Of a stretch of DNA of 51,000 nt, positions 1-51,000 are shown piece after piece; the first letter of the stretch is position 1; each line of letters opens with the position of its first letter. A program made the position numbers and the translations under genes. The stretch covers positions 1-51,000 of the forward strand of contig JAGXGG010000104.1 of the NCBI GenBank assembly GCA_024636855.1, given 5' to 3'. Below the pieces are notes generated by a model that saw only the letters and a list, made by a program, of their open reading frames with translations, was not told where the DNA came from and ran no database searches. Source of the DNA: Ignavibacteriota bacterium. Lineage in GTDB: Bacteria > Bacteroidota > Ignavibacteria > Kapaibacteriales > UBA2268.

Positions 1-1
1 A

Positions 2-562
2 AATGAAGATTATGAGTATCCAATTTCTTTTACTTCTGATATACCACTTAGCTTAAGATTAAAGTATGAACTGAATTTACCAAGAAGTATATACTATATA
101 CAAGAACCTGTGGTCTTCGATGATATGGTTAGTATTTCTAAAAAATGGGACACTACAGTAGTTGGTAAAACATTACTTGGAGTTCCATTCAAACAGAATA
201 CATATTTCAATAGTATTTCAACTGATAATCCTTATGTTATAATAGATACTACAAATGGTAGTATAGAAATAGGTCAAGTTTGTTTGAACGATAAGCGTTT
301 AGTAGAGTTTGATTCTTATGGAGGAGTGGATATATACCCTAATCCAGCTTCTGACTACTTAACAATTGATCTTATTGATAATACCTCGAGAGAATTTAAA
401 ATCTTAATAATAAATCAAACTGGGGCAGAGGTTTATAATAGCACTTTAGTAATAAAAGATAATTCAAAAATAGAAATTGTTGACTTACCTAGCGGCTCCT
501 ATATTATGCATCTAAAATCGGATGTATGGTCTGAAACGTTTAAGTTCAATAAGGTGAAGTGA
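2..562 (+). CDS. 3' end of a T9SS-secreted protein (5' end outside window)
   Basis: The reading frame is open from base 2 to the TGA at 560-562, so this is the C-terminal part (about 186 residues) of a longer gene that begins before the window. A GTG at 110 is in frame but there is no reason to take it as the start. The last 80 or so residues form a type A T9SS C-terminal sorting domain: a VDIYPNPASDYLTIDL motif at the start, then a beta-rich stretch with FKILIINQTGAEVYN, then LPSGSYIMHLKSD and a basic end (FKFNKVK). Such domains direct proteins across the outer membrane and are then cleaved. The part upstream of the sorting domain gives no recognisable enzyme motif, so the cargo function is unknown. 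The sorting domain itself is clear. Confidence 0.85.
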   Translation, partial: NEDYEYPISFTSDIPLSLRLKYELNLPRSIYYIQEPVVFDDMVSISKKWDTTVVGKTLLGVPFKQNTYFNSISTDNPYVIIDTTNGSIEIGQVCLNDKRLVEFDSYGGVDIYPNPASDYLTIDLIDNTSREFKILIINQTGAEVYNSTLVIKDNSKIEIVDLPSGSYIMHLKSDVWSETFKFNKVK

Positions 563-566
563 TAAC

Positions 567-842
567 CTAATCCTTTCCCAAGAAATAGTACTTGAAGAAT
601 AGTACCTCAGGAATTAGAAGAAATAAAAGTGACAGCGTATCTTGTGTGAAGTAGATAGTATTCCAACTATCTGGATATATTAATGATGCTAGAGTACCTG
701 TTATAGCCCAGCCAATAGTAAAGAAGAGTAACACAATAGCAACTGCCATCAGTCCATCTTTCAATCCACCTTCTTGCCAGCTTTTAGTAAAAGCAAATAA
801 AGCGCCTAATAAATGCAATTCAAATATTATTATTTCTATCAT
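567..842 (-). CDS. Small hypothetical membrane protein (91 aa)
   Basis: I do not recognise this family. The 91-residue product has hydrophobic stretches at about residues 4-18, 30-52 and 68-86, consistent with two or three membrane helices, and it ends in a short charged tail (GKD). The start ATG at 840-842 is followed directly by a hydrophobic segment. It lies convergent to the T9SS cargo gene (4-base gap) and divergent from cutA (40 bases), with no gene that suggests a function. The length and spacing fit a real gene rather than a shadow, because nothing else codes here. Confidence 0.65.
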   Translation of the reverse strand: MIEIIIFELHLLGALFAFTKSWQEGGLKDGLMAVAIVLLFFTIGWAITGTLASLIYPDSWNTIYFTQDTLSLLFLLIPEVLFFKYYFLGKD

Positions 843-882
843 TTTGATTAACTTTAAAGTCTGAAAAAATCAACAATTAAAA

Positions 883-1212
883 ATGAAAAATACAGAAAAT
901 TTCATCATTCTAATTTGTAATACTCCAAATATAGATAATGCAAAACAAATAGCTCACAAACTTGTAAAAGAAAAGTTGGCCGGCTGTGTTAATTTATTCT
1001 CTGGTGTAACCTCAATCTACGAGTGGGAGGGAGCTATAGAGGAAGGGGAAGAAGTTACGATGATAATAAAAACATTGAGCAAAAATAGAGAACAAGCAGA
1101 AGATTCTATAATAGCTCTTCATCCATTTGATACTCCTGAGATAATTCAAGTTGATGTTCCTGCCTCTAATAGCAAATACTATGACTGGTTAGTAGGAGTT
1201 CTGAAGAAATGA
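883..1212 (+). CDS. cutA: CutA1 family divalent-ion tolerance protein
   Basis: The product is a 109-residue CutA1-type protein, a small cytoplasmic trimer of ferredoxin-like fold linked by name to divalent metal tolerance; its exact role is unsettled across bacteria. The family hallmarks are visible: an N-terminal strand followed by a helix (residues 7-28), the AGCVN segment near residue 33, a central SIYEWEG strand with an acidic run, a TMIIKT strand and the HPFDTPEIIQVDV segment near the C terminus. Length matches the family. The TGA stop overlaps the ATG of radC by four bases (ATGA), so the two are probably translationally coupled. Confidence 0.93.
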   Translation: MKNTENFIILICNTPNIDNAKQIAHKLVKEKLAGCVNLFSGVTSIYEWEGAIEEGEEVTMIIKTLSKNREQAEDSIIALHPFDTPEIIQVDVPASNSKYYDWLVGVLKK

Positions 1213-1901
1213 ATGAGTTCGTACCTATTAACAAAAGAAATGAAGACGAAAGACCACGAGAGAAGTTATTAGCATTTGGTCCAGAGACACTTACGGATGC
1301 AGAGCTAATTGCTATTCTAATTAATAATGGAACTCGGAATAAATCGGCAGTTGATTTAGCTCGTGAATTGCTAGCTAATCATGATGGAAATTTGTTCGAG
1401 TTAACAAAGTGCGAACTAGAAAGTTTTAAAGTACTAGATGGTATTGGTGATGCCAAGGCTACTATATTGGCTGCCACTTTTGAGTTAGGCAAGAGAATAA
1501 AAATTGCTGATTTGAATATTCAAGATAAGATAACTTCGCCAGAAAAAATTGGTAAGTACTTCGTGCATAAACTTGCTTCTGAAACCGTCGAGAAATTCTA
1601 TGCGGTATATTTATCAACAGCTAATAAAATAATAAAAGAGAAACAAATAACTAGTGGTACATTGAACGCTAGTTTGGTACACCCGAGGGAAGTATTCAAA
1701 ACAGCGGTTAGTGTTTCTGCCAATGCAATTATATTAGTACATAATCATCCGAGTGGTAATAATACCCCCTCGAAAGAGGATATAGCAATTACTAATCAGC
1801 TAATAGAAGCAGGGAAGATTATGGATATCCGTATTCTTGACCATCTGATAATAGCTGGAAATAGTTTTTATAGTTTTAGGACGCAAGGACTAATACCCTA
1901 A
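1209..1901 (+). CDS. radC: RadC family JAB/MPN domain protein
   Basis: A 230-residue RadC homologue. The N-terminal part (about residues 10-95) carries the UPF0758 helix-hairpin-helix region (ETLTDAELIAILINNGT and VLDGIGDAKA). The C-terminal JAB/MPN metalloprotease-like domain has the zinc motif H178-N-H180-PSG followed by D191. Despite the name, a DNA-repair role for RadC is doubtful in other bacteria, and the true substrate is unknown. The gene starts inside the cutA stop codon and is followed 53 bases later by uvrB. Confidence 0.95.
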   Translation: MNEFVPINKRNEDERPREKLLAFGPETLTDAELIAILINNGTRNKSAVDLARELLANHDGNLFELTKCELESFKVLDGIGDAKATILAATFELGKRIKIADLNIQDKITSPEKIGKYFVHKLASETVEKFYAVYLSTANKIIKEKQITSGTLNASLVHPREVFKTAVSVSANAIILVHNHPSGNNTPSKEDIAITNQLIEAGKIMDIRILDHLIIAGNSFYSFRTQGLIP

Positions 1902-1954
1902 AGCTAATATTCAATCGTCATAATCCACTTATAAAAATACACAAGAAAGCGTAA

Positions 1955-3988
1955 ATGGGAAAATTTCAACTAGTATCGAATTATAAACCAGCAGGTGACC
2001 AACCTACAGCTATAAACGAGCTTACGGAAGGTTTGGAAAGGGGAGACCGTGACCAGGTTTTACTAGGTATAACTGGTTCAGGAAAGACCTTTACAATATC
2101 TAATGTTATAGAAAGAGTACAAAAGCCAACTTTGGTAATTTCGCCTAACAAGACTTTGGCCGCACAGCTATATAGCGAGCTAAAGGGTTTTTTCCCTAAT
2201 AATTCTGTTGAGTATTTCATATCGTATTACGATTATTACCAGCCAGAGGCTTATGTTGCTTCTTCTGATACATATATTGAAAAAGACTTCTCTATAAATG
2301 ATGAGATTGACAGACTTCGACTGCGTGCAACTAGTTCTCTTGTTGAGGAGAGACGAGACGTGATTGTAGTTGCTTCGGTTAGTTGTATATATGGTATTGG
2401 CCAAAAAAGTGATTTCAAAGATTTACTTTTCCCTATAAAAGTAGGTCAAAAAATAACAAGAAAAGAATTACTCTATAAGTTACAAGAGTTATATTTTGAA
2501 AGAAATGACTTCGATTTCAAGCGTGGTACTTTTCGAGTAAGAGGTGACGTGATTGATTTAATTCCTGCTTCTCAAATTAAAGAAGGGATTAGAATAGAGT
2601 TATTTGGTGATGAAATAGAGAATATATTCTACATAGATGCTACCACTGGTAAAGTAACTGGAAAAGAGGATTTGACTACTATTTATCCAGCAAAATTATT
2701 CGTGACTAATGAAAACCAGCTTATAAAAGCGATGAAAGATATTAAAGATGAGCTTTATGAACGTTTGAAAGTATTAAGAGCTGAGGATAAACTAGTAGAG
2801 GCTCAAAGGTTGGAGCAACGTACTTTATTTGATTTGGAAATGATGAAAGAAGTAGGGTACTGTTCAGGTATAGAGAATTACTCTATGCACATGGCTGGTA
2901 GGACTTTCGGAGATAAACCTACATGTTTGATTGACTATTTCCCCGATGATTTTATTACGATAATTGATGAGAGCCATATATCTGTACCTCAGATAAAAGC
3001 GATGTACAGTGGTGATAAGAAGCGAAAAACTACTTTGGTAGAACACGGTTTCCGTTTGCCTTCAGCTCTTGAAAATAGACCACTCCAATTCGATGAGTTT
3101 AGAAATACCACGAAACAAACGATATATGTAAGCGCTACTCCATCTGACTATGAGCTAGAGCAATCAGAGGGTGTCTTCGTTGAGCAAATTATTCGTCCAA
3201 CTGGTTTGCTAGACCCACTTATTTCTGTCAGACCTATAGCTACTCAAATTGATGATTTGGTTGGTGAGATTAGAATTAGAATAATGAAAAATGAGAGAGT
3301 ACTCGTAACTACTCTGACTAAACGTATGTCAGAGGATTTATCTGATTATTTATTCAATTTGGATATCAAAGTAGCTTATATTCACTCAGACATTGACTCA
3401 CTAGAGAGAGTAGAGATAATTAGAGATTTCCGTATAGGAGAATACGATGTATTAGTAGGTGTAAACTTATTAAGAGAAGGGTTAGATATGCCTGAAGTAT
3501 CGCTTGTAGCTATTCTAGATGCTGATAAGGAGGGATTCCTACGATCTGCTAGTGCATTACTCCAAACGGCTGGTAGAACAGCTCGTAATGTAAATGGTCT
3601 AGTTATACTTTACGCAGATAGAGTTACAAAAGCAATGAAAGTATTAATAGATGAGACAAATAGACGTAGAGAGATACAATCAGCTTACAATAAGAAGCAT
3701 GGTATTGATCCGAAAACTATTTATAAATCTTTACAAGAGATTCTGGAATCTACTTCAGTAGCAGATGTTCAAAAAGCTAGAAAAGGAAGAATTGCTGTAA
3801 AGGAGAATTTGAAACAAATTGCCTCAGAACCAACTATTGCTTATATGTCCGAAGAACAGAAAACAGACTTACTAGAACAAATGTTTGTAGAAATGAAGAA
3901 AGCAGCAATAAATCTTGATTTCGAGAGAGCAGCTAATCTAAGAGATGAAATAGCAAGAATAAAAACTGATGAGATTGTTAATTCTTAA
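1955..3988 (+). CDS. uvrB: Excinuclease ABC subunit B
   Basis: UvrB is the damage-verifying helicase-like subunit of nucleotide excision repair; it is loaded by UvrA and recruits UvrC. The 677-residue length is normal. Visible motifs: Walker A GITGSGKT at residues 38-45, the tyrosine-rich beta-hairpin around residues 87-100 ([10 protein letters not shown]), the DESH box (IIDESH), helicase motifs including [15 protein letters not shown] and QTAGRTARN, and a C-terminal UVR motif (about residues 632-670) that contacts UvrC. The start [20 protein letters not shown] matches the usual UvrB N terminus. Its last 11 bases overlap the 3' end of the convergent T9SS cargo gene. uvrA lies 2.3 kb away on the opposite strand. 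Confidence 0.98.
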
Positions 3989-5810
3989 TAAATTTGGCAA
4001 CTGAATAGCCATAATCTGTTTTTAATCGAACAAAATAAACACCAGTAGCTAAATGGTCTATATCAATTCTATCAGTTGACATACCTTTATCTGCATCAGA
4101 TACATCAGTTTCAAATTTTAGGTTTCCTTCTAAATCGTAGAGCTCATAGTGATAGCTTGATTCTTGAGTGAAGAGTTTCTCAACTATTAGTACAGACAAA
4201 CTTTCAAAATAAGCATTAGTTATTCTATTTGTTGATTCTAACGAATAAAGTACTTCGATGCCACTAGTATCTTGATTTGTTCGAGTAGTGTATATTCTTA
4301 CTTTACCATCGCCTTCTCTTCCGTCAGCCCAAACTGGTATAGCTTGTTCATCTTGAAAAATTAACATATTGTATTCACCAATCCCAAAAGAGCCATTATT
4401 AATGCCTACATCTCTAAAGTCAGTTGGTATTGAAGTTATCTTTTTAGGTTCAGTAAATGATTGACCACCATCATAGGAAAACTGGATTACATAATCAGTA
4501 TGTATATCAAAATTAACATCATCGTTCCGGTCGTAATAACTAACTGCTATTACTCCTTTTTTGTTTATTGCTAAACTTGGGTAGTATTGTGATACTGCTC
4601 TACTATTGTTTTCTCTATTCAATATCTTAGCTTTTTCCCATCGCTTACCACCATCATTAGAACGAGAGAAATAAATATCCATTTTCTTTCCAACATTTCT
4701 AGTTATACCATTGGCATTCCAAACAGCATATAGATTATTCTTGTATTTACTATTAGGTCTATTATCTGCAACTATTAATGGGGCAGGGTATAGTCTTCTG
4801 GTTGTAATTCCTGCTATTGTATCTTTCGAGCCAGATTGATCTAAAATAGATTGAGGCATAGTCAAACTGCTTACATAGCTAACTCGATTAAATGATTCAC
4901 CGTTATTAGTTGATTTAGAATGTATCAGGAGCATTTCGTTATTTTTAAATAACTCCAAATGCATTAAATGAACGTCTTGTCTTTCATCAACAGTAATAGT
5001 GCTAAATTGTGTAAATGTAGAAAACTGGGAACTGACCTTAACAGGAGGATCAAATCTATTTTTACCAGTTGGTAATTTGGCTACATATATTGCAGTACTT
5101 TGTCCACTAGTATTACCTTCTATGTAAGTATAAGAGACGAATACATCATTATTCTTGTTAACTGTAACCCATTGTTTATCAGCCATTTTTAACAAGTTTA
5201 TATTTGTTGTATTAATGAAATGAGTAATATATGGTTCATCGGGTTCTATCCAAGTACGACCACCATTATCAGAATACGCCCATAATAGCCCAGTATGAAC
5301 TTTACCATCGCTAGTTTGAAATATGCTTAACCATGTCAAATATGCTCGACCATTATAAGCAAAAGTTAGTACAGGATCACCTCCACCTAATACCTTTACA
5401 TTTTTATAACCAATCGGGTTTGTTCTATAGGAACTCAAATTCCAACTCAATCCTGCATTAGTAGTATAATATATACTACAGAAGATTTGAGGATTAGAAG
5501 AATTGTCATTTTGAAATATTGGAGATATAATAATATTATTTGAATCGTTTGGATTTATAACAGCATGTACTTCAGATTCAACTTCATAATCTCCTATATC
5601 AGAAAGCTTAGAATCATCAGAATCCATAGTCTGATTATGAGTTTTTCTTTCGTAAGCTGGATTTAATACATCTAATTCATCACCATTATTGCCATTAAAC
5701 AGTGAATCTGGAAGATATCTAAGTTCTCTTTGTACCATATTCATTGGTTGAGATTCAACCAAATATGGAACAAATACGTATAATATTATAATAATTAGAA
5801 TTCGAATCAT
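3978..5810 (-). CDS. Secreted Asp-box (BNR/sialidase-like) protein with T9SS sorting domain
   Basis: About 610 residues. I place the start at the ATG at 5808-5810, because the product then begins [20 protein letters not shown], a clean signal peptide; an upstream in-frame ATG at 5843 would add 11 residues in front of it. The body holds several Asp-box style S-x-D-x-G-x-x-W/F repeats ([38 protein letters not shown]) as in sialidase-like beta-propellers, but no sialidase catalytic set is evident, so I do not claim an enzyme. The last 80 or so residues are a T9SS sorting domain ([16 protein letters not shown], then [15 protein letters not shown] and a basic FIKN end). It is divergent from an OmpA-like lipoprotein with only 40 bases between starts. 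Confidence 0.85.
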
Positions 5811-5814
5811 AAAT

Positions 5815-5833
5815 TTGTATTGATTTAATACAA
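5815..5833. promoter_or_regulatory. Perfect inverted repeat in a 40-bp divergent intergenic region
   Basis: TTGTATT, five bases (GATTT), then AATACAA: a perfect 7+7 inverted repeat that fills half of the 40-base gap between the start codons of the Asp-box cargo (5810, minus) and the OmpA-like lipoprotein (5851, plus). Its position suits an operator for a dimeric regulator or shared promoter elements. In such AT-rich DNA a chance palindrome is possible. No regulator gene lies next to it. Confidence 0.4.
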
Positions 5834-5850
5834 CTAAAAACAAAAATACT

Positions 5851-6294
5851 ATGAATAAGTTACAAAATATAAGAATATATTCTCTGTTACCCTTACTTTT
5901 TATACTAATACTTATGTCTTGTAAGAGTCAGAAAGACAATTTCATCTATGTTATGCCTCATGTCAACTACGAATTCTCTTTCGAAAAAGCCGAAACAGTT
6001 GAGTTATCTCCTAGATTGACAGAGTTTCTTGATCATGTAGTAGTGGAAATGCAAAATAATAAAGATTACTTCCTAATAATAACAGGCCACTCGGATAATA
6101 CTGCAGATACTGCAACTAACCTGAAAAGAGCAATAGCAAGAGCAAATAATGTAGCAGAATACGTTAAGAAAAAAGGTATTAGTTCTGATAGATTAAAAAT
6201 ATTCAACAAAGGTGCATCAGAACCAATTGCTAGTCAAAACGATGAGAATAGCTTAGCACTAAATCGTAGAGTCGAAATAAAGATGACTCTTTAA
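5851..6294 (+). CDS. OmpA-like peptidoglycan-associated lipoprotein
   Basis: A 147-residue predicted outer-membrane lipoprotein. The N terminus has a hydrophobic segment ending in LILMSC, a lipobox with the acylated Cys at residue 24. The rest is an OmpA C-terminal domain: IITGHSDNTAD, the LKRAIARANNV helix, the KKGISSDRL turn and the closing NRRVEIKM strand. It should bind peptidoglycan and tether the outer membrane in the manner of Pal. No tol genes are nearby. The stop overlaps the convergent uvrA stop by four bases, leaving no room for a separate terminator between the two genes. Confidence 0.88.
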   Translation: MNKLQNIRIYSLLPLLFILILMSCKSQKDNFIYVMPHVNYEFSFEKAETVELSPRLTEFLDHVVVEMQNNKDYFLIITGHSDNTADTATNLKRAIARANNVAEYVKKKGISSDRLKIFNKGASEPIASQNDENSLALNRRVEIKMTL

Positions 6295-9083
6295 TTCTTG
6301 TAGTAGAACTCAAAATATTTCTTAAGTGACTTTGCTGTTAGTGAATCTTTATGTTTAGCAACTTCTTCTGGAGTACCCGTTACAACTACTTCACCGCCAA
6401 GATAACCAGCACCAGGGCCTAAATCAATAATATGATCTGCCGCAGCTATTAATTCAGTATTATGCTCTATTATTATAACGGAATGACCTTCATCAAGTAA
6501 TTTTGAAAAACAATTTAATAACCTTGATATATCATGCAAATGTAATCCAGTTGTCGGCTCATCGAATATGAACATAGTTTTGAGATTGGACTTAGTCTCT
6601 AAATGACCTGCTAGTTTTATCCTCTGTGCTTCACCTCCAGATAGTTCTGTAGAAGCTTGTCCCAATTTTAAATAGTCAAGACCTACATCTTCTAGTATCT
6701 GTAATTTGGGTTTTATTTGTTTGTGATCTCCGAAGAAAATTTTAGCTTCGGATACAGTCATATCAAGTACATCTACTATTGATTTTCCATTATATTCTAA
6801 GTTTCGTATCTCACGTTTGTATCTAGTCCCATTGCAAGCTTCACATTCTAAGCGGACATCAGGAAGGAATTGCATATCCTCTATTATATAACCTTGTCCA
6901 TCGCATGTATCACATCTACCACCAGCTACATTGAACGAGAAATAGCCGGGTTTCCAACCTAATTGCTTAGCTTCTTGCAACCCAGAGTATAAATCTCTGA
7001 TATGGTCAAAGACCTTAGTATAAGTTGCAGGAGTGGAACGGGATGATTTACCAATTGCTGATTGGTCAACTAATTCGATATTATCAACATGCTCAACTCC
7101 TATTATTGACTGATATTTACCAATCTTATCTTTATATCCACCGCGAAACCTTTTTACACCTGCATAAAGTATATCATGTACTAGTGTACTTTTTCCAGAT
7201 CCAGATACTCCAGTAATTAGAACTAACTTATTAAGAGGGAACTCTACTTCGTCCATCTTGAGATTGTTCTCTTTTGGTTTTATTATCTTTACAGATTTAC
7301 CGTTTCCTTCTCTTTTATCTTTACTTATTTCTATTTTCTTTAGCCCTTTCATATAGTCAGAAGTCAGTGTATTACCTTTTGAAAGGAGCTCTTTTACTGT
7401 TCCATGAAATACAACTTCACCGCCTTTCTCACCCGCACCAGGACCCATATCTATAACATTGTCGGCCGCTGCGATTACTTCTGGATCGTGCTCTACTACA
7501 ACTATAGTGTTACCGAGATTTCGTAACTTATAGAGTATATCTATTAATCTTTTAGTATCTGTAGAATGTAAACCAATTGATGGCTCGTCTAATACGTAAA
7601 GTGTTCCGACTAGCGATGAACCCAGAGCAGTCGATAGACTTATTCTTTGTGCCTCACCACCTGATAGTGTATGTGATAATCTAGCTAAAGTCAAATAACC
7701 CAGACCGATATCTACTAATAGTTGTAATCTCCAGATTATCTCTTCATTAACTTGACCAACTACTTGCTTTTCATAATCATTTAATTCTAAGCCAGAGATA
7801 AAATCTCTCAATTTCCACAAAGGTAGGTTTATCAATTCCGGTACATTCTTTCCATTTATAAAGACCTGTCTAGCACTAGTTCTTAAGCGAGAACCGCCAC
7901 ATGCCTTACAAGTAGTGTATCCTCTGTATCTACTCAACATGACTCTATTCTGTACTTTATATAGCTTTTCTTCTATTTTCTTGAAAAACCCATCTATTCC
8001 AATATACTTACCTACACCATCCCATAAAAGTTGATACTTGTCATCTGAAAGCATAGCTACAGGGGCAGCAGTGTCTATTTCATACTTATTAGCAATATCA
8101 AGTAAATCGTCTAGGTGGCTACTATGTGTATCACCTTTGAATGCTGCTATTGCTCCCTTTTCAATAGATAATGACCTATCTGGAATTACAAGGTTTTCAT
8201 CTATTTCAATAGTTCTACCGAATCCCTGACATTTATAACATGCACCTTGTGGATTGTTGAAAGAGAATAGCTTAGGGTCTGGTTCACCATATTCTATGCC
8301 CGATTCTGGGTCTTCATAGTGATTGCTAAATCTATGTACTTTCTTGTCGTTTAACTCAATTAATCTGATTCTACCATCGCCTATGGAGAAGGCTTTCTCC
8401 ATCGAATCTATAAGACGAGTCTTGTTTTCTTCGTCTGTTCTATAAATCAACCTATCAACTAGTAGCGAGTAATTCTCAGCGTCGAAGTCAGTTGGAATCC
8501 CATCTGATTCTAAATCTACTAATTCATTTTCTGAGTTGAGGAGTCTGTAATATCCATTTTCTATATACTTTGACAGATCATCCGTAGTTATCGTATCATT
8601 AAATTCAGCTGATAATAATAACTTAGCACCTTCATCTAACTTGTTCAAACTCTCAAATACTGTCTCTGCTGTATCTTTTCTTACCAAATTACCAGTTATT
8701 CGGTCGTAAGTCTTACCAATACGTCCGTAAAGCAAACGCAAATAATCATATATCTCTGTCGAAGTACCTACTGTAGAACGAGGGTTCTTATTTGGCTTAT
8801 GTTGCTCTATAGCTATAGCAGGAGGCAGACCGTCAATCAAATCTACATCAGGTTTAGTCATTCTTTCTAAAAACTGACGTGCATACGAAGATAAGGATTC
8901 CACGAATCTTCGTTGTCCCTCAGCGTATAGTGTATCGAAAGCTAGTGAGGATTTCCCAGAGCCAGATAGCCCAGTTATTACTGTTAGCTTGTTGCGTGGT
9001 ATTTCTATATCAATATTCTTTAAGTTATGCAGTGCCGCATTCTTAATAATGATTGTTTTTTGTTTCTTTTTTGTTTTGGACAT
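6291..9083 (-). CDS. uvrA: Excinuclease ABC subunit A
   Basis: UvrA, the damage-sensing dimeric ABC ATPase of nucleotide excision repair. The 930 residues contain two ABC modules: Walker [10 protein letters not shown] at 38-46 and [13 protein letters not shown] near 630, and two signature motifs ([13 protein letters not shown] and [13 protein letters not shown]). Zinc-binding regions include CKACGGSR in the middle of the first half and RCDTCDGQG with ECEACNGTR in the second half. The first zinc site keeps its second pair (ACYKCQGFG) but its first CxxC is replaced ([11 protein letters not shown]), as in Bacteroidetes UvrA proteins. The start [10 protein letters not shown] is followed by the usual first beta strand. 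No uvrC is in the window. Confidence 0.98.
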
Positions 9084-9228
9084 ATTCTTTGGAATCGGGG
9101 AAAGATAAAAATGTAAAGATGGATAAAAGGTTAAATTATTTTGCTACAAAGTAACTAAGAAAATGAGAATAATTCATATATTTTGTAATTCTTTGAGACG
9201 TTTTTCCAGTTCATGTGTCTATATAAAT

Positions 9229-12057
9229 ATGAAAACAACCAAAACAGTAATACTTTTTTTCTTTTTGTCATTATCTCTCCAAGCACAATGGCAGAAAACT
9301 GACTATGGATTTGTGTCGGCTGATAGTACTTTCGGGTTAATCAAGTATGATACAGATTTTGAGAAACTAACTATAGAGTCTAATAAATCTATGTCGGTTT
9401 TTGACCTAGATGAAGGTGAAATTATAGATCAAAAAGTTATAGATAATCCAGAAGATAGTCTAATTGTTACTACTTATGATTTGAAATATCAATATCAAGT
9501 ACTAACTAAATTAAAAGACCCAGGAATCCATAATGGGGAAGGTATACAAGTAATTAAGATATTTAAAAAGGAAGATAATAAAATAGTAGATACTATTATA
9601 GATACTCTTCGATATGAGTATGACGGTCATGGACTTAGAGGAGCCGTTAGTATAAATTACAAATTAGTAGATGACTCTCTTCTAGTAATCAGCATGGAGA
9701 TGATTGAATACTGGGATGTAGAGAGAGAAAGTGATCTAACATTCATCTATAATTTGGAGAGTAAAACTTATGATAAAATTGATGGTATTTTTAGCTCTTA
9801 TTATGATTACTTTTCAAGTACTGAAATTATGTTTTTAGTAGACGTTACTTCCATTAGGTCGTTTAATCCGGATACATATAAAAGTTTTGGCTATTATAAT
9901 TTCTATAAATTAGATGGTTCTTTAAGAGCATATTTCAATTCAGATGAGTTAATTTTAAAAAATATAGCTTTGCCTAATAATAGTAATAAATTTATCGTAT
10001 TCTATGATAATGGCTATTTTCTAGAGTCGTTTGATAATGATGATAGGATTGAACATGAAACTAAAAAATACCTTGGAATGGGTGCAAAATTCTCAGAATT
10101 TGATGATTATCTTATTGTCCATGAATTCAAAGATAGTAAAAATAGTTTTCATATAGTTAACTTTGAGGATAATAAAATATTAGAGACTATTGAAATTGAT
10201 TATTCAAAGAGATTAGATGTTATAAAATACAAAGGCGAATATATATATTGTAGAGGAACAGATGGAAGGATATTGAAAATATACTCTCAATTCTTCGATA
10301 AAAATAAACTTCAGAGTCGTTTTATCACTGATAAAGATACCTTTTTTGTGGAAGATTTGGTGAATTTCTATGATAATTCCTTAGGTTTACCCACAAAATG
10401 GCAATGGGACTTTGGAGATGGTACCACTAGCAATGAACAAAACCCGACAAAAGTATATACGGAAACAGGCGAATATACTGTAAGACTAATTGTTGAGAAT
10501 GATCTTGGTCTTAAAGACACGCTTAAAAAAGAAAACTATATCAAAATTGTTCCAAGATTAGAAGCACTATTTACTTATGAAATTCTTTCTGAGAATCCCT
10601 TGGAAGTTAAATTTAACAATGTTAGTACTGGGAATCCAATAGAGTATATCTGGAATTTTGGAGATGGAACACTATCAGACAAAGAAAATCTAGAACATAA
10701 GTATGATGTAGGGATATATGATATTTCACTGACTGTATTTGATAAATATGATAACTTTGATCAAAAAATACTTTTGAAGGAATTCAATACTTCTATTGAA
10801 ACTCCAATAAATTTACCAGATTTTGATTTCTCTACATTTACACAATTGCAATTACCTACGACTTCTAACCTAACTGATGTTGAATTTTTCAATGAGAAGA
10901 TAGGGATAATAGTATCTAAAAGTGGTGAAATATTCACAACAAATGATGGTGGTATGAGCTGGACAAAATCTGTTTTCTCTAAGAATTTCAAACCAAATAG
11001 ATTAAGATTCCTATCTAATGGAGATGCCATTATAGTAGGGGATAGAGGTACTCAAATAAAATCATTTGATTTTGGAAAGACATGGGTCGAAAACACTAAT
11101 ATTGATACAACCAGAAATATTATTGATTTCGATTGTATTTCACCTTTTGATTGTAGATTGCTAACAGATATCAATCAAATATTTAGTATCAATAAAAAGT
11201 TAGGAATTGAGTCAGAAAATAAATTCAAAGCTACTTTTAACCCCTCATTATATCTATCTAAAACTACAACAGAAGCTTTAAAAGCAATTGTTGCTAATGA
11301 GCATTCATATATAGTTGGAACTGGTTCAATTTTTCTCGAAAAAATTAATTCAAGAGATATTTATTTTAGAACACTGATGGAAACCTCAAACTTTGATAAT
11401 TATAAGTTTATGATATATTATGATATAAGGACTGATAAAAACGATGTAATGACGGAGTTAGAAAAGTTAGACAGCAATAATATTCTTTATTCGATGAATA
11501 ATAATACACTATATTATTTCTATAAAAATTCTAGTTATCCTCCTTATGAGATATATTCGACTAGTTCTACTTTTGATAAATTTTATTCATCTTTGAATCA
11601 GATAGTAATTCCTATAATGGATGGAAATCTCGTTTATATGGATAGTATGGTATATGATAGGAACGGGTTTAACTCAAGAACAACAACTATAAAGCTAGAT
11701 GATTCACCTCTTTACGATTACTACCAAATAACTCTAACTAAAGGAATAGCAGTAGGTGAGAGCGGGAAGTATTATATAACAGATTTCACAACTGGAATCG
11801 AAACTTATACCACAACACCAGAAATCGAGGTATACCCCAACCCAATAACTGACGTGTTTAACATACATTTCAGTAATATGATGCAAGTGGAATCCCTCAA
11901 TATATTTGATATAACAGGAACTATTGTACGAAGTAATAACTTGTCAGTTTATACTAACAGCATTGTTCAGAAGACAAATGACTTATCTACTGGTATTTAC
12001 TTCATAGAAATAATTACCAATAGTGGTGTTTTTCACAAGAAAATTGTTAAGTTTTAG
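9229..12057 (+). CDS. Large secreted PKD/Asp-box protein with T9SS sorting domain
   Basis: About 942 residues from the ATG at 9229; an upstream in-frame ATG at 9163 would put 22 residues in front of the signal peptide (MKTTKTVILFFFLSLSLQAQ) and is rejected. Residues 20-370 are a beta-rich region with no known name. Two PKD domains follow, marked by WQWDFGDGTTS near 390 and YIWNFGDGTLSD near 474. Then comes an Asp-box propeller-like region (TTNDGGMSWTKS, SFDFGKTWVEN). Residues 865-942 form a T9SS sorting domain (IEVYPNPITDVFNIHF to VFHKKIVKF). It is a cell-surface or secreted protein of unknown role. The next two genes together repeat this architecture, so this is one member of a tandem duplication. 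Confidence 0.88.
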   Translation: MKTTKTVILFFFLSLSLQAQWQKTDYGFVSADSTFGLIKYDTDFEKLTIESNKSMSVFDLDEGEIIDQKVIDNPEDSLIVTTYDLKYQYQVLTKLKDPGIHNGEGIQVIKIFKKEDNKIVDTIIDTLRYEYDGHGLRGAVSINYKLVDDSLLVISMEMIEYWDVERESDLTFIYNLESKTYDKIDGIFSSYYDYFSSTEIMFLVDVTSIRSFNPDTYKSFGYYNFYKLDGSLRAYFNSDELILKNIALPNNSNKFIVFYDNGYFLESFDNDDRIEHETKKYLGMGAKFSEFDDYLIVHEFKDSKNSFHIVNFEDNKILETIEIDYSKRLDVIKYKGEYIYCRGTDGRILKIYSQFFDKNKLQSRFITDKDTFFVEDLVNFYDNSLGLPTKWQWDFGDGTTSNEQNPTKVYTETGEYTVRLIVENDLGLKDTLKKENYIKIVPRLEALFTYEILSENPLEVKFNNVSTGNPIEYIWNFGDGTLSDKENLEHKYDVGIYDISLTVFDKYDNFDQKILLKEFNTSIETPINLPDFDFSTFTQLQLPTTSNLTDVEFFNEKIGIIVSKSGEIFTTNDGGMSWTKSVFSKNFKPNRLRFLSNGDAIIVGDRGTQIKSFDFGKTWVENTNIDTTRNIIDFDCISPFDCRLLTDINQIFSINKKLGIESENKFKATFNPSLYLSKTTTEALKAIVANEHSYIVGTGSIFLEKINSRDIYFRTLMETSNFDNYKFMIYYDIRTDKNDVMTELEKLDSNNILYSMNNNTLYYFYKNSSYPPYEIYSTSSTFDKFYSSLNQIVIPIMDGNLVYMDSMVYDRNGFNSRTTTIKLDDSPLYDYYQITLTKGIAVGESGKYYITDFTTGIETYTTTPEIEVYPNPITDVFNIHFSNMMQVESLNIFDITGTIVRSNNLSVYTNSIVQKTNDLSTGIYFIEIITNSGVFHKKIVKF

Positions 12058-12058
12058 C

Positions 12059-12086
12059 TTGTTATGTAACTTAATTCACATATAAT
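12059..12086 (+). promoter_or_regulatory. Possible promoter before the split paralogue
   Basis: TTGTTA at 12059-12064 and TATAAT at 12081-12086, 16 bases apart, lie 15 bases before the ATG at 12101. The TATAAT sits inside a small inverted repeat (CACAT, ATA, ATGTG). The box is a perfect sigma70-type -10, but the region is AT-rich and FCB bacteria often use another consensus, so this is tentative. Confidence 0.3.
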
Positions 12087-12100
12087 GTGTCATTATAATT

Positions 12101-13936
12101 ATGAAAACACTATTGATGATAATAATCATTTTGCCCCACATTCTTTTAGCTGGTTGGATAAAGGAAGGCAATGGTTATATCTCACAAGATAGTTTACCTG
12201 GTCAGAAAAGATTCCTTCCTTCTGAAAATGCAATCATAGTAGAAAATAAAGACTTTGTCCTCAAATACGACCTCACCACTGGCGAAATAATAAAGCGAAT
12301 AGATATAGAAGAAACGGACCCTAGATATATTACAGCAGTTGCAAATGATGATTTGAGTCAAGTATATATACTTACTGAAGATGATAAAAATGATTCAAGT
12401 ACTTCATATCAACACGTTCTCATTGTTAAGTTGGAAGATTATATATCGAAAAAGGTATATCTAGTCGATTCAATACCAATACCTACAGGTTATCATGATT
12501 ATGTAGTATTAAATTCTTATATCTTTTACTACAATAATAAAATATTTTATTCACTTGATAATAATACAAAAGCGCCTTATCATTATATTACTAGGTCTGA
12601 ACTAAGAATTTATTCGGCTTCAAATCGTGATACTTTACAAAGAATTGAGTTGTACGGAGGGAAAATAGATAGTTATTCCTTATTGAACCCATTTAGCAAC
12701 TATTCTTTTTTCACAAACTATGAATCTGACTATTGGACTGAAGGAGATGATTATTCTGAATATTTAAATCAACTATTATTTTATAGTGATAGTGATGAAA
12801 AAGTATATTCATTTATATCGAAAGAAGGTAGTGGCGCCTTTTCAAATATAGTTAATGGTAAAACAAATAAAAACCGAATTTATGCTTATGGAGGAAAATT
12901 AACTCTATCCGGAATGAATAAAAATAATTCAAGAGTTTTGAACTATGGTGATAAAACTCCAATTTCATTTACTAAAAATGATAATTATTTTTTTGTGGTT
13001 TCCCGTGTATACAATCAAGGTTTTCAGAATGAAACCTCAATTCAATCATTTGAAGGTGATGTGATTTTCGAAGATACAATGTCTATTAATATTCCTACAG
13101 AAATAGTCTTTGACGACGGAAAAACTTTCTACTTTTCGAAAAATGGGAGGTTGTTCAAATATTCACCTGAATTCTTAAAGTTAGAGAACCTAAAAGCTGC
13201 TATGAAGGAGTTGAAAGATACAATTTATTTGGGTGAAGTATTAACTCTCTATAGTCTTTCTTTGGGCTCACCTGATGAAATAAAATGGTATTTGGATGAT
13301 GAATTAGTTTCAGAAGAACAAATATATGATATTTCAATTAATTCTAAAGGTAATCACTATATAAAATTAGTAGTTAAAAACGAGGAATTAGTTGATTCTA
13401 TCGTGAAAGATATTTTTGTAGAAGAATTAGATATTGATGTAACGAAGGAATTAGATTTTAAAATAGAATACGTATCTAAAGATCCATTAGTAGTAAAGTT
13501 TGTAGTTCCAGAAATTTATGATTTCAAGAGTTTTTCATGGAATTTTGGTGATGGGGTTGCAGTACTAGGTAATAAAGTTAAATATAAATTTCAAGATACA
13601 GGAACATATTCAATTACTCTAACTGCAATAAGAGAGGACGGTACATTTATACAAGAAATCAAAGCTGATGTTGTATCATCAAGTGAAATAAACCTAGATT
13701 ACACTAAACCTCTATTTGAAAAATTTAGATTGAGAGATGATAAAAGGTTCTATTTCAAACCTTTAAAAACCCTGAATAATGTTCACATCCGAGTATTTGA
13801 TAAAAATGATATACTACTGTTTGATGAAGAATATATAATCTTTTCAAAGGGCGAAATAAATAGCATCCCCCCTCCAATTGATGAGGTTTATACTATACAA
13901 ATAGAGACTAGTGATGGAGAAGTATATGAGTATTAA
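12101..13936 (+). CDS. Secreted PKD-domain protein, N-terminal half of a split paralogue
   Basis: A 611-residue protein with a signal peptide (MKTLLMIIIILPHILLAG) that parallels the first two thirds of the preceding gene: a GWIKEGNGYISQDS opening like WQKTDYGFVSADS, a beta-rich region, an Ig/PKD-like segment near 385-445 and a PKD domain with SFSWNFGDG near 480. Residues 535-611 look like a worn T9SS sorting domain (VHIRVFDKNDILLFDEEY, then VYTIQIETSDGEVYEY), but the YPNP-like opening and the basic KKIVKF-type end are missing. Its stop lies 11 bases inside the next gene, which matches the remaining third of the neighbouring paralogue. Whether it is exported across the outer membrane is unclear. 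Confidence 0.8.
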   Translation: MKTLLMIIIILPHILLAGWIKEGNGYISQDSLPGQKRFLPSENAIIVENKDFVLKYDLTTGEIIKRIDIEETDPRYITAVANDDLSQVYILTEDDKNDSSTSYQHVLIVKLEDYISKKVYLVDSIPIPTGYHDYVVLNSYIFYYNNKIFYSLDNNTKAPYHYITRSELRIYSASNRDTLQRIELYGGKIDSYSLLNPFSNYSFFTNYESDYWTEGDDYSEYLNQLLFYSDSDEKVYSFISKEGSGAFSNIVNGKTNKNRIYAYGGKLTLSGMNKNNSRVLNYGDKTPISFTKNDNYFFVVSRVYNQGFQNETSIQSFEGDVIFEDTMSINIPTEIVFDDGKTFYFSKNGRLFKYSPEFLKLENLKAAMKELKDTIYLGEVLTLYSLSLGSPDEIKWYLDDELVSEEQIYDISINSKGNHYIKLVVKNEELVDSIVKDIFVEELDIDVTKELDFKIEYVSKDPLVVKFVVPEIYDFKSFSWNFGDGVAVLGNKVKYKFQDTGTYSITLTAIREDGTFIQEIKADVVSSSEINLDYTKPLFEKFRLRDDKRFYFKPLKTLNNVHIRVFDKNDILLFDEEYIIFSKGEINSIPPPIDEVYTIQIETSDGEVYEY

Positions 13937-15323
13937 AGGCTTATTTATATTGCTTATTCTTCTATTTTTAAATTTAAATCTACATTCTGAGGATTATGAT
14001 TTTATTAAATATGAACTATCTACGAAAAGTAATATAGTTGAAGTTGAGTTCTTCAATAAATTTTCAGGAATAATGGTGTCAGAATCTGCTGAAATATTCT
14101 ACACAACAAATGGTGGCAAAGATTGGACTCTTTCAGATTTTAAAATAGATTTTACACCGAAAGCTTTAGCTTATTCTGTTAGTGGCGAAGCTGTAATAAT
14201 CGGTTCTAAAAGTACTATAATTAAGTCTATTGATTATGGTAAGTCTTGGCTAATAATGCAATATGATAAATCCTCTGAAATTATTCTCAATACTATCATA
14301 TCAAAGACTCCTTTTGAGTACTTCATTACTCAAGAAGGGACACGAAATATTTATTACAGTGTAGATGGTTTGCATAGCATAGCAAAGACATCATTAGACG
14401 GGGAATCCGGTCAGTACAAAACGTATCCAAATATTCTAAATAAATATGATAATCAAATTTATGGTGCTGGAAATAGAGAGTTTGAAAGGTCTAGTGATGG
14501 AACTGACTATTGGAATGAAGGGTTGTATAAAACTAAATATTTTCAAACACTTGAAAGGTTATGGTACACCTCATCTATTCGAAGTAATTATGGCAATCCT
14601 CCTGCCAATATTATTGAGGCTTTTGTAATGATAAAAAATGTGGTTTTAAAATTTGATGGATATAGATTAAAACCACAAAATGGTGATAATTTTGGTGATG
14701 GTAACTTTGATATAATATATCAAAATAATAATTTCACAAGTCAGATATTATCATATAATGATAATATGTTTGTAATTCCTGATAGCAAGGGGCAAATAAC
14801 TTATTTAACAAATGTTATTGTAGAAAATACTAGGGTTCGTAAAGATTCTTTCAATGAGAAAAAAGTCCAAGTCACAGACACAACACTTTTCGATTATTTT
14901 CAAATCAAAGATAATAAAGCAATAACTACAAGTATTAACGGTAAGTATTTTATGTATAATAATAGTGGAGTAACTGATTCATTGATTATTGATACTTTAG
15001 GATTTAATTCCATAGATACAGTAGACAATGATAGTACAGACATAATTATAGATGACCCTAAGGACTCTACAGCATTTTCTTCAAGTAATGTTATAGTTTA
15101 CCCAAACCCAACTTCTGATTATTTCACAATTGAATTCCTAGAAAAAACAGAAGTAGAATCTATTCAAATATTCGATGTGAAAGGCTATAGGGAACTGAAC
15201 TATGTATTGAATATAGAGCTAGATATATACAAAATTGATCTTCGAGAATTACAAAGAGGTACATATTATATAGAAATTATCACCAGCAGAGGGGTTTTTC
15301 ACAAGAAAATCGTTAAATTTTAG
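13926..15323 (+). CDS. Secreted Asp-box protein with T9SS sorting domain, C-terminal half of a split paralogue
   Basis: About 465 residues from the ATG at 13926, which gives a clean signal peptide (MSIKGLFILLILLFLNLNLH); another in-frame ATG lies five codons upstream. The body aligns by eye with the C-terminal part of the gene at 9229: NIVEVEFFNKFSGIMVSESA against NLTDVEFFNEKIGIIVSKSG, an Asp-box pair (TTNGGKDWTLS, SIDYGKSWLIM), and TTLFDYFQIKDNKA against SPLYDYYQITLTKG. Residues 388-465 form a T9SS sorting domain beginning VIVYPNPTSDYFTIEF and ending VFHKKIVKF, nearly the same as the sorting domain at 12057. It overlaps the preceding gene by 11 bases. Confidence 0.85.
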   Translation: MSIKGLFILLILLFLNLNLHSEDYDFIKYELSTKSNIVEVEFFNKFSGIMVSESAEIFYTTNGGKDWTLSDFKIDFTPKALAYSVSGEAVIIGSKSTIIKSIDYGKSWLIMQYDKSSEIILNTIISKTPFEYFITQEGTRNIYYSVDGLHSIAKTSLDGESGQYKTYPNILNKYDNQIYGAGNREFERSSDGTDYWNEGLYKTKYFQTLERLWYTSSIRSNYGNPPANIIEAFVMIKNVVLKFDGYRLKPQNGDNFGDGNFDIIYQNNNFTSQILSYNDNMFVIPDSKGQITYLTNVIVENTRVRKDSFNEKKVQVTDTTLFDYFQIKDNKAITTSINGKYFMYNNSGVTDSLIIDTLGFNSIDTVDNDSTDIIIDDPKDSTAFSSSNVIVYPNPTSDYFTIEFLEKTEVESIQIFDVKGYRELNYVLNIELDIYKIDLRELQRGTYYIEIITSRGVFHKKIVKF

Positions 15324-15352
15324 CTTTACTAATAACAAATAATGAAATTAAT

Positions 15353-16150
15353 ATGAAGCAAAAATTGAATTCTATATCTATAAAGAGTTTCATACTCGTT
15401 TTTCTAGTAGCTTGTTCGTTCAATGCATTTCCTGTAAGTGATGATATTCAGTTGGGTAAACAAGTTCAACAAGAAATTCAAAACGACCCAAAGCAATACC
15501 CAATACTCAATAATACTTCTGCTCGTAGCTATTTGCAAAATATGATTAATCAAATCATTATGTCCCCAAAAATCGAGTACAGAAAAGAGTTTGCATACAA
15601 AGTAGAAATAATCAATGATGATAAGATTGTAAACGCATTCTGTACACCCGGTGGTTACATCTATGTATATACAGGCTTACTCAAGAAACTGGACAATGAA
15701 GCAGCCTTAGCTGGTGTTTTAGGGCATGAAATAGCCCATGCTGAGAATAGACACTCAACTCAGAGAATGACTAAAGCTTATGGTGCATCTGTACTTACGA
15801 ATATTGTCTTAGGCAACGATGCTGGACAATTGGAACAATTAGGTGCTAACTTACTAACTGGTCTTGCATTGCTGAAAAATAGCAGAAGTGACGAATTAGA
15901 AGCTGATGAGGATTCATTCCACTATTTAGAATCTACTAAGTGGTATCCAGGCGGTATTAAATTCTTTTTCGAAAAAGTAATGACAAATAAAAGCTCATCT
16001 ATTTTTGAGGAATTACTCTCAACTCACCCTATGCCTCAAGATAGATTAGACCAAATTAATAAGCTAATAAAAGAGTCAAATACAACTGGTGCTACTAAAG
16101 GCGATAATTTATTCAAAGCAAGATACCAAGACTTTCTAAAATCACTATAG
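15353..16150 (+). CDS. M48 family zinc metallopeptidase, probable lipoprotein
   Basis: A 265-residue M48 peptidase. The N terminus has a lipobox-like FLVAC with Cys 21, so it is probably a periplasmic lipoprotein of the BepA/LoiP type involved in outer-membrane protein quality control; that role is inferred. The zinc site HEIAH is at 125-129 and the third ligand is Glu183 in SDELEADE. The conserved NAFCTPGGYIYVYTGLL segment precedes the catalytic helix. A final THPMPQDRL motif is typical of these proteins. It follows the T9SS gene by 29 bases and precedes pyrF by 4 bases, so it probably shares a transcript with them. Confidence 0.92.
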   Translation: MKQKLNSISIKSFILVFLVACSFNAFPVSDDIQLGKQVQQEIQNDPKQYPILNNTSARSYLQNMINQIIMSPKIEYRKEFAYKVEIINDDKIVNAFCTPGGYIYVYTGLLKKLDNEAALAGVLGHEIAHAENRHSTQRMTKAYGASVLTNIVLGNDAGQLEQLGANLLTGLALLKNSRSDELEADEDSFHYLESTKWYPGGIKFFFEKVMTNKSSSIFEELLSTHPMPQDRLDQINKLIKESNTTGATKGDNLFKARYQDFLKSL

Positions 16151-16154
16151 AAAT

Positions 16155-16958
16155 ATGAATTCGATAGAAAAATTAATAGAAGCTGAAAAAAAGAACGACT
16201 CAATACTTTGTGTAGGGTTGGATATAGTTGATGATAAAATGCCTCGGCAAATAGAAAGAAGTATTGAAGGTATGCTCGAGTTTAACGAAGCAATCATTGA
16301 GAGTACTTCAGATTTAGTATCTTCTTATAAGATTAACTTTGCTTTTTATGAGCAATATGGAAGAAGAGGATACGAGCTATTAGAGAAAACAGTAGCTATG
16401 ATTCCTTCGGATATACATATAATAGCAGATGCAAAGAGGGGAGATATAGGCAATACCTCTGCTGCCTACGCTAAGGCTGTATTTGAAGAGTTAAAATGTG
16501 ATTCGATAACTATTAGCCCTTATATGGGGAAAGACTCTGTAAGTCCATTTCTGGACTATTCAAATAAAATGGTATTTCTGCTTTGTTTGACTTCTAATTC
16601 TGGCTCTATTGATTTTGAAAAAGAGAAAATAGGTGATAAGTACTTATACGAAGTTGTATTGGAAAAATCTATGAAATGGGGCAGTGCTGACAATCTAGGA
16701 TATGTTGTAGGTGCTACTCATCCCGACGAGTTAAGAAATATCAGAACTTTAGCTAAAGATAGATACTTCCTTATACCAGGTATAGGAGCACAAGGTGGAA
16801 GCCCAGATGATGTGATGGATGCAAATAGCTCGGGTCCTTCTATTATTAATTCTTCTAGAGGGATAATTTATGCAGGTGGTAATGAAGAAAAATACGAAGA
16901 TTATATCCGACTAGCAGCTTTAGAATTACGCAACCAATTAAATGAAGCAAGGTATTGA
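16155..16958 (+). CDS. pyrF: Orotidine 5'-phosphate decarboxylase, subfamily 2
   Basis: A 267-residue OMP decarboxylase, last step of de novo UMP synthesis. The type 2 signature DAKRGDIGNTSAAYAKA begins at residue 92 and holds the catalytic Asp-Lys-Asp set. An early GLDIV strand, the NFAFYEQYG substrate-side segment, ITISPYMGKDS and a late FLIPGIGAQGG phosphate-binding loop are all present. No other pyr gene is in the window. Its TGA stop overlaps the TTG start of the DUF2851 gene by four bases. Confidence 0.95.
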   Translation: MNSIEKLIEAEKKNDSILCVGLDIVDDKMPRQIERSIEGMLEFNEAIIESTSDLVSSYKINFAFYEQYGRRGYELLEKTVAMIPSDIHIIADAKRGDIGNTSAAYAKAVFEELKCDSITISPYMGKDSVSPFLDYSNKMVFLLCLTSNSGSIDFEKEKIGDKYLYEVVLEKSMKWGSADNLGYVVGATHPDELRNIRTLAKDRYFLIPGIGAQGGSPDDVMDANSSGPSIINSSRGIIYAGGNEEKYEDYIRLAALELRNQLNEARY

Positions 16959-17923
16959 GAGAGATAGAATATCAAAAACTTGTTAGAAATTATCTATCTA
17001 GCATTCCTCTAACTAGCTTCACTACTAAGTCTGGCAAGATAATACAGATTATTTCTCCTGGAATTATCAATGTAAATGAAGGTCCCGATTTTCTTGATTT
17101 TGCAATTATGATTAATGGGAAAGTTATAGTTGGCGACGCTGAATTTCACGTTAATGCTTCTGATTGGAATAATCATAACCATTCGCAAGATAAGAACTAT
17201 GGAAATGTTATACTTCATATAGTTTTCAATGATAATTCGGAATTAATTCATCCAGATATATTGGTTTTGGATAAAGATGAGATAACAAAAGTAGCGACTG
17301 AGGTGCAAACCGAGGGTATTTCATCTTACGAAGAGATACAGCACTTTGCTTTACTCAGATTGCTAAGAAAATCGACAATAGCCCAAAAGAATATAAATCT
17401 ATATGGTCAGAAAAAAGGAATATTAATTACCTTGAAGGAATTTCTAATAGGGTATATGAGTAAAAAGAGAAGACCTATTTATAACAATGATGGTATAATA
17501 GAGTTCTTAGAAGAGTTTGATAATTCGAAGTCTTACGCTTTTTTAGAAAGTATAATAGATGGCGTAAATATAGACATATTCAAAAAACTCGTTGAAATAG
17601 TCAATCAGAAGATACACAATGAAGGCAAAGGTCTAAGAGTAGAAATAATAATAAATTGTATATTGCCCCTTTCACTTTGTCTATCTGATACCAAAAGTAG
17701 AGCAAAGCTATTAGAGTGGTATTGGTCAACCAAATCGATTAATACATACGGATTACTATCAAGAAGATTTGCAGACCTATCTCAAGACTATGTATGGCAA
17801 CAGCAAGGTATGCTCGAATTTTTAAGAGATCACGGAAACAAAAAAAATATAACTGCCGAAGAAATCCAAGACTACGGCATCAACCAAATACTGGAATTTT
17901 ATAGCTATGGAAAAATTGAATAA
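16955..17923 (+). CDS. DUF2851 family protein
   Basis: A 322-residue protein of the uncharacterised DUF2851 family, which is common in Bacteroidota and relatives. The N-terminal block with ISPGIINVNEGPDFLDFAI, VIVGDAEFHVNASDW and NVILHIVFN is the recognisable family core, and the DAEFH and HIV residues suggest a nuclease- or metal-site-like fold, though no activity is known to me. The start is a TTG at 16955 inside the pyrF stop (TTGA). The only nearby upstream ATG (16942) is out of frame, so the TTG is the best choice. Function unknown. Confidence 0.85.
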   Translation: MREIEYQKLVRNYLSSIPLTSFTTKSGKIIQIISPGIINVNEGPDFLDFAIMINGKVIVGDAEFHVNASDWNNHNHSQDKNYGNVILHIVFNDNSELIHPDILVLDKDEITKVATEVQTEGISSYEEIQHFALLRLLRKSTIAQKNINLYGQKKGILITLKEFLIGYMSKKRRPIYNNDGIIEFLEEFDNSKSYAFLESIIDGVNIDIFKKLVEIVNQKIHNEGKGLRVEIIINCILPLSLCLSDTKSRAKLLEWYWSTKSINTYGLLSRRFADLSQDYVWQQQGMLEFLRDHGNKKNITAEEIQDYGINQILEFYSYGKIE

Positions 17924-17938
17924 GGGAAGGGGAGACAG

Positions 17939-18829
17939 ATGAGTTTTATAAAAGTAATAACAAACTCTACTTCAATGGTATTTAAGCCATTGAATTATTT
18001 AATATTTAGATTTATGAATAATAACCTTTACGAAATAAATAAAGTTATTAGACAAGCCAAAATAATTAGAGAAAATCAAATCTATATAGAATTGAATAAC
18101 GGGGATAAGTATTACTTTACTTCTTACGAAGAAAACCCACCAAATAATTTGCGCAATAAGATTACTTATTCAGATAAAAGTAAAATCAGTAAAATTCTTA
18201 ATTATGAGAGATTTTTCTTTATATACGATTTAATTGAAGAAGTTTATGTAAAAGGATCACATTTTAATCAGATTGATTACACAAAGTTTGGGACTATAAT
18301 TGATGCAGGTGCTAATATTGGGGCTTTTACAATTAATGCTAGTAATAAGAATAATAGTTGTAATTTTATTTTAGTTGAACCAGAAGAAAAAAATTGTGTT
18401 GATTTAAAGCAGAATTTAGATGCTAATGGAGTAAAATATTATAATATTGTTAAAAAAGGGTTATGGTCTTCTGATGGCGAGATGTCATTTTACACTAGTA
18501 ACAGAGCTGGAGAACATAGTTTAATTGGTAATGATTTCGGTGTAGAAGTAACTATTGATATAATGCAATTAGAATCACTTTTTGAACAGAATACAATCTC
18601 TAATCCTGTATTATTAAAAATGGATATTGAAGGTGCTGAATTAGAAGTTATAAAAAGTAGTATTGAGTTTTTAAAAAAACAAAAAGATTTAACTTTACTT
18701 ATTGAAGCTCTTCATTTTGTAGATAATAATGAAACATATAAAGAACTAATACCCCTTTTAAAGAATAATGGATTTGAAATACTAGATTGGGGAAGTGATT
18801 TTAGGGGTACTATACTAGCTAAGAGTTAG
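17939..18829 (+). CDS. FkbM family SAM-dependent methyltransferase
   Basis: 296 residues. The C-terminal 170 residues form an FkbM-type methyltransferase: SAM motif I IIDAGANIGAFTINAS near residue 120, the acidic ribose-binding end FILVEPEEKN, and the late LLKMDIEGAELEVIKSS motif. The N-terminal 100 residues are not recognisable. FkbM enzymes usually O-methylate sugars or natural products, so a role in surface glycans is possible. A strong Shine-Dalgarno-like AAGGGGAGACAG precedes the ATG, unusual for this window. Codon use is more AT-rich than in pyrF and DUF2851 next to it, which hints at a later acquisition. Confidence 0.85.
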   Translation: MSFIKVITNSTSMVFKPLNYLIFRFMNNNLYEINKVIRQAKIIRENQIYIELNNGDKYYFTSYEENPPNNLRNKITYSDKSKISKILNYERFFFIYDLIEEVYVKGSHFNQIDYTKFGTIIDAGANIGAFTINASNKNNSCNFILVEPEEKNCVDLKQNLDANGVKYYNIVKKGLWSSDGEMSFYTSNRAGEHSLIGNDFGVEVTIDIMQLESLFEQNTISNPVLLKMDIEGAELEVIKSSIEFLKKQKDLTLLIEALHFVDNNETYKELIPLLKNNGFEILDWGSDFRGTILAKS

Positions 18830-18831
18830 AT

Positions 18832-18857
18832 TCAATAATAATTATTTTAATTATTGA
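18832..18857. repeat. AT-only inverted repeat after the methyltransferase gene
   Basis: TCAATAAT and ATTATTGA are separated by 10 bases directly after the FkbM stop. It could be a weak transcript end or chance in AT-rich DNA; there is no T-run after it. Confidence 0.25.
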
Positions 18858-18868
18858 TTAGAAGTCAA

Positions 18869-18876
18869 TATATTTG
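18869..18876 (+). promoter_or_regulatory. Possible Bacteroidetes-type -7 element before the LamG lipoprotein
   Basis: TATATTTG matches the TAnnTTTG consensus used by the Bacteroidetes primary sigma factor and lies 35 bases before the ATG at 18911. A properly spaced -33 TTTG is not visible, so support is partial. Confidence 0.3.
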
Positions 18877-18910
18877 CAAGAGGAATCTATAAAAAACAAT
18901 AGGGAAATTT

Positions 18911-19675
18911 ATGAAAAATGTATTAATTATATTAATAAGTCTTATGATATTAAGTGCTTGTAGCGACGATAAAACAACCTTACAACCAACAATAGATACT
19001 GAATTTAAATTAGAAAATTACAGTGTAGTTGCATTGTATGGTTTTAATGGGGATTTAGTTGATAATAGTTCAAATAATATTGAACTATTAGGTGAGGACA
19101 TATCTTACTCACTAGATAGAGACAGTAATATTAACTCATCTATTCTATTAAATAAGCAAAGTGATTATCCAAGAACAAATGTTTTATATAATTCTGTACT
19201 AGATCTTTCTCCAGCTTTTACTATTTCTTTATGGGTTAAACCTGATTTAAGTGCTTGTAAAGGTGATAATCTTGGATATATTGATTTGATTGGTAGATGG
19301 TCTGCTACAGGGCAAAAGAATAGTTCATATAGCTTGTGTATATTAAAAAATGGACGAATAGAAGGTAGAACTTATAATCATGATGGACTTTTTGATAATA
19401 CATGGGTTCAAAGTAATGGTACTCTTAACGATAATGAATGGAGTAATATTATAATTACAAGGGATACCTTAGATTTGATGACTATATACTTAAATGGTGA
19501 TTTAGTTACGAAAAATAAAACAAATTCTCCTCAAGAATCTAACTATGAACTCTATATTGGTAAAAGAAGAGACAATATGAGTTTATTTCATGGTAGTATA
19601 GATGATATAATAATTTTAGATGATTTTGTAGAAGAGAATAAGATAAAAGGATTAATGAATTATAATATTAAATAA
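18911..19675 (+). CDS. LamG (concanavalin-like) domain lipoprotein
   Basis: 254 residues. The N terminus has a hydrophobic run ending in the lipobox LSAC (Cys 17), so it is a predicted lipoprotein. Residues 35-245 look like a LamG/concanavalin A-like jelly roll: the opening VALYGFNGDLVDNSS, FTISLWVKPDL in the middle, and the closing LNGDLVTKNKT, YIGKRRD and GSIDDIIILDD strands. Such domains bind carbohydrate or protein ligands outside the cell. It follows the FkbM gene by 81 bases, has similarly AT-rich codon use, and is closed by a perfect 13-bp terminator. Ligand unknown. Confidence 0.82.
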   Translation: MKNVLIILISLMILSACSDDKTTLQPTIDTEFKLENYSVVALYGFNGDLVDNSSNNIELLGEDISYSLDRDSNINSSILLNKQSDYPRTNVLYNSVLDLSPAFTISLWVKPDLSACKGDNLGYIDLIGRWSATGQKNSSYSLCILKNGRIEGRTYNHDGLFDNTWVQSNGTLNDNEWSNIIITRDTLDLMTIYLNGDLVTKNKTNSPQESNYELYIGKRRDNMSLFHGSIDDIIILDDFVEENKIKGLMNYNIK

Positions 19676-19694
19676 TATCTTAATTGCAACAATA

Positions 19695-19708
19695 TCCTAT
19701 TATTAGGA
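19695..19708. repeat. Small hairpin between the LamG gene and its terminator
   Basis: TCCTA, TTAT, TAGGA: a perfect 5-bp stem with a 4-base loop, 20 bases after the stop. Purpose unclear; it may be chance. Confidence 0.25.
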
Positions 19709-19717
19709 AAAGATTTC

Positions 19718-19753
19718 AAACCCATCAAAATTAGATTTTTGATGGGTTTTTAT
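19718..19753 (+). terminator. Rho-independent terminator of the LamG gene
   Basis: AAACCCATCAAAA at 19718-19730 pairs perfectly with TTTTGATGGGTTT at 19737-19749 around a 6-base loop, followed by a short T-rich run. It ends the plus-strand FkbM/LamG transcript. Confidence 0.85.
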
Positions 19754-19767
19754 TTAATTCTAATTTA

Positions 19768-19795
19768 TAAAAAAACCCGGCTTGGCAGCCAGGTT
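19768..19795 (-). terminator. Rho-independent terminator of ftsZ
   Basis: Read on the minus strand, AACCTGGCT, a 4-base loop and AGCCGGGTT form a 9-bp stem with one G-U pair, followed by a run of T (plus-strand A run at 19768-19775). It lies 45 bases after the ftsZ stop and back to back with the plus-strand terminator of the LamG gene. Confidence 0.8.
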
Positions 19796-19840
19796 CTGTG
19801 TGTCATAATTCAAGCGAGTGCTTTACGAGGTGAGAAATAT

Positions 19841-21139
19841 TTATTCCATCATCATCTTTCTGATGAATGCAGGTCTTTCGTACATAGAGTAATTGTCTTC
19901 TTTGATTTTTTCAATTACCTTGTCTTCTACAGTTTTTGTTTCTTTATTTCCGTTGTGCAATTCCATTCTTTTTGATTCGAAAGCAGTACCAAGCTTACTA
20001 TTAACTACTTCTTTTACTTCACTTTTATTTCTTAGAAAAGTAGGTTCATCATAGTTCTTCAGCTGTGTTACCCCCTTTGGGCCGCTATCCATTGTTTTTG
20101 CACTTAGAAAGCTTGTTTTGCTTTCTTGGTTCATTCTTCTTTCTGCTTGGTTGTTTTCTTCTTTAGTGTTATTCTCTTTATCTTTGTTGAAACCAGTAGC
20201 AACAACAGTTACCATTATCTCATCTTGCATTTCATCATTGTATACAACACCATGAATAATGTTAGCGTTGCCACCAGCAGCAGCTTCTACTATTTGAACA
20301 GCTTCAGAAACTTCGAACATAGTCAAATCACTACCTCCAGTTATATTAACTAGAACTCCTTTAGAGCCTTCTATAGATATACCATCTAATAATGGAGATT
20401 TAATTGCTTTTTCAGTTGCTTCTATTGCTCTATTATCACCAGTAGCTACGCCAATACCCATTAGTGCGTCACCCATATCTTTCATTACAGTTCTTACATC
20501 TGCAAAATCAACGTTTACTACACCATGTTGAGAGATTATATCAGATATACCTCTTGTGGCATTATATAATATTTCATCCACTGTCAGAAATGCTTCTTTG
20601 AAACTAGTTTTTTTGTCAATGATTTCTAATAATTTTTGATTTGGAATTACGATCAAAGCATCTACATTTTGTCTTAGTTCTGCAATCCATTTTTCAGCAA
20701 CTTCCATTCTTCTTTTGCCTTCCCAATGGAAAGGAGTAGTTACTATGGCTACTGTTAGTGCTCCCATAGAACGAGCAATCTTTGCTATTTCTGGAGCACC
20801 ACCTGTACCAGTTCCACCACCCATACCAGCAGTAATAAAGACCATGTCAGCTTTGTCAAGCATCTTTTTGATATCTTCTACACTCTCTTCTACCGAAATT
20901 TTTCCTATTGTAGGGTCGGCACCAGCACCTAAACCCTTTGTCTTTTGTTTACCTAGCTGAATACGAATATCAGCTCTGTTATAGTCTAGAGCTTGGTTGT
21001 CAGTATTAGCTACAATAAAGTCAACACCTTGAAGTCCTTTTTCAATCATGTTGTTTATTGCATTTCCACCACCACCACCTACGCCGATGACTTTGATTCT
21101 GGCGTTCTTTTCTTGTGAATGTGTATCTAAAGATATCAT
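19841..21139 (-). CDS. ftsZ: Cell division protein FtsZ
   Basis: 432-residue tubulin-like GTPase that forms the division ring. Motifs: IKVIGVGGGGGNAINNM at the N terminus, the tubulin signature GGGTGTG at 107-113, and the NVDFADVRTVM synergy-loop region. A variable linker (about 320-415) precedes a conserved C-terminal peptide (ERPAFIRK) that should bind FtsA. The ftsQ-ftsA-ftsZ order is that of the classical dcw cluster end. The upstream gap to ftsA is 36 bases; a GGGGG run sits about 8 bases before the ATG. Confidence 0.98.
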   Translation of the reverse strand: MISLDTHSQEKNARIKVIGVGGGGGNAINNMIEKGLQGVDFIVANTDNQALDYNRADIRIQLGKQKTKGLGAGADPTIGKISVEESVEDIKKMLDKADMVFITAGMGGGTGTGGAPEIAKIARSMGALTVAIVTTPFHWEGKRRMEVAEKWIAELRQNVDALIVIPNQKLLEIIDKKTSFKEAFLTVDEILYNATRGISDIISQHGVVNVDFADVRTVMKDMGDALMGIGVATGDNRAIEATEKAIKSPLLDGISIEGSKGVLVNITGGSDLTMFEVSEAVQIVEAAAGGNANIIHGVVYNDEMQDEIMVTVVATGFNKDKENNTKEENNQAERRMNQESKTSFLSAKTMDSGPKGVTQLKNYDEPTFLRNKSEVKEVVNSKLGTAFESKRMELHNGNKETKTVEDKVIEKIKEDNYSMYERPAFIRKMMME

Positions 21140-21175
21140 TTGGATGCCCCCAAAAATTTAAAATTTAATTTACTT

Positions 21176-22570
21176 TTATAATTCTTCTATAAACTTCTTT
21201 ATCATGCTGAATGAGTTTGTTACAGCTTTTCCTTTTTTCTCTGCTTTTTCTTGTACTTCCTTTTTTGCTGTTTTTCTTGTAAAGATATTTTTAACTGAAT
21301 TTTCCTTTACTTTTTCTGCTTTTTCAACAATTATTGTTTCATCATTCATTTCTTCGTCTTCTTCAGCTTCAATAGTCAAATCTTCAATTTCAAATGAATT
21401 AATATCACCTATGCCATTTAATGCTAATCCAACGGCAGTCGAATATACTGGACTACTTACTTCAGGTGCTAACCCACTATATGAAAGATTTGTTGGAATC
21501 CCAATCTTTATAGGCATACCAAATACTTCTTTAGCTAGTTCTTCAGTCCCATTTAGCAAAGCAGTTCCGCCAGTTATAACTATACCAGCACCTAAGCTAT
21601 GAGCGTAACCAGATCTGTTGATTTCAGCCAAAGCAAATTCAAAGAGTTCCTGCATTCTTGGTTGGATAATCTCACACAGTTGTGATTTTTGTATTTCCAT
21701 TGGTTTACGTCCACCAATTCCAGGAACCATGAATACTTCATCTTTCATTATTGAATCGCCATGACAATGGCCATAATCTCTTTTGATTTTTTCAGCTTGA
21801 TTAGTAACTATTCCTAATACTTTTCTTATATCATTTGTTACGTGCTTGCCAGCTAAAGCAAATACGGATGTAAATCTGTATATTCCTTCTTCAAAAATAG
21901 CAACATCAGTTGTTCCACCACCAATATCAACTATAGCTACTCCCATTTCCTTTTCAGCATCTAATAAAACTGATTTACTACTAGCTATAGGCTCAAGTAT
22001 TACATCTTTTACCTTTATATCTAGTCTTTCTACACATCTATAAATATTATTAATAGCAGTTTTCAATCCTGTTATTATATTTACATTGGCTTCCATTCGG
22101 ATACCAGACATACCAATAGGGTCTGTTATTCCATCTTGACCATCTATTATGAAATCTTGTGGTATTACATGTAATATTTTTCTTTCAGAAGGAATTGCTA
22201 TTTTACTTGCATCTTTTAATAGTCTATCAACATCGGCTTGAGTTATTTCTTGTTCACTATTAGATATGCCTATTATACCGCGAGTTTTAATTGCTTCAAT
22301 GTGGTCCCCAGCTATACCAACAGTTACTTCTTTTATCTTAATACCAGATTGTTCTTCTGCCTGCTCTATAACTTTTTTAATACTTCTGATTGTCTTTTCG
22401 ATATTAACAACTACACCTCTATTAAGGCCTTCGCTTTCAGCTATACCTATTCCTAATATCTTAAGAGTGTTGTTACTAGGATCTGGTGAAGTAACCAATG
22501 CACAAACTTTAGAAGTTCCGATATCTAAACCTACTGAAATAGGTAAACCATTATTTAATGTAGAGGACAT
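21176..22570 (-). CDS. ftsA: Cell division protein FtsA
   Basis: 464-residue actin-like ATPase that anchors FtsZ to the membrane. The first phosphate loop is VGLDIGTSKVCALV (13-26); VAIVDIGGGTTDVAIF (about 200-215) is the second; GIVITGGTALLNG is the adenosine motif. The SHS2/1C insertion lies near residues 85-160. After residue 400 comes a charged linker and a last short amphipathic helix (SMIKKFIEEL) that fits the membrane-targeting sequence. It sits 18 bases after ftsQ and upstream of ftsZ. Confidence 0.97.
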   Translation of the reverse strand: MSSTLNNGLPISVGLDIGTSKVCALVTSPDPSNNTLKILGIGIAESEGLNRGVVVNIEKTIRSIKKVIEQAEEQSGIKIKEVTVGIAGDHIEAIKTRGIIGISNSEQEITQADVDRLLKDASKIAIPSERKILHVIPQDFIIDGQDGITDPIGMSGIRMEANVNIITGLKTAINNIYRCVERLDIKVKDVILEPIASSKSVLLDAEKEMGVAIVDIGGGTTDVAIFEEGIYRFTSVFALAGKHVTNDIRKVLGIVTNQAEKIKRDYGHCHGDSIMKDEVFMVPGIGGRKPMEIQKSQLCEIIQPRMQELFEFALAEINRSGYAHSLGAGIVITGGTALLNGTEELAKEVFGMPIKIGIPTNLSYSGLAPEVSSPVYSTAVGLALNGIGDINSFEIEDLTIEAEEDEEMNDETIIVEKAEKVKENSVKNIFTRKTAKKEVQEKAEKKGKAVTNSFSMIKKFIEEL

Positions 22571-22588
22571 ATTAATACCTTAGATTTT

Positions 22589-23353
22589 TTAAATTTCTTC
22601 AATTACTATTCTGTCAAGCCATCTCAAATCAACTGTTTTGACTGAAGTTAATAGTACTCGAGCTGCTCTGTCGCTCATTAGTATTCTTAACTTGTCAAAT
22701 TTATTTTCTATATTATCATCCAAACCCAAATATATCTTTGCCTTTTCGAATGGACCGATTAACTCAAATCCTTTCTCATCATCTATATATCTTATCTCAC
22801 TGACAAAATCTAAAACTTCCTGTTTCTTATTTAGTTCATCTATGATATTAATTGCTGCTATGATCAGTGCCGTATCTGTAGTTGCAACACCAGATACAAT
22901 TACCAAATCTGAATAATCTTTCAATACTTTGTAGGGGAGTATAGTACCGTCTTGGTCTATGTAATTTAAATTCCCCTTAATATTATAAAAAGCAAATGGA
23001 TATCTTTCTTCTAAATCTAGACTGATTGTTGATTGACTAGCAAATGACGCAACACATTTTTTGATGTAGGCATCTTTTTCTATTACTTCCTCAATCTTCA
23101 TCAGTAATACACTATCTTTAGTCTTTCCAAAAGATATTTTCTTTGCTTGCTCAAAGAACTTATCGGAATCATTCAAGTTTAATCCGTTTATCTCGTATTC
23201 AGTTATTTTTTCACTCATAAACCATCTATCAGATAAGTTTACTAAGTAAACCGTACCTGCGATAGCAATCAGCAGAAACATTGGAACGATAAATCGTTTC
23301 CAACTTGAAATAACCTTGAATTCCGAGACATTCGTGTCTTTCTCGTCTTCCAA
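22589..23353 (-). CDS. ftsQ: Cell division protein FtsQ (POTRA domain)
   Basis: 254 residues: a short cytoplasmic N terminus, one membrane helix at about 22-41 (RFIVPMFLLIAIAGTVYLV), a POTRA-like domain (about 50-120, with YEINGLNLN and the SLDLEERYPFAFY end) and a beta domain to the C terminus. It is a bitopic member of the FtsQ-FtsL-FtsB complex. FtsQ is poorly conserved in sequence; the call rests on topology, the ERYPFA region and its place before ftsA and ftsZ. No murC or other dcw gene precedes it. Confidence 0.88.
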   Translation of the reverse strand: MEDEKDTNVSEFKVISSWKRFIVPMFLLIAIAGTVYLVNLSDRWFMSEKITEYEINGLNLNDSDKFFEQAKKISFGKTKDSVLLMKIEEVIEKDAYIKKCVASFASQSTISLDLEERYPFAFYNIKGNLNYIDQDGTILPYKVLKDYSDLVIVSGVATTDTALIIAAINIIDELNKKQEVLDFVSEIRYIDDEKGFELIGPFEKAKIYLGLDDNIENKFDKLRILMSDRAARVLLTSVKTVDLRWLDRIVIEEI

Positions 23354-23507
23354 TGGTATAACTCTTTATATTATTATGTGTTAAGTAAAGTGGAGTACAT
23401 TTTGGTGTGTATCATCCCTTTATGCTGCGTATTTTAACAATTCAAATGTAAGTGAGATTACATTAAAAAGCAAATTAAATTTTCATACAAATTTTTCTTA
23501 ACTCTCA

Positions 23508-23530
23508 AAAGCCTTGATAGATAAGGCTTT
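23508..23530. terminator. Hairpin downstream of nuoK
   Basis: AAAGCCTT at 23508-23515 and AAGGCTTT at 23523-23530 form an 8-bp perfect stem with a 7-base loop in the 239-base gap between ftsQ and nuoK. On the minus strand it ends GGCTTTTG, so it may end the nuoJK transcript, though the T-run is short. The rest of the gap should also hold the ftsQ promoter. Confidence 0.45.
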
Positions 23531-23561
23531 CAATCTAAAAAATATTTTCAACATTTTTTAA

Positions 23562-23580
23562 TTCTAGATTAAATCTAGAA
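23562..23580. repeat. Perfect 19-bp palindrome next to nuoK
   Basis: TTCTAGATT, one A, then AATCTAGAA: perfect 9-base arms 12 bases after the nuoK stop. It could be a protein-binding site or a transcript-end hairpin. There is no T-run immediately after it on either strand. Confidence 0.4.
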
Positions 23581-23592
23581 GTTATTATAAAT

Positions 23593-23904
23593 TTACCACT
23601 TCAGTAGATTTATCTCATCTACGTAAATAGTTCGTTTATTTCTAAATAAAGCAAGTACAATTGCTAAACCGATTGCTGCTTCCGCTGCTGCTACGGCCAT
23701 AACAAAGAATACAAATATCTGTCCAGAAGAATCACCTAAAAAAGATGAGAATGCTACTAAGCTAATATTCACAGCGTTGAGCATTAACTCTATGCACATA
23801 AATATGATAATAGCGTTTCTTCTAGTTAGTACACCTACGGAACCTATTGCAAATATTGTTCCCGATAATATCAAATAATATTCTAATGGAATTGCTTCAA
23901 TCAT
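23593..23904 (-). CDS. nuoK: NADH-quinone oxidoreductase subunit K
   Basis: 103-residue membrane subunit of complex I with three helices (about 4-22, 28-52 and 61-85), homologous to MnhC/MrpC antiporter subunits. The conserved glutamates are present in helix 2 ([15 protein letters not shown]) and helix 3 ([17 protein letters not shown]). Its start overlaps the nuoJ stop by four bases. Only J and K are here; the other 9-12 complex I genes must be elsewhere. Confidence 0.95.
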
Positions 23905-24443
23905 TTTAAACTCTTCTGTGGTAAGTCTCTTTCTAAAAATAATTTCTTTTTACCTAATAATAATGCACCAACTACTGCTACTAAAAGCAATAGAGCAATA
24001 TATTCAAATGGAAATAAATACTCTGTAAATAATTTATACCCTAAGTTCTTAACTAGACCAGTATTAACAGATTCAGCTGTTATCTCATGAGAAAAAGTAC
24101 CGGCGCTTGTAAATAGTATTAATACCTGTACTACAAATGCAGCTCCGAAAGTCATAGCAACTCCCTTTCGTGCATTAAATCTTGTATCTAAGTCTTCTTC
24201 TTTTCCCAAATTAAGTAGTAAGATAACGAAAACAACTAATACCATAATAGCACCAGCGTAAACTAATATCTGTAATACTGCTATAAATTGAGCATTTAGA
24301 GTCAAATACAAACCTGCTAGCATTAAAAAATGCAATACCAAGTTCATAGCTGATACTACGGGATGTCTCGATGCTACTGTACCAAATGCAGTCCCAATAG
24401 CTACTATACTTAATATCAAAAAGAATATTGTTGTCAATGCCAT
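23901..24443 (-). CDS. nuoJ: NADH-quinone oxidoreductase subunit J
   Basis: 180-residue complex I membrane subunit with five hydrophobic segments. The conserved helix-3 region [20 protein letters not shown] (about residues 57-76) is clear, as is the preceding [20 protein letters not shown]. The last helix [20 protein letters not shown] is typical. It is the first gene of a two-gene nuoJ-nuoK unit set off from rel by 109 bases and from ftsQ by 239 bases. Confidence 0.95.
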
Positions 24444-24471
24444 AAGTTTTAGAATTTTGGTTTTAGAAAAT

Positions 24472-24479
24472 CAAATTTA
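24472..24479 (-). promoter_or_regulatory. Possible -7 element for nuoJK
   Basis: On the minus strand TAAATTTG matches the Bacteroidetes TAnnTTTG consensus about 29 bases before the nuoJ ATG. A second match (TACTTTTG) lies farther upstream. No good -33 box is seen, and such matches are frequent in AT-rich DNA. Confidence 0.25.
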
Positions 24480-24552
24480 ACAAAAATAAGTTAATTATTT
24501 AATTCTATCAAGTAATAATCTGATATTGATTATCCACAAAAGTATAGATTAA

Positions 24553-26577
24553 TCAATAGAGTTCTACAGATTCTATATCTGTTATGCTCATTACTTTCTC
24601 TATTATGCTACTTAACTCTATATCATTGTTAAGCTTTAGAGTTACTTTCCCTTCGAATACATTCTCAATAGTATCAAATGAAATTCCGTTGAGGCTGACA
24701 TTTTCAATTGATATAATACTTTCTGTGATTTCTTTTACTATACCCGGTCTATCCTTTCCTCTAATAATTAAGGATTTGATAGAAGTTCTAGTTTGTTTTT
24801 TCAGTGGTTTATGTAAATTAACTTTAGCCCCTTTTCTAGCTAACTCTCTTAATAGCTCAGCTATGTAAGATATTTCTAAATTACCTTTACCAAGTTCGAT
24901 ATACATTTCACGTTCTGAAACTAAGTCTAACTCTTTTACTACTTTATCTATTACTGATTGTCGAATTGCTACTTGACTATTTACTATTTCAGATTTCCAA
25001 AGCTTTCTACCTTTACGATAATTTTTAGTTTGAATTTCTTTTAAATACTTATTTAATACAGATCTAGCTTTATTAGTTGTGATTATACTTTGCCAATCTT
25101 CAGAAATTGATTTTTTAGTAGAGGTCAATATTTCAACTTGATCACCACTCTGCAATTTATAGTCAATTGGTACTATTTTGCCATTTACTTTTGCACCTAT
25201 ATAATGACTACCTAATTCACTATGTATTTGAAACGCGAAATCTAAAGGTGTGGAATTTACAGGAAAAGTATGAAGCTCATTCTTAGGCGTAAATACATGA
25301 ATTTCTTGAAGAAATGTGTTTTTCTTTAGGAAGTTAAATAGCTCTTCTGGCGATTCTGTATCATTGCTTTCTATCATCTCACGAACTGAATCCATCCACT
25401 CAATAGCATTTGGATTATCAAATACTGACTGAGCTGGTATAAATCCTTTCTTATAATTGAAGTGAGCAGCGACACCTCTCTCTGCAACTTCATGCATTGC
25501 TCTGGTCCTTAGTTGTATCTCTACAGGTCTTCTTTGAGGACCTAAAACAGCACAATGTATAGATTGGTAACCATTTTGTTTTGGAGCATTTATATAATCT
25601 TTAAATGTTTCCGGTACTGGTGGATATATAGATGCAGCCAAGCTGTAAACATAAAAACATAAATTCGGATCATCGCATTCTAAAATTATTCTTATTGCTA
25701 TGAGATCGAATAGCTCATCAACTGGTTTATTCCTTGCTATAGTCTTATTGAATATTGAATATATATGCTTTGCTCTTCCGTATATTTTTACTTTAACATT
25801 ATTCTTTACCAAGAACTTATCATTACTTATCTTATTAAGTAATGGTGCTTTAAAATCCTCTACATATTTCTCTCTATCTTTTCTTTTACCAAGAAGCTTT
25901 GATTTTATTTTATCAAATTCTTTTCTGTTTATAACCTTAAAAGCTAAGTCTTCTAATTCCCATTTTATATTTCTAAACCCAAATCTATTGGCAAATGGTG
26001 CAAATACTTCTAAAGATTCTTTAGCATCTTTAAGTTGCTTTTCTTTAGCAAGTGGGGCGATTGTTCTTAAATTCTCTAATCTTTCTGCTAATTTGATAAA
26101 GATAATCCTAACATCTTTGAACATAGACATTAGTAATTTTCTATAATTTTCTAACTCAACTTCAGGTTGGATTAACTCTTCTTCTATATGATTGATTTTC
26201 TCTATACCAGTTACTATATCAGCTATAGTAGTCCCAAATTCTGCTTTTATTAGCTTATAATCATATTCATTTTCTGTTTTGATTACATCACAAATCAGTG
26301 CAGCGATAACAGATACATCGTCGAGTTTTATTTCTGTAGCTACAATTCTAGCCACTGCAACAGCATGACTAAAGTAAGGGGTTCCCGATAGTCTTAGTCG
26401 GTCCTTATTCGCATCAAGAGCTATTAGAAATGCTTTTCTTAGCAATTCTTCATTACCATTTTTTATAAATTTCTGACAATCAGCTAATAATAAATCAAAT
26501 TCTTCCTTTGCTTTACTATTTTCTAGATTATCTAGATCTGTATCTGGTATAATATCTCTTATTGCCGATTTGAACAT
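24553..26577 (-). CDS. relA: RelA/SpoT family (p)ppGpp synthetase with degenerate hydrolase domain
   Basis: 674-residue long Rel homologue: HD domain (about 45-190), synthetase domain (about 240-370), TGS (about 410-470), helical region and C-terminal ACT domain (about 595-674). The synthetase site looks complete: GRAKHIYSI, DLIAIRIIL, NGYQSIH and VEIQLRT. The HD site does not: the HD pair reads C96-D97 (AALICDVIK), the following Glu-Asp of the usual HDxVED motif is Lys-Thr (100-101), and the distal LADRLHNMRT motif reads LAERLENLRT (E165, E168). His71 remains. I infer a synthetase-only, RelA-like enzyme that makes alarmone but cannot degrade it. A SpoT-type or small hydrolase should exist elsewhere. 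Confidence 0.93.
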   Translation of the reverse strand: MFKSAIRDIIPDTDLDNLENSKAKEEFDLLLADCQKFIKNGNEELLRKAFLIALDANKDRLRLSGTPYFSHAVAVARIVATEIKLDDVSVIAALICDVIKTENEYDYKLIKAEFGTTIADIVTGIEKINHIEEELIQPEVELENYRKLLMSMFKDVRIIFIKLAERLENLRTIAPLAKEKQLKDAKESLEVFAPFANRFGFRNIKWELEDLAFKVINRKEFDKIKSKLLGKRKDREKYVEDFKAPLLNKISNDKFLVKNNVKVKIYGRAKHIYSIFNKTIARNKPVDELFDLIAIRIILECDDPNLCFYVYSLAASIYPPVPETFKDYINAPKQNGYQSIHCAVLGPQRRPVEIQLRTRAMHEVAERGVAAHFNYKKGFIPAQSVFDNPNAIEWMDSVREMIESNDTESPEELFNFLKKNTFLQEIHVFTPKNELHTFPVNSTPLDFAFQIHSELGSHYIGAKVNGKIVPIDYKLQSGDQVEILTSTKKSISEDWQSIITTNKARSVLNKYLKEIQTKNYRKGRKLWKSEIVNSQVAIRQSVIDKVVKELDLVSEREMYIELGKGNLEISYIAELLRELARKGAKVNLHKPLKKQTRTSIKSLIIRGKDRPGIVKEITESIISIENVSLNGISFDTIENVFEGKVTLKLNNDIELSSIIEKVMSITDIESVELY

Positions 26578-26604
26578 TTTCTAATTCTGTTATGGTAAGT
26601 AGCA

Positions 26605-26612
26605 CAAAAATA
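26605..26612 (-). promoter_or_regulatory. Possible -7 element for rel
   Basis: On the minus strand TATTTTTG fits TAnnTTTG about 28 bases before the rel ATG. No spaced -33 element was found; tentative. Confidence 0.25.
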
Positions 26613-26691
26613 TAAAAATTGCAAGACTTATTTGTTAAGATTTACAATCTATAGTTTAATTAATAGTTTTTGTATATTGTAACTAAACATA

Positions 26692-26719
26692 TTGACAGAA
26701 ATTACCGATTAATTATTAA
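26692..26719 (+). promoter_or_regulatory. Possible promoter of the small-protein/coiled-coil pair
   Basis: TTGACA at 26692-26697 and TATTAA at 26714-26719 are 16 bases apart and end 20 bases before the ATG at 26740. The -35 is perfect and the -10 matches four of six. It lies in the 162-base divergent gap with rel. Confidence 0.4.
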
Positions 26720-26739
26720 AATAAATTTATCTTACAAAA

Positions 26740-27006
26740 ATGAAATTCTCTGAAAAATATATAGAAAAAGTTAATTCATTAGTTAAGCCCATAAACCACT
26801 TTGAAACATTGGCAAAGGATGGTTTTCTAAATGAATATATTAAAGACTTTTTTTATGATAAGTACTGTAATGATATGGAGTTCAGAGAAAATATTATGAT
26901 AATACAACAAGAGTATTCACACGAGCCAGTAGAAGAAATCAATAATGAATATCTAACAGCACTTAGCAATGAATTGACTAATTTCATCGAGAAAAATGAG
27001 AAATGA
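26740..27006 (+). CDS. Small hypothetical helical protein (88 aa)
   Basis: Not a family I recognise. The 88 residues are charged and mostly helical by composition, with no signal peptide or membrane segment, so it is probably cytoplasmic. A central segment, FLNEYIKDFFYDKYCNDMEF, is rich in aromatic and acidic residues. The TGA stop overlaps the ATG of the following coiled-coil gene by four bases, so the two proteins are probably made together and may interact. It is divergent from rel. Confidence 0.7.
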   Translation: MKFSEKYIEKVNSLVKPINHFETLAKDGFLNEYIKDFFYDKYCNDMEFRENIMIIQQEYSHEPVEEINNEYLTALSNELTNFIEKNEK

Positions 27007-27962
27007 TAGAAACTAAAGCAATTGATGAAAATGTAAAAAACTTACTTCTTACAGTTAGGAATCAAGCTGAAAGATACAAATCTCTTTTCAATGAATTGGA
27101 AGGCTTGCGTGACGCTATTAATAGTGATATCAATGAATTGCGTGAAATATCTGATAAGTATGAAGATAAGTTTAATAATGAAATCATTGATTTAGAAATA
27201 AGATATGATAATAGTATTCAGTCTATAGAAGAAAAAATAAGTCAAGTAAAGCAACTCGAAATAGACTATGAGAAAATACAACAACACAAAAGTGAATTTG
27301 AAAAACTAATAGAAAAATTTGAAAAAGAGTCGAATGAATTCACACAAGCATTTGTAGATTTCAGATTTGAGGTAGAGAAAAAAATTGCCGATGAAGTGCG
27401 CACTATCAAATCTTATGTAGATAAAGAAATAGAGTTAGAGTCACGTACTCTGGAAAGTCGTATATATGATAGAATTCGCAAAGTAGATAGACACTTAGAG
27501 CAATACGATAAGCGAATATACGAAGCTAATAAATTGCAAGATGAGACTAACGCACGTATATTCAAACAAATGCGTTCACTAGAAGGTTTCATGGATAGTA
27601 TAAAATCCATAACTGAATCTATGTCCCGTACATTCAATAGCGATCTAAGAAACACTGAAAGCCACTTACTCGAAAAAATAGATATAATAGAAGAAAGGCA
27701 AGAAAAAATAAAGAAAATTGAATTCCTAGATGATATACTAGAATTAGATAAGGCAATCCGTTCATACAGAAGAGAATTCGAAGTCGAGAAAGAAAGAAAC
27801 CAAAAGATAATCCACGATTATGAGAAACAAATCTCTATAGTAAGAGGGGAGAACAAGTCACTCGAAGTGGAGATAAACTCTACAAAGAGCAAATCGAACA
27901 TTGCAATAGTAACAGCAGTTGTATCTCTATTATTGATGGTAGCATTAGTTGCATTGATTTAA
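27003..27962 (+). CDS. Tail-anchored coiled-coil protein
   Basis: 319 residues: about 290 residues of heptad-rich, highly charged sequence (long runs of E, K, I and L at a/d spacing, e.g. KSYVDKEIELESRTLESRIY) followed by a single C-terminal membrane helix (about 297-319, IAIVTAVVSLLLMVALVALI). There is no signal peptide, so it should be tail-anchored in the inner membrane with the coiled coil in the cytoplasm. Function unknown; a structural, division-related or scaffold role is conceivable. It is translationally coupled to the 88-residue protein. Confidence 0.78.
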   Translation: MIETKAIDENVKNLLLTVRNQAERYKSLFNELEGLRDAINSDINELREISDKYEDKFNNEIIDLEIRYDNSIQSIEEKISQVKQLEIDYEKIQQHKSEFEKLIEKFEKESNEFTQAFVDFRFEVEKKIADEVRTIKSYVDKEIELESRTLESRIYDRIRKVDRHLEQYDKRIYEANKLQDETNARIFKQMRSLEGFMDSIKSITESMSRTFNSDLRNTESHLLEKIDIIEERQEKIKKIEFLDDILELDKAIRSYRREFEVEKERNQKIIHDYEKQISIVRGENKSLEVEINSTKSKSNIAIVTAVVSLLLMVALVALI

Positions 27963-27966
27963 GCAT

Positions 27967-27996
27967 AAAAAAAGCCACCCTCTGGCAGCCTTTTTA
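27967..27996 (-). terminator. Terminator of the NDH-2 gene (repeat family copy 1)
   Basis: On the minus strand AAAGGCTGCC, AGAG, GGTGGCTTTT form a 10-bp stem with wobble pairs, followed by seven T. It lies 17 bases after the NDH-2 stop. The same stem-loop occurs behind the phosphohexomutase gene and glyA. In the plus direction the wobble pairs become mismatches, so it should act mainly on the minus strand. Confidence 0.8.
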
Positions 27997-28012
27997 CAGA
28001 ATCTAAACTATT

Positions 28013-29287
28013 CTAATTCACTTTTTCTTTTTCTTTCGTCTCATTGTGGAATATCAAGCTCGCACCTGGTTTGAATGTAATATAATACCAAAGCCATTCA
28101 GTCATCACTTTCAGCCTGTTACGGAAATCTATTAGGAACATAATGTGGATGACTCCCCACATAACCCAAGCTATAAATCCCTTAAATTTCAATTTTCTGA
28201 CTTGGGCTATTGCTTTTGCTCGCCCGATTGTAGCCATACTACCTTTATCTAAGTATTTGAATGGCTTCCTTGAGTTTAGTTTTTTTCTTTGTACTATCAA
28301 ATCTGAGACATATCTTGCTTGTTGCATTGCTGCTGGAGCTATTCCGGGTACTGTTTTACCATTAGCATCTATTAGGTACGAAGCGTCTCCTATTACAAAT
28401 ATATTGTCGTAACCAACAATACTCATGTCGGGATTAACTAAAGCCCTACCAGCTCGGTCTAGCTTTGTAACTAATGTTTCAAGTAGGGGAGAAGCTGTAT
28501 TCCCAGCAGCCCAAATAATATTTGAACTTTCAAATTTTCCATTATCTGTTATTACTAAGTCTTTTTCTACAGATTTTACCATTGTCTCTAATAGAACTTC
28601 TACTCCCATTTTCTCAAGAGTTGTTTTTGTATATTCGGAAAGTGATTTGTCATATTGAGTAAGTAAGCGATCAGCTCCATCGACCAATTTCACTGTTATG
28701 TCTTTTGCTTTGATTAAAGGGAAATCTTTTAGTATTGTCTTCCGAGCTATTTCTGCAATGGCTCCAGCTAACTCAACTCCAGTTGGGCCACCACCAACTA
28801 TAACGAAAGAGGTATTTCGTTTGTATTCTTCTTTATTCTTGTAGTTGCGTTCAGCTTTCTCAAATGATTTAAGGATTTTCTCACGCATAATAATTGCATC
28901 GTTCAAATCTTTCAAACCAGGTGCATATTTTTCCCATTCGTCATTTCCAAAATAGCTATGTCTATTACCTGGAGCTAGTATTAGATAGTCAAAATCCAAA
29001 AATCCATTAGTCAATTCTAAAGTAGAATTTTCTTTATCGATTGAAATTACTTCATCTAGAATTACTTGTACGTTCTTATATCCACGTAACTCAGTTCTTA
29101 TTGGTTGGGCTATATCACCTGGGGAAAGTGCGGCAGTGGCCACTTGATATAATAGTGGTTGAAATAAATGATGATTGTTCTTGTCTATAACGACTACATC
29201 AACGTCTGTGTTTTTTAAGGCCTTAGCGGCGGAGAGTCCCCCGAATCCTGCACCAACTATGACCACTCTCGGTTTTGATAATTGCAT
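28013..29287 (-). CDS. ndh: Type II NADH dehydrogenase (FAD-dependent)
   Basis: 424-residue single-subunit NADH:quinone oxidoreductase, non-proton-pumping. The FAD-binding Rossmann motif VVIVGAGFGGLSAAKAL is at the N terminus, and the NAD-binding motif VIVGGGPTGVELAGAIAEIA is near residue 165. VFVIGDASYL binds the flavin and PAAMQQARYV lies in the quinone-site region. The C-terminal 70 residues hold a hydrophobic segment (AWVMWGVIHIMFLID) for membrane attachment. The window thus shows both complex I subunits and an alternative NADH dehydrogenase. It is followed by a strong terminator and has its own 145-base upstream region. Confidence 0.93.
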   Translation of the reverse strand: MQLSKPRVVIVGAGFGGLSAAKALKNTDVDVVVIDKNNHHLFQPLLYQVATAALSPGDIAQPIRTELRGYKNVQVILDEVISIDKENSTLELTNGFLDFDYLILAPGNRHSYFGNDEWEKYAPGLKDLNDAIIMREKILKSFEKAERNYKNKEEYKRNTSFVIVGGGPTGVELAGAIAEIARKTILKDFPLIKAKDITVKLVDGADRLLTQYDKSLSEYTKTTLEKMGVEVLLETMVKSVEKDLVITDNGKFESSNIIWAAGNTASPLLETLVTKLDRAGRALVNPDMSIVGYDNIFVIGDASYLIDANGKTVPGIAPAAMQQARYVSDLIVQRKKLNSRKPFKYLDKGSMATIGRAKAIAQVRKLKFKGFIAWVMWGVIHIMFLIDFRNRLKVMTEWLWYYITFKPGASLIFHNETKEKEKVN

Positions 29288-29379
29288 TTTGGAATTACTC
29301 CATTGTTGTTAGCTTACAGACGAGTAATTCGAATATTTGTTTAGAAAAAAAATGTCATTTTTAGAATTTAATTGAATAT

Positions 29380-29423
29380 AAAAAAAGGCTACCCTCAGGC
29401 AGCCTTTCATACAAATTCTTTTC
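29380..29423 (-). terminator. Terminator of the phosphohexomutase gene (repeat family copy 2)
   Basis: On the minus strand AAAGGCTGCC, TGAG, GGTAGCCTTT is a 10-bp stem with a T-run. It and the 17 bases before it match the element behind glyA at about 41 of 43 positions. It ends the trxA-PCD-eno-phosphohexomutase unit. Confidence 0.88.
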
Positions 29424-29432
29424 AATAAGTAT

Positions 29433-30836
29433 CTATTTCAAATCCATTGCTTCGTGCAATAGCTCATTAACTACTGTCATAGATTCAGCTTCTGCGTAGA
29501 ATCTAAGCAATGGCTCCGTTCCAGATGCTCTGATTAATAGCCACGCGTGATTGAAGTAGAACTTAATACCATCTTTGGTGTCAACCCTTTCTACTTCGAA
29601 TCTACCTATTTTACTTGGTATCTTGTAAGCAGCATTAAGAATAGTGTCTTTTTCTTCTTGAGTCATTTTCTTATCTATTCTATGGTATCTGTGTGGACCG
29701 AATTGCTCATCCAAATCATCACATAATTCTTTCAGAGATTTGCCAGTTACAGCCATAGCTTCTAAAAGTAACAGACCGTTGAAAATACCGTCACGTTCTG
29801 GAATATGAAGAGATGTACCTAAGCCACCAGATTCCTCACCACCTACTAGAACGTTTTTATCTATCATCAATTCGGCAGTATATTTGAATCCTACAGGAGT
29901 CTCGTGTAGAGTGATTCCTTTGTCTTCGCAATACATATCAACCATAGAAGTAAGCGATACTGTTTTAACTACGTCGCCTCTTTTACCTTTATTCTCATAT
30001 AAATAGCGAAGTAATATCATAAATATCTTGTGTGAATCTACGAAGTTTCCTTCCTCATCCACAGCTCCCAATCTATCAGCATCACCGTCAGTTGCTAAAC
30101 CAAAATCGAATTCACCACTCTTAATTGTAGTTATCAAATCACCTATACAACTTTCTATCGGCTCTGGATGATCTATATTACCGAATCCTGGATTCCACTC
30201 GCTATGAAGCTCGAATACCTTGTCAATTAAACCTTCTAACATACCCATCCCAGCGCCATGCATTGGATCGAATATTACTTTGAAATCAGCTTTTCTAATT
30301 GCTTCCATATCCAAACGTTTTTTGATATGGCGGATATACGTATCCTTCGCATCGAAATATTTAATTAACCCTTTAGCTTCGTAGTGAGCAACAGAATCCA
30401 ATTTAAATTCAAAACCTTCAGTTATTCGCTGATGAAGTATTTCTTCTAATCGTGCTATTTGGGGGGGAGTGGCTGGACCACCAAAGCTACCCTTAACTTT
30501 GAACCCATTATAAATAGCTGGGTTATGAGAAGCAGTGATTACAAATCCTAACTCAGCTTTCTTTTGTCTAGTGTTAAATGAGACTTGGGGAGTAGATGAT
30601 ATATTGTCACTTAAGTTAACGACTATTCCTTGTGAAGCCATTACCTTAGCTGTTTCTTCGGCGAATTCTCTTGACATAAACCTTCCGTCATAACCTATAA
30701 CAGCACTTGGGTTAGTTTGTCCGCCAGAAAGTTCTTTCACATAGTCAGCACTTGCAAGTGCTACATATCTTAAGTTTGCGTAAGTAAAATCATCGGCTAT
30801 GATACCTCTCCAGCCGTCAGTTCCAAATTTAATCAT
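29433..30836 (-). CDS. Phosphoglucomutase/phosphomannomutase (alpha-D-phosphohexomutase)
   Basis: 467 residues, the four-domain alpha-D-phosphohexomutase fold. The catalytic phosphoserine loop TASHNP is at 101-106 (Ser103), the metal-binding loop DGDADRLGAVDEEG near 246, the sugar-binding loop GGEESGGLG near 325 and the phosphate loop RASGTEPLLRF near the C terminus. Substrate (glucose or mannose 1/6-phosphate) cannot be told from sequence; MurNAc/glucosamine mutase (GlmM) is less likely by motif. It follows enolase by six bases. These enzymes supply sugar nucleotides for surface glycans and glycogen. Confidence 0.93.
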   Translation of the reverse strand: MIKFGTDGWRGIIADDFTYANLRYVALASADYVKELSGGQTNPSAVIGYDGRFMSREFAEETAKVMASQGIVVNLSDNISSTPQVSFNTRQKKAELGFVITASHNPAIYNGFKVKGSFGGPATPPQIARLEEILHQRITEGFEFKLDSVAHYEAKGLIKYFDAKDTYIRHIKKRLDMEAIRKADFKVIFDPMHGAGMGMLEGLIDKVFELHSEWNPGFGNIDHPEPIESCIGDLITTIKSGEFDFGLATDGDADRLGAVDEEGNFVDSHKIFMILLRYLYENKGKRGDVVKTVSLTSMVDMYCEDKGITLHETPVGFKYTAELMIDKNVLVGGEESGGLGTSLHIPERDGIFNGLLLLEAMAVTGKSLKELCDDLDEQFGPHRYHRIDKKMTQEEKDTILNAAYKIPSKIGRFEVERVDTKDGIKFYFNHAWLLIRASGTEPLLRFYAEAESMTVVNELLHEAMDLK

Positions 30837-30842
30837 ATTATC

Positions 30843-32138
<1,296 letters not shown>

Positions 32139-32447
32139 CTATTCCTCATTTGCATTTAATTTTATAGCATCTATTTTTTTGGCTAGTTTGAAGTCTAATT
32201 CAGTTAGACCGCCTGCGTCGTGGGTACTGACGCTTATTCGTACTTTGTTCCACCCATATATTTCAATATTCGGATGGTGATCCATACTTTCTGATATAAT
32301 AGCAACCGAGTTCACGAATCCAATAGCTGATGCAAAATCGGCTGCTACTATTTCTCTTTTAATCTCTTTTCCGTCTTTTTTCCAGTTGACCAAATCTTCT
32401 AATTCGTCATCTACTCTCTCATCATCTAATATTTCTGGTCTTGACAT
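32139..32447 (-). CDS. phhB: Pterin-4a-carbinolamine dehydratase
   Basis: 102-residue PCD/DCoH family enzyme that regenerates quinonoid dihydropterin from 4a-hydroxytetrahydropterin. The hallmark is ESMDHHPNIEIYGWNKV with the catalytic His pair, then THDAGGLTELDFKLA with the third His and the final Asp. No aromatic amino acid hydroxylase is near, so the pterin substrate is open. It sits between trxA (6 bases) and eno (3 bases) in a tight operon. Confidence 0.93.
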   Translation of the reverse strand: MSRPEILDDERVDDELEDLVNWKKDGKEIKREIVAADFASAIGFVNSVAIISESMDHHPNIEIYGWNKVRISVSTHDAGGLTELDFKLAKKIDAIKLNANEE

Positions 32448-32453
32448 TGTATA

Positions 32454-32780
32454 TTATCCCATTAGGGCGTTTAATTTGCTTTGAATTTGTTCTTTAGGAA
32501 CTGCACCAACGATAGTTTCTACTTGTTCGCCACCTTTGAACATCAGGATAGTAGGGATAGAACGTATTCCGTATTGCATAGCAACTTGTTGATTATTATC
32601 TACGTCTACTTTAGCAATCATTGCTTTTCCGTCATATTCTGTAGCTAACTCATCTATGATAGGTGCTATCATTCTACAAGGACCACACCATGCTGCCCAA
32701 AAATCTACTACTACTGGTACATCTGAATTTTTTATTTCTTCTGTAAAATTTGCATCTGTTAAGTGAATTGGTTGAGACAT
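32454..32780 (-). CDS. trxA: Thioredoxin
   Basis: 108-residue thioredoxin: active site WCGPC at 31-35 preceded by VVVDFWAA, the buried Asp near residue 26, the cis-Pro loop GIRSIPTILMF, and the C-terminal VGAVPKEQI. No signal peptide, so cytoplasmic. It is the first gene of the trxA-PCD-eno-phosphohexomutase unit and has an 83-base upstream gap that holds a pair of direct repeats. Confidence 0.97.
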   Translation of the reverse strand: MSQPIHLTDANFTEEIKNSDVPVVVDFWAAWCGPCRMIAPIIDELATEYDGKAMIAKVDVDNNQQVAMQYGIRSIPTILMFKGGEQVETIVGAVPKEQIQSKLNALMG

Positions 32781-32791
32781 TCTGTTCTCCG

Positions 32792-32797
32792 ATTATA
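32792..32797 (-). promoter_or_regulatory. Possible -10 box of trxA
   Basis: On the minus strand a perfect TATAAT lies 11 bases before the trxA ATG with no good -35 in front. It is close to the start codon, so a promoter role would mean a very short leader. Confidence 0.25.
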
Positions 32798-32800
32798 TAT

Positions 32801-32832
32801 TTTGTTATTAAACTTAAAATCTTTGTTATTAA
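32801..32832. repeat. Two 11-bp direct repeats upstream of trxA
   Basis: TTTGTTATTAA occurs at 32801-32811 and again at 32822-32832, exactly 21 bases (two helical turns) apart, in the trxA upstream region. Phased repeats of this kind can be an activator site; no regulator is known here. Confidence 0.45.
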
Positions 32833-32863
32833 GACGATTTTCACAATCGAATTATTTTACTAT

Positions 32864-33391
32864 CTACTCTCTGACAATGTTCTCAAAACTATTTAAAAGT
32901 TTTGTGTAATTTGAGAATACAAAATTAGCTTTATTTTCTGAGAAATCACCTATTAGGATTGTTTTTATTCCTGCTCTTTCACCAGCCATTGCATCGGACT
33001 CACTATCACCCAAGAAAAACGAATTATCTTTATCAATTTTCCATTTGTCAATTGCTTCCAGAAGCATTCCTGGTTCTGGTTTTCTCGTCTTTGAACCACT
33101 GTTAGCAAGATCTGGACAATAGTATATATCATCAAAACTATAACCATATTTTTGAAACAGATTAAATTGCATGAGATTATGAACTTTAGAAAGCTCATCT
33201 TCAGTCATTATACCTTTTCCTATTCCTTGCTGATTTGTGATTATTATTTTCAGAAAACCTAATTCTTCAGTCTTCTGAAATAACTCTAGAAATTCAGGGA
33301 TAAACTCAAATTCATCGTAGCTTTTCACATAACCACCTATCTTTCTAGTATTGACTATCCCATCTCTATCAAAGAAAAAACACTTATTCAT
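32864..33391 (-). CDS. HAD-IIIA phosphatase, GmhB/histidinol-phosphatase-like
   Basis: About 175 residues from the ATG at 33391; an in-frame ATG three codons upstream is less likely and would increase the overlap with the preceding gene. The HAD nucleophile motif is FFDRDGIVN, with IIITNQQGIGKG (motif II), RKPEPGML (motif III Lys) and FLGDSESDAMAGERAG (motif IV). This fits D-glycero-D-manno-heptose 1,7-bisphosphate 7-phosphatase or a relative. The usual zinc loop of Cys and His residues before RKP is reduced to a single Cys (YYCPDLANSGSKTRKP), so the substrate may differ. It overlaps the glycosyltransferase gene by 8 bases. Confidence 0.82.
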   Translation of the reverse strand: MNKCFFFDRDGIVNTRKIGGYVKSYDEFEFIPEFLELFQKTEELGFLKIIITNQQGIGKGIMTEDELSKVHNLMQFNLFQKYGYSFDDIYYCPDLANSGSKTRKPEPGMLLEAIDKWKIDKDNSFFLGDSESDAMAGERAGIKTILIGDFSENKANFVFSNYTKLLNSFENIVRE

Positions 33392-34580
33392 ATAGACCAC
33401 AAACTTCCTTAATTACGGCATCACATTGGTCATAGATTATTTCCCATGAATGTGTTCTGATGATATATTCACGAGCATTTCTACTAATTTTCTCTGATAA
33501 TTCTTTGTCTTTTAGCAATTGAATTACTTTAGCTGCAAATTCTTCTGAGCTTTCAGCTATCATTATTTCCTCACCGTCTGTCGCATAAATCCCTTGATTC
33601 CCAGTAGTAGTAGTGACTATAGGACAACCAGCACTCATAGCCTCAAGTAGCTTATTCTGTATTCCTGTTCCTCCGTAATGTGGATGAACATATACAGCTG
33701 CTTTTTGCAAATATGACACTATTTCTGGAACGTTTGAATGTATTTCTACATCATCATCTTCCAAATTTGAAATAGCTTTCGAAGGATTTGCACCTGCTAA
33801 TACTAATTTAATTTTGGGAAATTCTTTTTTTACTAAAGGCATAATCTCATTTACTAACCTATTTATCATAAGTTCATTAGCCCAAACATCTAATTTCCCA
33901 GTAAAAAGTAAATTCTCACGTTCCTGCTTGGCATCTGGTACGAACTTTTCAACATCAACTCCATTAGACAATAAGCGATAGTTAGCATTTGGATTTAGTT
34001 TCCTCATTAGCTTTATATCATCTTCTGTGACGAAAGTAACAGCATCAAAATAGTTGACTATTTCGGGCTCATATGTACCAAGTTTTTTCCATTCCCAATA
34101 ACGGATTAGCTTTTGCTTTAGATTCTTAGTTCCTTTGTATGATCGCTTTTGATATTCAGTTCTGCAATCTTCAGCCATCAAAATACTAGGAATTTGTGCA
34201 TTTTTTATATATTCGGCAGTCCTCATAAAGAAGGAAAAAGCTATGTCGAAGTGCTTTTCATCTAGTAGTTTATCAACTTCTTCGTGATATTGTTTTTGTT
34301 CATAGTAAAGTATTTCAAGTGGCTTTTTGGACATCAGCTTAGGTAGTGAACTAATACCAGCATTGAAAGGTTTCAATGGAATCACGTGTAAGTCAACACC
34401 CAGTTTTTTAACTGAGTTTTTTAGACTTTCTGTAAATTTCTTCCCTTGAAAGAAAGTAACCAAAGTTACATTATGTTCCTTTGCGAGATGTTTTATAATA
34501 TAATAAGGTTTTACTCTATCTCCACCTATTAGTGGAAAAGGGTATCTCGGTAATAAAAAAAGTATATTCAGTTTCTTCAT
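33384..34580 (-). CDS. Glycosyltransferase family 4
   Basis: 398 residues with the GT-B fold of GT4 enzymes. The N-terminal domain opens ILFLLPRYPFPLIGGDRVKP; the C-terminal nucleotide-sugar domain shows LLFTGKLDVW, the HPHYGGTGIQNKLLEAMSAG acceptor/EX7E region and PIVTTTTGNQGI. Sugar and acceptor unknown; with the adjacent HAD phosphatase it may belong to cell-surface polysaccharide or LPS-like synthesis. It follows the helicase gene by 9 bases. Confidence 0.9.
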   Translation of the reverse strand: MKKLNILFLLPRYPFPLIGGDRVKPYYIIKHLAKEHNVTLVTFFQGKKFTESLKNSVKKLGVDLHVIPLKPFNAGISSLPKLMSKKPLEILYYEQKQYHEEVDKLLDEKHFDIAFSFFMRTAEYIKNAQIPSILMAEDCRTEYQKRSYKGTKNLKQKLIRYWEWKKLGTYEPEIVNYFDAVTFVTEDDIKLMRKLNPNANYRLLSNGVDVEKFVPDAKQERENLLFTGKLDVWANELMINRLVNEIMPLVKKEFPKIKLVLAGANPSKAISNLEDDDVEIHSNVPEIVSYLQKAAVYVHPHYGGTGIQNKLLEAMSAGCPIVTTTTGNQGIYATDGEEIMIAESSEEFAAKVIQLLKDKELSEKISRNAREYIIRTHSWEIIYDQCDAVIKEVCGLYE

Positions 34581-34589
34581 TGCAATCTC

Positions 34590-36584
34590 CTAATCGTCGA
34601 TTTCTTCGTCTTCTTCATCTTCTGTTAATATGAATTTCTCCAGAAATTCATCACTTATATCAGCTATAAATCTTGATGGTTCACTTAAAACCATCCCACT
34701 CTCCCTATCAAAAATACCAAAAGGATAAACAATATATAAATTATCTTTCGCTCGAGTAACTGCAACATAAAACAATCTTCTCTCTTCTTCAACAGAATCT
34801 ATTGTATGTGTAGATTTTGCAGATGGGAATTTTCCTTCTGTAGCCCAAATTAAAAATACTACTTTCCATTCTAATCCTTTGGCAGAGTGGATAGTGGAGA
34901 TAGTTAAGTATTCATCTTCCTTAGATTCGGGTTCCAATTCATCCAATGAATTAATTGGTGGATCTAATGCCATATCGTTTAAGAAAGTTGGCAAATCATT
35001 ATATTGATCAGTTATCTGCAAGAAAGTCTCAATATCACGCCAACGTTTATTGACATTATCATATTTCTCATCCATATACTCTTTGTAATAGAATGCTAAC
35101 TCTGATGCGGCGTAAGTAATATCAGTGGGGTCGAAATTCTTAGCTACTAATTTGAATAGATTTGTTATTCCTACGTTTTTGTTCAAAGTAGGAAGTACAT
35201 CTTTGTAATTACTTATATTTAGTCTATTATCTGATATATTGTCTATTATCTTTCTTGTGGTAGCTGGACCTACGCCATCTACTAGCATAAGTACTCTTTG
35301 CCATGCTACCACATCTTTGGGATTGAAAAGTAATCTCATATAGGAAATCAAATCTTTGATATGAGCTGTTTCTATGAATTTCATACCACCAAATTTTACA
35401 TAAGGTATATTAGATTTATTAAGGTCGATTTCCAAATCAAATGCGTGATAACTAGAGCGGAATAGCACTGCTATATTCTCTAGCTCTATACCCTGCTCTC
35501 GTAGCTCTAGTATCTGCTGTACTACGAATTCGGATTGTTGTCTTTCTCTATTAGCTGCTACTAGGTATGGTTTATCACCTATTCTATCCCTACTAAATAA
35601 TTTCTTCTCATATTTGAAAGCAGCTTTATTTATTACTTCATTTGACAAATCAAGTATCTGTTCTGTACTTCTATAGTTTTGTTCTATCTTATAAATCTCA
35701 CATTTCTCAAAGCTTTCTGGAAAGAAGAATATATTCTGATGATCAGCACCTCGGAATGAATAAATCGACTGTGCGTCATCGCCAACGGCCATTATATTAT
35801 TATCCACACCACCGAGTAGTAGTATTATTTCGTGTTGTATTCTATTAGTGTCTTGATATTCATCTACCATTATGTGTTTGTACATACTAGTGATTTGCTT
35901 TCTAGCATCGGGGTTTTCTTTTAATAATTCAAGAAGATATAGCAACAAATCATCATAATCCATTACATTAGCAACTTTCTTATACTTATGATAATCAATA
36001 AAAATAGTATTAATCTGATCTTCGTACTCTACATATTTGGGATAATATTCCTCTAATGTTGCTAATGTACTTTCTCTCTTGTTAGTTGAAAGAGATAATA
36101 TTTTTTGAAGTGTATTTTTCTTAGGGAATCGCTTTTTGATACTAGGGGGGAGGTGTCGCCCTCTAATCAAGTCAATAGTATCTGCCGCGTCTTGTTGATC
36201 GATTATACTAAATTCCTGTGAGAATCCTATTTGCTTATAGTATTGCTTTAGCATCTTCAAGGCAAATGAGTGGAAAGTCCCAGTCGTGATCTTACCAGCA
36301 CGAGTATCAAGTAGTGATGTAATCCTAGATAGCATTTCGGCAGAAGCTTTTCTTGTAAAAGTAAGTAGCAATATACTTCGTGGGTCTATACCATCTTCGA
36401 TTAACCTAGATACTCTATAGACAAGAGTTCTGGTCTTACCAGAGCCTGCACCAGCTAATACAAGAGCAGCACCTTTGTTATGCATCACAGCTTTGTATTG
36501 CTCTTCATTCAAACTAGTTTTGTAATCAACTGAGTACTCTCTAGTCGTTAGACTGGTCTTTTTCTTTAATCTAAGTTTTTTCAT
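34590..36584 (-). CDS. UvrD/PcrA-type superfamily 1 DNA helicase
   Basis: 664 residues with all main SF1A motifs: Walker A LVLAGAGSGKTRTL, motif II MVDEYQDTN, motif III GDDAQSIYSFRGAD, motif IV EQNYRS, motif V STIHSAKGLEWKVV and motif VI VAVTRA. It translocates 3' to 5' on single-stranded DNA and may act with the Uvr proteins or in recombination and replication restart. A basic N-terminal extension of about 25 residues and an acidic C-terminal tail (TEDEEDEEIDD) flank the core. It is shorter than typical PcrA (about 720-750). It lies 19 bases after the ion channel gene and is preceded by an in-frame TAA that would end a read-through of that gene. Confidence 0.93.
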   Translation of the reverse strand: MKKLRLKKKTSLTTREYSVDYKTSLNEEQYKAVMHNKGAALVLAGAGSGKTRTLVYRVSRLIEDGIDPRSILLLTFTRKASAEMLSRITSLLDTRAGKITTGTFHSFALKMLKQYYKQIGFSQEFSIIDQQDAADTIDLIRGRHLPPSIKKRFPKKNTLQKILSLSTNKRESTLATLEEYYPKYVEYEDQINTIFIDYHKYKKVANVMDYDDLLLYLLELLKENPDARKQITSMYKHIMVDEYQDTNRIQHEIILLLGGVDNNIMAVGDDAQSIYSFRGADHQNIFFFPESFEKCEIYKIEQNYRSTEQILDLSNEVINKAAFKYEKKLFSRDRIGDKPYLVAANRERQQSEFVVQQILELREQGIELENIAVLFRSSYHAFDLEIDLNKSNIPYVKFGGMKFIETAHIKDLISYMRLLFNPKDVVAWQRVLMLVDGVGPATTRKIIDNISDNRLNISNYKDVLPTLNKNVGITNLFKLVAKNFDPTDITYAASELAFYYKEYMDEKYDNVNKRWRDIETFLQITDQYNDLPTFLNDMALDPPINSLDELEPESKEDEYLTISTIHSAKGLEWKVVFLIWATEGKFPSAKSTHTIDSVEEERRLFYVAVTRAKDNLYIVYPFGIFDRESGMVLSEPSRFIADISDEFLEKFILTEDEEDEEIDD

Positions 36585-36603
36585 TCTGTTATAGTTTATA
36601 GCC

Positions 36604-37401
36604 TCAATTAAAGCAAAATTTTGCGTTTATTTCTGACGTTTTAGTCTGACAATTAGCACATATTTTTAATTCTGATTTATTGCGTTCATTCTCTTTCAAA
36701 GTTTTCATTTCTGTAGATACTATACCAGTTGGTACTGCAATTATAGCATAACCCATTATCATAATGATTGATGCTATAAATTGTCCAAGATTAGAAGAAG
36801 GTGCTATATCACCATAACCTACAGTCGTGAGCGTAACTATTGCCCAATAGATACTTCTAGGAATACTTGTAAACCCAGATTCTGCTGATTCTATCATATA
36901 CATGAGTGTACCCATTACAGTAACCATAGATAGAACAGCTAATAAGAACACGAGAATTTTCTTCTTACTGGCTTGCATAGCTCTCTTTAATTCACCTGCC
37001 TCCGTAATGAAACCTATAAGCTTTAGCACTCTGAATACTCTAAGCAGACGAAGTGTCCTAATAGTTATTAGTGCAGCGGATTTGGTATTGAAGAATAGTC
37101 CGAAATATGTTGGAAATATGGATAGGAAATCTACTATTCCAAAAAAACTGAATATATATTTCAATTTATGTTCTGATATATATATTCTAGCAAAATATTC
37201 TAATGTGAAAAGAACAGTAAACCCAAATTCTAAATTTGTAAAAAGATTTCCGTATTGACTTCTTAGTTCGGCCACACTATCCAACATCACTACTATAACA
37301 CTAGCGATGATAGCAACTATAAGTATTATATCAAATAACTTACCAGCAGTTGTGTCAGCTTCGAAAACTATGTGATAAAGTCTATTTTTAAATGAATTCA
37401 A
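36604..37401 (-). CDS. Voltage-gated potassium-channel-like ion transporter with truncated zinc ribbon
   Basis: 265-residue six-helix channel subunit. S4 carries regularly spaced arginines (ITIRTLRLLRVFRVLKLIGF, about 112-131), and the pore loop has the K+ filter TTVGYGDIAP at 192-201. After S6 a cytoplasmic tail ends in a zinc-ribbon start: C248, C251 and C263 (ICANCQ ... KFCFN). The stop is TGA exactly where the fourth ribbon Cys is expected, and the codons after it read Gly-Tyr-Lys-Leu then TAA, a normal ribbon end. So the gene looks freshly truncated by a Cys-to-TGA change, or it is read through. TGA acts as a stop in several other genes here. Confidence 0.88.
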   Translation of the reverse strand: MNSFKNRLYHIVFEADTTAGKLFDIILIVAIIASVIVVMLDSVAELRSQYGNLFTNLEFGFTVLFTLEYFARIYISEHKLKYIFSFFGIVDFLSIFPTYFGLFFNTKSAALITIRTLRLLRVFRVLKLIGFITEAGELKRAMQASKKKILVFLLAVLSMVTVMGTLMYMIESAESGFTSIPRSIYWAIVTLTTVGYGDIAPSSNLGQFIASIIMIMGYAIIAVPTGIVSTEMKTLKENERNKSELKICANCQTKTSEINAKFCFN

Positions 37402-37497
37402 TTTTACTATTCTGTTATTCAGTGAAAACTAATATGCAATGATAAAAATTATTCTTAACTTATGCTGATAAATTATTAAAATGACGGAAAAAACTAT

Positions 37498-38379
37498 ATG
37501 AAAAAGTATATAACTTTAATCGCAACTGTGTTTTTATTTATAATCAACTCAAATGCTGATGCCCAATTACTTGCAAAGTATACAGCTAAAGAGGGATTAG
37601 CCACAGCAGTAAACTTTACGAAATCTGATTTGAATTTTCAAACTCCTGTTTTAGTGGCAGTCGCTACTATGAAGCAAGAAGTTGAATCTTCTGGTATTAA
37701 TGTCAAGCCAGGTATGAGCATAACTAATGGTAAGTCAGAAGCTTGGGTATATGTAATACTAGATGAAGAAACAGAAGAAACAGCAGTAGTAGGAGTAATA
37801 AAGATTTTTGTTGCTTTTCAAGCACTGGACCTTTCTAATCAAAGTGGGTTCGAAGTTCCTGGATTTGTATCTGTACCTATTACTGATAATTGGATAGATT
37901 CTGAAGAACTTGTAGACGATATTTCTGGGAACAATACATATCAGAACTACATTAACGCAAATCCAACTGCTGAGCCTCAAACAAGTGCTTTATCAGTTAA
38001 TACTACTAACTCAATGTATATGATGAATTATCCATACTGGATAAATACTTTTGGTGAGAATGAAGATTTAGTATGTTATACAGATGCTTTGACGGGTGAA
38101 ACTGATTGTCAGACTATTTCAAATGTAAAATATGTTGAATCTATTTCAAATTCATTTGCTCCAAATCCTGCCAATAACTATATAAATATAAAATTAGACA
38201 ACGGAACAAGCAAATTTAACAATATGAGAATTGTCGATATATTTGGGAATATTGTTCATCAATCATCTAATCCTAGTATTACTCAAATAGACGTTACAAA
38301 TCTTGCAAACGGCGCTTACACAATAATGTATGAGTATAAAAACAAAATTGAAACTGAAAAATTATTAATACAAAAATAA
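37498..38379 (+). CDS. T9SS-secreted protein of unknown function
   Basis: 293 residues with a signal peptide (MKKYITLIATVFLFIINSNA) and a C-terminal T9SS sorting domain from about residue 218 (SFAPNPANNYINIKL, MRIVDIFGNIVHQSS, LANGAYTIMYEYK, ending KLLIQK). The 190-residue mature region is beta-rich and matches nothing I know; it has a pair of Cys residues in DLVCYTDALTGETDCQ that could form a disulfide. It is divergent from the channel gene (96 bases) and 13 bases upstream of glyA, so the two may be co-transcribed. Confidence 0.83.
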   Translation: MKKYITLIATVFLFIINSNADAQLLAKYTAKEGLATAVNFTKSDLNFQTPVLVAVATMKQEVESSGINVKPGMSITNGKSEAWVYVILDEETEETAVVGVIKIFVAFQALDLSNQSGFEVPGFVSVPITDNWIDSEELVDDISGNNTYQNYINANPTAEPQTSALSVNTTNSMYMMNYPYWINTFGENEDLVCYTDALTGETDCQTISNVKYVESISNSFAPNPANNYINIKLDNGTSKFNNMRIVDIFGNIVHQSSNPSITQIDVTNLANGAYTIMYEYKNKIETEKLLIQK

Positions 38380-38392
38380 AAACTGGTAAATT

Positions 38393-39691
38393 ATGTACGA
38401 TAATATTAAAATAAATGATCCCGAGTTATTCCACGCTATAACGGAAGAAAGCAGCAGACAACATCAAAAATTAGAATTAATAGCTAGTGAGAATTTCGTC
38501 TCAGATGCTGTACTAGAAGCAGCTGGATCTGTACTTACTAATAAATATGCTGAAGGATACCCAAATGCTCGCTACTATGGTGGATGCGAATTTGTAGATT
38601 TGGCAGAAAACCTAGCAATAGAAAGAGCAAAAAAACTATTCGGTGCTGAATATGCAAACGTACAACCTCATAGTGGTAGTACTGCAAATATGGCTGTTTA
38701 CTTCTCGTTCATCCAACATGGTGATAAGGTTATGGGACTTAGCTTAGAGCACGGAGGTCACTTGACTCACGGTTCTAAAGTTAATTTCTCGGGTATGTGG
38801 TTCAACTTCGTTCCTTATTTCTTAGATGAAGAGGGGAGAATAGACTATAACCAAGTAGAAGAACTTGCCAAAAAAGAAAGACCGAAGTTAATAACTGTCG
38901 GCGCTTCAGCATATTCTAGAAACATAGATTATAAACGATTCAGAGAGATTGCTGATTCTGTTGGTGCTTTCCTATTTGCGGATATAGCTCACCCAGCTGG
39001 ATTGATAGCAAAAGGTCATTTGAACTCGCCAATTCCACATGCTCATATCGTAGCTACTACCACTCATAAGACTCTTCGTGGACCTCGTGGTGGACTTATA
39101 CTAATGGGTAAAGATTTCGAAAATCCATTTGGTATAGTAGCTCCTAAATCAGGTAGAGTGAAGAATATGAGTGAGATAGTTAACTCACGAGTTATGCCGG
39201 GTATGCAAGGTGGTCCACTTATGCATATAATAGCTGCAAAAGCTACTGCATTTAAGGAATCTCTTACTGATGATTTCACTGATTATACTGCACAGGTTAT
39301 CAAAAATGCACATGCTTTATCAACTGCACTTGCGGCAAAAGATTATAATATAATGTCTGGCGGTACGGATAATCACCTTATGCTTATTGACTTGCGTAAC
39401 AAGGGTTTGACAGGTAAGAAAGCTGAGAATACACTAGACGAAGCTGGTATGACTTGTAACAAGAACTCTGTACCGGATGATGATCAATCACCTTTGGTGA
39501 CATCTGGTATACGTCTCGGTACACCAGCACTAACTACTCGTGGTATGAAAGAAGATGATATGCGAACTGTAGCTGATTTCATAGACAGAGCTATATCAAG
39601 CGTAGATAATGAAAGTGCAATAGATACTATAAAGCATGAAGTACACGAATTCACAAGTGGTTTCCCACTTCATGTTCCTGTAAAAATGTAG
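38393..39691 (+). CDS. glyA: Serine hydroxymethyltransferase
   Basis: 432-residue PLP enzyme interconverting serine and glycine with one-carbon transfer to tetrahydrofolate. Visible: [16 protein letters not shown] near the N terminus, [10 protein letters not shown], the PLP Asp-His segment [11 protein letters not shown], the Schiff-base lysine K226 in [13 protein letters not shown], and [15 protein letters not shown]. Start ATG at 38393 gives a normal N terminus. It is followed by a strong terminator of the repeat family. Confidence 0.98.
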
Positions 39692-39701
39692 TATTGATCT
39701 T

Positions 39702-39746
39702 GAAAAGAATTTGAATGAAAGGCTGCCTGAGGGTGGCCTTTTTTTT
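39702..39746 (+). terminator. Terminator of glyA (repeat family copy 3)
   Basis: AAAGGCTGCC (39718-39727), loop TGAG, GGTGGCCTTT (39732-39741) with a T-run. The 43 bases from 39702 match the minus-strand element behind the phosphohexomutase gene at about 41 positions. Confidence 0.88.
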
Positions 39747-39826
39747 GCAAATAAAAATCTTCAACTTAGTTGTAAAAATAGTAATAATTCATTAAGTTTC
39801 AGAAACTAATAGAGTAAAGAAACTAT

Positions 39827-40357
39827 TTGAAAATAATTATCACTATATTGTGCTTTATAACATTCAATTCTACATATTCAAATGACAAAACTGTTAGTGT
39901 TTATGGTTCAATATTCAGTACGCCTGGTGTTTTCGAATTAAACTTAGAATATAATTTTCTAAGCTTTGATATGTTTGGGGTTGAATCAACAACAATTGCA
40001 AGAGTTGGTACATCAATGTTAGGGATTCAAGGTCTTTCTGCTCGTTACAGTACTCCTGTTGTAGGTTTAGTACAATATTTTGGAGATGATTCTGGGTTTG
40101 ATTTAGGACTTAGCTATCTTAATCACTATAACACAGTTACTGTATTTTTTAATGATCATAGGCGTAATGACCCCGTTCGTATTGACCAAGATTCTGATAG
40201 GTTAATTAGAATAGATGGAGGTTATAGAAATTACTTCAGTGATAATGGTATTTTTAGAATTAGTATTGTTTCCTTTGCTGATTTTGACAAGATAAGAAAT
40301 AATGGGAATTGGAATTTTGAGTTTATTGTAAGTGCAAGTGTTGGGTATAGCTTTTGA
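39827..40357 (+). CDS. Small outer-membrane beta-barrel-like protein, first of a pair
   Basis: 176 residues from a TTG start, chosen because it gives a signal peptide (MKIIITILCFITFNSTYSND); the next in-frame ATG is far inside. Alternating hydrophobic strands and a final aromatic strand (SASVGYSF) suggest a small outer-membrane beta-barrel. I recognise no family. The TGA stop overlaps the TTG start of the next gene by four bases, and both proteins share the same layout, so they may be paralogues or partners. Confidence 0.65.
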   Translation: MKIIITILCFITFNSTYSNDKTVSVYGSIFSTPGVFELNLEYNFLSFDMFGVESTTIARVGTSMLGIQGLSARYSTPVVGLVQYFGDDSGFDLGLSYLNHYNTVTVFFNDHRRNDPVRIDQDSDRLIRIDGGYRNYFSDNGIFRISIVSFADFDKIRNNGNWNFEFIVSASVGYSF

Positions 40358-40824
40358 GATATTTAATATTAATATTACTGATTTCTTATTCTTGTTTCGC
40401 CAATGGTAATGAAAATACATTTTTGTATAATGAAGTATTGGGACCTCAGAAAGGAGCATTAGCACCTAATATTGAATTTAAATTATTAGAAAACTCTAAT
40501 GACACTCTAAATGAGAGTAGTTTAAGGTTTAGAGCAGGAATATCAGTGTTAAATTTAGTTTGGTTCTCTTGGAGTCCAAGCTATTTGGCTGGATTTCATT
40601 ATATTACAGGTCAAAATAAAAAGCTCGATTTAGGTGTAGCCATAGTATATGAAAACTATAAGGATTTTCATTATTTCAATACCGCAACCTCCTTAAGTTT
40701 TACGCTAGGCTTTCGGCATTCAATCGGTGATGATTGGTTCATAGGTGGAGCTATTTGTCCAACTTTTTCTGAAGAGAATATTCCCAGTTATCCTATTAGC
40801 TTCAAATTTGGTTTTTCTCTTTAA
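40354..40824 (+). CDS. Small outer-membrane beta-barrel-like protein, second of a pair
   Basis: 156 residues from a TTG start at 40354 that overlaps the stop of the preceding gene (TTGA). The start is supported by the signal peptide MRYLILILLISYSCFANG. The body is rich in alternating beta pattern (FRAGISVLNLVWFSWSPSYL, SLSFTLGFRHSIGDDW) and ends in FKFGFSL, in keeping with an outer-membrane barrel. Function unknown. Confidence 0.65.
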   Translation: MRYLILILLISYSCFANGNENTFLYNEVLGPQKGALAPNIEFKLLENSNDTLNESSLRFRAGISVLNLVWFSWSPSYLAGFHYITGQNKKLDLGVAIVYENYKDFHYFNTATSLSFTLGFRHSIGDDWFIGGAICPTFSEENIPSYPISFKFGFSL

Positions 40825-40866
40825 TCAATATAAAGCACGGAACAGAAGAGAAATCAGTGAAAGTGG

Positions 40867-40891
40867 TTGTTGAGTAAATCTACCTCAACAA
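40867..40891. repeat. Hairpin between convergent genes
   Basis: TTGTTGAG at 40867-40874 and CTCAACAA at 40884-40891 form a perfect 8-bp stem with a 9-base loop, its right arm inside the last codons of the 82-residue membrane protein. No clear T-run follows on either strand, so a terminator role is uncertain. Confidence 0.35.
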
Positions 40892-41128
40892 GTCAATCAG
40901 TATATAACTAATCAAGCAAGTAAAGCCAGTTATAATTGTTAGATCTATCACGAAGTTTAGCACTTTATTCTGGCTTTTTCTGAATATAGCAGACATTAAG
41001 TACCCAACCGATATTATTAGGAATATCAGAGCTAGTAGATTATTACCCAAATCCTTGAAGTATATAGCAAGTGCTAAACCGCCTATACAGAAACCGTAGA
41101 TTAATATGTTTTTGAATAGTTTATACAT
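40880..41128 (-). CDS. Small hypothetical membrane protein (82 aa)
   Basis: 82 residues with three hydrophobic segments (about 7-24, 30-46 and 59-79), consistent with three membrane helices and a basic loop (FRKSQNK). No known family. Its ATG overlaps the TAA stop of the Cys-rich DUF5522-like gene by one base (TAATG), so it is probably coupled to kbl and that gene. Confidence 0.65.
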   Translation of the reverse strand: MYKLFKNILIYGFCIGGLALAIYFKDLGNNLLALIFLIISVGYLMSAIFRKSQNKVLNFVIDLTIITGFTCLISYILIDLLR

Positions 41129-41283
41129 TATTGTTTTTTCTCATATCCATAAGGGCAGTGCTTGCAGCCAGATTTGCAACAAAACCCACGTTTTTTGTGA
41201 TACTCTTCTGTAAATACGAAATAGCCGCGATCATCTATATAGTAATCGCGGCCTTCCGTTAACTTTTTATCATTTGATGACAT
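41128..41283 (-). CDS. Cys-rich DUF5522-like small protein (51 aa)
   Basis: A 51-residue gene that fills the gap between kbl and the 82-residue membrane protein. The ATG (41281-41283) lies inside the last codons of kbl, 14 bases overlapping, and the TAA overlaps the next ATG by one base. The product ends in a dense Cys/His motif, RGFCCKSGCKHCPYGYEKK, preceded by DYYIDDRGYFVFTEEYH. This matches the DUF5522 pattern of FTxEYHxxRGxCCxxGCxHCPY as I recall it. Four Cys and a His suggest a metal or Fe-S site. Function unknown. Confidence 0.82.
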   Translation of the reverse strand: MSSNDKKLTEGRDYYIDDRGYFVFTEEYHKKRGFCCKSGCKHCPYGYEKKQ

Positions 41284-42511
41284 TCAGCTCTTTACCGACT
41301 TTTATAAATGCCGCTATGGCTTTTGTTACTTGTTCGTCAGAGTGCCCAGCAGAGAGTTGTACTCTGATTCTATCCATTTTCTTAGGAACTACTGGGAATG
41401 AGAATGCGATTACGTATATGCCTTCTTCCAACATTCTATCTGCAAACTTAACTGCTAGCTTAGCACTATCATCGAAGTTTCGGAACATAATTGGAACGAT
41501 AGGGTGTATGCTCTCTATTATGTCGAATCCAGCTGCGTTTAAATCACTTCTAAATCTTTTAGTGTTCTTTCTAATTTGGTCTAGCAATGCCGTTGATTCT
41601 GTTATCATATCTATTGCTTCCGATGTAGCACCGACTACTGCTGGAGCTAAAGAGTTTGAGAATAGATATGGACGGCCTTTGTTTCTAAGCCATTCTATCA
41701 TCTCTTTTTTCCCAGAGATACATCCACCAGAAGCGCCGCCTAATGCCTTACCGAAAGTTGTAGTTATAATATCAATTCTATCCATCACATCAAAGTGTTC
41801 ATGTGTACCACGTCCTGTTTTACCCATAAATCCAGTTGCGTGGCTATCATCTACCATAACCAATGCGTCATATTTATCTGCCAAATCGCATATTTCTTTC
41901 AATTTAGCTATATCACCATCCATAGAAAATACTCCGTCAGTCACTATGACTTTGAATCTGCAATCTTTAGCTTCTTGCAAACATCTTTCCAATCCTTTAG
42001 CATTCTTACCTGTAGCTTGGTCTAACTGCTCAATATCACCCATATCTGAGTGCTTGTATATCCATCTCTGTGCTTTACTTAATCTAATACCATCTATTAT
42101 AGAAGCATGATTAAGAGCATCTGTGATTATAGCATCTTCAGGACCAAAGAAGGGCTCGAAAAAAGCACCATTAGCATCAAAACAAGAGCTGAATAGTATT
42201 GTAGACTCAGTCCCTAAGAACTTTGAAACTTTCTCTTCTAGAGCTAAGTGGCTATCTTGTGTACCACAGATAAATCGAACAGATGATAATCCATATCCTC
42301 TTAAGTCCATCTCTTTGTGAGCTGCTTCTACTATTCTAGGGTGCGAAGATAAGCCAAGGTAATTATTAGCACAGAAGTTTAGAACTTGCTTGCCATTCAC
42401 TGTTATTTCAGATGATTGGGCCGAATCAATCCTTCTTTCAGTTTTGTAGAGCTTTTCTTCTTTTAGTGTTTCTATTTCTGTTTTTAGATAATCTTTGATA
42501 CTTCCGTACAT
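41270..42511 (-). CDS. kbl: Glycine C-acetyltransferase (2-amino-3-ketobutyrate CoA ligase)
   Basis: 413-residue PLP enzyme of the alpha-oxoamine synthase family; it cleaves 2-amino-3-ketobutyrate with CoA into glycine and acetyl-CoA in threonine breakdown. Motifs: NFCANNYLGLSSHPRIVEAA, the VMVDDSHATGFMGKTGRGT cofactor region, and Schiff-base lysine K255 in TTTFGKALGGASGG. The N terminus and NNYLGLS favour Kbl over 8-amino-7-oxononanoate synthase, though the two are close relatives. No threonine dehydrogenase is in the window. It leads an operon with the DUF5522-like and membrane proteins. Confidence 0.93.
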   Translation of the reverse strand: MYGSIKDYLKTEIETLKEEKLYKTERRIDSAQSSEITVNGKQVLNFCANNYLGLSSHPRIVEAAHKEMDLRGYGLSSVRFICGTQDSHLALEEKVSKFLGTESTILFSSCFDANGAFFEPFFGPEDAIITDALNHASIIDGIRLSKAQRWIYKHSDMGDIEQLDQATGKNAKGLERCLQEAKDCRFKVIVTDGVFSMDGDIAKLKEICDLADKYDALVMVDDSHATGFMGKTGRGTHEHFDVMDRIDIITTTFGKALGGASGGCISGKKEMIEWLRNKGRPYLFSNSLAPAVVGATSEAIDMITESTALLDQIRKNTKRFRSDLNAAGFDIIESIHPIVPIMFRNFDDSAKLAVKFADRMLEEGIYVIAFSFPVVPKKMDRIRVQLSAGHSDEQVTKAIAAFIKVGKELNVIK

Positions 42512-42574
42512 ATTTAAACCTATTTTTTTTAATTTGGATTTCTATTTTGGTAAATATAACTATTAAGAGAATAA

Positions 42575-44098
42575 ATGAACAAAGAGATTCCATACTTTTA
42601 TCCAGTATTACTGATAATTATCGTTTTTATTACACGATTTGCATTCTTTTTGGACTATAATGTATTTCTTTCCGATGATGATGCTGGTTTTGCACTAGCT
42701 GCTCAAGATTATAATATAGAGGAATCACGACCACATTTACCGGGATATTATGTTCTAGTCAAAACTATTGCTTTTGTGAATATAGTTACAAAAGATTCAT
42801 TTATCTCGATGAAAGTACTAGTTTTAACTTTCTCATCACTATCTGCATTGATTATATTCAAGCTTTTCTTATTCCATTTCAACGAAGAAAAATCGTTTTT
42901 GTTGGTAATTTTACTGTTCTCTAATCCATTGATATGGTTTTATCAATGCACACCCGAATCCTATGTCTATGATCTTTTCTTTTCATCCTTGATAGCATTA
43001 CTCTTCTATAAACGAAGTACATACTTTTATTTTCTACCTCTTATCTCTATAATGGGTGGTATTCGAATGAGTTCAGCGTTTTTCCTAATTCCGCTCTACT
43101 TTTATATAACTTATGTTTATGCAAAAGAAGGCAAATTATCGTCAAAAGTTCTAGCTTTGGCTAATCTATTTGGACTAATAGTTACAGCATTTTGGCTATT
43201 GCCATTGCTTAATTCAGTCGGTGGATTTGCAGCTTATCTGAAGTTATATGACACTCATAGCCCGATGCCACCAATTGGCCCAGTTAAGAATGTGGCTGGT
43301 TTTGTGGCTTATGGTATTACATTCCTACTGCCTATTTTTGGGTTATTCATTTACTTGGGAATTAAGCGGAAATTCGAGAAAATAAAGTTGAATAAGAGTA
43401 TAGTTTTTAATCTAATTTGGATAGTCCCAGCACTGTTATTCTTCGTATTTGGACATTATTCTAAAGGTTATGTTTACCTTAATTATGCTTCTATAATTCT
43501 AATGTTTGGAATTATATATTTCTTAAATGTAAAAGGCTTTAGGCTACTTTATATTATTATAGTAATTCAGACAGCATTTTTCTTATTCTACCCTTATGAT
43601 AATATCGACCCGAATACGAATTTTAGACGTGATGCTCGGTCAACATCTTTGTTTGAGGTCTATTGGGATAGATTGAATTCTGGTTATCTGCACAGTCGGT
43701 CTAGATTAAATCACTATAATGAAGTTAACTCTAGCTTCGTAGAGTGTGTTAATTACCTCAAATATCATATAAGTAGTCCAGTGATATTCGATGGAAAGTC
43801 TTCGGAGATGACTATTAATAATGAGTCTTATAAATACCCAGGGCTGACTTTCGTAACTCAGAAAAACTTCGATAGGGAAGACGAGTATATAGAGCAACAT
43901 GGACTTAGTTTGAAGTACAAATATGGATTATCTGATTTGTACAGAAAATCTTATATATTCTGCGATAATCGGATGCTTAGTTATTATAAGGACTTGACAG
44001 ATGTTATTTACCAAAATAAAAAACATGCAATTGTAAAGGTAAAAGCAGGGAAAGTAGAGGAGTTTAAGGATTATTATAAGAATCTTTACGCAAAGTAA
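42575..44098 (+). CDS. Multi-spanning GT-C-like glycosyltransferase or membrane protein
   Basis: 507 residues with about ten hydrophobic segments through residue 350, followed by a 150-residue soluble C-terminal part. An acidic cluster in the first extracytoplasmic loop (LSDDDAGFALAAQDY, about 32-46) and the HLPGYY segment after it resemble the DxD-type loop of GT-C enzymes that use polyprenyl-phosphate sugars. No closer family is recognised, so enzyme activity is inferred. It is divergent from kbl (63 bases) and convergent with asnB (3 bases). Confidence 0.65.
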   Translation: MNKEIPYFYPVLLIIIVFITRFAFFLDYNVFLSDDDAGFALAAQDYNIEESRPHLPGYYVLVKTIAFVNIVTKDSFISMKVLVLTFSSLSALIIFKLFLFHFNEEKSFLLVILLFSNPLIWFYQCTPESYVYDLFFSSLIALLFYKRSTYFYFLPLISIMGGIRMSSAFFLIPLYFYITYVYAKEGKLSSKVLALANLFGLIVTAFWLLPLLNSVGGFAAYLKLYDTHSPMPPIGPVKNVAGFVAYGITFLLPIFGLFIYLGIKRKFEKIKLNKSIVFNLIWIVPALLFFVFGHYSKGYVYLNYASIILMFGIIYFLNVKGFRLLYIIIVIQTAFFLFYPYDNIDPNTNFRRDARSTSLFEVYWDRLNSGYLHSRSRLNHYNEVNSSFVECVNYLKYHISSPVIFDGKSSEMTINNESYKYPGLTFVTQKNFDREDEYIEQHGLSLKYKYGLSDLYRKSYIFCDNRMLSYYKDLTDVIYQNKKHAIVKVKAGKVEEFKDYYKNLYAK

Positions 44099-44101
44099 GG
44101 G

Positions 44102-46000
44102 TTAGAAATACCGTTCGTACCAAGCGCTTAATGCGACAAGATTGTAAATATGAGAACCGCGCTTTCTACCAGACTCGTGTACTTTTATCAGATTTCTTTT
44201 GAAATCATCATTGATTATTCCAGTCTTGGCAAACTTGGATTCAAATAAATGAAAATGTGCTAAGCTTTTCCATGGCCCACGGAACCAATCATGAACTGGT
44301 GCAGCAAATCCCATTTTCTCTCGGTAGATAATATCATCGGTTAAAATACCAGAAATAGCCTTTTTCAATAAAGTTTTTGTCTCATTCTTGTCAGGGACTT
44401 TAATCCTGTCAGGAAGCGAAGTAGTGAACTCTACTAGTCTATGATCTAAGAAAGGCACTCTAGCTTCGAGATGATGCGCCATACCTATCTTATCTACTCT
44501 CATTAGTAAAACTTCTGCTAGTCGTTGCTGTTGTTCTATATAGATTATCTTCTCGAAATACTCCGCATCAGATTTTATGTTTTCTATCTCATGGTACAAA
44601 GATTTAGCGTATTGATAGGGGATAGTAGGGTCTAATCTATTATCATTTTTCATTTTCTCTAATGAGAACTGACCGAACATAGGAACGCCACTCCAACTAA
44701 ATTCCTCGTCATAACTTGCACGACGCAAATATTCGAAAGCCAAATCCTGATTTAGTATTGGGTTGAACATAGTTGCAATCTGATAACCAGCTTTTCTAAC
44801 GGATTTCGGAAGCATTTGGTAGTACTTCCAATATGAATTTTGCAGATTATAGCCTTGTAACATCCAGCTATAACCAACGAATTGCTCGTCGCTTCCTTCA
44901 CCAACTTGTATAACAGTTGTGCCTGACTCGTGTGTAAGTTTACTAAGGTAATATAGAGGCATACATACAGGGTCACCATTTGGTTCATCTGTGTGCCATG
45001 CGATATCGTCGATTATACTTAGACAATCCTTATCATCAATAAGGATTTCACGGTGGTTTGTGCCGAATTGATTTGCAACTTTTCGAGCATATTTGAGCTC
45101 ATTGTACTGTTCTAATTCTTTGAATCCGACCGTATATGTATCAATAGGCCTATCCATCAACTCAGCCATTAATGCAACGTTCAGGCTAGAATCAATACCG
45201 CCACTTAGGAATACACCAAAGGGAACATCTGATATCATTCTTGATTTGACAGCTTCACGGAGTAATCTAACGGTCTCTTGACCGGCGTCTTCGAAACTAA
45301 TGTCATTGTTTATCTTGGTTAGGGGAGTCCAGTACTTCTTCCAATCCATTCCACCTTTATTCAAAGTAATGAATGAGCCAGACTCTAGTTTTTTTATACC
45401 AGCGAATAGACTTTCTTTCTTGCTAGACATAGCATAGGTTAAATAATTGGGTAACTCTTTATAGTTGAGTTCTCTGCTAACTTCAGGGTGAGTTAGTATA
45501 GCTTTTATTTCGGAAGCAAATATGAATAGACCATTTTCATAGTAATAATAAAACGGCTTAACTCCGATTCTATCTCTACAGGCGAACATTTCATTTTCTT
45601 CATTGTCCCAAATAGCAAAAGCCCACATACCAACGAGCTTATCAATTATTTCTTTACCGTAATACTTGTACCCTTCTATTAGAACTTCGGTATCAGATCC
45701 TGATATAAATCTCATACCTTTAGATTCTAGTTCATCTTTGATTTCTTGGAAATTGTATATCTCACCGTTGAATACTATTGTGTAACGTCCATCGGAAGTG
45801 GACATGGGCTGAATACCTGCGTCAGATAAGTCAATTATGGATAGTCTTCTATGGCTGAATCCACATCTTCTATTTTCAGACATCCAAGTGGAGCCAGCGT
45901 CAGGACCTCTGTGAATGATTTCATCACCCATACCTTGCAGTAATTTGGGAGTGATATTACTATTTGTTCTGAAATCTACAACACCTGCTATTCCGCACAT
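44102..46000 (-). CDS. asnB: Asparagine synthase (glutamine-hydrolysing)
   Basis: 632 residues. N-terminal class II glutaminase with Cys2 (MCGIAGVVDF), RGPDAGSTW, FNGEIYNFQEI and GSDTEVLIEGY; then the ATP-pyrophosphatase synthetase domain with FLSGGIDSSLNVALM near residue 265, YTVGFKE, GEGSDEQFVGY and the late RVPFLDHRLVEF. It makes asparagine from aspartate, glutamine and ATP; many AsnB homologues in polysaccharide loci amidate other acids, so the substrate is not certain. It is the last gene of the minus-strand operon, 18 bases after pdxJ. Confidence 0.95.
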   Translation of the reverse strand: MCGIAGVVDFRTNSNITPKLLQGMGDEIIHRGPDAGSTWMSENRRCGFSHRRLSIIDLSDAGIQPMSTSDGRYTIVFNGEIYNFQEIKDELESKGMRFISGSDTEVLIEGYKYYGKEIIDKLVGMWAFAIWDNEENEMFACRDRIGVKPFYYYYENGLFIFASEIKAILTHPEVSRELNYKELPNYLTYAMSSKKESLFAGIKKLESGSFITLNKGGMDWKKYWTPLTKINNDISFEDAGQETVRLLREAVKSRMISDVPFGVFLSGGIDSSLNVALMAELMDRPIDTYTVGFKELEQYNELKYARKVANQFGTNHREILIDDKDCLSIIDDIAWHTDEPNGDPVCMPLYYLSKLTHESGTTVIQVGEGSDEQFVGYSWMLQGYNLQNSYWKYYQMLPKSVRKAGYQIATMFNPILNQDLAFEYLRRASYDEEFSWSGVPMFGQFSLEKMKNDNRLDPTIPYQYAKSLYHEIENIKSDAEYFEKIIYIEQQQRLAEVLLMRVDKIGMAHHLEARVPFLDHRLVEFTTSLPDRIKVPDKNETKTLLKKAISGILTDDIIYREKMGFAAPVHDWFRGPWKSLAHFHLFESKFAKTGIINDDFKRNLIKVHESGRKRGSHIYNLVALSAWYERYF

Positions 46001-46018
46001 ATAATAACTTGATTTACT

Positions 46019-46735
46019 TTAGTTGGATTCTATAATAGAAATGAATTTCTTGACAGTGGCTTCTAAACCATATTTAATAGAATTAGAGATTATTGAATGG
46101 CCTATACTTAGCTCATGAATTTGTTTTATCTTAGCTATATTAGCAGTATTATCTAGGTTCAATCCATGACCAGCTGCTACTTTTAGTCCAATAGAATCAG
46201 CGAAAAGAGTTGCTTCGTTTATTCTGATTAGTTCACCATTTTGGCGTGAAGTTTCAGTCAAATTTGCATAAGTACCAGTATGAAGCTCAACCATATCTGC
46301 TCCTACACTCTTTGCAATCTCTACTTGCGTTTTATCAGGCTCTATGAATAGACTCACTTCTATTCCTTTATCGTGCATTTTCTTACAAAGAGTTATAAGC
46401 TCATGTTGAATAGCTATGACATCTAAGCCGCCTTCAGTTGTTAGCTCTTGTCTGCCTTCAGGTACGATTGTAACTAAGTCAGGAACAACATCGAGTGCTA
46501 ACGCAATAATATCATCATACATAGCCATTTCTAAATCTAGACGAGTAGAAATATTATTTTTTAGATTATAGACATCGGCATCTTTTATGTGCCTTCTGTC
46601 TTCTCGTAAATGACAAACTATTCCTTTAGCACCAGCTGCTTCAGAAATTAATGCTGCTTCCAATACATCCGGTTCAGTCCCACCTCTAGCATTGCGAAGA
46701 GTAGCTACGTGGTCTATATTCACGTTTAGTATCAT
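46019..46735 (-). CDS. pdxJ: Pyridoxine 5'-phosphate synthase
   Basis: 238-residue TIM-barrel enzyme that joins 1-deoxyxylulose 5-phosphate and 3-amino-2-oxopropyl phosphate into pyridoxine 5'-phosphate. N-terminal NIDHVATLRNARGGTEPDVL, VCHLREDRRHIKDADV, the TIVPEGRQELTTEGGLDV motif and the late VAAGHGLNLDN and ELSIGHSIIS segments are all present. It implies the DXP-dependent vitamin B6 pathway. Its ATG overlaps the stop of the upstream PD40-OmpA gene by four bases. PLP-using enzymes in the window (GlyA, Kbl) depend on this cofactor. Confidence 0.97.
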   Translation of the reverse strand: MILNVNIDHVATLRNARGGTEPDVLEAALISEAAGAKGIVCHLREDRRHIKDADVYNLKNNISTRLDLEMAMYDDIIALALDVVPDLVTIVPEGRQELTTEGGLDVIAIQHELITLCKKMHDKGIEVSLFIEPDKTQVEIAKSVGADMVELHTGTYANLTETSRQNGELIRINEATLFADSIGLKVAAGHGLNLDNTANIAKIKQIHELSIGHSIISNSIKYGLEATVKKFISIIESN

Positions 46736-48708
46736 TTACTTCCTTTAATTATTTTGAATTCGACTTTTCTACTTTCTTCCAATATACCATTTTTATTTGA
46801 TTTTAACTCACCTTTGCCTTCGTAAGTTAATCTATTCTTATTTATTCCATTATTTATAAGATAATTATAAACAGATTTGGCTCTTGCTTCTGATAACTTC
46901 TTATTATTCAACTCACTTCCTATCTCATCTGTAAAACCTAATATTAGGATATCGTAACTTTCGTTTTTATTCAAAAATTTAACAAGTCTTTGTAATTCAC
47001 TATTGGACTTTTCATTCAAATTACTTTTACCAAATTCGAAGAAAACGTTTGTTAATTCGTAAGTCTCACCGATTTTAATTGGTTTCAAGGTTAAATCTAA
47101 TTCTAAAATGCCGTTTTTCGAACTATCAGATAATAGGGTTTTACTCATTGAATAATATCCTTCTGCAACTGAATTCAATCCATAATTTGAATTCAATGGT
47201 AGTACAATCTGGTAAAAACCAGTAATACTATCACTATATGCAATTCCTACTATACTGTTTGTGCTTAACTCTCTAAATTCTATCTTTGATCCAATTGGTT
47301 TATTAGAGATATCTTCGGATATAATTCCTTTCACAATCAGAGATTCTTCTGGTCTTATCTCAGTAGGAAGTTTTATCCTAAAAATATCTTCCTTACCGAG
47401 TGAGTTATTTGAGGATACGAAATAAGCATAATCATTGACTGATGAAATAGTAAAATAAGCTTCCCATCCATCAGAATTTATATCTTTTCCTAAATTTTTT
47501 GGTTCGTTCCAACTCTTGAAATTATTTTCAGTCTTAGTTACAAATAAATCCATACTACCATATCCTGGTCGACCATTAGTAGCATAGTAGAGTGTTTTAT
47601 TATCATTTGAAATGTAAGGTGTTATTTCATCTGCTGCTGTATTAATTGTTGGACCCAAATTCTTAATCTCTGTCCATCCACTGTCTGACAGAGTTGTATA
47701 GTATAAATCTAAACCTCCATACGAATCTTCTCGTTCCATAGAGATAAACATTATATTCATACTTTGTGATAAAGAAAAGTTTACAAAACTTGTTTCATTA
47801 TTAATTCTTGTAAAATCAAATTTTTGAAAATCAGACCAAGTATTATCTTCATATTTTACATAAGATAGTGATGCTAAGTCTCTAAATTTATTACTTCTAC
47901 CCATTAATAACATAGTTCCATCGGAATTAGTCGAAAATGCAAAATTGTTGTTTTTATTATTGACTGGCTCATATAAATTCACAGCTTGAGAAAACCTGTC
48001 ATCTGATTCGAGTTCACTAAACCATACATCTTGATTTTTGTCAATTCCAATATTCTCTGGATGTTCATCACGAGTGAAAAATAGTTTTTTACCATCTGCA
48101 GATATAATAGGTGATAGCTCAGAATATTGAGAGTTTATTCTAGTCCCCATATTCTCTGGAATGGATGAAAAAAGTTTTTCATTTACTTCATTTATAGACC
48201 ATACGTCAGTTGTATCATTTCCAACTCCAACTGCGTCTAATAGTACTTCTGATTTAGTATTTTTCAGGTCAAAATAGAGTTTTATGTTTTGTATTTGGGT
48301 AGGTTCTTTTAATTTTATTATGAATCGACCTTTGTCACTTTTTATTATATTATCTAAAAAGTAGACACTTGTTTCTTTGCTGTCGTTACTAATCACATTT
48401 ACATTCTCAAGTGCTTGACTACCTATAGGCATATTGATAAAAATGTATTCGGTATTAGATTGACTATCGAATTCTAGTATAATGCTTTCGTAGATTTCAT
48501 TATGTGTAATAGTAGGCATCCAAGAAGTGGGTACTTTTTCATTTGTATATGAATTAGGAGACCCTAGGGCTTGATTTGCTGAGAATTGTTTTTCACTAGC
48601 CTGACTTGAATAAGCAACTACTGTTTTTGCCCACGAAACAGGAGCTTTTGAAATCAAACTGGATGTAAAAATTAGAATAAATATTAGTGTACTAGCTATA
48701 CCATTCAT
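46732..48708 (-). CDS. PD40/OmpA outer-membrane protein, PorE-like
   Basis: About 658 residues from the ATG at 48708, which starts the signal peptide MNGIASTLIFILIFTSSLIS; an in-frame ATG three codons upstream is possible. Order: a jelly-roll-like N-terminal domain (VVAYSSQASEKQFSANQALG), a PD40 propeller (ELSPIISADGKKLFFTRDE, DEITPYISNDNKTLYYATNG), a carboxypeptidase-regulatory-like segment (VKGIISEDISNKPIGSKIEF) and a C-terminal OmpA domain (FEFGKSNLNEKSNSEL, LGFTDEIGS, EARAKSVYNYLI). Propeller, CRD and OmpA in that order recall the T9SS component PorE (PG1058), but its TPR region and lipobox are missing. It overlaps gpsA by about 17 bases. Confidence 0.82.
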   Translation of the reverse strand: MNGIASTLIFILIFTSSLISKAPVSWAKTVVAYSSQASEKQFSANQALGSPNSYTNEKVPTSWMPTITHNEIYESIILEFDSQSNTEYIFINMPIGSQALENVNVISNDSKETSVYFLDNIIKSDKGRFIIKLKEPTQIQNIKLYFDLKNTKSEVLLDAVGVGNDTTDVWSINEVNEKLFSSIPENMGTRINSQYSELSPIISADGKKLFFTRDEHPENIGIDKNQDVWFSELESDDRFSQAVNLYEPVNNKNNNFAFSTNSDGTMLLMGRSNKFRDLASLSYVKYEDNTWSDFQKFDFTRINNETSFVNFSLSQSMNIMFISMEREDSYGGLDLYYTTLSDSGWTEIKNLGPTINTAADEITPYISNDNKTLYYATNGRPGYGSMDLFVTKTENNFKSWNEPKNLGKDINSDGWEAYFTISSVNDYAYFVSSNNSLGKEDIFRIKLPTEIRPEESLIVKGIISEDISNKPIGSKIEFRELSTNSIVGIAYSDSITGFYQIVLPLNSNYGLNSVAEGYYSMSKTLLSDSSKNGILELDLTLKPIKIGETYELTNVFFEFGKSNLNEKSNSELQRLVKFLNKNESYDILILGFTDEIGSELNNKKLSEARAKSVYNYLINNGINKNRLTYEGKGELKSNKNGILEESRKVEFKIIKGSK

Positions 48709-49708
48709 TTTTCGCATCTCTTTTCATTAAGTCTTGTATCGCTTCTTTAGGATCTTTATTCTGAAATAAAGTTTTGTAAACTTTGCGAGTAATTGGCATT
48801 TCTATGTTGTACTTTTTACTGAGTTCGTAAGCGGACTTTGAAGTAAATGCTCCCTCAGCAATCATTTTAGAATCAGACAAAATATCCTCAGCTTTCTCAC
48901 CTTTTCCAATACGTTCACCAAATCGACGATTTCTACTATGCTTACTGTCGCAAGTCACAAATAAATCACCTAAACCTGATAGACCTGAGAAAGTTTGGTG
49001 TTCTGCTCCCATAGCTTCACCTAATCGAGCTATTTCTGCTAAACCTCTAGTAAGTAAAGCCGCTTTTGTATTGTCTCCAAGTCCCATACCGTCTATAATA
49101 CCTGCTGCAATAGCTATAACATTTTTAAGAGAGCCACCAATTTCACATCCTATTACATCAGTTGAAGTATAAATTCGGAAGTAATCTGTTAAAAAAATCT
49201 CTTGCACATATTTTGCAAATTCTTCAGACTTAGATGCAACTACTACTGTAGTAGGTATCTTCAGACTGACTTCTTCAGCATGACTTGGACCTGTTAGAAC
49301 AGCGAAATGATTTTTATCTATACCATAGACTTCTTCGAATATACCGGATATAGTTTTATTAGAATTATTTTCAACTCCTTTTGAAGAATTGATAATATAT
49401 TTAGCACGTATTTTTAAATCGTATTTCTTGTAATATTCTCGGATATATTGAGTAGGTACTGCATTAACGATTATGTCAATATCTTTTATATCATTTGGGT
49501 CTGTTGTGGCAACTATATTAGAGGGGATTTCTGAAACAGAAAGATATTTACTGTTAGTCCTTTTCGAGTTTATTTCATTAGCTTGGTCTTCATTTCTCGT
49601 CCATAAAATAACGGACTCAAAATTAGTACTAAGTACCATAGCCAAAGCAGTACCCCAGCCACCTGCACCAATAACTGCTATATGTTTACGATTGTTAGGA
49701 ATAGTCAA
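48692..49708 (-). CDS. gpsA: NAD(P)-dependent glycerol-3-phosphate dehydrogenase
   Basis: 338 residues. It reduces dihydroxyacetone phosphate to sn-glycerol 3-phosphate for phospholipids. The NAD-binding motif AVIGAGGWGTALAMVLS opens the protein; NSSKGVENN, LTGPSHAEEV, the catalytic-lysine segment GGSLKNVIAIAAGI and FSGLSGLGDLFVTCDS follow. plsY, which uses its product, lies 14 bases upstream in the same direction, so the pair forms a phospholipid-entry unit. Confidence 0.97.
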   Translation of the reverse strand: MTIPNNRKHIAVIGAGGWGTALAMVLSTNFESVILWTRNEDQANEINSKRTNSKYLSVSEIPSNIVATTDPNDIKDIDIIVNAVPTQYIREYYKKYDLKIRAKYIINSSKGVENNSNKTISGIFEEVYGIDKNHFAVLTGPSHAEEVSLKIPTTVVVASKSEEFAKYVQEIFLTDYFRIYTSTDVIGCEIGGSLKNVIAIAAGIIDGMGLGDNTKAALLTRGLAEIARLGEAMGAEHQTFSGLSGLGDLFVTCDSKHSRNRRFGERIGKGEKAEDILSDSKMIAEGAFTSKSAYELSKKYNIEMPITRKVYKTLFQNKDPKEAIQDLMKRDAKNEWYS

Positions 49709-49722
49709 TTTCTATTACTCAG

Positions 49723-50406
49723 TTATCCAGATCTTTTGAATATTTGTAATTTGGGGAAGCGGTTTTCTGTTCCTTCTAATAGTCGCTTGATATTAGATCT
49801 ATGCGTATAAACAATGAGTAAGAAAAGTCCCAATAAGAAATACACAATTGTTCCATATCCTGGTATCGAATCATGTAATATATTGTATCTAAATATCATA
49901 GAAGAGGGGAGGGTAAATGCTGCAAGTATAGATCCTAATGATATGTAACCCGAAAATGCTACAGCTATTAGAAAGAATAATACTGCAACTCCAGCATCTA
50001 TTGGAGCAATACCAATAAGCATTCCTGCTGCTGTATTTATACCTTTACCACCTCGGAAATTAACAAAAGCTGAGAATATATGACCCAATACAGCAAATAT
50101 ACCAGCCATTAACTTGATTAAGGTGAAATCTTCGAAGCTAGTCATATTAGGAATTGTCAATTCTGATCCAAGCACACCTGCGATTACGACAACTGCAAAT
50201 ACACCTTTTGCTATATCCAATAACTGTACTAATACTCCAACTTTCCAACCCATAACTCGGAAAGCATTTGTACTTCCCATATTACCACTGCCCTTGTCAC
50301 GAATGTCAAAGCCATATAATTTTTTGCTAACTATGACCGCTATAGGTATAGAACCTACTAGATAACTCAAAGCCGCTATTATTATTAATGCTAGTGTTGT
50401 ACTCAT
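49723..50406 (-). CDS. plsY: Glycerol-3-phosphate acyltransferase PlsY
   Basis: 227-residue integral membrane enzyme that acylates glycerol 3-phosphate with acyl-phosphate to lysophosphatidate. The three conserved loops are visible: GSGNMGSTNAFRVMGWKVG (motif 1), FVNFRGGKGINTAAG (motif 2) and TENRFP near the C terminus, plus HRSNIKRLL in the last loop. About five membrane helices are predicted. It sits between the SpoU gene (39 bases) and gpsA (14 bases). Length is slightly above the usual 200 or so. Confidence 0.96.
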   Translation of the reverse strand: MSTTLALIIIAALSYLVGSIPIAVIVSKKLYGFDIRDKGSGNMGSTNAFRVMGWKVGVLVQLLDIAKGVFAVVVIAGVLGSELTIPNMTSFEDFTLIKLMAGIFAVLGHIFSAFVNFRGGKGINTAAGMLIGIAPIDAGVAVLFFLIAVAFSGYISLGSILAAFTLPSSMIFRYNILHDSIPGYGTIVYFLLGLFLLIVYTHRSNIKRLLEGTENRFPKLQIFKRSG

Positions 50407-50445
50407 ATATTACAATTACTACTGTTTGTGTTTTTCAATATATAA

Positions 50446-51000
50446 TTATTTACCGTGTTTTGCAAAATAATGTAGAGAAATTCCAGCAGAAACTGCCACA
50501 TTGAGTGATTCAGAGCTACCAATACCTTCCAAGACATATTTGTCCTTTATTAACTCATTCAATTCTTTACTCAATCCATGAGATTCACTACCGAATACAA
50601 TTCCATATTTCCCATTGTGTTTTAGTTTCTCAACAGGCGTTTTGGCATTGCTATCAGCGGCAAATATATCCACATCACTAAAATTCTCTTTCAAAAATTC
50701 TGCCAAATTATCTTTATATAATACTTTTAACCTAAACACTGAACCCATAGATGAGCGTACTACTTTTGGTCCAAATTGATCGGCACTTTCAGCACCTAGA
50801 AATACTTGTTTTATCCCATACCAATCAGCAGTTCTAATTATAGTACCAACATTACCTGGGTCTGAGACTCCATCAAGTGCTATAAAAGATTCATGAGGTA
50901 GAAAATCCAACTCTCTTAATCCCACTACAGCTATAATGCCTTCTGGAGAAGTTTGCTTCACTAATTGGCGAAACTTATGTTTCGGTGCAGTATATATGGG
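50446..51000 (-). CDS. TrmH/SpoU family RNA 2'-O-methyltransferase (5' end outside window)
   Basis: The frame stays open to base 51000, so at least 184 codons of the C-terminal part are here and the gene starts beyond the window; a GTG at 50961 is internal. The SPOUT knot motifs are clear: ALDGVSDPGNVGTIIRTADW (motif 1), RSSMGSVFRL, then GIVFGSESHGLSKEL (motif 2) and SLNVAVSAGISLHYF (motif 3). It should methylate a ribose in rRNA or tRNA; the target cannot be told from sequence. It appears to head a minus-strand run through plsY, gpsA, the PD40-OmpA gene, pdxJ and asnB. Confidence 0.92.
   Translation of the reverse strand, partial: PIYTAPKHKFRQLVKQTSPEGIIAVVGLRELDFLPHESFIALDGVSDPGNVGTIIRTADWYGIKQVFLGAESADQFGPKVVRSSMGSVFRLKVLYKDNLAEFLKENFSDVDIFAADSNAKTPVEKLKHNGKYGIVFGSESHGLSKELNELIKDKYVLEGIGSSESLNVAVSAGISLHYFAKHGK

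Follow-up and report, generated by a model that had tools for sequence, protein, structure and literature searches.

Potassium Channel Gene With an In-Frame TGA

The window analyzed here (the whole stretch of 51,000 nucleotides from the genome of an Ignavibacteriota bacterium) carries on its minus strand a K+-channel-like gene of the Ion_trans family (36604–37401), which encodes 265 residues, starts with TTG and ends at a TGA. The same residue opens the corresponding ORFs in two other genomes of the genus, G002 and G003. The protein combines a match to the Ion_trans profile of Pfam (PF00520, 109.5 bits, residues 21–239) with the TVGYGD K+ selectivity filter, which identifies it as a voltage-gated K+-type channel, and phmmer matches it to chains of Kv-type channels. 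Its C-terminal sequence before the stop is CANCQTKTSEINAKFCFN, followed directly by the TGA. A UvrD/Rep-type helicase gene lies downstream on the same strand (34590–36584), with its start at 36584, 19 bases past the TGA and 4 bases past a TAA (36589–36591, minus strand). This TAA is presumably the ancestral end of the channel gene, and the same codon is TAA in G003 and TAG in G002.

The TGA (36604–36606, minus strand) occupies the codon of the fourth cysteine of a C-terminal zinc ribbon, residue 266 of full-length relatives, and shortens the channel by five residues. The tail reads CANC...KFCFN, then TGA, then in frame GGC TAT AAA CTA (GYKL) and the TAA. The ribbon region has the pattern CxxC-x11-Cxx[C] and extends from Cys248 (codon 36658–36660) through the relic codons for GYKL (36592–36660, minus strand). 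The remaining cysteines are residues 248, 251 and 263; thus, instead of the two CxxC knuckles with four encoded ligands of a four-cysteine ribbon, the gene has three cysteine codons and a TGA. These results agree with the preliminary description, which had placed an in-frame TGA at the fourth ribbon cysteine (the coordinates are right, and homologues have Cys there), had counted three of the four cysteines, and had noted that the codons after the TGA look like a normal ribbon end, as the similar tails of relatives indicate.

With the TGA read as Cys, all Pfam zinc-ribbon matches of the tail stayed below their cut-offs (the best was PF13240, 20.3 bits vs. a cut-off of 25), and the tail without a Cys at this position had no Pfam zinc-ribbon match at E-values up to 1. 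Because the intact tails of G003 (L033, no Pfam ribbon match at E-values up to 0.01) and G002 (L032, ribbon matches below cut-off only) also fail to reach the cut-offs, Pfam is a weak witness for this ribbon, and the label "zinc ribbon" is therefore based on the conserved four-cysteine pattern and not on a family score. Judging from the missing ligand, a ribbon left with three metal ligands out of four has probably lost tight zinc binding.

Between the channel gene and a divergent gene that begins at 37498, 45 consecutive bases (37425–37469) are identical in the source genome (G000), G003 and G002, which contrasts with the wide third-codon-position differences in the neighboring genes. Such identity makes this block a likely shared promoter or operator. 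A near-direct repeat (TGATAAAAATTATT and TGATAAATTATT) was recognized by eye within it. The product of the divergent gene (37498–38379) has a Por_Secre_tail sorting domain and is only 67% identical to its G003 orthologue; the genes beside it (32139–36584 and 38393–39691) show 89–100% identity to G003.

Codon at the Fourth Ribbon Cysteine in Related Genomes

The genus search covered four genomes, one per species, namely the source genome and three congeners (G001, G002 and G003), whose channel proteins are about 84–90% identical to the source protein. At the site of the TGA, the congeners carry TGT (G003), TGC (G002) and TGC (G001, in a partial gene), and their proteins end with CGEKL, CGERL and CGEKL, respectively, before the stop. 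Among the residues encoded after the TGA in the source gene, Gly and Leu are as in all three congeners and Lys as in two; the Tyr of GYKL corresponds to Glu in the congeners, at a position that is variable in the family.

A class-wide search of 391 genomes revealed matches at 1e-20 in 59 of them (63 rows). Among the 37 rows that reach query residue 266 or beyond, an internal stop is present in the source gene alone. Internal stops were also seen in the rows of G006 (one TGA) and G090 (one TGA and one TAA), which are divergent channels (35 and 34% identity) with alignments that stop at query residues 242 and 247, short of the ribbon end. In 30 homologue loci from this search, the codon is TGC in 23, TGT in 5 and TGA in one, the source gene; the remaining locus (L186) was unread as its filter motif is absent, and its row in the class search shows no stop.

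Short C-terminal four-cysteine ribbons are common among the Kv-type channels that are homologous to the source protein. The C-x2-C ... C-x2-C ribbon, whose last cysteine is encoded by TGC or TGT, was found in 38 of the 41 loci from named genomes (L032–L072), a set that shares at least the three congeners with the 30 loci. The exceptions are L047, in which the spacing of the first knuckle differs, L071, which is ribbon-less, and L064, in which the filter motif was not found. According to record titles, the ribbon-tailed channels are mostly from Bacteroidota lineages, with single ones from Acidobacteria, Spirochaetaceae and Deltaproteobacteria. Many weaker class matches end short of the ribbon and may lack it; the ribbon characterizes the nearer homologues.

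The TGA is private to the source genome among the genomes compared, with a sense codon in the close relatives and a stop in the source genome only. The idea that the family naturally ends here was rejected, since relatives carry a Cys codon and continue, and so was a conserved recoding site, since no readable relative has a stop there. Comparison with homologues had been suggested as a check in the preliminary description, which left recent truncation and read-through as options; the Cys codon in the three congeners and in 28 of the 30 loci supports the former. We consider it probable that a young nonsense mutation on the species' own branch replaced the Cys codon at the fourth ribbon ligand by TGA, the tail being dispensable. 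The change looks young because a ribbon is still recognizable in the three remaining cysteines and in the codons that follow the stop.

Private Nonsense Codons and Consensus Quality

The TGA might instead be a consensus error or the allele of a minority strain, with the real gene encoding Cys; the caution about a sequencing error in the preliminary description still holds. The source genome is a draft assembly in 110 contigs and, as with the congeners, probably a metagenome bin; a TGA that is private to one assembly and followed by codons that still form a ribbon end is compatible with this explanation. We regard it as unlikely, yet deserving of weight, in view of the following comparisons.

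When 354 ORFs of G003 were compared with a 400,625-base sample of G000, 85 passed the thresholds of 75% identity and 80% cover, and for the other 269 no match reached them. Two of these 85 orthologues contain in-frame stops in G000, namely the channel TGA and one TAG. The TAG replaces GAG (Glu) of G003 at residue 48 of a 189-residue protein, presumably isochorismatase-like, whose frame is otherwise intact (L145, positions 15343–15903 of contig G000:C7, minus strand). In the reverse comparison (336 ORFs of G000 against G003, 85 passing), no in-frame stop was detected in G003. That G000 has another private nonsense codon, in a gene that is otherwise intact, and G003 has none speaks for an error or a minority allele, and it weighs against a nonsense mutation in that this distribution fits errors as well as mutations; two of 85 vs. 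none of 85 are too few to call a difference, and the two private nonsense codons may be either mutations or assembly errors. Because the second one is a TAG at a glutamate, which is beyond any UGA-based recoding, the private nonsense changes are not confined to UGA or to Cys codons.

The pattern of substitutions argues against frequent errors. In eight same-length genes common to G000, G003 and G002 (8634 bases; three of the 11 window ORFs matched in G002 were omitted because of length differences or as a shadow ORF), the numbers of changes at first, second and third codon positions are 70, 14 and 399 on the G000 branch, and 65, 21 and 345 on the G003 branch. Third-position changes dominate on both (399 of 483 and 345 of 431), so random errors must be rare in these 8.6 kb, and because the profile of G000 resembles that of G003, nothing points to a consensus that is poor overall. 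Also against an error, 37 window ORFs have a match in G003, and in 32 of these the last residue is the same in both genomes. In another (32864–33400) the end is off by one residue, and the three that remain besides the channel (24584, 36902 and 41274) are shadow ORFs overlapping longer genes on the opposite strand. In the channel gene itself, 98 of 235 codons differ synonymously from G003, indicating that the two species are well separated, and the remaining three cysteines are intact. A nonsense mutation much younger than the split between G000 and G003 would fit this picture, the five codons concerned being too few for a test.

Decoding of UGA

RF2 was detected above the cut-off in all four genomes of the genus. 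Furthermore, prfB in G000 and G003 (L124 and L125) shows the arrangement AGGAGG ... CTT TGA C, which we take to be the classical site of release-factor-sensing frameshifting, and which indicates that RF2 reads UGA as a stop. In a 400,625-base sample of G000 that includes the window, 336 non-overlapping ORFs reach 100 codons or more, and 49 of them end in TGA. The genes for CutA1 (883–1212) and OMP decarboxylase (16155–16958) are closed by TGA as well, as had been noted for cutA and pyrF in the preliminary description. A genome-wide reassignment of TGA was thus rejected given RF2, these two genes and the use of TGA as a stop, and the earlier exclusion of such recoding was correct.

The selenocysteine genes, for which a search had been proposed together with the read-through option, were sought in the four genomes of the genus (completeness is 96.43% for G000 and listed as 100 for G002 and G003). 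For selA, no match was obtained at E-values up to 0.001 in any of the four genomes (the control search gave matches in four of 14 known genomes, one of them over the cut-off). For selB, all four have strong matches below the cut-off (192.8 bits in G000 vs. a cut-off of 242.25); the control gave matches in all 14 genomes, two of them over the cut-off, and the sub-cut-off matches are presumably EF-Tu and other translation GTPases. Matches to selD are weak and below the cut-off in all four (38.4 bits in G000 vs. a cut-off of 125). In this way, none of the four genomes has SelA, SelB or SelD over the cut-off.

The tRNA-Sec model RF01852 gave 10 matches in G000, all below the gathering score. ARAGORN reported no TCA anticodon, and no tRNA-Sec was found, in 31 loci (29 tRNA loci and two RF01852 loci) of an incomplete tRNA set, for which 150 of 239 candidates were scored and which lacks Ala and Ile tRNAs. 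In G003, one RF01852 match over the cut-off (48.5 bits) lies within a cluster of five tRNA genes (L073, contig G003:C3, about 2259–3414). This match was rejected as tRNA-Sec, as ARAGORN reads it as tRNA-Ser with the anticodon TGA. There is also no hairpin after the TGA, since stretches of 72 and 52 nt starting from the TGA show no better folding than shuffled sequences (z = +1.02 and +0.89), which bears out the earlier remark that no clear SECIS hairpin follows directly. The 121 nt around the TGA fold little better than shuffles (z = -0.70).

These results lend no support to read-through of the UGA as Cys, Trp or Sec, which the preliminary description had offered as its other option. Bacteria in general are known to show some low-level leakiness at UGA, tRNA-Trp (CCA) and tRNA-Cys (GCA) are present, and GYKL and the TAA follow in frame, all of which would allow a near-cognate tRNA to produce a useful fraction of full-length channel. 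However, the relatives read have no stop there and hence no conserved recoding site, no structure follows the TGA, no UCA tRNA was found in the incomplete set, and the genome encodes RF2 together with the frameshift site, all of which makes this reading very unlikely. Its more specific form, in which near-cognate decoding by tRNA-Cys or tRNA-Trp would give tetramers mixing chains with and without a closed ribbon in a ratio set by the RF2 level, appears more improbable still. Selenocysteine was rejected and has practically no chance of being correct, although exchanges between Cys and Sec classically show up as a UGA at a Cys position, given unmatched selA, selB and selD below cut-off, sub-threshold RF01852 matches, no TCA anticodon among the 31 loci of the incomplete set, no hairpin after the codon and, to our knowledge, no case of a structural zinc ligand as a Sec site. 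In passages returned by full-text searches for selenocysteine in Ignavibacteria and for near-cognate read-through of UGA, nothing concerned this channel gene.

Probable Truncation of the Channel and Comparison With Known Systems

If a nonsense change on the branch of the source species converted the fourth ribbon cysteine codon to TGA, translation would end there through RF2 and the last five residues (Cys-Gly-x-x-Leu type) would be lost; the membrane channel with its pore is complete. The tail would then be sufficiently dispensable for such an allele to exist. A real allele of this kind would mean that the terminal ribbon can be lost, a small clue to a modulatory tail and to a pore that works without need of the ribbon. 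A TGA in place of a cysteine codon does not have to mean recoding, and most of the question is answered here by comparing three congeners and looking for the selenocysteine genes.

The finding is ordinary. Like lineage-private nonsense mutations and C-terminal truncations in general, the TGA is private and stands in a frame that is intact on both sides, and there is no difference in kind. As for the ribbon-tailed channels, a full-text search combining zinc ribbon with voltage-gated potassium channel returned no description of such a channel, the passages of PMC3581485 (on SHOCT domains) that were returned being silent on it, and a search combining Ion_trans with zinc-ribbon likewise gave no description. 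With the voltage-gated K+ channels of the Ion_trans family, for example the archaeal KvAP (presumably entries 1orq and 2a0l), the source protein shares the Ion_trans match, the TVGYGD filter and the phmmer matches to Kv-type chains. In contrast to these channels, the relatives of the source protein add a short C-terminal zinc ribbon, of which the source copy is without the last five residues. The ribbon-tailed homologues (L032, L033, L068 and others) have the same architecture as the source protein and differ in carrying a Cys codon where the source gene has TGA.
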